Part shown: positions 1 through 34,404 of the stretch, piece by piece
Numbering within the stretch: position 1 is the first letter of the stretch
Layout: every line of letters begins with the position of its first letter
IMG/VR virus record: IMGVR_UViG_3300047557_001393
Coordinates: 1 to 34,404 of that record
Direction: 5' to 3' (one strand)
Origin: a virus
Length of the DNA: 34,404 bases
Program-made: the position numbers and the translations under genes
The notes under the pieces: model-generated
The model's database searches: none
Told to the model about the DNA's origin: nothing
What the model saw: the letters and a program-made list of their open reading frames with translations, nothing else

Positions 1-27
1 ATCCGAAAAACCCCTAGGCGGTGAGTC
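1..27. other. Left end of the genome, short leader before terminase
   Basis: Only 27 bases precede the small terminase start codon. They hold a purine-rich GGCGGTGAG stretch (17-25) that can serve as its ribosome binding site, and a CCCC run. The abrupt start just before terminase, with an HNH gene ending 34 bases from the other end, suggests that this is the cut end of the packaged molecule. The exact overhang cannot be read from one linear sequence. Confidence 0.4.
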
Positions 28-318
28 ATGGCTGGTCTACGCCTGGCGTCGTCTGGTGAGCCTGATGTTCCCGTGACGCCCACCAGCATCGTGACCGCAC
101 TGGACGAGGGGCCGCGCGAGGTTCTTGCTGCGATGAGGTTTGCGCTGGCTCGGAAGCTTGACGCGGGAGAGGTTTCGTCTAACGCCATCGCTTCGGCTTA
201 CAAGGAACTTCGCGAGCTGGATCGCCAGATCCGCGCATTTGATGCGGCCGACGAGGAGGAGAAGCGCCGTGCCGCACCTGCCGGAACCCGTCGATCGTTC
301 AACGCTGCCGCTATCTAA
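28..318 (+). CDS. terS: Terminase small subunit
   Basis: A 96-residue acidic and basic helical protein. Its central part, with ALARKLDAGEVSSNAIAS followed by a run like LRELDRQIRAFDAADEEE, resembles the small subunits seen before the large terminase in many actinophages. The small subunit recognises packaging DNA and stimulates the large subunit ATPase. Supporting context is its place as first gene at the genome end and a 50-base overlap with the large subunit start. It is short for the family, and no clear helix-turn-helix signature is visible, so the name rests mainly on position. Confidence 0.7.
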   Translation: MAGLRLASSGEPDVPVTPTSIVTALDEGPREVLAAMRFALARKLDAGEVSSNAIASAYKELRELDRQIRAFDAADEEEKRRAAPAGTRRSFNAAAI

Positions 319-1834
319 GGTTGCGCGTCACGTTGTAATTCCCGAGGGGATTGTCGATTCGCTCTGGTACGAGGTCGGGCAGCGGTGCGAGGAGTTTGGT
401 GAGTCGTTCGATGCCTGGCAGGACGGGCTTGGCGAGGTTGCGCTAGGTGTCCGCGCTGATGGAATGTTTGCCGCGACGGTTGGCGGTATCACGCTTTCGA
501 TTCCGCGTCAGGTTGCCAAGACGTTTATCGTGATGCGCATTGTCGTGGCGCTGTGCACGCTGTTCCCTAACCTCACCGTCATCTGGACCGCACACCGTAT
601 GCGCACGGCGACGAACACGTTTCAGAAGATGAAGTCGTTTGTGCTGCGCTCGAGCATCCGCCCATATCTCAAGGCCGGGTCGAATAACGGCACGGCCATT
701 CGTGATGCGAACGGTGAGCAAGAGATCCCATTCGTAAACGGCTCTCGGATTCTGTTCGGCGCCCGTGAGCAGGGTTTCGGTCGCGGCTTCGATGAGGTTG
801 ATGTCGAGGTTTTCGATGAGGCGCAGATCCTCACCGTTAAGGCCCTTGAGGACATGGTGGCCGCGACGAACCAGTCACGGTTTCAGCATGGCGCCCTGTT
901 GTTCTACATGGGTACACCACCACGTCCGCAGGTTGACCCGGGCGAGGTGTTCACGGCACGTAGGGCTGAGGCGCTGACAGCAAAGGTCGAGCTCGCGGGT
1001 GTTGACTTCGGTCCACCCGTGCAGTCGGGCGATGCGCTCTATGTCGAGTGCTCCGGCGATGCGTCCCTTGACGTTGATGATCCGCGCCAGGTGCCTATCG
1101 CGAACCCGTCTTACCCGCACCGCACACCGCCCGTGTCTATCAAGCGCCTTCGCAAGAATCTGCCAGACAAGGGTTCGTGGCGTCGTGAGGGTTTGGGTAT
1201 CTGGGATGAGTTGGCGGGTAGCACTCGCCTCATTACCTCTGAGCAGTGGTCTGAGACTGGCGTGCCAGAGCCGCCGACGTTGGGCGTGAAGTCCTTCGGT
1301 GTGGCGTTCTCTGCGGATGGCACGCGCGTTGCTGTGGCTGGTGCGATGAAGCACGCGGCCGGTGTGCATGTCGAGCTGGTGGGCGCGCAGTCTGGTGCTA
1401 TCGGTTCCGGCATCGCATCTCTGGCCGATTGGCTCGAGGAGCGCTGGAACGAGACGGCGACCATTGTGATCTCTGGTCGCGCTGGTGCTGAGGTGTTGAA
1501 GCAGGCGCTCCTTGATCGCAGGGTTTCTTCCAAGGCGATCCATGTGGCATCGACTACCGAGTACTTCACGGCTTGCGCGATGTTCGCCAACGATGTTGCC
1601 GAGACCTCCCCAACCATCACGCACCTTGCGACCGAGGGCCAGAAGGCTCTTGATGATTCTGTGGCTGTGTGTGACAAGAAGTCGCGCACGCAAAGCGGCG
1701 GTGCGTGGGGTTGGTTCACTTCCGCCACCAATGGCGACGAAACCCCCATTGAGGCAGCGAGCCTCGCTAACTGGGGTGCGAAAACTTCCAAGCGTAAACC
1801 CGGACGAAAGACCAGAGGGGCGGTGTTGGCGTGA
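269..1834 (+). CDS. terL: Terminase large subunit (ATPase-nuclease)
   Basis: 521 residues. I chose the GTG at 269 because an AGGAGGAG ribosome binding site lies just upstream (about 254-261), inside the small subunit gene. The ATPase part shows a Walker A variant PRQVAKT (residues 79-85) and a Walker B VEVFDEAQ with the acidic pair at 183-184. The C-terminal half (from about residue 350) contains FGVAFSADGTRVAVAG, whose aspartate fits the first metal ligand of the RNase H-like nuclease, and ALDDSVAVCDKK near the end. It would pump DNA into the prohead and cut it at the end of packaging. The stop overlaps the portal start as GTGA. Its codons end in T more often than those of the capsid or early genes. 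Confidence 0.95.
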   Translation: MPHLPEPVDRSTLPLSKVARHVVIPEGIVDSLWYEVGQRCEEFGESFDAWQDGLGEVALGVRADGMFAATVGGITLSIPRQVAKTFIVMRIVVALCTLFPNLTVIWTAHRMRTATNTFQKMKSFVLRSSIRPYLKAGSNNGTAIRDANGEQEIPFVNGSRILFGAREQGFGRGFDEVDVEVFDEAQILTVKALEDMVAATNQSRFQHGALLFYMGTPPRPQVDPGEVFTARRAEALTAKVELAGVDFGPPVQSGDALYVECSGDASLDVDDPRQVPIANPSYPHRTPPVSIKRLRKNLPDKGSWRREGLGIWDELAGSTRLITSEQWSETGVPEPPTLGVKSFGVAFSADGTRVAVAGAMKHAAGVHVELVGAQSGAIGSGIASLADWLEERWNETATIVISGRAGAEVLKQALLDRRVSSKAIHVASTTEYFTACAMFANDVAETSPTITHLATEGQKALDDSVAVCDKKSRTQSGGAWGWFTSATNGDETPIEAASLANWGAKTSKRKPGRKTRGAVLA

Positions 1835-3291
1835 GCACTTCCTCTTTTGGTTCCTACGGCACGTCACAGGTTCAGCCTATTCAGAAGGCGATCTTCTTGG
1901 GGTTGGCTGACGCTGATCGCAGCATCCTTCTTGAGTTGATTGAGAAGCTGAACTACAAGCGTGTTCGCAATGAGTTGCGCCGTAGGTACTACGAGGGCCA
2001 CAACGAACTTAAGGACCTAGGGATCTCAATTCCTCCGTCTCTTAAGACGGTTGAGGTTGTTGTGGGCTGGCCTGCTAAGGCCGTTGATTCCATGTCGCGC
2101 CGCACGGTTCTTGAGGGCTTCACGTCGTCATCCGATGGTGAGGAACTTGACGCGCTGGTTGCTCAGATTTCCGAGGACAACAGGCTTGAGTCTGAGGCGT
2201 CTGCGGCTCACACGTCGGCCTTGATTCATTCGTGCGCGTTTGGCTTTGTGCACGTGGGCGACGAGTCAGCGGGTGAGCCTCCGATTCTGTTGACGGTGCG
2301 CTCTGCTGAGGATGCGACCGGCACGTGGGATCGTCGTCGTCGCGGTCTGGTGAACGCGCTGTCTGTGTCTGACATGGACCCCGTGACTTGCCAGCCGACG
2401 TTGATGAACCTGTATCTGCCTAACCGGGTTATCACTTTGCGTCGCACGGCCGTGGGAGTGTTTGAGGCGTCGGAGACTCAGCATGGCATGGGTATGCCGG
2501 TTGAGATGATCCCGTATCGCGCTGACCTGTCGCGCCCGTTTGGTCGGTCGCGAATCTCGCGCGGTGTGATGTACAACACTGACGCGGCGGTTCGCACGAT
2601 GCTGCGTACTGAGGTTGGCGCGGAGTTCTACAACGCCCCCCAGCGGTATGCGCTTGGTGCGGATGAAACGTCGTTTCAGGACAAGGACGGCAACCCCATT
2701 CCGGCGTGGTCGGTCATGTTGGGCCGTCTACTCACCTTGTCGCGCGACGAAGAGGGCGAACTTCCGCAGGTTGGTCAGTTCGCACAGCAGACGATGCAGC
2801 CGAACATTGACCAGTTGCGCGCCATTGCGCAGATGTTCTCCGCCGAGACTTCCCTGCCCGTGTCGGCTCTTGGCATTGTGAGCGACAACCCGGACAGCGC
2901 CCAGGCGATGCAGGCCAAGTGGGGCGAGCTCGGCATCGAGATTGAGCACTGGCAGACCACCGCACTCAAGCCAGCGTGGCGCCGTCTGATGATTCGTGCC
3001 GTTGCGATGGCTACCGATTCGCCTGCCGCTTTGGCTGAGGCGCGGTCACTGCGGGCCAAGTTTGGCAAGTGGTCTGAGCCTGATGAGGTTTCGCAGGCGC
3101 AGGCGGCTCTCGCGCGCGTGCAGGCCATTCCGCGTCTTGCCGAGACCGATGTGGAGTTGGAACACATGGGCTACGACCGCACGGAGATTGAGCGCATTGA
3201 GACTCAATGGAAGCGTGCGGCGTCTCGGTCGAACATGGCGGCCCTTGCGGCGGCGGCCAGGCCAGTGGTGCCCGATGGCATCGCGGGATGA
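1831..3291 (+). CDS. Portal protein
   Basis: 486 residues, the right size for a siphovirus portal (SPP1 gp6 / HK97-type dodecamer) that forms the DNA channel and tail attachment vertex. Family-like features are the N-terminal LNYKRVRNELRRRYYEGHNELKD block, the central PFGRSRISRGVMYNTDAAVR segment and the QLRAIAQMFSAETSLPVSALGI segment near residue 335, common in actinophage portals. It starts with GTG at 1831, overlapping the terminase stop, with AGAGGGG upstream at 1814-1820. Its end overlaps the MuF-like gene by 17 bases. The order terminase-portal-MuF makes the call secure. Confidence 0.93.
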   Translation: MSTSSFGSYGTSQVQPIQKAIFLGLADADRSILLELIEKLNYKRVRNELRRRYYEGHNELKDLGISIPPSLKTVEVVVGWPAKAVDSMSRRTVLEGFTSSSDGEELDALVAQISEDNRLESEASAAHTSALIHSCAFGFVHVGDESAGEPPILLTVRSAEDATGTWDRRRRGLVNALSVSDMDPVTCQPTLMNLYLPNRVITLRRTAVGVFEASETQHGMGMPVEMIPYRADLSRPFGRSRISRGVMYNTDAAVRTMLRTEVGAEFYNAPQRYALGADETSFQDKDGNPIPAWSVMLGRLLTLSRDEEGELPQVGQFAQQTMQPNIDQLRAIAQMFSAETSLPVSALGIVSDNPDSAQAMQAKWGELGIEIEHWQTTALKPAWRRLMIRAVAMATDSPAALAEARSLRAKFGKWSEPDEVSQAQAALARVQAIPRLAETDVELEHMGYDRTEIERIETQWKRAASRSNMAALAAAARPVVPDGIAG

Positions 3292-4078
3292 TGTTGCTCG
3301 ACTCAAGGCCGCGAACGATGACCTTGTTGCGCTGACCGTTCGGGACCTAGAGAAGTTTTGGAGTTACGTCGACCTGTCGCAGCCTGTAGTGGCGCGTAAC
3401 GCTCTTCTGCAATACGTGCCGCTGCTGGTGCAGCGTTACGGCGAGATGGCGGCCACGACGTCGGCCGACTGGTACGAGGAAGTCCGCGCCAAGTCTGGCG
3501 TGACTGGTCGGTTTGCGGCCATTCCCGCCAAGACCATCGCCGTCGAGGCCATTGAGTCCGAGGTTCGTTACGCGGCAGGCGCGCTCTTCACCGACGCACC
3601 CGCCGGAACGCTTGAAACACTCAAGGGCGCGACGGCGCGCTATGTGCTGAACGCGGGACGCGACACCATCGTTGGCTCGACCAAGAGTGACCCAAAGGCC
3701 GCCGGTTGGTATCGCGTCACGAGTGGCGGCTGCGACTTCTGCGACATGCTCGCTAGTCGCGGTGCTGTCTATTCTCAACGCTCGGTCGACTTTGCCGCTC
3801 ACGACCACTGCCGCTGTAGCGCCGCCCCCTCGTGGAGTGGTGGCCGACCCAAGGCGGACGCCCAACAGGTCGAAGCGTCACAGCGCGCCGTAGAGCCAGC
3901 GAGTGCGGCCAAGGCTGGGCCGTCAAGTGACGCAAGCCCGAATCCGTCTACCCCAACACAGTCGGCGGCAGAGATGCGAGCTGAGACCGCGCGACTCAGG
4001 AATGAGCGCGAGGTGTTGCGTAGCGCGACCTTGTATGGCCGTGCTCGCGCCAGTGGCATCCCCGTTGTCGGCGAGTAG
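3275..4078 (+). CDS. MuF-like minor capsid / head morphogenesis protein
   Basis: 267 residues from the ATG at 3275, inside the end of the portal gene. Residues about 145-190 carry the diagnostic MuF / SPP1 gp7 zinc-like pattern: GGCDFCDMLASRG followed by DFAAHDHCRCS, that is CxxC then HxHCxC. Such proteins sit on the portal inside the head and help prohead assembly; some versions carry a protease or toxin at the C terminus. Here the C-terminal 80 residues are low complexity (Ser, Ala, Pro) ending in a charged helix, with no added enzyme domain recognisable. The portal-MuF-scaffold-capsid order supports the role. Confidence 0.85.
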   Translation: MASRDDVARLKAANDDLVALTVRDLEKFWSYVDLSQPVVARNALLQYVPLLVQRYGEMAATTSADWYEEVRAKSGVTGRFAAIPAKTIAVEAIESEVRYAAGALFTDAPAGTLETLKGATARYVLNAGRDTIVGSTKSDPKAAGWYRVTSGGCDFCDMLASRGAVYSQRSVDFAAHDHCRCSAAPSWSGGRPKADAQQVEASQRAVEPASAAKAGPSSDASPNPSTPTQSAAEMRAETARLRNEREVLRSATLYGRARASGIPVVGE

Positions 4079-4093
4079 CCGCACCCCCTGATT

Positions 4094-4109
4094 TCTGCCG
4101 CACGGCAGA
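4094..4109 (+). other. Small hairpin between MuF and scaffold genes
   Basis: TCTGCCG and CGGCAGA are perfect inverse copies separated by two bases, so a 6-bp stem with a 4-base loop can form. It lies in the 97-base gap before the scaffold gene. No T-run follows, so it is not a normal intrinsic terminator; it may be an RNA processing or pausing site, or nothing. Confidence 0.3.
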
Positions 4110-4175
4110 TACACCAAACACCCCACCGTCTAGCCCGCACGGGCCATTCGGCGATCCCGCATGGGAGGACGAACG

Positions 4176-4706
4176 ATGAGCGAAACACCCCCTGTCGCGC
4201 CGCAAAGCGCCCCGGAGCCCAAGCCTGAGACCACCGCCCCCGCACCGACTACCGACTGGCAGGCCGAGGCCCGCAAGTGGGAGCAGCGTGCGAAGGAGAA
4301 CAAGACCGCCGCAGAGGAACGCGACGCTCTCAAGGCGGCCCAGATGACCGAGGCCGAGAAGGCAGCCGCACGGCTCGCCGAGCTTGAGTCCGCAGTCAAG
4401 GGCTACCAGTCCAAGGAGCAGGCCGACGCGTGGCGCACCGAAGTGGCCGAGGCCACAGGCGTCCCAGCAGCGGCATTGCGTGGCTCAACGAAGGAAGAGA
4501 TCGAGGCCCACGCCGCGACCCTCTCGACGCTCATCACCAATCCCCAGGCCCCACGTGGGCCGATTGTCCCTTCCGAAGGGTCCGGTTCCGACGCACCCGC
4601 TGGCGTCTCACAGATCACCGATGCCGTCCTCGCCACGATGACGCCGGGGCAGATCAACGAGGCGCGCAGGGCTGGGCGGCTGAACAAGATCCTCGGCATC
4701 AACTGA
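4176..4706 (+). CDS. Capsid scaffolding protein
   Basis: 176 residues from the ATG at 4176, with GGGAGGA at 4163-4169; an in-frame ATG at 4161 overlaps that ribosome binding site and is less likely. Composition is typical of a scaffold: a Pro/Glu/Ala-rich N terminus, then a long charged helical and probably coiled-coil segment (about residues 25-75, rich in K, E, A), then a small C-terminal helix with MTPGQINEARRAGRLNKILG. Scaffolds fill the prohead and leave before DNA entry. It is directly upstream of the capsid gene, as expected. No protease motif was seen. Confidence 0.85.
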   Translation: MSETPPVAPQSAPEPKPETTAPAPTTDWQAEARKWEQRAKENKTAAEERDALKAAQMTEAEKAAARLAELESAVKGYQSKEQADAWRTEVAEATGVPAAALRGSTKEEIEAHAATLSTLITNPQAPRGPIVPSEGSGSDAPAGVSQITDAVLATMTPGQINEARRAGRLNKILGIN

Positions 4707-4725
4707 CCCGAAAGGACAGCCTCTC

Positions 4726-5541
4726 ATGGCTATCACCAACTACCACCCGGCCATTTGGCACGCGGCACTTCTCGAGAACTTCCACCAGTCGACGTTTGTC
4801 ATCCCGACGCTGAACCACGACTACGAAGGCGACATCGTCAACGGTGGCGAGACCGTCAAGATCACGGGCTTCACCCAGCCAACCATCGGCACTTACGCGG
4901 GCTCCATCACTCGTCAGGCGCTCACCGACTCCACCCAGTCGCTCGCCATCGACCAGAAGAAGTACTTCGCGTACCTGGTCGACGACGTTGACAAGGTGCA
5001 GGCGGCGGGTTCGTTTGACCAGGTTCTCACGGACGCCGGTCAGGGTCTCGCCGATGTGGCCGAGGACTACGTCCTCACCGCCATGATCGCCAACGGCACC
5101 TCCGCTGGCACAACTGCAGTCACCACCTACGCCCTTGCAGACGCGGCGGTGAAGTCGATCCGAACCGCGCTTGTGAAGGCCAAGGTTCCCAACCGTGACC
5201 GCTACCTTGCAGTCAACCCCGAGGCGGCAGCCTTCCTCATGGACAACTCGTCCTCGCTGTTCAAGGCGAACGAGGCTGGCAGCGACAACGTGATCCGCAA
5301 CGGCGTCATCGGCACCTACCGAGGCTTCCAGGTCATCGAGACCCCCTCGGCAGCGATGGCGAACACGGCCAAGCCGTGCTTCATCGGCTACCACGGCCGC
5401 TCCGTGGCGTTCGTGAACCAGATCATCAAGCAGCGTGCGCAGACCGTCACCGACGCCTTTGGCGACCAGATCGACGGACTGAACGTGTACGGCGGCAAGG
5501 TGCTTCGCGCCACCGCCGTGCAGACGTACGTTTCCGCGTAA
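4726..5541 (+). CDS. Major capsid protein (HK97 fold expected)
   Basis: 271 residues. The N terminus MAITNYHPAIWHAALLENF and the segment with VKITGFTQPTIGTYAG resemble coat proteins of actinophages and Gram-positive phages that use a separate scaffold. The GFQVIETPSAAM strand and the C-terminal block GRSVAFVNQI fit the last strands of the HK97 A-domain. AAAGGA (about 4711-4716) precedes the start. Codons are strongly C-ending, as expected for the most abundant protein. There is no long N-terminal delta domain, which agrees with a separate scaffold gene just upstream. Confidence 0.9.
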   Translation: MAITNYHPAIWHAALLENFHQSTFVIPTLNHDYEGDIVNGGETVKITGFTQPTIGTYAGSITRQALTDSTQSLAIDQKKYFAYLVDDVDKVQAAGSFDQVLTDAGQGLADVAEDYVLTAMIANGTSAGTTAVTTYALADAAVKSIRTALVKAKVPNRDRYLAVNPEAAAFLMDNSSSLFKANEAGSDNVIRNGVIGTYRGFQVIETPSAAMANTAKPCFIGYHGRSVAFVNQIIKQRAQTVTDAFGDQIDGLNVYGGKVLRATAVQTYVSA

Positions 5542-5559
5542 CCGAAGGGAACACCGATC

Positions 5560-5718
5560 ATGCCCTGGATCAAGGCCAAGAATGGCAACGTCTTTGACGT
5601 CGAGGACGTCAGCGCTGTTGCCGCACTCATTGCCCAAGGGCATGAGGCGTTCGAGTCGGACCCGCGAAAGGAAGGCGCCAAGGCTAAGCCCTGGCGCCCC
5701 GAAGCCGAGTCCGAGTAA
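5560..5718 (+). CDS. Small head-region protein, unknown function
   Basis: A 52-residue frame starting MPWIKAKNGNVFDVEDVSAV and ending in an acidic tail AESE. GAAGGGA (5544-5550) precedes the ATG by about ten bases, and the frame sits exactly between the capsid gene and the first connector gene. The start resembles short proteins found right after capsid genes in related phages, which may be a head-tail or accessory protein. The role is not known. Its stop lies 11 bases before the strong hairpin at 5729-5810, so ribosomes finishing here could affect that structure. Confidence 0.7.
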   Translation: MPWIKAKNGNVFDVEDVSAVAALIAQGHEAFESDPRKEGAKAKPWRPEAESE

Positions 5719-5728
5719 CCGCATCATC

Positions 5729-5810
5729 TAGTAGAGAGGGGCCGCCATGTTGACTCCACCGTTTGCCACTGTCACCGACTTGGTGAACCGTTGGCGGCTC
5801 CTCTCTACTG
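5729..5810 (+). promoter_or_regulatory. Long RNA hairpin hiding the ribosome binding site of the connector gene
   Basis: AGTAGAGAGGGGCCGCC at 5730-5746 is complementary to GGCGGCTCCTCTCTACT at 5793-5809 over all 17 positions (one as G-T). The A of the start codon (5747) also pairs with T5792. The loop is 44 bases. The left arm contains the AGAGAGGGG ribosome binding site and the right arm is inside the coding sequence (residues WRLLST). In mRNA this stem would bury the binding site and touch the AUG. Seen directly; the regulatory role is inferred. Confidence 0.7.
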
Positions 5811-6133
5811 CGGAGACGTTGCGCGCCACGACGCTTCTTGAGGATGCGTCACAACTGATTCTTGATGAGGACAAGCGTGGTGTGCTTGATGCACTCACCA
5901 CCCCAACAGCAACCCTTGTGCGGATCACGTGCAAGATGGTTGAGCGGGTGTTGAGCACTGATGTTGACTCGCCTGCCGCGACTGAGGTCACCCAGACGGC
6001 GGGACCGTTCTCCACTGGCATGAAACTTGCCGGTGCGTCTGGTGACCTGTATCTCACCAAGGCGGAACGTCGCCAGTTGGGTTTCTCGCGTCAGGTCGCG
6101 GGCGGCTCTGATATGTGGTCGGTGCCCGCGTGA
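5747..6133 (+). CDS. Head-tail connector (adaptor) protein
   Basis: 128 residues. The pattern FATVTDLVNRWRLLSTAETLRATTLLEDASQLI, followed by a helix with LVRITCKMVERVL and a C-terminal loop GDLYLTKAERRQLGF, matches the adaptor family (HK97 gp6 / SPP1 gp15 type). That family forms a ring under the portal. Position right after the capsid block and before the stopper supports this. Translation probably depends on opening the 5729-5810 hairpin, which covers its ribosome binding site. The stop overlaps the next start as GTGA. Confidence 0.82.
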   Translation: MLTPPFATVTDLVNRWRLLSTAETLRATTLLEDASQLILDEDKRGVLDALTTPTATLVRITCKMVERVLSTDVDSPAATEVTQTAGPFSTGMKLAGASGDLYLTKAERRQLGFSRQVAGGSDMWSVPA

Positions 6134-6468
6134 GGTTCCCGGGCGGTGTGACCGTGACGATTGTTCGCAGCGCTGGAACCGACGCCTACGGTGACCCGAT
6201 TCCTGGCGCGCCGACGCGCATCGACATTCAGCTCTGTGGCGTGGCTCCTCGCATGTCGACCGAGCCAACCGAGCGCGGCCGTCAAGGTGTCGTCGTTGGC
6301 ATGTCGGTGTACCTTCCCGACGACGCCTCGACCATTCCGTTGTTCACGGATCAGCTCGAGATCGCGGGTGTCCTGTACGACATTGAGGGCGAACCGGGCG
6401 ACTGGACAAACCCACTGACCGGATGGCACCCCGGCTCTGAAATCGCAATCAAGAGGGCGGCTGGCTGA
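6130..6468 (+). CDS. Head-tail stopper / head closure protein
   Basis: 112 residues from the GTG at 6130, which overlaps the previous stop. It reads as a small beta-rich domain: VTVTIVRSAGTDAYGDPIPG, then VVVGMSVYLPDDA, then LEIAGVLYDIEGEPGDWTNPLTGW. The last segment is a frequent signature of the stopper family (SPP1 gp16 / HK97 gp7-like). Stoppers close the head channel after packaging. Position in the connector series agrees. An in-frame ATG at 6115 would lie well inside the adaptor gene and has no better ribosome binding site. Confidence 0.78.
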   Translation: MRFPGGVTVTIVRSAGTDAYGDPIPGAPTRIDIQLCGVAPRMSTEPTERGRQGVVVGMSVYLPDDASTIPLFTDQLEIAGVLYDIEGEPGDWTNPLTGWHPGSEIAIKRAAG

Positions 6469-6770
6469 TGGGCCTTGAGCGCTTGGATCACCAGGGCATC
6501 GAGTTCATTCTCAAGACCCAGATGCGCGAACCGGTCATCAAGGCAGCCGAAGCAATGGCCGCTCACATCAGGTCTCAGGGTATCAAGGTTGGCGACCGTG
6601 ATGGTGGACCACGTGAGCGCGACTTGCCCGTCACTGTGAAGGTCCACACGTCAGACCGCGTGCGCGCCGTGGTGCTCATCAATCACCCGGCCGCGATTGC
6701 GGTTGAGGCTAAGCATGGCGTGCTCAAGAAGGCCGCCGCATCCCAGGGGCTCGAGGTGAAGTCGAAATGA
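6468..6770 (+). CDS. HK97 gp10-like head-tail joining protein
   Basis: 100 residues. An N-terminal helical part is followed by a basic stretch and the segment VRAVVLINHPAAIAVEAKHGVLKKAA. The phrase 'AIAVEAKHGVL' is the typical end of gp10-like proteins, in which a hydrophobic strand leads to an E-x-KHG motif. They sit at the head-tail interface. Start and stop overlap the neighbours (TGATG at 6466-6470, ATGA at 6767-6770), so it is translated in series with the stopper and terminator. Confidence 0.75.
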   Translation: MGLERLDHQGIEFILKTQMREPVIKAAEAMAAHIRSQGIKVGDRDGGPRERDLPVTVKVHTSDRVRAVVLINHPAAIAVEAKHGVLKKAAASQGLEVKSK

Positions 6771-7174
6771 CCAAGCCTGTCGCAGTTCCCCCCAGGGCCG
6801 AACGAGTAACCATCGACTACCTAGTGCCAGCGCTTGCCTCACGTGGGCATGACGTAACGGTTGGCGTGAACCTCCCGACCACCTGGGTCAAGGGCACCAA
6901 GCCTCACGTGCAGGTGGCGCTTGACGGAACTCCCGAGATTGATTATCCGATCTTGTGGCGCGCATCGGTGCGCGTGACCCTGTGGCACGAATCGACAACA
7001 ACGGCGCAGGATCTCGCCGCGTTGTGCCAAGGGCTATTGCTCGCCCATCCCGGCGACTCGCTGACTTCGGGATGCCTCCCCGGCACGGGCGTCCTTCCTG
7101 CCGAGGACCCAGACACGAAGGCGCAACTCGCCTCGATCAGTGTCGTCATGAAACTGCTCGGCCAACTGGTCTAG
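6767..7174 (+). CDS. Tail terminator protein
   Basis: 135 residues, alpha/beta in character: an N-terminal helix (VTIDYLVPALASRG), strands (VTVGVNLP, HVQVALDG), then RASVRVTLWHESTTTAQDLAALCQGLLLAH, which is typical of lambda gpU-like / HK97 gp10-neighbour terminators that cap the tail tube. The position immediately before the major tail protein is diagnostic. It overlaps the previous gene as ATGA. A 72-base gap with a possible binding-site-covering stem follows. Confidence 0.75.
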   Translation: MTKPVAVPPRAERVTIDYLVPALASRGHDVTVGVNLPTTWVKGTKPHVQVALDGTPEIDYPILWRASVRVTLWHESTTTAQDLAALCQGLLLAHPGDSLTSGCLPGTGVLPAEDPDTKAQLASISVVMKLLGQLV

Positions 7175-7191
7175 AGCCTCAGTCTCTCCCA

Positions 7192-7238
7192 CCTTCGGGC
7201 GGGATGAACCGCGAAGCCACACCCATCACTCCCGAAGG
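7192..7238 (+). promoter_or_regulatory. Possible stem covering the major tail protein ribosome binding site
   Basis: CCTTCGGG (7192-7199) is the exact inverse complement of CCCGAAGG (7231-7238). The right arm includes most of the AAGGAG ribosome binding site (7235-7240) of the major tail gene. The loop is 31 bases. A competing local stem with a TTCG tetraloop (7188-7203, one mismatch) shares the left arm. It is weaker than the 5729-5810 hairpin and could be chance. Confidence 0.4.
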
Positions 7239-7246
7239 AGAACACC

Positions 7247-8032
7247 ATGACCGGCACCCCGGCCAACGCGTCCGTTTGGGCGAACGCTGACGTTTACATT
7301 GCCCCCATCGGCACCGCACTTCCCGCCGACGTCTCCACCCCGTTCTCGGGTTCCTGGAACCTGCTCGGACTGCTTGACGGCGGCGACGGTTTCGAGGAAA
7401 CCCGCTCTGTTGACAAGAAGGATCACTACGCGTGGGGTGGAACTCTCGTCACCACGTCGCGGAAGAACTTCAAGCTCGACAAGAAGTTCTCGCTGCTCGA
7501 GGACAACACGTACACGCGTTCGCTGGTCTGGCCCGGTTCGTCGGCGTCGTCCATCGTTGTCCCCACCCCGGTCCCCATGCTGATTGCGTTTGAGACTCGC
7601 ACGGGCGGCAAGGTGCAGCGTCTCATCACCGCGAACTACGCGCTGATTGACGTTGATGGTGGCATCAAGGACGGCGAAGAGGACCTGACGAAGCGCACGA
7701 TGGTTGCGACGATCTTCCCGACGTCGGCCAACCCTGGTGTGCTGTTCACTCGTCAGGCGGTCCCGGACATTGCGTCCATCGCGATCACGCCGCTGACCCT
7801 GGCACTCTCGCTGGCTGGCGCGAAGATCAAGACCCTTGTGGCGACGGCGACCTACACGGACGCCAGCACCGGCAACATCACGGACCAGGCGAACTGGATC
7901 ACGTCGGACGCCGCGAAGGCCACTGTCTCGCACGGGTTCGTCACGGGCATCGCAACGGGCACAGCAAACGTGTCCTGTGCCTACGGGGGCGTCACGTCGA
8001 CGGCTCCGTGTGTGGTGACCGTCTCCGCCTAG
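7247..8032 (+). CDS. Major tail protein with C-terminal Ig-like domain
   Basis: 261 residues. The N-terminal two thirds form a tail tube protein: TPANASVWANADVYIAP, then LLDGGDGFEETRSVDKKDHYAWGG, then the tube strands. Residues about 180-261 form a bacterial Ig-like (BIG_2) domain: SIAITPLTLALSLAGAKIKTL, TYTDASTGNITDQANWITSD, ATVSHGFVTGIATGTANVS. Such decorations stand out from the tube and may bind sugars at the cell surface. AAGGAG lies at 7235-7240. Two stop codons in tandem (TAGTAG) end the frame, followed by a strong hairpin. It is made in many copies, so expression must differ from its neighbours. Confidence 0.9.
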   Translation: MTGTPANASVWANADVYIAPIGTALPADVSTPFSGSWNLLGLLDGGDGFEETRSVDKKDHYAWGGTLVTTSRKNFKLDKKFSLLEDNTYTRSLVWPGSSASSIVVPTPVPMLIAFETRTGGKVQRLITANYALIDVDGGIKDGEEDLTKRTMVATIFPTSANPGVLFTRQAVPDIASIAITPLTLALSLAGAKIKTLVATATYTDASTGNITDQANWITSDAAKATVSHGFVTGIATGTANVSCAYGGVTSTAPCVVTVSA

Positions 8033-8037
8033 TAGAC

Positions 8038-8119
8038 CTACCGGCCGGGAGTTCTCGCGGTTCGCCCGGCCGGTAGCCCCACCTTCAACCGCGATCACCA
8101 CCAATCAAGGAGAACCGCG
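8038..8119 (+). promoter_or_regulatory. 12-bp hairpin with potential pseudoknot before the tail chaperone gene
   Basis: CTACCGGCCGGG (8038-8049) and CCCGGCCGGTAG (8065-8076) form a perfect 12-bp stem with a 15-base loop. The loop contains CGCGGTTC (8056-8063), which is the exact complement of GAACCGCG (8112-8119). That target lies between the AAGGAG (8107-8112) and the ATG of the next gene, so a pseudoknot could cover the translation start. A second shorter target, AACCGCG, occurs at about 8087-8093. No T-run follows the hairpin, so it is not a classical terminator, though it could still slow or stop polymerase, or protect the upstream mRNA end. Confidence 0.6.
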
Positions 8120-8121
8120 CC

Positions 8122-8439
8122 ATGCCTGAAATCCCCGAGGGTGCCACTGTGCCCCAGGACCACCAGAAGCCCGCCGCCCAGATTGAAGCCGAACGCACCA
8201 CGACCATCCCTGTCACATGGCGCGAGCGGGCATTCACCATCCCGGCGACCATTGACGATTGTCCCATTGAGGTCATCGAAGCGATGGAGGCTGGCAAGGG
8301 CCTCGCCATCGTTCGCGGCATCTTGGGCGAGTCTCAGTACGCCGCATTCAAGGCGAAGCACAAGCCGACTGTGCGCGACCTGAACTCGCTCTCTGAGGTC
8401 ATCATGGCCGCATTGGGGTTTGAGAAGCCGGGGGAATAA
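8122..8439 (+). CDS. Tail assembly chaperone, short form (G-like)
   Basis: 105 residues ending FEKPGE. The helical core with PVTWRERAFTIPATIDDCPIEVIEAMEAG and RDLNSLSEVIMAALGF is typical of the first tail chaperone of actinophages, a lambda gpG analogue that coats the tape measure before tube growth. It lies between the major tail protein and the tape measure gene, and its last codons form a slippery run that leads to the long form. The ribosome binding site AAGGAG (8107-8112) may be masked by the upstream RNA structure. Confidence 0.85.
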   Translation: MPEIPEGATVPQDHQKPAAQIEAERTTTIPVTWRERAFTIPATIDDCPIEVIEAMEAGKGLAIVRGILGESQYAAFKAKHKPTVRDLNSLSEVIMAALGFEKPGE

Positions 8440-8813
8440 CTCGGCTCCTCCGCCTGCTTCGGGAGCACCCGGACGCGGTGGAGTCGGACCTCTCGCGCTA
8501 CCACCACATCGACTACCGCGACCGTTGGCGCTTTGACGCTGATGGTGTGCGGCGGCTCACGTTGCGAATGATCGTAGTGCGCCTGCGACACCTTCCACCC
8601 GAGTCCGCCACCGCGCTTGCTGAGGGTGGGGATGGCTGGACGCTCGACAACTACCTGAGCGCGCACAACTTCCACGCCACATCGGGTCAGCCGCATCCGT
8701 GGCTCCCGAAGCATCAAGCGACGGTCTCGCCAGAAACGGCCAAGGCTCGAGCTGACGCGATCGCACGCAAACGCCAGCGCGAAATTGACATCGCCGAGGG
8801 GCGCATCACCTAG
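8122..8813 (+). CDS. Tail assembly chaperone, frameshifted long form (GT-like)
   Basis: The first 105 residues are those of the short form; after a -1 slip at 8430-8436 another 125 residues are added, about 230 in all. The added domain starts LLREHPDAVESDLSRYHHIDYRDRWRFD, a hallmark of second chaperone domains (HP-x-A-E-x-DL-x-RYY, then D-RDLWR). It ends with a charged helix KARADAIARKRQREIDIAEGR. The second frame lacks a convincing start or ribosome binding site of its own (the GTG at 8478 lies inside the domain), which supports frameshifting. The long form links the chaperone to the tail tube subunits. Confidence 0.82.
8430..8436 (+). promoter_or_regulatory. Programmed -1 frameshift site (G GGG GAA)
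   Basis: The last sense codons of the short chaperone read CCG GGG GAA TAA. On GGGGGAA both tRNAs can slip one base back: Gly to an identical GGG, and Glu to GGA with a wobble pair. The -1 frame is then open without a stop from 8436 to 8813 and reads ITRLLRLLREHPDAVESD, the usual start of the second chaperone domain. This is the conserved gpG/gpGT arrangement. The heptamer is not a perfect X XXY YYZ, so the slip position should be confirmed. Confidence 0.8.
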
Positions 8814-8828
8814 ACGAGAGGCGCACCC

Positions 8829-10658
8829 ATGGCAAACGTCGGCTACGCGACCCTGAGCGTCATCCCGTCCGCCAAGGGATTCGGCAAGACTCTCGCCGCT
8901 GACGTGGACCCGCAACTTGACGAGGCTGGCCGCACGTCAGGCGCACGCTTTGGGCGCGTACTTGGCGGCGCGGCAGTCGCAGCGGCCGGAATCGCAGTCT
9001 CTGGCATTGCCGCTGTGCTTAAGACGGGCGTACAGGAAGCCCTCGACGCGTCGGGCGGCATCGCCCAACTTGAGGCCGGTATTAAGTCCACAGGCGGCGT
9101 CGCGGGCGTCACGGTCGAGCACCTCACCGACATGGCCGGATCTCTGCAACTCATGTCGGGCCAGACCGACGACAGCATTGTTGCCGCCGAGCAGTTGCTC
9201 CTCACGTTCACGAACATTCGGAACACCGGAACCGCGAAGATTTTCGACGAAGCGACCCTTGCGGCGACGGACATGGCCGCAAAGTTGGGCGGCGACGCAT
9301 CATCCAATGCAACCCTTCTTGGGAAGGCGCTCAATGACCCGGTGAACGGGCTGTCGGCGTTGACTCGTGCGGGCGTGCAGTTCACCGACGATCAGAAGGC
9401 CGTGATCCAGGGTCTTGTTGACACGGGCGACGTCGCTGGTGCGCAGTCGATCATTCTCGCGGAACTGAACACCCAGTTTGGTGGCGCGGCCGAGGCGGCC
9501 GGTAAGTCTCTGCCGGGTCAGCTTGAGATTGCGAAGCGCAAGTTCGAGAACATCTCGCAGACCATCGCGGAGAAGTTGATACCCGTGGTGTTGCCCGCGC
9601 TCATGAGCATTGCGGACACGGTGACGGAGGACATTCTTCCGGCCGTGGCCCAGTTCATTCAGGAGTTCAAGGACGGAACCGGCCCAGGCGGGAAGTTCCG
9701 TGACGTCCTAGACAAGGTGGGCGCGGTCCTGTCGGCGGTCGTCGGTTTCGTCAAGGACAACATCAAGTGGCTTGGACCACTCGCTCTTGCGATTGGTGTG
9801 GTCACGGCGGCGGTGTGGTTGGTTAACATTGCGATGGCCGCAAACCCGGTAAGTCTCATTGTGATCGGGATTGCCGCGTTGGCCGCTGCGTTCCTTTGGG
9901 CGTACAACAATGTGTCGTGGTTCAAGACCGGCATTGATGCGATTGGCGCCGCGTTCGTTTGGCTGTGGGACAAGATCCTCAAGCCTTACATCGACGCGCT
10001 TGTGACCACGTGGTCGTGGATGTGGTCCAACGTCATCAAGCCGGTGGTTGAGTTCATCATCGCCTACTTCAAACTCATGGGCGACACGTACTTGTGGGTG
10101 TGGGACAACGTGCTGTACCCCACCATTCAGGCGCTCTCGACGGCGTTCACGTGGGTCAAGGATCGAATCGGCGAGAACTTCGCCCTAGTGAGGGCCATTA
10201 TCTCGGGAGCGGCCGACTTCATTCAGGACCGCTGGGACAAGACCATCGCATTCTTTCGCGAGGCCCCCGGCAAGATCGGCGGCTTCTTCTCGAAGATCGG
10301 CGACACCATCACGAACGTTTTCAAGGGCGCATTCAATGGCGTCGCGCGAATGTGGAACGACAGTGTTGGCAAGTTGTCGTTCACGATCCCGGACATTGTG
10401 GGTGTGCCGAATCGTGGTGAGACGTTCTCGTTCCCCAAGATTCCGCTGCTGGCTGAGGGTGGCATTGTTACTAAGCCGACGTTGGCGATGGTGGGTGAGG
10501 GTCCTGAGTCTGAGGCTGTGATTCCGCTGTCGAAGCTCGACGCGATGCTGAGTGGGCGCGGCGGTGGTAAGGGCCAGACGATCCACATTCACGGTATCCA
10601 GAACGTTGACCAGATTGCGGCCGAGTTGCCGCGTATCCAGTACAGGGGCGCCGCATGA
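8829..10658 (+). CDS. Tail tape measure protein
   Basis: 609 residues, the longest gene, directly after the chaperones. It contains the long Ala/Gly-rich helical N terminus, membrane-like segments (about residues 315-355, with LAIGVVTAAVWLVNIAMAA and VSLIVIGIAALAAAFLWAY), repeated Trp-rich amphipathic helices, and the C-terminal motif MVGEGPESEAVIPLSKL, seen in many tape measures. At roughly 0.15 nm per residue the tail would be near 90 nm (inference). From about 10,370 onward codons change from C-ending to T/G-ending, the style of the next two genes. No lytic transglycosylase or peptidase domain was seen. Confidence 0.93.
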   Translation: MANVGYATLSVIPSAKGFGKTLAADVDPQLDEAGRTSGARFGRVLGGAAVAAAGIAVSGIAAVLKTGVQEALDASGGIAQLEAGIKSTGGVAGVTVEHLTDMAGSLQLMSGQTDDSIVAAEQLLLTFTNIRNTGTAKIFDEATLAATDMAAKLGGDASSNATLLGKALNDPVNGLSALTRAGVQFTDDQKAVIQGLVDTGDVAGAQSIILAELNTQFGGAAEAAGKSLPGQLEIAKRKFENISQTIAEKLIPVVLPALMSIADTVTEDILPAVAQFIQEFKDGTGPGGKFRDVLDKVGAVLSAVVGFVKDNIKWLGPLALAIGVVTAAVWLVNIAMAANPVSLIVIGIAALAAAFLWAYNNVSWFKTGIDAIGAAFVWLWDKILKPYIDALVTTWSWMWSNVIKPVVEFIIAYFKLMGDTYLWVWDNVLYPTIQALSTAFTWVKDRIGENFALVRAIISGAADFIQDRWDKTIAFFREAPGKIGGFFSKIGDTITNVFKGAFNGVARMWNDSVGKLSFTIPDIVGVPNRGETFSFPKIPLLAEGGIVTKPTLAMVGEGPESEAVIPLSKLDAMLSGRGGGKGQTIHIHGIQNVDQIAAELPRIQYRGAA

Positions 10659-11512
10659 TTCCGGTTCAGGCTCAGCGCGCAACCTTGGGGACGTTTGAAC
10701 TGTCGGCGACTCACGCGGGCGACATTGACGTGATCCTTGAGGACCTCGATGGTTGGGGTGCTCCGGCATCATCGGCTGAGACGGTGCAGAAGCCGGGCCA
10801 GCATGGTGTGTGGGTGTCTGACGGCTTCCATGTGGGCAAGTACATGACGGCCATGGGGGCGATCATTGCGCCTTCGCGGGACCAGGCTCGTGAGAAGTTT
10901 GACGAGTTGGTCTCTGCGGCTACGTTGACGGACACGACGCTCACCGTTATCGAAGGCTCCATGACGCGTGCGGTGACGGTTCGCCGTACTGGTGACGTGA
11001 CGTATCAGCCCGAAGCAGATGGGTGCCTGGTCAACTGGTCCACGGTGTTGATTGCGGCCGATCCGCGCAAGGTGACGACTGACCTGACGGCCTCGACTGG
11101 TCTGCCTGCCACGTCGGGCGGCATGACGTTCCCGATGACGTTCCCGTTCACGTTCTCGGAGACGGTGACGTCGGGTGTGGTGACGTTGACGAATCCTGGC
11201 AACGCGCCGGGTCGCGTGACGTTGAAAATCACGGCAGGCGTGGGCGGCCTAACCGGTCCGGCCGTGACGCATATCGCGTCGGGCACGGTGCTCCAGTTCG
11301 CGGCATCGTTGACGATCCCCGAGGGCAACTGGATCTATGTCGATATGGAGGCCCGCAAGGTTCTCGAGAACTCGCAGCCGGGTGCTGAGCGTAATGGTTG
11401 GGTGACCGGTCGCGGGTGGTCTGAGTTCCAGCCTGGCGCTAACCAGTGGGCGTTCACGGCGCAGTCTGGCGTTGGCACCATGGAAGTGACGGCAACGCCG
11501 TCGTGGTGGTGA
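10655..11512 (+). CDS. Distal tail (Dit-like) protein
   Basis: 285 residues, the first gene after the tape measure, overlapping it as ATGA. The N-terminal half fits a Dit barrel (GTFELSATHAGDIDVILEDLDGWGAP, then VSDGFHVGKYMTAMGAIIAPSRDQA), and the second half is a beta-sandwich (VTLTNPGNAPGRVTLKI) as found in larger Dits. It would form the hub ring at the tail tip. The next gene is a baseplate-type protein, as expected. Confidence 0.78.
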   Translation: MIPVQAQRATLGTFELSATHAGDIDVILEDLDGWGAPASSAETVQKPGQHGVWVSDGFHVGKYMTAMGAIIAPSRDQAREKFDELVSAATLTDTTLTVIEGSMTRAVTVRRTGDVTYQPEADGCLVNWSTVLIAADPRKVTTDLTASTGLPATSGGMTFPMTFPFTFSETVTSGVVTLTNPGNAPGRVTLKITAGVGGLTGPAVTHIASGTVLQFAASLTIPEGNWIYVDMEARKVLENSQPGAERNGWVTGRGWSEFQPGANQWAFTAQSGVGTMEVTATPSWW

Positions 11513-11513
11513 C

Positions 11514-12620
11514 ATGAGCAAGTTGGAGTGGGTGGCGTGTTCCGCGACCACTGGTATCGTCATTACGGACTTGCCGGGGCTGAGCGTTGACCGTATCGCC
11601 GACGCGATGAACGGCTACGAGACGGCATCGGGTGTGCTGACCCTGGACGATAAGACGTCGGCGGAGTGGCTCAATGCGACGCGTCCTGGTGGCGCCTATT
11701 TGGTGTTGCTTGAGGATGATGTGCCGGTGTGGGGTGGGCTGATTGCTCGCCGCACGCGGGGTAAGGGCGATTCTGTCAGACTCGACATGGGCACCCCGGC
11801 AACGTATCTGCGTCGCCGTTTCGTGGGCGACGTCACGTACACGAGCGAGGACCAGTGCTCCATTGTTGAGGCGCTCGTGGTCGCATACGGCGAGGCCGAC
11901 GGTCTGCCATTTGACTACGACGTGTCGGCGTCTGCGATCACCCGCGACCGCACCTATCTGGACCTGAACGACAAGTCACTCTTCTCTGTCATGTCCGAGC
12001 TCGCAGGCGTTGACGGTGGCCCCGAGTGGATGGTGGGTTGGGTCGCAACGACGGTGGGCACGCAGACTGCATACAAGCCGCAGTTGGTTGTTGCTGATCG
12101 CCTGGGCACGACACCGAACGCTGGACTTGACCCTGCCGTCACGTGGGAGTTTCCTGGCTCGATCACTGACTTCACGCTGGTCGAGGACTACGGGGACGGG
12201 TCTGGCGCGAACGACGTCATGGCGGTTTCGACGGCCGTGAACGATGTGCGACCCGAGTCGTCGCACGTGCTGGTGACCGGTGACTCGCGCCCCAAGTTCG
12301 AGTTGAGGTTCACACCATCCACGTCGATCAGCAGCACGGAGACGTTGGACTCGCACGCGGCATCTAAGGCGGCGCTGGTGGGCCAGGGCTCGCGGTCTTT
12401 GGCCGTGTCGCTTGTTGGCGATGCGGCTCGTCCGGGGGTTGATTTTCGGATGGGCGATGTTGTGGGCTTTGAGATCGGCGGCCTGTCTCATCCGATGCTT
12501 GCGTACCCGGACGGCCTCGGTGGCACGGGTCGTGTTGTTGGGTGGTCGCGCACTCTCAGTGGTGTTCAGCAGGTGACGCCGGTCCTGGCAGATTTGGTGG
12601 TGACTCATGGCCGGTGGTGA
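11514..12620 (+). CDS. Baseplate / tail-associated minor tail protein (gp37-like)
   Basis: 368 residues. Features such as GYETASGVLTLDDKTSAEWLNATRPGGAYLVLLEDDVPVWGGLI, and later blocks FDYDVSASAITRDRTYLDLNDKSLFSVMSELAGVDGGPEWMVG, are typical of the Tal-like N-terminal module annotated in actinophages as Siphovirus ReqiPepy6 Gp37-like. It probably forms the tail tip hub below Dit. No peptidase domain follows, so cell-wall digestion must come from elsewhere. The start is one base after the Dit stop, and its end overlaps the next gene by 14 bases. Confidence 0.75.
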   Translation: MSKLEWVACSATTGIVITDLPGLSVDRIADAMNGYETASGVLTLDDKTSAEWLNATRPGGAYLVLLEDDVPVWGGLIARRTRGKGDSVRLDMGTPATYLRRRFVGDVTYTSEDQCSIVEALVVAYGEADGLPFDYDVSASAITRDRTYLDLNDKSLFSVMSELAGVDGGPEWMVGWVATTVGTQTAYKPQLVVADRLGTTPNAGLDPAVTWEFPGSITDFTLVEDYGDGSGANDVMAVSTAVNDVRPESSHVLVTGDSRPKFELRFTPSTSISSTETLDSHAASKAALVGQGSRSLAVSLVGDAARPGVDFRMGDVVGFEIGGLSHPMLAYPDGLGGTGRVVGWSRTLSGVQQVTPVLADLVVTHGRW

Positions 12621-13182
12621 CGCATCACAGGTGCCCGCAGCGTTGGACCCGAGCTGGATCAATCGCAAGTTCGAGGCTATCGAGCAGTGGCAACGCGAAA
12701 TGATGCCCTCGGTTGCTCAGACCGTGACGCAGATGTTCCAGCAGCGAGTGCTCAACACCGCCAGTGTCGGGGCTGGGCTGGTTGGATTCGTCCCGCCATT
12801 CCCCAACGTTCTGGGCGGAATGGACGGTGCAACCCTCGCATCTCAGATCCCTGCGAACGCCGTGAAGATATCCGTCACAGGCGAAGTGAACTGGCGGCAC
12901 ACAATGGCCGCCACGGGAAGTGGCACTATCGCCGGGTATATCGCCTACGGGCACCCAGCGTCGTCTACCAAGGCCGGGTCTGTGAGGCAGTCCATCACGG
13001 GAACCATCACGGCTGGCAAGCCGAATGACCTGCACTTCCCGTTCGCCTTTCAGTGTGGCAATGTCGCGCAACTGATCGACACGGACGTCTCGCTGTTCTT
13101 CACGATCACTGGGGCGACATTCAATGGCGCCGACTCCGATATCGGGTCAGCCCAGGCAACCATCACGTACGGCTTGGCCTAG
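12607..13182 (+). CDS. Minor tail protein
   Basis: 191 residues: a short helix (WINRKFEAIEQWQREMMPSVAQTVTQMFQQRV) that may trimerise, then a beta-rich region ending FTITGATFNGADSDIGSAQATITYGLA. This plan (helical stem plus beta-sandwich) fits a tail tip or fibre component. It begins inside the previous gene and ends with a TAG that overlaps the stop of the opposite-strand gene at 13179 through a shared CTAG. The specific family was not recognised. Confidence 0.65.
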   Translation: MAGGDASQVPAALDPSWINRKFEAIEQWQREMMPSVAQTVTQMFQQRVLNTASVGAGLVGFVPPFPNVLGGMDGATLASQIPANAVKISVTGEVNWRHTMAATGSGTIAGYIAYGHPASSTKAGSVRQSITGTITAGKPNDLHFPFAFQCGNVAQLIDTDVSLFFTITGATFNGADSDIGSAQATITYGLA

Positions 13183-13376
13183 TACGTAGCGAGGCATCCG
13201 CCGACGGTGATAGCGGTCGTGCCGTCTGACCACACCTCGGTCATGTTCCCATACTCGTCACAAGTTGCGGCAGGTCCGATTTCGGTGATGACGACAGGCG
13301 CGACAAAAGCCGAAGCGTGCGCACCAATGTCGCCACCTGCAAGAGCGCCGGCAATGAACAAAGCCACCAGTTCCAT
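13179..13376 (-). CDS. Small opposite-strand membrane or secreted protein, unknown
   Basis: 65 residues on the lower strand, the only leftward gene within the tail operon. It has an N-terminal hydrophobic stretch (LVALFIAGALAGG, about residues 3-15) and a C-terminal part with two cysteines, ATCDEYGNMTEVWSDG and VGGCLATY, which could form a disulfide if exported. I chose the ATG at 13376. TTG 13397 and GTG 13382 are in-frame alternatives, and none has a convincing ribosome binding site. The forward strand of this 259-base gap has no convincing gene. It could be a cargo (moron-like) gene acting on the host envelope. Function unknown. Confidence 0.5.
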   Translation of the reverse strand: MELVALFIAGALAGGDIGAHASAFVAPVVITEIGPAATCDEYGNMTEVWSDGTTAITVGGCLATY

Positions 13377-13441
13377 ACCCACAAGATACCGCGCCAAGCC
13401 TCAGGCGTCTATGTGAATCTCGTCACACCCAAGGAGCCCTC

Positions 13442-14650
13442 ATGACCATTCACGCCATCGGCTTGACGACACTGAACAACACGGCGAAGGACTTCCGCAA
13501 CGACATGTCCGTGACGATGTTCGGCGCCACGGCTGCACGCCCCACAGGCGGACGCTCTGGGGTGCGCTACGGCACGCCAACGAACACCGTCTCGCTGGTG
13601 TCGTTCGCCGGAACCATCAAGCCCCACTCCGGCATCATGGACGTGCAGACCGCCGCCGCCGCTGGCCCCTACTTCTATGCTGTCACCGCGAACGAGGCGT
13701 TCACCGTGTCGGCCGCGCACGCCACCCTGCCGCGTGTGGACATCGTGACGATCCGCATCAACGACAACGTGGAAGACGCAAGCGGTCTCGAAAGCGCTAC
13801 CGCACACTACAAGGCCGGAACCGCCGCCGCATCACCCGTCGCCCCATCACCCGACACAACACGCGAGCTCGTCATCGCGCAGATCAACGTCCCGGCATCC
13901 GGGGGTGGCTCTCCCACGGTTTCGTGGGTGGCACCTACCGCAGTGGCAGCGGGCGGCATCATCCCAGTGCGCAACGACACCGAGCGCGACGCCCTCCACA
14001 CCTCCTACCCCGCCACCACTGACGCGCCCCTCATTGTGTGGCGCAAGGACGCGGCAACGTTTGAGTACACAGGCGGCACGGGATGGCAGCCACTCGCAGG
14101 CAACTACCGGCCCGCGAATGCCGCCGCACTCGCCGCGCTGACCGGGATGCTCGAGGGTGCCAAGGCGTACCAAGTAGACACCAAGGTCACCTACCGCTAC
14201 AACGGCTCGGCGTGGAAGGCGTGGGAGTCGGATTGGATCACGTACACGCCCACCCTGACGAACTTCGCCATCGGCACGGGTGGATCGGCGGCGAACTCGT
14301 GCGCCTATCGCTACGAGCAGGGCACCGTTCGCGTCAGCTTCAAGTTTCAGTTCGGCACCTCGGGGTTCTCTGTGTCCGGCGATCCGATCTTCACCCTGCC
14401 CCTTAACAGCGCGGCGCTCGCCCACACCTACGTGAAGCGTCAAGGGCAGGCGGAACTCTGGGACTCGTCGGGAGCGTCCATTTCCCGTGAGGCTGTGATC
14501 TACCAAAACGCCGCCAATCTCGACAAGGTGATGCTCTACGGCCTGGGCACCGCGACGGCCGGCACGGTCTACAACATCTCGTCAACCCTGCCATTCACGT
14601 GGGCCGCAGCAGACATCCTCGCGGGCGAGTTCACCTACACGGCGGCGTAG
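13442..14650 (+). CDS. Minor tail protein / receptor-binding fibre
   Basis: 402 residues with AAGGAG (13431-13436) six bases before the ATG. The N terminus (MTIHAIGLTTLNNTAKDFRND, then RSGVRYGTPTNTVSLVS, then GIMDVQTAAAAGPYFYAVTANEAF) is the common attachment module of actinophage baseplate fibres. Residues about 185-260 hold a linker module (RDALHTSYPATTDAPLIVWRKDAATFEYTG, YQVDTKVTYRYNGSAW). The last 140 residues form a beta-rich tip that probably contacts the receptor. The next gene is an esterase-like protein, which may act with it. Confidence 0.72.
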   Translation: MTIHAIGLTTLNNTAKDFRNDMSVTMFGATAARPTGGRSGVRYGTPTNTVSLVSFAGTIKPHSGIMDVQTAAAAGPYFYAVTANEAFTVSAAHATLPRVDIVTIRINDNVEDASGLESATAHYKAGTAAASPVAPSPDTTRELVIAQINVPASGGGSPTVSWVAPTAVAAGGIIPVRNDTERDALHTSYPATTDAPLIVWRKDAATFEYTGGTGWQPLAGNYRPANAAALAALTGMLEGAKAYQVDTKVTYRYNGSAWKAWESDWITYTPTLTNFAIGTGGSAANSCAYRYEQGTVRVSFKFQFGTSGFSVSGDPIFTLPLNSAALAHTYVKRQGQAELWDSSGASISREAVIYQNAANLDKVMLYGLGTATAGTVYNISSTLPFTWAAADILAGEFTYTAA

Positions 14651-14653
14651 GTC

Positions 14654-15331
14654 ATGGCAACGAACTACGGCTCAGGATCACTGGGCGCTTGGCAGGGCAA
14701 CGTCCCTGTTGTGTCCGGCCCCACGCAGATCGCGTCGGCGATTGCTACTGGCGGGGCGTTCGTGTTCGGTGACTCGATCTCGGTGGAGAACGGCGCAGCA
14801 CTGGCAACGGCGTTGTATGCAGCCACGGGTCAGACCATCGCCATCCACGCGTGGTCAGGACGCCCCACCGCGCCCGCTGTTGATCAGCTCGCCGCATGGG
14901 TTGCCCAGTATGGGTGTCCGCCTGTGGTTGTGATGGCCGTGGGTACGAACGACATCTTTGACCCGCCAGTGATGGCCGCTCAGGTGAAGCGCGTGTTCGA
15001 GATTGTCCCCCCGACTACCAAGGTTGTGTGGGTCACCACCTATGTGTCGAGGTGGAACCTCGGTCACCCGTACGGTTCGGCAGCGTACTTCATGGCCCGC
15101 GAGTCTGACCTTCGCAACACGGGCTGGGTGAACGCTCAAATCCAGAACGGTGTTGGCAAGCACCCTCGCGGCGTCGTGGCCGACTGGTACGAGGGCCTCT
15201 GCCTCAACCCCGGGTACTGCCTCACCTACTACCTGCGCGACGGCGTGCACACCACCGCGCTCGGCAAGAACGCATGGGTGTCCACAGTGGTGGCCGCGAC
15301 CCAGAGAGCCAACGCGCTCCCCACCTGCTAG
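14654..15331 (+). CDS. Tail-associated SGNH/GDSL hydrolase-like protein
   Basis: 225 residues with the SGNH blocks in order: block I FVFGDSIS (nucleophile Ser41), a block II glycine in AWSGRP (Gly69), block III MAVGTNDIF (Gly97, Asn99), and block V DGVHTTALG (Asp196, His199). The catalytic set is therefore complete. SGNH enzymes remove acetyl or other ester groups, so the likely job is de-esterifying cell-wall glycan during adsorption or entry. There is no signal peptide; its place after the fibre gene suggests a virion protein. Cysteines in LCLNPGYCLTYY could bond. The substrate is not known. Confidence 0.8.
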   Translation: MATNYGSGSLGAWQGNVPVVSGPTQIASAIATGGAFVFGDSISVENGAALATALYAATGQTIAIHAWSGRPTAPAVDQLAAWVAQYGCPPVVVMAVGTNDIFDPPVMAAQVKRVFEIVPPTTKVVWVTTYVSRWNLGHPYGSAAYFMARESDLRNTGWVNAQIQNGVGKHPRGVVADWYEGLCLNPGYCLTYYLRDGVHTTALGKNAWVSTVVAATQRANALPTC

Positions 15332-15340
15332 GAGGTGCCC

Positions 15341-15991
15341 ATGATCCAGACCAAACTCTCTGGCGGCACTCACTGGTTGGAACCTGTCGCCGCAGCATCG
15401 TTCGAGCGGTGTCTCGCGGCGGGTGCACCGAACGCTATCGAGTCGGCCGGTCGCACATGGGAAGCACAACAGGCGCTCCTGAAGCGTTACGGCTACCCGC
15501 GTGCTGAACTGCCAGCCCGGTCCTTCCACGTCAAGGGCCAAGCAATCGACGCACAAGCGCCACTCATTGCCTGGTTCGTCGCCCACCCCGAGCACGGCTG
15601 GCGTCGCACCGTGACCGCCGAGCCGTGGCACTTCCAGTACTTCCCACACCTTGACACACAGGAGGACGACATGGCCTTTTCCGCCGATCAACTACAGCAG
15701 ATCGCGGCCAACGGTGTCGCCCAGGCACTCATGGGTCCACAGTCCCAGGCGCTCATTCGCAAGATCGTGTGGGACGAAACGATGGTCCTGCGCGGCCCTG
15801 ACGTGTCGGTCAAGCAAGACCTCGCGAACACGGGCACCATGGCGCGCGACATCCTCGCGGCCGTCCAGTCAGCCTCAGCGCCAGTCATCGACTACGACGC
15901 CCTGGCCGCCAAGATTCCGGCCCCCAAGATCGACTACGCCGCACTCGCCAAGGCCGTCAACGACGACGCCGCACGCCGAATGCAGGGGTAG
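15341..15991 (+). CDS. Endolysin with M15 (VanY-like) peptidase domain
   Basis: 216 residues. The ATG at 15341 follows AGGAGG (15330-15335) by five bases. The catalytic domain (about 1-105) shows the M15 zinc set: SFHVKGQAID (His63, Asp70) and EPWHFQYF (His97, with Glu94 as possible base). These peptidases cut peptide links in the murein stem or cross-bridge. The rest is a helical linker and, at the end, two similar units PVIDYDALAAKIP and KIDYAALAKAV; this may be a wall-binding or oligomerisation element. It lacks a signal peptide, so it needs the holin. The membrane protein at 15994 follows it by two bases. Confidence 0.85.
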   Translation: MIQTKLSGGTHWLEPVAAASFERCLAAGAPNAIESAGRTWEAQQALLKRYGYPRAELPARSFHVKGQAIDAQAPLIAWFVAHPEHGWRRTVTAEPWHFQYFPHLDTQEDDMAFSADQLQQIAANGVAQALMGPQSQALIRKIVWDETMVLRGPDVSVKQDLANTGTMARDILAAVQSASAPVIDYDALAAKIPAPKIDYAALAKAVNDDAARRMQG

Positions 15992-15993
15992 CC

Positions 15994-16326
15994 ATGTCTG
16001 CCGACGAGCAGTCCGAGGACACGAACGCCCGTGTCACCATCGCAACGCTGAGGGGCGAGATGCGCACTGGATTCGCGGAAATGAACGGGAAGCTCACAGC
16101 GCTACTCGAGTCCATGACCCGCCGCGACAGTGACCACGCCGCACTTGAGGCAAGGGTGACGACGCTCGACGCGGATGTGCAGGAACTCAAGATGTGGCGC
16201 GTTCAGGTTGAAGCGACCGAGAAGGCGTCGCCCCGTTTGACATGGGCCGCGTTCCTGCGAGACACGAAGGGATGGGTCCTGGCTTTGCTCGCTATCGCGG
16301 GCGGCCTCCACGGGTTCATCAAGTAA
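15994..16326 (+). CDS. Coiled-coil membrane protein, possible lysis partner (XhlA-like)
   Basis: 110 residues. A helical N-terminal part (IATLRGEMRTGFAEMNGKLTALLESMTRRDSDHAALEARVTTLDADVQELKMW) would form a coiled coil, and the C-terminal end WVLALLAIAGGLHGFIK is one membrane span. This plan (soluble coiled coil plus one C-terminal span) resembles XhlA or DUF2746-type phage proteins next to endolysins. It may be a holin partner or antiholin. The r1t-type holin lies further on at 18721. Confidence 0.65.
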   Translation: MSADEQSEDTNARVTIATLRGEMRTGFAEMNGKLTALLESMTRRDSDHAALEARVTTLDADVQELKMWRVQVEATEKASPRLTWAAFLRDTKGWVLALLAIAGGLHGFIK

Positions 16327-16360
16327 CACCGTGCATCAACCACCTGGGGAGGTAAGCAAC

Positions 16361-16597
16361 ATGGGTAAGTTGTCCGCGACGCTCGCTGAGGGCGCTCCGA
16401 TGCAGGGTCACTGGTGTGCGATCTGTGCACACATGGAGACCGAGGATGCTGAGACGCGCGAGGAAATGCGCGCCATGATCTCGGACCGCGCATGGTCGCC
16501 GTCGGCGATTGTGTACGCGTGGGCCAGAGATCTTGGTTTCGTGGTGGAGAACACTGCCGTGGATATTCACCGCAAGTCGGCGCGCGCCCGTGGGTAG
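16361..16597 (+). CDS. Small CxxC protein with helix-turn-helix-like end
   Basis: 78 residues from the ATG at 16361, with GGGGAGGT about ten bases upstream. Near the N terminus is HWCAICAHM, a single CxxC; then an acidic helix; then SPSAIVYAWARDLGFVVENTAVDIHRKSARARG, whose spacing (helix, GFVV, TAVDIHR) resembles short phage DNA-binding winged helices. One CxxC alone is not a full zinc site, so a dimer or the histidine could complete it. The stop lies inside the start of the metallophosphoesterase gene, which suggests coupled translation. Function unknown. Confidence 0.65.
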   Translation: MGKLSATLAEGAPMQGHWCAICAHMETEDAETREEMRAMISDRAWSPSAIVYAWARDLGFVVENTAVDIHRKSARARG

Positions 16598-17783
16598 GCT
16601 GGCCGGGTCGATTGTTACTGGCCCGCCGATGCGGCGTAACGTGCCGACGGCATTCATGTCCGGTGTTCAGTACGCACCGAACGGCGAACTTGTGTCGGCC
16701 GCGATCAACGTGACCGATATCCCCGAAGATGAGACTGCGTGGCGGGAACACATCCTCGCGCAGACCGGGATGCCTGTGCCCGATGACCGTGAGGTCATCC
16801 TCACTGCTGTTCGCACGTGGACGATGGGCGCTGTTGAGAATCGCCATTTGACGTTCCGCATAGAGCCACGTTCCGCACAAAGTGGAACATGGAACGTCGC
16901 GGAACTGGTCAAGATCGCACGTGGCAACTCGTCACGCAAGCCAGCCAAGGCGTCAGAGGTTGCGCTGACCCAGACCCGCATTGTCGGCCTGTCCGATGAG
17001 CAACTGGGCAAGGTGGACAAGCGCGGCGGAACCGAAGCGTTCTTCGAGCGGCTAGGCGTATTGCTCGGCGAGCTCGATGCCGAGATGAAAGCCCGCCCCT
17101 GTGAGGACGCGGTGATCCTCCTTGGCGGCGATCTCATCGAGGGTTTCCAGAACACCAAGCAGCAGTCGCACACCAACGACCTGAGCCACCCCGAAATGCT
17201 GCGGGTTGCTAGGGCGTATCTGACTGAGGTAATAACGCGGATCGCATCACGTCATCGTAATACGCGCGTGCTCGCCGTCCCCTCCAATCATGGGGCCTGG
17301 CGTGACGGCAAGGACAACCTGGGTCTACCAGGTGACGACTACGGCCTTGACTGTGTGCGCGCGGTGGCTGAGTCGCTGGCAATGTCCGAGCGTTGGGCTG
17401 GCGTGGAGTTCATCTTCCCCGACCGTTGGGGCGTGTCTGTCGCGGTGCAAGTCCGTGACGACGTGGTGGCCCTGACGCACGGGCACGTGGGCACGTCCGG
17501 TCCTGCATCGTTTGAGAAGTGGTTCGCTGGGCAAGCGCTTGGTGACTCACCCATCTCGTCCGCCACTGTTGTTGTGTCCGGTCACTTCCACCACCGCCGA
17601 TACAACCCGCTTGGGAACATCGGCAACCGTGAGCGCGTCCACATTCAACTGCCCGCGCTTGACGGCGGCTCGGCATGGTTCGAGAACTCGTCCGGCCAGT
17701 GGTCACACCCTGGCATCTGGACGGCTGTCATTCGTGATGGAATCGGTCTCGACCACGAACGCCTGTTGCGTTCCGTCCGCTAA
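16590..17783 (+). CDS. Calcineurin-like metallophosphoesterase
   Basis: 397 residues from the GTG at 16590, overlapping the upstream gene by eight bases. The metal-binding blocks are present in the order of the family: LLGGDLIEGF (Asp181), AVPSNHGA (Asn233, His234), ALTHGHVG (His297, His299) and VVSGHFHHRRY (His332, His334). The N-terminal 120 residues are separate and helical, with no known domain. Such phage enzymes may be nucleases or cyclic-nucleotide phosphodiesterases; the substrate cannot be read from sequence. TQTRIVGLSDEQLGKVDKRGG before the core is a phrase common to actinophage phosphoesterases. The end faces the leftward gene at 17849. Confidence 0.85.
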   Translation: MGRLAGSIVTGPPMRRNVPTAFMSGVQYAPNGELVSAAINVTDIPEDETAWREHILAQTGMPVPDDREVILTAVRTWTMGAVENRHLTFRIEPRSAQSGTWNVAELVKIARGNSSRKPAKASEVALTQTRIVGLSDEQLGKVDKRGGTEAFFERLGVLLGELDAEMKARPCEDAVILLGGDLIEGFQNTKQQSHTNDLSHPEMLRVARAYLTEVITRIASRHRNTRVLAVPSNHGAWRDGKDNLGLPGDDYGLDCVRAVAESLAMSERWAGVEFIFPDRWGVSVAVQVRDDVVALTHGHVGTSGPASFEKWFAGQALGDSPISSATVVVSGHFHHRRYNPLGNIGNRERVHIQLPALDGGSAWFENSSGQWSHPGIWTAVIRDGIGLDHERLLRSVR

Positions 17784-17790
17784 ACCCCCG

Positions 17791-17831
17791 GTCACGTGTC
17801 GCCCCGCCGTGACTGTCCGTCGGTGCCGACT
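17791..17831. terminator. Possible two-way terminator between convergent genes
   Basis: In the 65-base gap between converging genes, GTCACG (17792-17797) pairs with CGTGAC (17809-17814), and GTCGG (17820-17824) pairs with CCGAC (17827-17831), followed by CTTGTT. Two small stems back to back fit a weak bidirectional stop. No long T-run is present. Confidence 0.35.
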
Positions 17832-17848
17832 TGTTCGGAAGCGGGGCC

Positions 17849-18178
17849 CTACTTCCCCCACTTGCCGCGACCTGGGCGCGCCGCATTCCAGGCGTCAATG
17901 GTGGACGCCAGCCACCCGCGCGTCTCACCAATCCAGGCGTCAGGCTCCGGGAGTGCGTACCGGGAGAGTGTGCCGGGTGCGACGCCGATGCGCTCGGCGA
18001 CCTCCTTGCGCGAGAGTGTTGAGCGCTTGCAGATGCTCACCTGGAATGCAATCGCATCGTCAGTGATCGGTCCGCCGCGTTCGCCGACCTCGCGGATCGC
18101 GCAGCACACGACGCATCGACCCGTGCGACCGCATCGGTCCTTTGCGCCGTGTGTCCGGCATTCAATCTTGGCGATCAT
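17849..18178 (-). CDS. Small DNA-binding protein, Cys-rich N terminus plus HTH
   Basis: 109 residues on the lower strand; the ATG at 18178 overlaps the stop of the upstream gene (ATGA). The N terminus carries a Cys/His group, ECRTHGAKDRCGRTGRCVVCC, that could bind zinc. The C-terminal half is a helix-turn-helix, LSRKEVAERIGVAPGTLSRYALPEP, followed by RGWLASTIDAWNAARPGRG, an end typical of MerR/AlpA-type excisionase-like regulators of actinophages. It may be a regulator of the phage's own promoters and is one of few candidates for a repressor. Its target is unknown. Confidence 0.75.
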   Translation of the reverse strand: MIAKIECRTHGAKDRCGRTGRCVVCCAIREVGERGGPITDDAIAFQVSICKRSTLSRKEVAERIGVAPGTLSRYALPEPDAWIGETRGWLASTIDAWNAARPGRGKWGK

Positions 18179-18573
18179 CAGGCCACCGTCCCAACCTGGA
18201 TCGCGGACTTCACGACGGACTGGCCGTTGTAGTCGATGGTGAGCGTCTCGCCGTCGATGGCGGTGACGACCCCGGCGCAACGGCTACGTGACTTCGAGGT
18301 CCAGTAGACCGTCACACCAACCTCTTTGCCCTTGAGGTTACGAGCCGCCTTGCGCTCTGCCTTCGCGGCCTCTTCGGCAACGCGGGCCGCGTGGCGCTCT
18401 GCGATCTTCGCCTCGACTGCGTTGCGCGCATCCTCGAAGCGCTCAGGGTTCGCGATGATCGCCTTGCCGAATGCGACCTGGGCCTCTGAGAGGGCGCCCA
18501 TCCTGGCCGCGTCATTGAACAGGCGAATCGCGTCTGCGTCTCCGTCTGTCAGGAGCCTGTCGATGGTGTTCAT
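18178..18573 (-). CDS. Leftward coiled-coil protein of unknown function
   Basis: 131 residues with AAGGAGAGG upstream of the ATG at 18573. The first part is helical; a strong Ala/Lys/Glu coiled coil follows (AKIAERHAARVAEEAAKAERKAARNLKG, about residues 53-80). The last 50 residues look like a small beta barrel: EVGVTVYWTSKSRSRCAGVVTAIDGETLTIDYNGQSV, in KOW/SH3 style. It is the first gene of a two-gene leftward unit driven from the promoter at 18608-18642, with the HTH gene second. A DNA- or RNA-binding role is possible but unproven. Confidence 0.75.
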   Translation of the reverse strand: MNTIDRLLTDGDADAIRLFNDAARMGALSEAQVAFGKAIIANPERFEDARNAVEAKIAERHAARVAEEAAKAERKAARNLKGKEVGVTVYWTSKSRSRCAGVVTAIDGETLTIDYNGQSVVKSAIQVGTVA

Positions 18574-18587
18574 TGCTTCCTCTCCTT

Positions 18588-18642
18588 GGCCGGTCCCTTC
18601 GGCCTCATGTCTTTAGTTTACACCCGCGCGATGCATTGTCAA
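18588..18642 (-). promoter_or_regulatory. Leftward promoter with structured leader
   Basis: On the lower strand: a perfect TTGACA (18642-18637), 16 bases, TAAACT (18620-18615), six bases, then ATGAGGCC from 18608, the expected first transcribed base. The leader has a stem GGCCG/CGGCC (18588-18604), then the ribosome binding site and the ATG at 18573. The same order (TTGACA, TAnnnT, six bases, ATGAGGCC, GC stem, purine-rich binding site, ATG) recurs at 22160-22196. An ATG at the predicted +1 opens a 12-codon frame that ends by overlapping the gene start (ATGA). Confidence 0.75.
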
Positions 18643-18649
18643 GCGGGTG
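18621..18649. promoter_or_regulatory. Inverted repeat in the leftward promoter (possible operator)
   Basis: CACCCGC (18621-18627) and GCGGGTG (18643-18649) are perfect inverse copies 15 bases apart. They flank the -35 and fill the spacer of the leftward promoter. The centre-to-centre spacing is 22 bases, about two helical turns, which suits binding of a dimer on one face of the DNA. Confidence 0.45.
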
Positions 18650-18720
18650 GACAAAGAATCTTCGAGTGAGATTCGCCACAACGTCGCGCGCAATGGGCGC
18701 GTGCAGAAAAGGAGTACACC

Positions 18721-19014
18721 ATGAACACCATTTGGCTCAAGGCTGCGGGTATCCGCGCGCTCAAGACATTTGCTCAGACCGCCGTCGCACTCATCGGCAC
18801 GGGCCTCGTTGGTGTGCTGGACGTGGACTGGCAGAGCGTCGCATCGGTCGCGTTCGTCGCCGCCGTCGTGTCAGTGCTCACGTCGCTGGCCGGACTGCCC
18901 GAGACCACCCCCGTCCCCACCGTCTACGTGTCCGACGTGACGGGCGAGCGCATGACCCGTGTCACCCTTCCCGATGGCACCGAGCAGCACTTCATCAACG
19001 ACGGCATCGAGTAA
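18721..19014 (+). CDS. Holin, r1t family type
   Basis: 97 residues. MNTIWLKAAGIRALKTFAQTAVALIG is the typical N-terminal phrase of r1t-like holins (W-x-x-A-x-x-RA-x-KT-x-AQ). Two membrane spans are visible: about residues 15-33 and 40-58 (SVASVAFVAAVVSVLTSLAGLP). A hydrophilic C-terminal tail of about 38 residues follows. It would form membrane holes that release the endolysin at 15341. AAAGGAG lies eight bases before the ATG. The gene is unusually far from the endolysin, separated by the two leftward genes and the phosphoesterase. Confidence 0.87.
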   Translation: MNTIWLKAAGIRALKTFAQTAVALIGTGLVGVLDVDWQSVASVAFVAAVVSVLTSLAGLPETTPVPTVYVSDVTGERMTRVTLPDGTEQHFINDGIE

Positions 19015-19019
19015 GCGCC

Positions 19020-19325
19020 GTGGCTGACGTTGACCTCACTGCACCGTGGCTCACCATTGACATGGAGTTCCGCGTCGGCCAGTCGTTCTCCGAGGTCATC
19101 ACCCTAGCGGGTGCCGACTGGTCCGGCACGTACACTGCCGAGATTGGCGGGCTGGCTGACGTTGCGGTCACCGCAGTGTTCGCGGCGTCCGACACCACGC
19201 TCACCATTGCACTCACGCACGCAGAGTCGATCAAGCTCGCGGCTGGCATGTACTCATGGCACGCGGTGAACGCGGCTGGTGAGCCTGCTTTTGGTGGCAA
19301 TGTTCAGGTGATCCCAGTTGGCTGA
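19020..19325 (+). CDS. Small beta-rich tail-type protein
   Basis: 101 residues from the GTG at 19020. Strand-like segments ([74 protein letters not shown]) suggest an Ig-like or baseplate wedge fold. The fold resembles short structural proteins placed before fibre genes in other actinophages. Its end overlaps the collagen-like gene by eight bases, so the two are probably made together. Confidence 0.6.
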
Positions 19326-19779
19326 CTTCATTGTGCGTCCGAACATGACGCCGCTCACTGTTCGCCCTCCTGCCGCTCGAGCACCTATCGCAGTGACGGT
19401 GAGTGGCGGGCAGGGTCAACGTGGCCTCACTGGCGCAACAGGCGCGACCGGTGCCACTGGACCCAAGGGCGACACCGGCAACACTGGCGCTCAGGGCCCA
19501 CAGGGAATCCAGGGCGAAACGGGACCGGCTGGCGCTGACGGACCACAGGGTCCGCAGGGCGTTCAGGGCATCCCCGGCGACACTGGCCCCACTGGTGCGA
19601 CTGGTCCGGCTGGGTCTACGGGTGCGGCTGGACCAACTGGCGAGACCGGACCCCAAGGCCCCCCCGGCACTGGCGTCACCATCGGCACCAGCGCACCCAC
19701 CCTCGCGACCGGCGCACAGGCGCTGTGGATTGACACCACTGGCGGAAACGTCAGCCTCAACCTTGTGACGGGAGACTGA
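19318..19779 (+). CDS. Collagen-like fibre protein (Gly-X-Y repeats)
   Basis: 153 residues from a TTG start at 19318, preceded by AGGTGA at 19306-19311. Residues about 33-119 are some 29 unbroken Gly-X-Y triplets, for example [16 protein letters not shown] and [17 protein letters not shown], which would form a collagen triple helix. The end, [20 protein letters not shown], is a small globular cap. Such stalks hold receptor-binding tips in phage fibres. The repeat DNA (GGC/ACN triplets) could vary in length by recombination. It lies between a small beta protein and a larger C-terminal fibre gene. Confidence 0.87.
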
Positions 19780-19780
19780 C

Positions 19781-20863
19781 ATGGCCGTAGTGAACATGTT
19801 CGGCGCACTGAGCCTCGAGGCCACACAGGCAGCACTCAAGACCGCTGTGGACACTCTCGTGGCCGCGCTGCGCATCCGGGGCAACGTGGCCGACAATGAC
19901 GCGCCGGGCATTGTCGCCCTCGCAGTCCGCCGCGACTCCGACACCATCGGTGTTGCAGACGACGGCGACTACTCCATGCTGCACACCGACGAAGCGGGCA
20001 GGCTCAAGGTCGCCACCCAGCCTGGTTCCGTGGTCGCGGCAACCGGCACCCTGACCACAACCGCAGCGGCGGCCACAGGTCTCACAGGCGGTGCCGTTGC
20101 AGGCGCAGTAGGCACCATCGCCTACAAGGTCACCCGCATCAGCAACCTCATGCTGCACGTGAAGAACACCGGCTCTGTATCACTCGCGGCTGGCACGTTC
20201 GTGTGGGAAGGGTCGCTCGACTCCACCAACGGCACAGACGGCACGTGGTTCGGGTTGCAGGCCGTCCGGTCGAACGCGAACACCATTGAGACTTCCATCG
20301 CACCAGCCACCCTCGCCGCTGGGGTTGGGTATGCGGCGGCGTGGGAACTGTCGGCCAACGGTCTCGCGTGGGTTCGCATCCGATGCACCGTGAACACCAC
20401 AGCCAGCGCCGCCGCGACGTGGACAATCCTCCCCGGCACCTATGCCACCGAGCCAATCCCTGCCGCGCAGGTCTCGGGCACACAGCCAGTCTCGGGCACC
20501 GTCACCGCGAACCAGGGCACACTCGTCACCCCCACTGCATCGAACATCAACTCTGCCGCGACCACCAACACGGCATTCATCAAGGCATCTGCTGGCACCG
20601 TGTACAACGTGTCCGTGTACAACTCGGGAGCATCGACGGCATACGTGAAGCTCTACAACCAAGCGACCGCACCGACTCTCGCGTCAGCCGTTCCCGTGAT
20701 CGTGATTCCCGTACCAGCCACGTCCACCGTGATGCACAACCTTGGCGTCGTGGGTCACAGGTTCACGACCGGTATCGCCATTGCGATCACTGGTGGTGCG
20801 GGAGACACTGACACGACGGCCACCGCTGCCGGTCAGGTGAAGGTGCTTACCTCATACATCTAG
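19781..20863 (+). CDS. Minor tail / fibre protein at the end of the late operon
   Basis: 360 residues, beta-rich and full of Thr, Ala and Gly: AATGTLTTTAAAATGLTGG, TSVSLAAGTFVWEGSLDSTNGTDGTWFGLQAVRSN-like segments, and a C-terminal sandwich (TVYNVSVYNSGASTAYVKLYNQ). The N terminus (FGALSLEATQAALKTAVDTLVAALRI) is helical and could trimerise. With the collagen-like protein it may build an extra fibre. No enzyme motif was seen. The strong terminator at 20899 ends the rightward late transcript just after it. Confidence 0.65.
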   Translation: MAVVNMFGALSLEATQAALKTAVDTLVAALRIRGNVADNDAPGIVALAVRRDSDTIGVADDGDYSMLHTDEAGRLKVATQPGSVVAATGTLTTTAAAATGLTGGAVAGAVGTIAYKVTRISNLMLHVKNTGSVSLAAGTFVWEGSLDSTNGTDGTWFGLQAVRSNANTIETSIAPATLAAGVGYAAAWELSANGLAWVRIRCTVNTTASAAATWTILPGTYATEPIPAAQVSGTQPVSGTVTANQGTLVTPTASNINSAATTNTAFIKASAGTVYNVSVYNSGASTAYVKLYNQATAPTLASAVPVIVIPVPATSTVMHNLGVVGHRFTTGIAIAITGGAGDTDTTATAAGQVKVLTSYI

Positions 20864-20898
20864 CCCCTCAGACCGCCGCGACCCCAGCGCGGCAACAG

Positions 20899-20946
20899 AC
20901 AGCCCCGGCTCAACATGCGATGGACGCATGGAGCCGGGGCTGTTTT
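20899..20946 (+). terminator. Strong intrinsic terminator of the late operon
   Basis: ACAGCCCCGGCTC (20899-20911) pairs perfectly with GAGCCGGGGCTGT (20931-20943). The loop holds its own stem, CATGCG/CGCATG (20914-20919 / 20925-20930). TTTT follows at 20943-20946. It lies 35 bases after the last late gene and before the converging leftward genes, so it may also help end those. Confidence 0.92.
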
Positions 20947-20963
20947 GTCGTTCTAGGCCGTGT

Positions 20964-21143
20964 TCATGGGGACGTGGCACGGACAAGCCATGCGACGAAG
21001 CGCGGCAATCGGAGCATGTCAACCATCTGCGCAAACAGTGAGAACGCCGCGCCATCGAGTCGAGCTCGCTGTGCCAGTGACGAATGCCTGACCACCCACA
21101 CCTCACGGAAGAACGGCGACAGGTCACGATACGGCTCGCTCAT
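20964..21143 (-). CDS. Small leftward protein, unknown
   Basis: 59 residues from the ATG at 21143, with AAAGGTGG about six bases upstream. Basic and hydrophobic: MSEPYRDLSPFFREVWVVRH, then a C-terminal amphipathic or membrane-associated helix (MVDMLRLPRFVAWLVRA). No known family was recognised. It is third in the leftward cluster, and its stop faces the late terminator. A longer start at 21179 is possible but has no ribosome binding site I can see. Confidence 0.6.
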   Translation of the reverse strand: MSEPYRDLSPFFREVWVVRHSSLAQRARLDGAAFSLFAQMVDMLRLPRFVAWLVRATSP

Positions 21144-21254
21144 GGTTCCACCTTTCCACTGTGGCACGGACAAGTACACGTCAGCTCGCCGTTAGATCCT
21201 GGGCAAGGGTGCGAGCATTTGCCGACACAATGACCGTCAAGGCACCAACCGAAC

Positions 21255-21896
21255 TTAGCCACGGTCGCCCCCGTCCAACAGGTGGGCCTTGATCGCGGTG
21301 GCCCCAGCGCGGAAGCCCTTCTCGTATGCCACGCCGCGCGCTACTGCGTTGGCGTCGTACTTGGCTAGCGGCTCGACATGATACGGGGCGACGACGGGTA
21401 GGTGCGCTTCCCATGCTGCGTCGATGTCCACGCTTGGCAACGTCGGCTTGCGGTAACCAGCGGCGAGGTGTGCCGCGTCCCATCCAGCCTGGAACGCATC
21501 GTCAACGGGTGGGACATCTGCGCCCCAGTGATTGCGCCAGAACCGGTACGCCTCCCGCTCCCCGTCGCTCACACTGTTCTCCAAGCCTTCTCCAACGGGG
21601 GCTTGGACTTGGAGTTGAACGAGGTGGTCCTTGACGGCGTTAGCCAACCCCGCCCCCGCCAGTAGCAGAGAGTTGGCGCGCATGGGGTCTGTACGCCGGG
21701 CGACGTCCTCGCGGGTGCTCTCATAATCTGCGAACGCTTTGGCGAGTGCATCGCCCTCGCTCACGGGGGGGGCTGGGTGGCGGGGGGCGTGCATCTCCCA
21801 AGCGCCCTGGAACTCGTCTACCGCGTCGGCCTTCGCGAGCACGTCCGACAGGTAGGTGCGCGGGTCGGTCACATCGCCGGGCTGGAAGGCGGTCAT
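21255..21896 (-). CDS. Leftward protein of unknown function
   Basis: 213 residues from the ATG at 21896, which overlaps the stop of the upstream gene (ATGA). Helical and acidic; two similar segments stand out: SDGEREAYRFWRNHWGADVPPVDDAFQAGWDAAH and the end VARGVAYEKGFRAGATAIKAHL. The repeated theme of an aromatic residue with GW/GF then A-rich helices is common in small actinophage proteins of unknown role. It lies in a three-gene leftward unit from the promoter at 22160-22196. The 111-base gap after it holds no gene that I can support. Confidence 0.8.
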   Translation of the reverse strand: MTAFQPGDVTDPRTYLSDVLAKADAVDEFQGAWEMHAPRHPAPPVSEGDALAKAFADYESTREDVARRTDPMRANSLLLAGAGLANAVKDHLVQLQVQAPVGEGLENSVSDGEREAYRFWRNHWGADVPPVDDAFQAGWDAAHLAAGYRKPTLPSVDIDAAWEAHLPVVAPYHVEPLAKYDANAVARGVAYEKGFRAGATAIKAHLLDGGDRG

Positions 21897-22126
21897 GAGA
21901 CGTACTCCTGTCCAACCTCGCGCACCTCGAGCGGGTAGAGATTCCGCGCGGGATCATCGGCGACCGTGTTGTCCTTGGCCCAGCGCCGGGCGTCGTCATC
22001 GCTGGAGAATGCCGCCACCGTGTACCAGTCCGACTTCCCGTTGATCGGCTGCACCACGACGTAGCGCATGGGTGAAAGCTCGTAGTCGCGCGATTCGTTG
22101 CGATTGCGAACGGCGGTCCTTGCCAT
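21893..22126 (-). CDS. Small leftward protein, unknown
   Basis: 77 residues from the ATG at 22126, preceded by GAGAGGGAG. It reads as a small alpha/beta domain: MRYVVVQPINGKSDWYTVAAFSSDDDARRWAKDN, like the single-domain beta-alpha-beta proteins in which a helix 'DDARRWAKD' follows a strand. First gene after the leftward promoter, so probably made early. No function can be given. Confidence 0.75.
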   Translation of the reverse strand: MARTAVRNRNESRDYELSPMRYVVVQPINGKSDWYTVAAFSSDDDARRWAKDNTVADDPARNLYPLEVREVGQEYVS

Positions 22127-22139
22127 AACTCCCTCTCGC

Positions 22140-22196
22140 GGCCCGGGTGTCGGGCCTCATGGGACGACGTTAGCGCGTTGTGCCAAGGTGTGTCAA
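22140..22196 (-). promoter_or_regulatory. Leftward promoter, second copy of the shared promoter-leader module
   Basis: Lower strand: TTGACA (22196-22191), 18 bases, TAACGT (22172-22167), six bases, ATGAGGCC from the predicted +1 at 22160. The leader carries a stem GGCCCG/CGGGCC (22140-22156) right before the GAGAGGGAG ribosome binding site. The arrangement matches the 18608 promoter. The -35 and spacer start (GTTGACACACC) also match the 25703 promoter. Confidence 0.72.
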
Positions 22197-22204
22197 CAGT
22201 TGAC
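22192..22204. promoter_or_regulatory. Palindrome over the -35 of the divergent region
   Basis: GTCAAC-A-GTTGAC is a perfect 6-bp inverted repeat with a single centre base. The lower strand reads the TTGACA of the leftward promoter; the upper strand reads TTGACG. It could be an operator or simply two -35 elements placed back to back. Confidence 0.5.
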
Positions 22205-22245
22205 GCGCCGAATGTGACTCATAACTCTAATTATGTGGCAACGTG

Positions 22246-22261
22246 TGCTAACGTAGGCACA
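22246..22261 (+). promoter_or_regulatory. Candidate rightward early promoter (extended -10)
   Basis: TGCTAACGT at 22246-22254 is an extended -10 (TGn-TAnnnT). The predicted start is near 22261, 22 bases before the MazG-like gene. No good -35 sits at 17 bases, so activation or weak use is likely; TCTAAT at 22226-22231 is an alternative -10, 20 bases from TTGACG. TGTGC/GCACA (22244-22248 / 22257-22261) brackets the element as an inverted repeat. Confidence 0.4.
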
Positions 22262-22282
22262 TCGACCAACCCAGGAGGCACC

Positions 22283-22558
22283 ATGCCCAGCCCGCGATAC
22301 CCCGTGCGCAAAACCATATACCGAGACATTGACGACGAACGCGAACGCCAACGCGCCATGTGGTCCCATGCCCATGATTGGGGATGGGGCGACTGTTCGG
22401 CGCCAACCGTGGACCTAGCCGTCAAGTTAGCGGTGCTCGGCGAGGAGGTGGGCGAAGTGTCGCGCGCGTTCCTCGAAAAGGACGCGGCGGGGCTGCGCGC
22501 CGAACTCGTGCAAGTCGCCGCCGTGTGCATTGCGATCCTTGAGGGGATCGACTCGTGA
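22283..22558 (+). CDS. MazG-like nucleotide pyrophosphohydrolase
   Basis: 91 residues from the ATG at 22283 with AGGAGG at 22273-22278. The C-terminal half has the all-alpha NTP pyrophosphatase signature: KLAVLGEEVGEVSRAFLE (E-E-x-x-E) and LRAELVQVAAVCIAILEGID (E-x-x-(Q/D) helix). These enzymes cleave dNTPs or ppGpp-like nucleotides and are frequent in phage early regions. Here the usual aspartate in the last helix appears as Gln (ELVQV), so activity should not be assumed. First gene of the long rightward early operon; its stop overlaps the helicase start as GTGA. Confidence 0.8.
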   Translation: MPSPRYPVRKTIYRDIDDERERQRAMWSHAHDWGWGDCSAPTVDLAVKLAVLGEEVGEVSRAFLEKDAAGLRAELVQVAAVCIAILEGIDS

Positions 22559-23928
22559 CCGACGACTACGCCGCGTTTCTCGCGCGCAAGGCTCAACTAG
22601 TCGACGCCGGGGGATTTGAGCCGGTCAACCTGCCCGGCCACCTGTTCGACTTCCAAACCGCGCTTGTCGAATGGGCTGTGCGACACGGGCGTGCGGGCAT
22701 CTTCGCGGACTGCGGCATGGGCAAGACTCCAATGGCCCTCGCATGGGCTGAACAGATCCACCACCACACCGGCAAGCCGATCCTGTTCCTAACCCCCCTG
22801 GCTGTCGGATTCCAAGTGGTGGCCGAGGCCGAGAAGTTCGGCCATGAAGCCGCCCGCTCGCGGGATGGTGGAATCCATGCGCCTATCGTCGTCACCAACT
22901 ACGAACAGTTGGGCAAGTTTGACCCGTCGGACTTTGGCGGCGTCGTCTGTGACGAATCCAGCATCCTCAAGGCATTCGACGGTGTGACCCGCGAGGCCGT
23001 CACGGAGTTCATGCGCCGCATCCAGTACCGGCTACTTGCCACCGCCACGGCGGCACCGAACGACTGGACCGAGCTCGGTACGTCGAGCGAAGCGCTCGGC
23101 GGGCTTGGCTATATGGACATGCTCTCTAGGTTCTTCACGAACAAGCAGCGCTCCGTGTCGTCGCGCAATCGCACGATGGGCGGTGACACCGTGCAGTGGC
23201 GACTCAAGGGCCACGCCGCCGAACCGTTCTGGCGTTGGGTCGCATCATGGGGGCGCGCGATCCGCAAGCCCTCCGACTACGGGTTCGATGACGGCGCATT
23301 CCACCTGCCGCCCCTGCGCGTCATTGAGACTCGCGTGGACGCCTCGCGCCCCGCCGAGGGGTCACTGTTCGACGTTCCCGCCGTCGGGTTGCGCGAGGAA
23401 CGCGAAGAGAACAGGCGCACACTCAACGAACGATGCGAAGCCGCCGCCGCGTCACTGATCGCAGCAGGAGGGGGCGCCGGGTGGTGCCACCTCAACGATG
23501 AATCAACGCTACTCGCACACCTCATCCCTGGCGCCGTAGAAGTTACCGGATCGGATAGCCCCGAAGCCAAGGAAGAGAAACTGGCGGCATTCACGCGCGG
23601 CGAAGTCGCCCATCTCATCACGAAGCCAGCTATTGGCGCATGGGGCCTCAACTGGCAACACGCAAACCACATGACCTACTTCCCATCCCACTCCTACGAG
23701 CAGTGGTATCAAGCTGTGCGCCGAATGTGGCGATTCGGGCAAACCGATACCGTCACTGTTGACGTAGTGACCACTGAGGGCGGGCGCAACGTGCTCGCCA
23801 ACCTACAGCGCAAGGCAGACCAAGCCGACCGCATGTTCGGCGCCCTAGTCGCACACATGAACGAAGCGCGCGACGTTGACCCACACAACTACTCCAACGA
23901 AATCGAGGTACCGGCATGGCTGGCGTAA
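22555..23928 (+). CDS. SNF2-like DEAD-box helicase / ATPase
   Basis: 457 residues. Motifs in order: Q-like FDFQTALVEWAV, Walker A ADCGMGKTP (Lys57), TPLAV (Ia), TNYEQL, DESS in the Walker B position (VVCDESSILK, Asp133-Glu134), LLATATAAPND (motif III), and motif VI QAVRRMWRFGQT. The motif VI wording R-x-W/R-x-GQ is the SNF2/Swi2 hallmark. It may translocate on DNA during replication or remodel bound proteins. The next gene is a DNA methyltransferase starting 13 bases before its end, so the pair may act together. Confidence 0.9.
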   Translation: MTDDYAAFLARKAQLVDAGGFEPVNLPGHLFDFQTALVEWAVRHGRAGIFADCGMGKTPMALAWAEQIHHHTGKPILFLTPLAVGFQVVAEAEKFGHEAARSRDGGIHAPIVVTNYEQLGKFDPSDFGGVVCDESSILKAFDGVTREAVTEFMRRIQYRLLATATAAPNDWTELGTSSEALGGLGYMDMLSRFFTNKQRSVSSRNRTMGGDTVQWRLKGHAAEPFWRWVASWGRAIRKPSDYGFDDGAFHLPPLRVIETRVDASRPAEGSLFDVPAVGLREEREENRRTLNERCEAAAASLIAAGGGAGWCHLNDESTLLAHLIPGAVEVTGSDSPEAKEEKLAAFTRGEVAHLITKPAIGAWGLNWQHANHMTYFPSHSYEQWYQAVRRMWRFGQTDTVTVDVVTTEGGRNVLANLQRKADQADRMFGALVAHMNEARDVDPHNYSNEIEVPAWLA

Positions 23929-24893
23929 TCAACCAACAAATCACCGACAGGTGGGCAATCTACAACGGCGACAGCATGGACGTCATGGCAACGATGCCCG
24001 ACGAATCCATTCACGCATCCGTGTACTCGCCACCATTCGCGGGACTGTACGTCTACAGCAGCAACGACCGCGACGTCTCCAACGCCCGCAACTACGCCGA
24101 GTTCCGCGAGCACTACGGCATGTTCGTCCGCGAGCTATACCGGCTCACCAAGCCGGGCCGCATGACCGCCGTACACGCCGCTCCCATCCCGTCCGGCAAT
24201 AGTGGCACCACCGACAGCCTGTTTGACTTCCCGGGCGACGTCATCCGACTGCACGAGGAGCTCGGCTGGACATGGGTCGCGCGACACGCCATCTGGAAAG
24301 AACCGCTAGCGATCCGACTGCGCACCATGCAGAAGAACCTCGCGCACCAAACCATCGTCGAGGACGGCGCGGCTGGCGGTGTGGCGTCGGCCGATGAGTT
24401 GCTGGTATTCCGCAAGCCGGGCGAGGGAGAACCGGCATCGCACCCGCACGGCCTCAACTACTACGCCGGAGTCGAGTCTGTACCGGCTGAACTCGAGCGC
24501 TACCGCAACTGGCAAGGCAAGCAAACCGGCAACAGGTACAGCCAATGGATCTGGCGTCGATACGCGTCGAGCGTGTGGGACGACATTCGCCTTGACCACG
24601 TACTACCCTTCCGTGATGCCAAGAGCGAGGACGACGAGAAGCACGTCCACCCGCTACAGCTCGACGTTATCGCCAGGTTCGTGCAGTTGCGCACTAGCCC
24701 CGGTGAGGTTGTCTTCACGCCATTCATGGGCGTCGGCTCTGAGGTCTATGAGTCCGTGCGCCTTGGTCGCATCGGCGTCGGGTGTGAACTCAAGCCGGAG
24801 TACTTCGAGCAAGCGCTTCGCAACATGGCCGAGGTTGACAACGAAATGGTCGAGTCCCCCGTGCTGTTCGACGGCTCGGGCGGCATGGAATGA
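23916..24893 (+). CDS. Site-specific DNA methyltransferase (beta class, N4/N6)
   Basis: 325 residues. Motif IV SPPF is near the N terminus (residues 38-41, VYSPPFAGLY). The AdoMet motif I, FTPFMGVGSEVYESVRLGRIGVGCE (about 267-291), is near the C terminus. This IV-then-I order is the beta class, and SPP(F/Y) is usual for N4-cytosine enzymes, though N6-adenine versions exist. The region between (about 130-260) would recognise the target. No matching restriction enzyme is nearby, so it may protect phage DNA from host restriction or mark it. It overlaps both neighbours. Confidence 0.88.
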   Translation: MAGVINQQITDRWAIYNGDSMDVMATMPDESIHASVYSPPFAGLYVYSSNDRDVSNARNYAEFREHYGMFVRELYRLTKPGRMTAVHAAPIPSGNSGTTDSLFDFPGDVIRLHEELGWTWVARHAIWKEPLAIRLRTMQKNLAHQTIVEDGAAGGVASADELLVFRKPGEGEPASHPHGLNYYAGVESVPAELERYRNWQGKQTGNRYSQWIWRRYASSVWDDIRLDHVLPFRDAKSEDDEKHVHPLQLDVIARFVQLRTSPGEVVFTPFMGVGSEVYESVRLGRIGVGCELKPEYFEQALRNMAEVDNEMVESPVLFDGSGGME

Positions 24894-25687
24894 CCCCCAC
24901 GGAATCATTCATCCAGTGGGCGCAACTCGACCGTTCGCGCTCCCCGCACACGCTCGCCCGGTATCGTTCCGTGCTGGCCGATCTGGCAACGTTCGCAGAC
25001 CCGGCAACGGCAACACGCGAACAGGTCGAGGCGTGGTGGGAATCACGGTACGGGCTGTCACCAGCGACCCGCGCGAACGAACTCGCATGCCTGCGTTCGT
25101 TCTACAAGTGGGCCACCAAGTTCGACCACCGACCCGACGACCCCACGCGCCGTCTCGACCCGCCCAAGGTGCCCAACACGGTCCCCCGCATGATTGGACG
25201 CGCAGACCTTGGGCGACTCCTGGGAGAACTCACCGAGGACGCCCCGGACCTACGCCGCGTGTTCGCGCTTGGCGGGTTTGCAGGGTTGCGTGTCTCCGAA
25301 TGCGCCGGGCTGTCGTGGGCCGACGTAGACACTGAGGCGCGCCGCATGTACGTGCGCGGCAAGGGCTCCAAAGAACGCCCCGTGCCACTGTCACCCGTCC
25401 TGCTCGACTACCTGCTACCCAACACGGGCGGCAACGTCGTCACGGCCACCGCGACCCCATACAGCGCCGCCGTGCTGCAACGCAAAGTCAACCGGCTCAT
25501 GGCTCGACACGGGATCGCGCATACCTTCCACGATTTGCGCAAACGTGGCGCATCGGTGGCGCTGTCAAAGGGCGCGAATCCCGCCGCCGTCCGAACGATG
25601 TTTGGATGGTCGAGCATGGAGACTGTGACCCATTACGCCGTCGTCGGAGACGCCGAGCTCGACCGTATTGCGGAGATGTTGACATGA
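24890..25687 (+). CDS. int: Tyrosine recombinase (integrase or Xer-like)
   Basis: 265 residues, short like XerC/XerD. An N-terminal SAM-like domain (SRSPHTLARYRSVLADLATFA, then ATRANELACLRSFYKWA) precedes the catalytic domain with Arg134 (GGFAGLRVSE), Lys158 (VRGKGSKERPVPLS), His214-x-x-Arg217 (HDLRKRGAS), Trp240 in GWSS where most enzymes have GHSS, and Tyr249 (VTHYAVV). Trp at this position is known in the Flp group, so activity is plausible. The next gene is an excisionase-like HTH. I found no attP core in the 50-base gap. It overlaps the methyltransferase as ATGA. Confidence 0.9.
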   Translation: MTPTESFIQWAQLDRSRSPHTLARYRSVLADLATFADPATATREQVEAWWESRYGLSPATRANELACLRSFYKWATKFDHRPDDPTRRLDPPKVPNTVPRMIGRADLGRLLGELTEDAPDLRRVFALGGFAGLRVSECAGLSWADVDTEARRMYVRGKGSKERPVPLSPVLLDYLLPNTGGNVVTATATPYSAAVLQRKVNRLMARHGIAHTFHDLRKRGASVALSKGANPAAVRTMFGWSSMETVTHYAVVGDAELDRIAEMLT

Positions 25688-25702
25688 CCAGCACGTCACC
25701 GG

Positions 25703-25738
25703 TTGACACACCGCGTCACACCCGCTACGGTGGAGCCA
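25703..25738 (+). promoter_or_regulatory. Promoter of the excisionase-like gene, predicted leaderless
   Basis: TTGACA (25703-25708), 17 bases, TACGGT (25726-25731), six bases, ATG at 25738. The start codon A is thus at the expected +1, and the only GGAG-like run (25732-25735) is two bases from the ATG, too close to be a normal ribosome binding site. The block GTTGACACACC plus CACA and CGCTA in the spacer is shared with the leftward promoter at 22196. CGTCAC occurs at 25694 and 25714, 20 bases apart. Confidence 0.75.
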
Positions 25739-25920
25739 TGGACAATGAAATGACGGTCGCTGAGGCGGCACATGATCTTGGAGTTAGTCAGCGTTCGGTT
25801 CGGCGTTGGCTGTCAGATGGCACCCTGCCGTATGTGAAGGTGGTCGGTCGGGTGCGCATTCAACGTGACGATCTGGACGCGCTCAAGCAGCGTGTTGACG
25901 TGAAGGGCGGTGCGCGATGA
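25738..25920 (+). CDS. Excisionase-like helix-turn-helix protein
   Basis: 60 residues: MTVAEAAHDLGVSQRSVRRWLSDGTLPYVKVVGRVRIQRDDLDALKQR. This is a full MerR/Xis-type (HTH_17) domain, with DLGVSQRSVRRW as the turn and recognition helix and LPYVKVVGRVRIQRDDL as the wing. Beside the integrase, the likely role is recombination directionality factor or a switch regulator. It appears to be leaderless and has its own promoter, so it can be made independently of the rest of the operon. The stop overlaps the next gene as ATGA. Confidence 0.85.
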   Translation: MDNEMTVAEAAHDLGVSQRSVRRWLSDGTLPYVKVVGRVRIQRDDLDALKQRVDVKGGAR

Positions 25921-26093
25921 CCCAGCGCACTCTCTTCAACGTCGCCGTCCTCGCCCTTTTGACGGCCCTGGTTGCTGTTGGTGGTGCTGTCACTACCACG
26001 GGCGCCCTTACCGGTTGGGACTGGTTGCTGGCCGTGTCCGCGATCGCGCTGATTGTGTCGGCTGGCCTTGGACTCGTAAGGGAGTCGATGTGA
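25917..26093 (+). CDS. Small two-span membrane protein
   Basis: 58 residues starting MTQRTLFNVAVLALLTALVAVG and ending LVRESM. Two hydrophobic spans are visible (about residues 6-26 and 36-54, WDWLLAVSAIALIVSAGLGLV), joined by a short loop. Start and stop overlap the neighbours (ATGA at 25917, GTGA at 26090), so the frame is well placed in the operon. Function unknown. Confidence 0.72.
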   Translation: MTQRTLFNVAVLALLTALVAVGGAVTTTGALTGWDWLLAVSAIALIVSAGLGLVRESM

Positions 26094-26335
26094 CCGCCCC
26101 GGACATTGACGACTGGGACCAACCCGTCGCGGCGTACACCGGTCCCGAACGTCGGCACCTGGACCGGACCCGTCGCGCATTCGTCGCCTATTGGTACGGC
26201 GGCTACGGGGTCACGGACGGATTCACCACCGTGGACTCCCCGTCAATCGGTGCAGCACGCGACCACGCCGACTCACACAACCGCGCCTATGGGTTCCACG
26301 TCGACCCCATGGCCGCACGTCGGGAGGAGGCGTGA
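26090..26335 (+). CDS. Small protein of unknown function
   Basis: 81 residues from a GTG at 26090 that overlaps the previous stop. Acidic N terminus (MTAPDIDDWDQPVAAYTGPERRHLDR), then aromatic-rich AFVAYWYGGYGVTDGFTTVDSP and a helix with ARDHADSHNRAYGFHVDP. No recognised domain. Part of a run of small genes linked by ATGA/GTGA overlaps. Confidence 0.65.
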   Translation: MTAPDIDDWDQPVAAYTGPERRHLDRTRRAFVAYWYGGYGVTDGFTTVDSPSIGAARDHADSHNRAYGFHVDPMAARREEA

Positions 26336-26499
26336 TGACCGGCCAGTCTCTCTTCGGCGCATCGGTCGCACTCCTGTTTGTGGCGTCATTCGTTGGCGCT
26401 GTCAGTGCATGGCGAGCTCGCGACCGGGCCGCAGCAATCATGGCCGCAACGTCCGCATGCATCTTCGGCGGCGTGCTGGTTTGGGCGGTGACGGCATGA
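26335..26499 (+). CDS. Small two-span membrane protein
   Basis: 54 residues with two spans, LFGASVALLFVASFVGAVSAW and AAIMAATSACIFGGVLVWAVTA, and a short basic loop (RARDR) between. GGGAGGAGG (26321-26329) lies upstream. Similar in plan to the 58-residue protein at 25917. Function unknown; might act at the host membrane. Confidence 0.7.
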   Translation: MTGQSLFGASVALLFVASFVGAVSAWRARDRAAAIMAATSACIFGGVLVWAVTA

Positions 26500-26783
26500 G
26501 CGCCCTCGATATTGCCCCCGTGATTCAGGGCGTCATGTTGACCGACCTTGAAGCAGCCGACGAGGTGAAGTGTGAGGCCGATCACGCGTTCGGCGACCCA
26601 TGCACCGTCTCCGTGGCTTGGTCGCGCGGTCCATATCCGTGTGGATGCGTTCCGCGCACGCTGGTTTGTCAAGGGGTATGGAACCTCGTGTTTTTGAACT
26701 GCCCGCGTCCCAGGACTCAGCACCACCGATGCGGCCAAACCTTCCCAACCTCCGAGTGGCGCAAGGGCTGGTTCCCGGTATGA
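26496..26783 (+). CDS. Cys-rich small protein, possibly zinc-binding
   Basis: 95 residues. Cysteines and histidines are grouped: VKCEADHAFGDPCTV, then YPCGCVPRTLVCQ, then LNCPRPRTQHHRCGQ. Seven Cys and several His could bind one or two zinc ions. C-terminal aromatic residues (EWRKGWFPV) end the protein. It resembles small zinc-ribbon-like actinophage proteins but no named family was recognised. The start overlaps the previous stop, and the end overlaps the exonuclease start. Confidence 0.65.
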   Translation: MSALDIAPVIQGVMLTDLEAADEVKCEADHAFGDPCTVSVAWSRGPYPCGCVPRTLVCQGVWNLVFLNCPRPRTQHHRCGQTFPTSEWRKGWFPV

Positions 26784-27463
26784 GCCTGCACACATTTCCG
26801 GACCTTGAGCAAGGTTCGCCCGAGTGGCTTGAAGCACGCTGCGGCATCATCACAGCGTCAGTCGTGGGCCAGTTCATCACGCCCACGACAGCCAAGCCCG
26901 CGAGTAATGACAAGTCACGTGCCCTCATGTGGGAACTCATCGCCCAACGCATCACGGGATTCATCTACCCGACGTTCACCAACGACGACATGGCACGCGG
27001 CAACCTTGCCGAGATCGTGGCGCGCGACTGGTACTCCACCGAACACGCACCCGTCACACAAATGGGATTCATGCGGCTCGACGCCGAGTGGGGGTCGCTC
27101 GGGTATTCACCCGATGGACTCGTTGGCGACGACGGGCTGATTGAAGTGAAGTCGCCCCGACACAAGGGCCACCTCGAGACCGTCGTCACCGACACCATGC
27201 CGCTCGGGTACATGGCCCAGATCCAAAGCGGCCTACTAGTGTCCGGTCGCAAGTGGTGCGACTTCATCTCGTGGCCCGGCGGCATGGCACCCCACGTCAT
27301 TCGCATCGAACCCGACGAGACATGGCACACCGCGATCAAGGCCGCCGTCAAGCAATTCGAGGCACAAGCCGCCGACATCATCGCCCTCTACAACAAGCGC
27401 ACGGCCGGGGTTGCCGTGCCCGCACTCATTGACCCGTACACACCTATGGAGCTGAAACTGTGA
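26780..27463 (+). CDS. YqaJ-type viral exonuclease (lambda Exo-like)
   Basis: 227 residues. Residues 11-27, QGSPEWLEARCGIITAS, are the classic YqaJ start. The nuclease core shows ARGNLAE (Arg73, Glu78), YSPDGLVG (Asp112) and LIEVKSP (Glu122-x-Lys124), then YMAQIQSGLLVSG, the usual Q-x-Q helix. It would degrade one strand from double-stranded ends to allow recombination, as lambda Exo does. A partner (annealing protein) is expected; the next gene is in the right place but is not a recognised RecT/Erf. The ATG at 26780 overlaps the previous stop. Confidence 0.9.
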   Translation: MSLHTFPDLEQGSPEWLEARCGIITASVVGQFITPTTAKPASNDKSRALMWELIAQRITGFIYPTFTNDDMARGNLAEIVARDWYSTEHAPVTQMGFMRLDAEWGSLGYSPDGLVGDDGLIEVKSPRHKGHLETVVTDTMPLGYMAQIQSGLLVSGRKWCDFISWPGGMAPHVIRIEPDETWHTAIKAAVKQFEAQAADIIALYNKRTAGVAVPALIDPYTPMELKL

Positions 27464-28017
27464 AGATCGAAGTGAAGGTCCGTTCGGACCAATGGAACAG
27501 TGATGATTTCTTGGGCGGCCCGCGCACGTTTACCATCGCGGGCGCTCGGAAGGGCACCGCCGAGGGACCCTACGACATCGACTTGGTGGAGGGTGAGGGT
27601 CGCTGCTGGCGTCCACCGAACAGCGTAATCAGTGCGCTCATCCTCGCCTGGGGCACGGACGAAGCCTCTGAGTGGGTCGGACGTCGGGTGACGCTGTACC
27701 GAGACCCGACCGTGCGATTCGGGAATGACACCCCTGGTGGGATTCGCGTCAGTCACGCCTCACACCTGGACGTACCGGCAACCGTGCGAGTCACCACGAG
27801 TCGCGGCCACAAGTCGCCCGTGACGATTCGGCCCCTCGCCGAACCGGCCACCCCCACGGACCCAACGCCGACCCAGATCGCGGACGCCACCACACCGGAC
27901 GAACTCATGGCGCTCTGGAACACGTCAACCAAGTCGGCCACGGTCAAGGCCAAGATCGCCGCACGCAAGGCCGAGCTCGACGGCGCACTCCACGGCGAAC
28001 AGGGGGCGCTGGCATGA
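27460..28017 (+). CDS. Conserved-looking protein beside the exonuclease, possible recombination partner
   Basis: 185 residues. The first 125 look like one beta-rich domain: PRTFTIAGARKGTAEGPYDIDL, then RCWRPPNSVISALILAWGTDEASEWVGRRVTLYRDPTVRFGNDTPGGIRVSHASHL, a pattern (RPP, W-x-G-x-x-V-TLY) seen in phage proteins of unknown role next to recombination nucleases. The C-terminal 50 residues, after a Pro/Thr linker, form a small helical domain (TPDELMALWNTSTKSATVKAKIAARKAEL). Its ATGA overlap with the exonuclease suggests one complex. The function is inferred from context only. Confidence 0.7.
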   Translation: MKIEVKVRSDQWNSDDFLGGPRTFTIAGARKGTAEGPYDIDLVEGEGRCWRPPNSVISALILAWGTDEASEWVGRRVTLYRDPTVRFGNDTPGGIRVSHASHLDVPATVRVTTSRGHKSPVTIRPLAEPATPTDPTPTQIADATTPDELMALWNTSTKSATVKAKIAARKAELDGALHGEQGALA

Positions 28018-28319
28018 GCGGGGAAATGGTTACGTTCACGATGCCCGCACGGGACATGCTGGTCCGGCACATCGAGGACTTGCAGCGTTCGCTCACCAAG
28101 CGCAACGCCGAGATTGAAGCGTTGAAGCAACGCCTCGAAGGCGAGGGTGAATCTGAGCAGATGGAGCGCGCTCGTGAGGCTGGCTTCAAGCGTGGGTGGG
28201 TGGCGGCGCTAAACGAGACCGCCGAGGCAGCGCGGGTGTCAACCCTCGCGCTTGACCGTCTGCGCCAAACGTCGTGGCGGACCTATCTCGCCGGGCCAAA
28301 CGGTGAGTTCACCTCATGA
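28014..28319 (+). CDS. Coiled-coil protein of unknown function
   Basis: 101 residues. A coiled coil spans about residues 15-50 (VRHIEDLQRSLTKRNAEIEALKQRLEGEGE), then REAGFKRGWVAALNETAEAARVSTLALDRL and a basic end. The phrase 'AREAGFKRGWVAA' is common in small actinophage proteins of unknown role. It is linked to both neighbours by ATGA overlaps. Confidence 0.7.
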   Translation: MSGEMVTFTMPARDMLVRHIEDLQRSLTKRNAEIEALKQRLEGEGESEQMERAREAGFKRGWVAALNETAEAARVSTLALDRLRQTSWRTYLAGPNGEFTS

Positions 28320-28501
28320 CCGCCACCTACCGCACCCTCATCATCGGCGGCATCGCGGGCCTGGCAACGTCCGCAGCGTGGCGACCTGACCTCGCAATCG
28401 TCGCACTCACAGCCATTGCGCTCGGAGCATTCATCCGCTCCGAAAAATGGAAGGCCGAATACCTCGACGAGTTGGGCGAATGGGCGGGGGCTGACGAATG
28501 A
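28316..28501 (+). CDS. Small membrane protein
   Basis: 61 residues with two hydrophobic segments, TLIIGGIAGLATSAAW and LAIVALTAIALGAFI, and an acidic tail (EYLDELGEWAGADE). The start overlaps the preceding stop as ATGA. Role unknown; third small two-span protein in this operon. Confidence 0.65.
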   Translation: MTATYRTLIIGGIAGLATSAAWRPDLAIVALTAIALGAFIRSEKWKAEYLDELGEWAGADE

Positions 28502-28725
28502 GCGACCCGAAGCCATTCGGCAACTGCCCGCAGTGCCAGCGCCTCAATATCAAAGTCAGCGCGGCTCGTACTGAGTTAATCCACGCCGCGCGCCTGGCTG
28601 AACGGGCGCGGGAACTAACCCAGAAGCACAAAGACGCAATCGCGAAGGCCCGCGAGAACATCGACGGCGCACGGGAGTCAATGGAGTGGCACATCACCGA
28701 AGCGCACGTGGCGGTGACCCCATGA
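28498..28725 (+). CDS. Small CxxC helical protein
   Basis: 75 residues: a CxxC knuckle (NCPQCQRL) followed by a long charged helix (RTELIHAARLAERARELTQKHKDAIAKARENIDGARES). One knuckle plus a coiled coil suggests a dimer that shares a metal. No known family. ATGA overlaps at both ends. Confidence 0.65.
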   Translation: MSDPKPFGNCPQCQRLNIKVSAARTELIHAARLAERARELTQKHKDAIAKARENIDGARESMEWHITEAHVAVTP

Positions 28726-28943
28726 CCCTCCATCACGGCAAGTACAGCGGCATCGTCCAAGGCTCCCCACGACGCACCGACACACCCACCGAGATCGTGT
28801 CGCCCTTTGGTGACATCGGTCAGGTTGAGCAAATCACGGCCGAAGAAGCCGCCGCCGTCATTTGGCACATCGACCGACTCGCGACAGATGCTCGGGACGC
28901 TGACCGGTTGAAGCGGGCGCTCGGGTTGGTTGGTGCGAGGTGA
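28722..28943 (+). CDS. Small protein of unknown function
   Basis: 73 residues from the ATG at 28722 (overlapping the previous stop). A Thr/Pro-rich N terminus is followed by an acidic helix, EQITAEEAAAVIWHIDRLATDARDADRLKRAL. The end overlaps the methyltransferase-like fragment by GTGA. Nothing further can be said. Confidence 0.6.
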   Translation: MTLHHGKYSGIVQGSPRRTDTPTEIVSPFGDIGQVEQITAEEAAAVIWHIDRLATDARDADRLKRALGLVGAR

Positions 28944-29224
28944 GTGGGCCGCGCATCGGAAGCCTGTTCTCCGGGTATGGGGGCATTGACCTTGGGCTGC
29001 GCGAGCTCTGGCCCGACGCTGAAACGGTCTGGGTCTCAGACATTGAGAAGGGGCCCATCGTCATCACCCTCGCTGACGACTGGGCAGAAGTGGTCGCCAT
29101 CAGCGAATCGTGGGCTGAGAACCAATGCCCCCACAACTCCGAAGCCCGCGCATTTCCGTCATCTATCGCCGCGCTGCTACAAGCCAGCTCGACCACCCCA
29201 ACCCTCAAGGAGACCCACAAGTGA
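28940..29224 (+). CDS. Short remnant of a cytosine-5 DNA methyltransferase, or fusion
   Basis: 94 residues from the GTG at 28940. The first 35 residues, RIGSLFSGYGGIDLGL and then WVSDIEKGP, match motif I and the following strand of C5 methyltransferases (F-x-G-x-GG, then D in place of the usual ADI). The catalytic PCQ motif and the rest of the enzyme are missing. Residues 40-94 (ADDWAEVVAISESWAENQCP) look like the end of a different small protein. It is best read as a deletion that joined the head of a methyltransferase to another gene, still in frame. It could bind AdoMet only weakly, if at all. Confidence 0.7.
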   Translation: MSGPRIGSLFSGYGGIDLGLRELWPDAETVWVSDIEKGPIVITLADDWAEVVAISESWAENQCPHNSEARAFPSSIAALLQASSTTPTLKETHK

Positions 29225-29637
29225 CCATCAACCTGCCCGTCGTCGGGAACATCACCAACGCGCCGGAACTCAAGTTCTCCCAAGCGGGCAAGGCGTGGGC
29301 GACGTTCACCATTGCCGACAACCGCAAGGACGGCGAGACCGAGAAGGCCACGTTCGTCCGCTGCAAGGCGTTCGGTGAACTCGCTGAGCACATCACCGAG
29401 AGCATCGACAAGGGTTGCCGTGTCGTGGCTCTCGGTCGCCTGACGCAAGAGGACTGGGAGACGAACGGCGAGAAGCGATCCGCAATGGTCCTCATCGTCG
29501 ATGCAATCGGACCCGACTTGCGCTTTGCCACCGCGAAGGTCACCCGCACACCCAAGTCTGGTAGCGGATTCAACGCACCCCCCGCAGACAACCCGTGGGC
29601 CAGTGCTCCCGTGTCCGAGTCCGAGCCGCCGTTCTAG
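29221..29637 (+). CDS. ssb: Single-stranded DNA-binding protein
   Basis: 138 residues from the GTG at 29221. It shows the bacterial-type OB fold pattern: INLPVVGNITNAPELKFSQAGKAWATFTIADNRK, then TFVRCKAFGELAEHITESIDKGCRVVALGRLTQEDWETNGEKRSAMVLIVDAIGPDLRFA, then a Gly/Pro-rich linker and the acidic end SESEPPF. The terminal acidic-PPF matches the host-interaction tip of SSBs (DDDIPF type). It coats single strands in replication and recombination and would work with the YqaJ exonuclease. It overlaps the upstream gene by GTGA. Confidence 0.95.
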   Translation: MTINLPVVGNITNAPELKFSQAGKAWATFTIADNRKDGETEKATFVRCKAFGELAEHITESIDKGCRVVALGRLTQEDWETNGEKRSAMVLIVDAIGPDLRFATAKVTRTPKSGSGFNAPPADNPWASAPVSESEPPF

Positions 29638-29639
29638 CC

Positions 29640-29843
29640 ATGGCGACTACAGAGGAAGTCCTGCACGAGCTGGCCGAACTGTTCGGTTACGACGTGGAGG
29701 CTGTCATCCCGTACAGCGCGTTTGCTGACGTCGCTGAACGTCACGGCGTCGACGTTGTCACCCACTTCACCCACTGCATCAACGGGCACACCTGGGAAGC
29801 CTGCACCTGTGACGCCGAACTTGATCGGAGGCGGGGGAAATGA
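29640..29843 (+). CDS. Small protein upstream of WhiB
   Basis: 67 residues starting two bases after the SSB stop. An acidic helical N terminus (TTEEVLHELAELFGYDVEAVIP) is followed by THCINGHTWEACTCDAEL, with three cysteines and two histidines close together, a possible metal site. It overlaps the WhiB gene as ATGA. Unknown function. Confidence 0.65.
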   Translation: MATTEEVLHELAELFGYDVEAVIPYSAFADVAERHGVDVVTHFTHCINGHTWEACTCDAELDRRRGK

Positions 29844-30259
29844 GCGCGCGACCAGAGTGGATGGAATCGGCCTCGTGCCGCCAAACCGACGCCGAAGTGT
29901 TCTACCCCGAGGGCGGCAAGTCAGCCAACCCGGCACGTGCAATCTGCGCCAGGTGTGACGTCCGTGAGCGCTGCCTCAAATGGGCTATCGACCACCACGA
30001 AACCTACGGCGTCTGGGGCGGCATGACACCCATCGAACGCCGCGTACACGCCGGGTCAACACCCGGCATTGAGAACGTCGCATACACCACAGAGGCGTAC
30101 ACCGTGCAAGAGATCGCGGACCTCACTGGACTGGCACTAGAGGGCGCCAAGACACGCATCGGTGACCTCAAGCCAGCCATCGTCGGCAAACGTGGCAGGC
30201 GCACCCTGTACCAAGGGTCACCCGAACTACTCAAGCGCACACGGACGGTGCAGCGATGA
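29840..30259 (+). CDS. WhiB-family Fe-S regulator with extra C-terminal HTH-like domain
   Basis: 139 residues. The four cluster cysteines are at 13, 36, 39 and 45 (C-x22-C-x2-C-x5-C), followed by the WhiB turn GVWGG (57-61) and MTPIERR. WhiB proteins bind a 4Fe-4S cluster and the main sigma factor and are restricted to Actinobacteria and their phages. This protein is longer than the usual 80-100 residues: residues about 84-139 (YTVQEIADLTGLALEGAKTRIGDLKPAIVGKRGRRTLYQG) form a helix-turn-helix-like unit. A phage WhiB (mycobacteriophage TM4) is known to block septation and superinfection. The role here is inferred. Confidence 0.92.
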   Translation: MSARPEWMESASCRQTDAEVFYPEGGKSANPARAICARCDVRERCLKWAIDHHETYGVWGGMTPIERRVHAGSTPGIENVAYTTEAYTVQEIADLTGLALEGAKTRIGDLKPAIVGKRGRRTLYQGSPELLKRTRTVQR

Positions 30260-30588
30260 GCGAGCGACTTCCAGGGCACGTCATCAACATCGTCCCTAGC
30301 GGCCACGAATGGCAGGCCGAGTGTTTCTGCGGCTGGGTAAGCATGTCGGCACCAAGGCTCCGTGAGATAACGCCGCGTGCCGACCTGCACATGACCAACG
30401 CCGCCCTGGTCATCACAGCACGACGCCGCAAGCACGCAGATCCCAACGCACTCCTACGCCACGAATCGCTCGCCCTTGCCCAGCAGCACATCACCCGCTG
30501 CCCAAAGTGCGGCTCCCAGGTGTGGGACGGCGACTGTGGCACCTGCAACCGGCTCGCACGACGACTCGCAAAGGAGGTCGCAGCATGA
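30256..30588 (+). CDS. Small zinc-ribbon-like protein
   Basis: 110 residues. Two Cys pairs: WQAECFCGWVSMSAP near the N terminus and, near the C terminus, RCPKCGSQVWDGDCGTCNR, a four-Cys knuckle pair (C-x2-C-x8-C-x2-C). The middle is helical and basic (ALVITARRRKHADPNALLRH). It might bind nucleic acid or a protein partner. It overlaps both the WhiB and the resolvase genes (ATGA), so it is co-translated with them. Confidence 0.7.
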   Translation: MSERLPGHVINIVPSGHEWQAECFCGWVSMSAPRLREITPRADLHMTNAALVITARRRKHADPNALLRHESLALAQQHITRCPKCGSQVWDGDCGTCNRLARRLAKEVAA

Positions 30589-30947
30589 CCCGCACTCGAG
30601 CAACCGCCAAGCAGGCGGGAGCACGCGCCGAGACCGACGTCGCCAAGTACCTACGCGACACCCAAGACGACGACCGCATTGAACGTCGAGCTCGCAACGG
30701 GTCGAAAGATCGCGGCGACATCAGCGGCGTCCGCACCATGCACGGCTCACGTGTCGTCATCGAGGTCAAGGACTGCGCAAAGGTCGACCTCGCTGGGTGG
30801 GTTGCTGAAGCCGAGATTGAACGCGGCAACGACGACGCCGCTGTCGGTGTCGTGTGGCACAAACGACGCGGCAAGAGCGACCCCGGCGACTGGTACGTCA
30901 CCATGACCGGCGACACATTCACGCGACTGCTGGGCGGTGCGGTGTGA
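30585..30947 (+). CDS. PD-(D/E)XK nuclease, Holliday-junction-resolvase-like
   Basis: 120 residues. AGGAGG lies about eight bases before the ATG at 30585. The order GARAETDVAKYL (Glu16), RNGSKDRGDISGV (Asp45), VVIEVKDCAKVDLAGWVAEA (Glu60-x-Lys62) is the PD-(D/E)XK core of archaeal-Hjc-like resolvases. These cleave branched DNA, which fits recombination-driven replication and clearing of branches before packaging. ATGA/GTGA overlaps on both sides. Confidence 0.87.
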   Translation: MTRTRATAKQAGARAETDVAKYLRDTQDDDRIERRARNGSKDRGDISGVRTMHGSRVVIEVKDCAKVDLAGWVAEAEIERGNDDAAVGVVWHKRRGKSDPGDWYVTMTGDTFTRLLGGAV

Positions 30948-31153
30948 CCCTCCCGTACTGGACGTGCACGTGTGGCAAACGCGCCTATCAGGACCGTGCC
31001 ACAGCGAAACAGGCCGGGAAAGCAACCGGCCCAGGGTTACGCCCATTCCGGTGCGTCGTCAGCGAGTCATGGCACGTCGGACACCGCGACCCACGAGTCA
31101 GCAGAGACCAATCACAACGAGCAGCACGATGGAAGTTTGGAGTCGAAGGATGA
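30944..31153 (+). CDS. Small Cys-containing basic protein
   Basis: 69 residues from the GTG at 30944. WTCTCGKRAYQDRATAKQAGKATG, then FRCVVSESWHVGH, shows Cys-x-Cys plus Cys and His residues spaced like the short 'CxC...C..SW.HVGH' proteins frequent in actinophages, which may bind zinc. Function unknown. Its start overlaps the resolvase stop, and its end overlaps the next gene as ATGA. Confidence 0.65.
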   Translation: MTLPYWTCTCGKRAYQDRATAKQAGKATGPGLRPFRCVVSESWHVGHRDPRVSRDQSQRAARWKFGVEG

Positions 31154-31332
31154 GCACCCTCACCGTGGACAGCCTGGGACAAGCGCTCCTAGACATCATG
31201 GCGCTACACGAGCCAGAACGCATCCAAGACGGCGGACTGGGCGGCTTGTGCTGCTCCCAATGCGGCGTACCGGTCGAGACCGAACCGTGCCCCACCGTGC
31301 AGATCATCAACGCCGCGTTCGGTCGTGCGTGA
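31150..31332 (+). CDS. Small CxxC protein
   Basis: 60 residues: a helix (VDSLGQALLDIMALHEPERI), then GGLCCSQCGVPVETEPCPTV, a Cys-rich knuckle, then a short hydrophobic end. A metal site is possible. The start overlaps the previous stop (ATGA) and the stop overlaps the next ATG at 31332. Unknown. Confidence 0.62.
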   Translation: MSTLTVDSLGQALLDIMALHEPERIQDGGLGGLCCSQCGVPVETEPCPTVQIINAAFGRA

Positions 31333-31565
31333 TGGGAATCACGGTACGGCGGGCATCGACGGGGAACTGGATTGTGATGCACAGCATCATCGGGGCCGCA
31401 TCGCTTCATCGATTCCTCCTGTGTCTCGATGACACCTACGAGCACATCATCCGCACCTACACGTGCACCAACTGGACCGACGCCATGAGAATCGCCGACG
31501 ACCTCGCAAACGAACGGACCATCGACCCCAACAGGATAATCGCCCTGTCAGAGCGGAGAGTCTAG
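31332..31565 (+). CDS. Small alpha/beta protein, unknown
   Basis: 77 residues: MGITVRRASTGNWIVMHSIIG, then FLLCLDDTYEHIIRTYTCTNWTDAMRIADDLAN, a likely beta-beta-alpha fold, then a basic end. No family recognised. The TAG stop shares its last base with the GTG of the replisome-organizer-like gene, so the two are coupled. Confidence 0.62.
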   Translation: MGITVRRASTGNWIVMHSIIGAASLHRFLLCLDDTYEHIIRTYTCTNWTDAMRIADDLANERTIDPNRIIALSERRV

Positions 31566-32305
31566 TGCCCTGGTTCATGGTTGACGACGCGATCAACACC
31601 GACGAAAAGGTGCTCGCCCTCGACCCCCAGCTCAAAGCAGAAGCAATGGGCACATGGGTCCTCTGCGGCGCCTGGTCATCACAACGACTCAAGGACGGAT
31701 CTGTCCCCAAAGCCATCGTCACAGCCATGGGCGGAACCGACCGTGGAGCCGAAGCACTGGTCGCAACAGGGCTATGGAAGAAGGCTCGCGGCGGCTACCG
31801 ATTCCACAACTGGGAGAAGTTTCAGCGAACGAAGGCACAAGTTGAAGCAAGAAGGGTCGACGAGGCTGAACGCAAGCGGAAGTACCGAGAATCAAAGGGC
31901 CAGGTAAAGCCTGAAAATGTCCCGGACTTGTCCCAACGGGACACCACTGGTGTCCCAGGCGTGTCCGGACACCCCATCCCAGCCCATCCCAGCCCATCCC
32001 AGCCTTTAAATGGGTTAAGTGATCTTGGGGGGTCACCTAAGCAGGGGGCCGAGTTCGCCCCCCAAGCATGTGGACGATCACACGACCCAGCGAAGTCGTG
32101 CGGCGCCTGCGCTACCGCGCGGCGAGAGGCCAGCAACACCGACGCCGCAGTCGAGCGCGAGACCAACAAGCGGCAACGAACAGCCCAGACGCAAGAACGC
32201 CTAGCCCGCCAAGCCGAAGCCGCAGCAACCGAACCCGCATCACCCGAGTTCGTCCAAGCCGCAATAGCCAAAGTCCGAGCAGCCACGAAAGAAGGCAAGT
32301 CATGA
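31565..32305 (+). CDS. Replisome-organizer-like protein (replication initiator candidate)
   Basis: 246 residues from the GTG at 31565. Residues 1-95 (MPWFMVDDAINTDEKVLAL, GTWVLCGAWSSQ, DGSVPKAIVTAMGG, GAEALVATGLWKKARGGYRFHNWEKFQ) have the order of the winged-helix N-terminal domain of phage replication initiators. A basic helix (RKRKYRESKGQ) and a Pro/Ser/Gly-rich linker (about 120-165) follow, then a Cys pair and a charged coiled coil ending KAATKEGKS-like. The linker DNA is full of repeats (see 31915-32070). No helicase loader or DNA polymerase gene was found, so it probably recruits the host replisome. Initiator function is inference. Confidence 0.75.
   Translation: MPWFMVDDAINTDEKVLALDPQLKAEAMGTWVLCGAWSSQRLKDGSVPKAIVTAMGGTDRGAEALVATGLWKKARGGYRFHNWEKFQRTKAQVEARRVDEAERKRKYRESKGQVKPENVPDLSQRDTTGVPGVSGHPIPAHPSPSQPLNGLSDLGGSPKQGAEFAPQACGRSHDPAKSCGACATARREASNTDAAVERETNKRQRTAQTQERLARQAEAAATEPASPEFVQAAIAKVRAATKEGKS
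31915..32070. other. Candidate replication origin inside the initiator-like gene
   Basis: From left to right: palindromes GTCC-C-GGAC (31919-31927), TGTCCC-AAC-GGGACA (31929-31943), GGGACACCA-C-TGGTGTCCC (31938-31956) and GTGTCCGGACAC (31961-31972), all sharing a TGTCC core; three direct copies of CCCATCCCAG (31973-32002); an AT-richer patch CCTTTAAATGGGTTAAG (32003-32019); and a 9-bp inverted repeat CTTGGGGGG / CCCCCCAAG (32024-32032 / 32058-32066). Initiator sites plus AT-rich DNA inside the initiator gene is the lambda-type layout. Structure is seen; origin function is inferred. Confidence 0.6.
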
Positions 32306-32544
32306 ACGACGACGAGAACTACCTCGTGATCACAGGACGGCTTTACCTCGATGAGCGCGGCTTCGTTCAGCGCAACGGAATGCTATATGCAAAGTGGCTA
32401 GCGGCCCATGAACGCAAGGTTGCGGAGACGGCATGGGATCAGGCTCTCGCGTCAATCCGATATGAGAGCGGCGACGCACCCGAGTTCCTCAACAACCCCA
32501 ACCCGTACCGCGCCAATCAACTCAAAGGACGAAGCGATGGTTAA
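32302..32544 (+). CDS. Small protein of unknown function
   Basis: 80 residues from the ATG at 32302, overlapping the previous stop. The start DENYLVITGRLYLDERGFVQRNGMLYAKWLAAHERKVAETAWDQAL reads as strands followed by a helix. The end RANQLKGRSDG is basic. No known family. Coupled with the preceding and next genes by overlaps. Confidence 0.65.
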   Translation: MNDDENYLVITGRLYLDERGFVQRNGMLYAKWLAAHERKVAETAWDQALASIRYESGDAPEFLNNPNPYRANQLKGRSDG

Positions 32545-32779
32545 TTGCCAAGGATGCGGATCCCAGCTCTCAGACGATTTGCCGTTTGCCACACGATGTG
32601 GCAACTGCCCCCCCGAGAGATGCGCCGACTGTGGCGACATGGACTCCATGGAGTCCCCCTGCAAGTGCTGGATTTCAGTATCAGACATGCCACTGGCCGA
32701 CCTCAAGGGCCTTTTCGCTAGAGACGGACTAAGCATCGGTCTGATCATGAAAGGAGGCGACCAATGCGCATCCGCCTAG
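32537..32779 (+). CDS. Small zinc-finger-like protein
   Basis: 80 residues from the ATG at 32537. It is Cys-rich: VNCQGCGSQLSDDLPFATRCGNCPPERCADCGDMDSMESPCKCW, five CxxC-type pairs in the first 57 residues, enough for two zinc sites. AAAGGA is 8 bases upstream. The C-terminal part is a short amphipathic helix (LADLKGLFARDGLS). Zinc knuckle proteins of this kind may bind nucleic acid. It overlaps the next gene by 16 bases. Confidence 0.68.
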   Translation: MVNCQGCGSQLSDDLPFATRCGNCPPERCADCGDMDSMESPCKCWISVSDMPLADLKGLFARDGLSIGLIMKGGDQCASA

Positions 32780-32943
32780 CCCTCACCCTCGACGTGAGAC
32801 GTGACCAGGAGCCATGCGAGCACCACGACGAAACAGCGCTCGGAGCAATGACCGAACAAGCCCACGAACACACCGGCCCAAGCATCGGCTTCCGAATCCC
32901 AGACGCAGAGCCCGAGTGGGCAGACAGGCAGGCAGGCAAGTGA
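32764..32943 (+). CDS. Small protein of unknown function
   Basis: 59 residues: MRIRLALTLDVRRDQEPCEHHDETALGAMTE and a basic end. AAAGGAGG (about 32750-32757) gives a clear ribosome binding site. The stop overlaps the next gene start as GTGA (32940-32943). No domain recognised. Confidence 0.65.
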   Translation: MRIRLALTLDVRRDQEPCEHHDETALGAMTEQAHEHTGPSIGFRIPDAEPEWADRQAGK

Positions 32944-33668
32944 TCGACACACCCACCGCCATCGAAGCGGCCGACAACTGGCGCAGACTCGCCGACCTGG
33001 TGCCACTCGTGAGGCTCTACCTCGAGCCCCGACGTGGACACTCCGAAGCTGGAAGGACAGCGCCCAAGTCAAAGCCACCCATCGACCTCGGCGCATCCGA
33101 TCTGCTGTTCGACCTTGACACGTCGGCATCGTTCTACTGCTCGGCGCTGCTCATGGAGACCGACGATGTGAAGCGCATGCCCGACGCGCTCGAGGACCAG
33201 CTGCGGCTCATCGCCAAGCGGTACGGACACTTCACCGCCGACGCTGACGAGAAGATCGCGCTGGACTTCTGCGACGAGGCTCATGAGCTCATGCGCAGGG
33301 TCGAGGTACTCGTGATCCAACCGTTGCCGCCACAGTTTGCCGGACCTTGCGATGGCCCTGAATGCGAGGGCGAAATGTTCCAGTCGAAGGCGCAGGGGAC
33401 GGCGAGGTGCGACACGTGTGGGGCGCTGATGACGTTCAGCGATTGGGCCGAATGGTTGGCACGCAAGGCTGAGATTGTGCTGATGGATCGCGGCGAGATC
33501 CTTGACGCGCTCAAGATGCTGGGGCATCCGACCAAGACGAACACGTTGGTGCAGTGGATCGCACGTAAGCGCGTCCTGCCGGCGACGACGAAGCCTGAAA
33601 TGTTCCGGCTGTCGGAGGTGCTGGCGCTGGCCGAGAAGTCTCGTAAGAAAGTCTCCGTAGGTGTTTGA
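32940..33668 (+). CDS. DNA-binding protein with zinc ribbon and C-terminal HTH
   Basis: 242 residues from the GTG at 32940. The N-terminal 130 are helical. A zinc ribbon follows: CDGPEC at 137-142 and CDTCG at 157-161. The end is a helix-turn-helix, RGEILDALKMLGHPTKTNTLVQWIARKRVLPATTKPEMFRLSEVLALAE (184-232), with the pattern of MerR/phage regulator domains. This order is common near the right end of actinophage genomes and is often called an HTH DNA-binding protein. It is the last gene of the early operon and lies just before the promoter whose -10 is a palindrome, so it could be the regulator of that promoter. Confidence 0.8.
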   Translation: MIDTPTAIEAADNWRRLADLVPLVRLYLEPRRGHSEAGRTAPKSKPPIDLGASDLLFDLDTSASFYCSALLMETDDVKRMPDALEDQLRLIAKRYGHFTADADEKIALDFCDEAHELMRRVEVLVIQPLPPQFAGPCDGPECEGEMFQSKAQGTARCDTCGALMTFSDWAEWLARKAEIVLMDRGEILDALKMLGHPTKTNTLVQWIARKRVLPATTKPEMFRLSEVLALAEKSRKKVSVGV

Positions 33669-33700
33669 CACCAGGCTTTGTCACGAGTACATTTGTACTG
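33665..33700 (+). promoter_or_regulatory. Promoter with palindromic operator candidate
   Basis: TTGACA (33665-33670, overlapping the TGA stop of the previous gene), 17 bases, TACATT (33688-33693). The -10 lies inside AGTACA-TT-TGTACT (33686-33699), a perfect 14-bp palindrome that ends near the expected +1 at about 33700. A dimer bound here would block polymerase. The terminator at 33715-33748 follows closely. Confidence 0.7.
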
Positions 33701-33714
33701 TCTGATAGTTGTCG

Positions 33715-33748
33715 AAAGCCTCACCCGGGTTAGCCGCGTGGGGCTTTT
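33715..33748 (+). terminator. Intrinsic terminator after the early operon
   Basis: AAAGCCTCAC (33715-33724) pairs with GTGGGGCTTT (33738-33747), ten pairs including one T-G, with a 13-base loop and a T-run at 33745-33748. It can end the long rightward early transcript and also any RNA from the promoter at 33665, giving a product of about 49 bases. Confidence 0.75.
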
Positions 33749-33769
33749 GGCGTATCTGGACCATGCCAC

Positions 33770-34012
33770 CTAGGCCGTAAGCGCTCTAGGTTGCAACACG
33801 AACCGTTCCGCGCCTAGCGTCCAGGGCGGTTCCTCACGACCGCACTTGCGACAGTAGTGCCGCCCAGCCCGCGACCCCGTAAGCCATCCGGACGGTTGAG
33901 ATACCGGGGCGCGGTGCTGGTGCCAATGAACTTCCCTTGTCAAGATCTGCACACACAGGAACCAGGGGCCGAGCAACAAGGCCACCACACACACCCATGG
34001 CAGACACGACAA
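33770..34012 (-). CDS. Weak candidate gene on the lower strand
   Basis: A lower-strand frame of 80 residues, from a TTG at 34012 with GGTGG six bases upstream. It has an N-terminal hydrophobic run (VCVVALLLGPWFLCVQI) and near the C terminus a knuckle-like HYCRKCGREEPPW. No promoter could be found. The third-codon composition is not decisive. It may be only an open frame in GC-rich DNA. A competing lower-strand frame (33834-34031) is less convincing. The rest of 33749-34082 shows a CA-rich upper strand (ACCACACACACCC-like runs near 33985) and no other gene. Confidence 0.3.
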   Translation of the reverse strand: MSCLPWVCVVALLLGPWFLCVQILTREVHWHQHRAPVSQPSGWLTGSRAGRHYCRKCGREEPPWTLGAERFVLQPRALTA

Positions 34013-34082
34013 GGTGAACCACCACCCACACCCAGAAGAGCCTCTACGGCGCCGAGTGTGGGGCTAACCGCGTGGAGGGACG

Positions 34083-34370
34083 ATGAGCCTCCCACGCAAC
34101 GCCAACGGACACAGACGCAGACAAGTGCGAGCTCGAGTCCTGGCAGAAGAGAACGACTGCGGAATCTGTCACAAGCCTGTAGACAAGACGCTCAAGACAC
34201 CGCACCCAGGCAGCCCAGAAGTCGACGAGATCATACCCGTCAGCCTGGGCGGATCACCATACGACCGCGACAACTGCCGCCTGACGCACCGCCTTTGCAA
34301 TGAGCAACGAGGCAACGGAAAGCGTGCGGCAAGACCATCTATCGAGGTTGTTGCGTCAGATATTTGGTGA
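34083..34370 (+). CDS. HNH endonuclease (packaging-associated)
   Basis: 95 residues with GGAGGGA just upstream. The fold markers are CGIC (Cys26, Cys29), VDEIIPVSLGGS (48-58), DNCRLTHRLCNEQRGN (63-78, with His69, Cys72, Asn73). The first catalytic His of the textbook 'DH' is replaced by Glu49 (DEI), a variant also seen in actinophage HNH proteins at this place. HNH proteins beside terminases help cut cos DNA in HK97-like phages. On circularised DNA it would lie directly upstream of the small terminase, which fits that role. Confidence 0.88.
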   Translation: MSLPRNANGHRRRQVRARVLAEENDCGICHKPVDKTLKTPHPGSPEVDEIIPVSLGGSPYDRDNCRLTHRLCNEQRGNGKRAARPSIEVVASDIW

Positions 34371-34404
34371 CCCAGGCACCACCCCCTCCCCCCCGGCGCA
34401 AAGG
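34371..34404. other. Right end of the genome, C-rich tail (possible cos side)
   Basis: After the HNH stop there are only 34 bases, with an almost pure C tract (34382-34395, CCCCTCCCCCCC-like) ending GGCGCAAAGG. Joined to position 1, this is the likely packaging junction. The strand asymmetry is striking, but the cut position and overhang cannot be deduced. Confidence 0.4.

Follow-up and report, generated by a model that had tools for sequence, protein, structure and literature searches.

The window analysed here, i.e. the whole 34,404 nt of a 34.4-kb virus record, encodes a terminase, a portal protein, a tape measure protein, an integrase, a RecE-type exonuclease, WhiB and RusA. By these genes the record is a temperate tailed phage, and its host is probably actinobacterial. 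The part of the window considered below carries the following features:

30507–30947, plus strand: RusA-like Holliday junction resolvase gene, a neighbour of the initiator gene (phrog_244, E = 1.8e-30)
31565–32305, plus strand: replication-initiator gene of 246 aa with a GTG start (phrog_2447, AlphaFold2)
31565–31903, plus strand: segment that encodes the N-terminal winged-helix DNA-binding domain (AlphaFold2 model, fold matches)
31918–31971, no strand assigned: six TGTCC/GGACA half-sites in mixed orientation, putative initiator binding sites (5-mer counts)
31972–32004, plus strand: C-rich short-period direct-repeat array, (CCC-N2)6 (repeat search, relatives)
32005–32025, no strand assigned: AT-rich patch, putative unwinding element (sequence, AT jump in relatives)
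32024–32066, plus strand: hairpin with arms 32024–32032 and 32058–32066 and a 25-nt loop beginning TCACC (inverted repeat)
32302–32544, plus strand: small 80-aa gene directly 3′ of the initiator gene (no PHROG match)

The GTG start of the initiator gene overlaps the stop codon of the gene upstream. Its product matches PHROG 2447, ‘replication initiation protein’, with E = 2.2e-47 over residues 1–223, and since this profile match covers most of the protein we place it in that family. Homologues were found in 404 phage records, many of them labelled ‘replication initiation protein’ or ‘RepA-like replication initiator’, and the hosts of these phages are exclusively Mycobacterium, Gordonia, Streptomyces, Arthrobacter, Microbacterium, Propionibacterium and Mycolicibacterium. 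All homologues from the phage collection share <60% identity with the window protein, mostly 28–45%. An AlphaFold2 model built from 53 aligned sequences predicts a winged helix at residues 1–113 (pLDDT about 97; helices H24-40, H49-54 and H59-68, wing E71-74/E77-80), a disordered linker at 115–178 (pLDDT about 50) and C-terminal helices at 180–242. Fold matches of the N-terminal domain were 4pql (Z 6.2), 5kbj and 4pt7 (both Z 6.0), which we take to be N-terminal domains of plasmid initiators of the RepA_N family, and these were tied with many other winged helices. Searching the solved structures by sequence with the initiator returned nothing credible, and a Foldseek search with the model gave no match under 1e-3.

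The genomic setting is one of replication genes. The RusA-like gene places the initiator gene in the context of a replication/recombination module, and in phages Appa, Splinter and 1191A a DnaB-type helicase gene follows the initiator gene as the first or second gene downstream. In phage Giles the position of the small downstream gene is taken by gene 64, which adjoins initiator gene 63; it is an essential gene that has been linked to the replication of phage DNA (PMC5705681).

A preliminary description of this DNA had noticed a repeat cluster in the flexible linker of a winged-helix protein, and positions 31918–32066 are indeed the DNA that codes for the linker modelled as disordered. The repeats it had called four palindromes with a TGTCC core are present, but are better described as six TGTCC/GGACA half-sites, starting at 31918, 31929, 31951 and 31962 in plus orientation and at 31939 and 31967 in minus orientation, with spacings of 11, 10, 12, 11 and 5 within 54 bp. 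The whole 34.4-kb record holds 76 copies of TGTCC/GGACA. Six copies of a 5-mer within 60 nt were found in no other 741-bp segment of the record, and in 0/5000 synonymous-codon permutations of the initiator gene did any 5-mer reach this density. Likewise, the three 10-bp direct repeats reported earlier exist as ATCCCAGCCC-type units, but they are a special case of an array with a 5-bp period, in which the pentamers CCCAT and CCCAG alternate to give six CCC-N2 tracts; CCCNNCCCNNCCCNNCCCNNCCC occurs only at this array in the whole record and in none of 100 dinucleotide shuffles. Two further elements of that description were recovered as such, namely the AT-richer patch, which begins TTTAAATGGGTTAAG directly after the array, and the 9-bp inverted repeat, which is perfect (CTTGGGGGG/CCCCCCAAG). 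The single-strand fold of the hairpin part alone is unremarkable in the window (z = -1.45), and its significance comes from the relatives.

To compare relatives, 22 annotated phage loci and about 276 loci from IMG/VR and GTDB genomes were assembled, and dereplication of the resulting 299 instances at 80% nucleotide identity left 180 representatives. As a single query, the window protein found no relative in IMG/VR or GTDB, and a 19-sequence alignment was too divergent for searching; the loci from these two sources were found by sub-alignments. About three quarters of the some 180 relatives, which are phages and prophages of actinobacteria, share the four-part layout in one order: clade-specific inverted 5-bp half-sites, a 5-6-bp array, an abrupt AT-rich patch and a hairpin. 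Composition skew was left out of the origin argument, since it may merely follow the direction of the genes.

In the 120 nt preceding the array, one 5-mer is present at least five times, both orientations counted, in 62% of the relatives' loci, compared with 6% of synonymous permutations and 3% of control segments. The half-site families differ by clade (GTTCG, TGTCC/GTCCC, GTGAC, CGTTA, GCAAA/GGCAA and others), and half-sites of the same orientation are spaced by 11–12, 22–24, 33–36 and 44–48 bp, a period of about 11.5; at locus L291, for example, GCAAA half-sites follow each other at 12, 12, 12 and 11 bp. Because 11 is not a multiple of three, this spacing is no codon effect. From such phasing we would picture one protomer per slightly more than one helical turn, i.e. 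a phased filament on duplex DNA. Moreover, a half-site family is shared in 4% of comparisons at 20–30% identity of the DNA-binding domain and in 89% at 80–90%, as would be expected if the domain reads the sites, although common descent of one gene predicts the same.

Inverted half-sites also cluster in operators, and winged-helix initiators often autoregulate. The cluster might therefore be an operator or a partition site (for autorepression, immunity or a parS-like function), with replication starting elsewhere. This we find quite improbable: the cluster lies some 350–400 bp inside the gene, far from the gene start, no second such cluster was found in the whole record, and the half-sites constantly go together with an array of short period, a step to AT-rich DNA and a hairpin, all of them features of an origin.

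The array is equally specific to one strand and one place. In the linker region, 137/180 relatives have at least four C3 tracts separated by 1–3 nt on the coding strand and 0/180 have them on the other strand, while the same test gave 7/1014 control windows on the plus strand and 1/1014 on the minus strand, and 18% under synonymous permutation of the same genes. The units are CCCGA in most relatives, and otherwise CCCGT, CCCAT, CCCGG or the hexamers CCCGTA, CCCGAA and CCCAGT. Most of the relatives that fail this test carry the same layout with another short-period array, e.g. (ACCNNN)n in Arib1 and L060, (CCAGT)n in L162 and L168, (CCATT)n in L172 and (GTCTGT)n in L123.

These exceptions bear on the proposal that the array is not read by a protein but acts by folding, holding the origin open as a G-quadruplex of the template or an i-motif of the coding strand. 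At least four G3 tracts with 1-3-nt loops do occur in the window and in 137/180 relatives, always on one fixed strand, and this arrangement of tracts, with loops varying in sequence and length, is the textbook pattern. However, the arrays of the six loci just named are unable to form a stable quadruplex of three tetrads, the period of 5 or 6 is conserved and GGG is not, and about two thirds of the loops are GA, a preference that a quadruplex would not require. Folding as the mode of action is in our judgement unlikely, and a universal G-quadruplex reading was dropped after the loci without CCC tracts were found. Because the exceptions carry short-period arrays other than CCC, the common rule, as far as the compared loci indicate, is a direct repeat of 5–6 bp, normally C-rich on the coding strand, and not a G-quadruplex motif as such.

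It had also been argued that the copy number of the repeat must stay constant for the sake of the reading frame. This holds among close relatives, where the number of tracts is equal in 575 pairs and different in 40, but not for the family, where it ranges from 4 to 12; the frame argument is hence valid over short times only.

Viral contigs were also searched for CCCGACCCGACCCGACCC alone. Among the 80 matches listed, 43 lie within 1.5 kb of an initiator domain, 41 of them on the same strand, and in these listed matches the array mostly lies 364–580 bp downstream of the start of the domain. The other 37 of the 80 listed are not near a recognised initiator, and many of them are low-GC or other tandem-repeat contigs; in one (L311) the contig ends upstream, but what remains resembles the end of an initiator. 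Three GC-rich contigs with CCCGACCCGACCCGACCC and no recognised initiator nearby (L319, L336 and L358) could hold unrelated repeats or other initiator types.

Beyond the array, AT content is 0.61 in the first ten bases against a locus mean of 0.356 (137 loci) and is back within 30 bp. A short hairpin, with a stem of at least 6 bp and a loop of 3–5 nt, was found within 45 nt of the array in 67/136 loci, compared with 108/3896 control segments. This class comprises 61 distinct stems, the closing pair is C-G in 62 cases, and the loops are mostly TAAA, TAAC, TGAC and TAC. When loops were picked by sequence alone and pairing of the flanking positions was scored, these positions paired in 74–84%, against 28–36% with shuffled partners and 25–31% for the same loop motif elsewhere; the stems of the short hairpins covary and the loop is conserved. 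The hairpin of the window is of a second class, whose stem pairs a G-run with a C-run and whose loop is longer; this class was found in 29 of the 70 loci lacking a short hairpin and in 19/537 controls. Further perfect inverted repeats, of 9–10 bp, form the long-loop stem in E1, L282, L288 and L294. The long loops often begin TNACG or TCACC (window 32033–32041, Quico, Vasanti, Phinally, E1 and L282); GGGGGG is followed by TCACCTAAG in the window and by TTACGTCAG in Quico, and these loop starts look like the TNAC loops of the short hairpins. The two classes of hairpin possibly present one shared recognition motif.

A C-rich array confined to the coding strand, together with a hairpin whose TNAN loop is conserved, would also suit an RNA signal, and the segment folds somewhat better than its shuffles (z = -2.2). 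In such a case, a C-rich Rho-utilisation stretch and a hairpin in the mRNA would control transcription or translation of the initiator operon. Yet the helically phased direct half-sites, such as those of L291, point to duplex DNA, and a near-exact tandem repeat is not required by Rho sites. Moreover, an Rfam search of the segment gave no match and no terminator-like site was found on the coding strand. We regard a role at the mRNA level as very unlikely.

Since the elements lie in coding sequence, they might be a by-product of a proline-rich linker peptide, and most arrays do encode Pro-Asp-Pro-Thr-Arg repeats. The encoded peptides are, however, many and use all three reading frames, some being unrelated to this repeat (HPIPAHPSPSQ, SHPFPSLPS, PTPPHPL and PVPSRPVP), and the codon choice of the arrays is forced against the usage of the gene: array-encoded Thr is ACC in 169/169 cases versus 43% elsewhere, and Arg is CGA in 77% versus 13% elsewhere. 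In addition, in five relatives with proteins consisting only of the DNA-binding domain (Propionibacterium phage E1, L176, L284, L288 and L294) the array comes after the stop codon, in non-coding DNA with no continuing initiator frame, which argues that the constraint acts on the DNA and not on the peptide. The parts of the E1 locus are:

L020:1501–1866: reduced initiator of Propionibacterium phage E1
L020:1867–2055: non-coding DNA that follows it, with the array and repeats

On codon usage and arrays past the stop codon the peptide-linker explanation was rejected, and we find it hardly credible. The same five loci are candidates for a natural separation of initiator and origin. L256 had been a further candidate for an array outside the gene and was rejected as an artefact of start assignment caused by an HNH ORF, so that five cases stand; at L256:623–1072 an HNH-endonuclease-like ORF reads in frame from the initiator start, which suggests an HNH insertion in the initiator gene.

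Sites, array, AT-rich patch and hairpin in a fixed order, within an initiator gene and beside replication-gene neighbours, are best read as an origin. The anatomy, DNA-level conservation, covariation and strand bias are directly observed, and the cluster has the layout of an origin inside an initiator gene, i.e. repeated sites internal to the gene, an adjoining AT-rich element and a position in linker-coding DNA. The preliminary suggestion of such an origin gains comparative support from the relatives, where the same four parts recur in the same order across highly diverged initiators. A few loci count against it by departing from the layout. At about nt 420–450 of the L143 gene, the coding strand carries a purine array of GGAAA type (the repeat being on the opposite strand), in L133 a CCATT array precedes the GTGAC half-sites instead of following them (gene nt about 345–370), and inspection of the Giles locus gave no clear array. 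On balance, we consider it highly probable that the cluster is the phage replication origin, set in the linker-coding DNA of its own initiator gene.

In the mechanism we propose, the winged-helix domain would bind the half-sites as a filament, one protomer per 11–12 bp, beside the C-rich track, and assembly of the initiator would melt the AT-rich patch at the far edge of this track. One exposed strand of the array, the C-rich coding or the G-rich template strand, would then be held by the initiator or a loader, and the hairpin beyond the AT-rich patch would offer a strand-specific landing or priming structure to the helicase loader or primase. Finally, the helicase would be recruited by the C-terminal region of the initiator together with the product of the small downstream gene. 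Which protein binds which DNA element in this scheme is an assignment that we infer.

The layout has precedents. In phage lambda, the origin lies in the linker-coding part of gene O and has four iterons of ~20 bp, with dyad-symmetric sites followed by an AT-rich region, and a helicase-recruiting gene lies downstream. The present cluster repeats this layout, as had been claimed, in its linker-coding position and in its symmetric sites followed by an AT-rich region, but the likeness does not extend to sequence homology with O or to ~20-bp iterons: the half-sites here are 10–12 bp apart, and no match to an O-family Pfam domain was found at E ≤ 1 for the window protein or at E ≤ 0.01 for 53 relatives. 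We know of no C-rich array and no conserved-loop hairpin at the lambda origin.

In the Staphylococcus plasmid pSK41, the winged-helix N-terminal domain of Rep binds boxes central in its own gene, the DNA encoding the dispensable Rep linker is the origin, and the C-terminal domain recruits DnaG (PMC5703833). The origin proposed here would be placed in the same part of a winged-helix initiator gene. It differs from the RepA_N systems in belonging to a phage and not a plasmid and in having half-sites 11–12 bp apart in mixed orientation, and a search for the Pfam RepA_N domain in the window protein and 53 relatives gave no match. The C-rich 5-6-bp array and the covarying hairpin are also absent from the account of pSK41 in the available text of PMC5703833. 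For the mycobacteriophages Miko, Rachaly and Jeeves, the available part of PMC7157519 suggests an origin in or beside repA, possibly lambda-like, and gives RepA a length of 320–350 aa with a predicted HTH at 95–132; no repeat layout is described in that part.

A further likeness is to phage replisome organisers and DnaD, which is a matter of the winged helix and of a sub-threshold sequence match (Phage_rep_org_N, PF09681, E = 0.27, 11.6 bits, below the gathering cutoff of 23.3). DnaD recognises a specific single-strand element of oriC, the DRE, which has been proposed to direct strand-specific helicase loading (PMC10201434). The DRE consists of pairs of TnnT, whereas the track here is CC(C)-rich with a 5-6-nt period. 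By this analogy DnaD and the DRE are a possible model for the role of the array, and it is on likeness to the DRE that we suggest array and hairpin may serve as single-strand tracks for a loader or primase.

An origin within its initiator gene is already a known kind, as in lambda O and pSK41 Rep. To our knowledge, the 11.5-bp half-site track, the C-rich array and the conserved-loop hairpin are part of neither of these, and no description of the composite layout, array sequence included, was found in the openly searchable full-text literature. The way in which the helicase would be loaded at this cluster is possibly new. With considerable reserve, we suggest that these loci may form a distinct and widespread class of phage origin, modular in its filament track, C-rich track read as a single strand, unwinding step and TNAN-loop hairpin. 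As a part of this suggestion, and just as tentatively, the C-rich track may be a phage analogue of DnaA-trios and the DRE, and the signal may be under such constraint that the DNA code writes the protein linker.

No mapping of actinobacterial phage origins in this initiator family was found in the literature. For hundreds of phages and prophages, with hosts such as Mycobacterium, Gordonia, Arthrobacter, Microbacterium and Propionibacterium, the sequence rule confines a candidate origin to about 150 bp. With this layout, initiation becomes open to direct tests, and minimal replicons come within reach for vectors of actinobacteria. The layout is also a case of coding sequence written for a function of the DNA, with short-period repeats that rotate through the reading frame, and its array may correspond, in phages, to the single-strand loading elements of oriC in bacteria.

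The C-termini of the initiators are modular across the relatives (e.g. window residues 165–190). Many carry a zinc-finger-like C-x2-H...C-x2-C segment and others are DnaT-like (PF17948 in 2/53), which suggests that helicase-loading tails may have been swapped on one origin-reading head.
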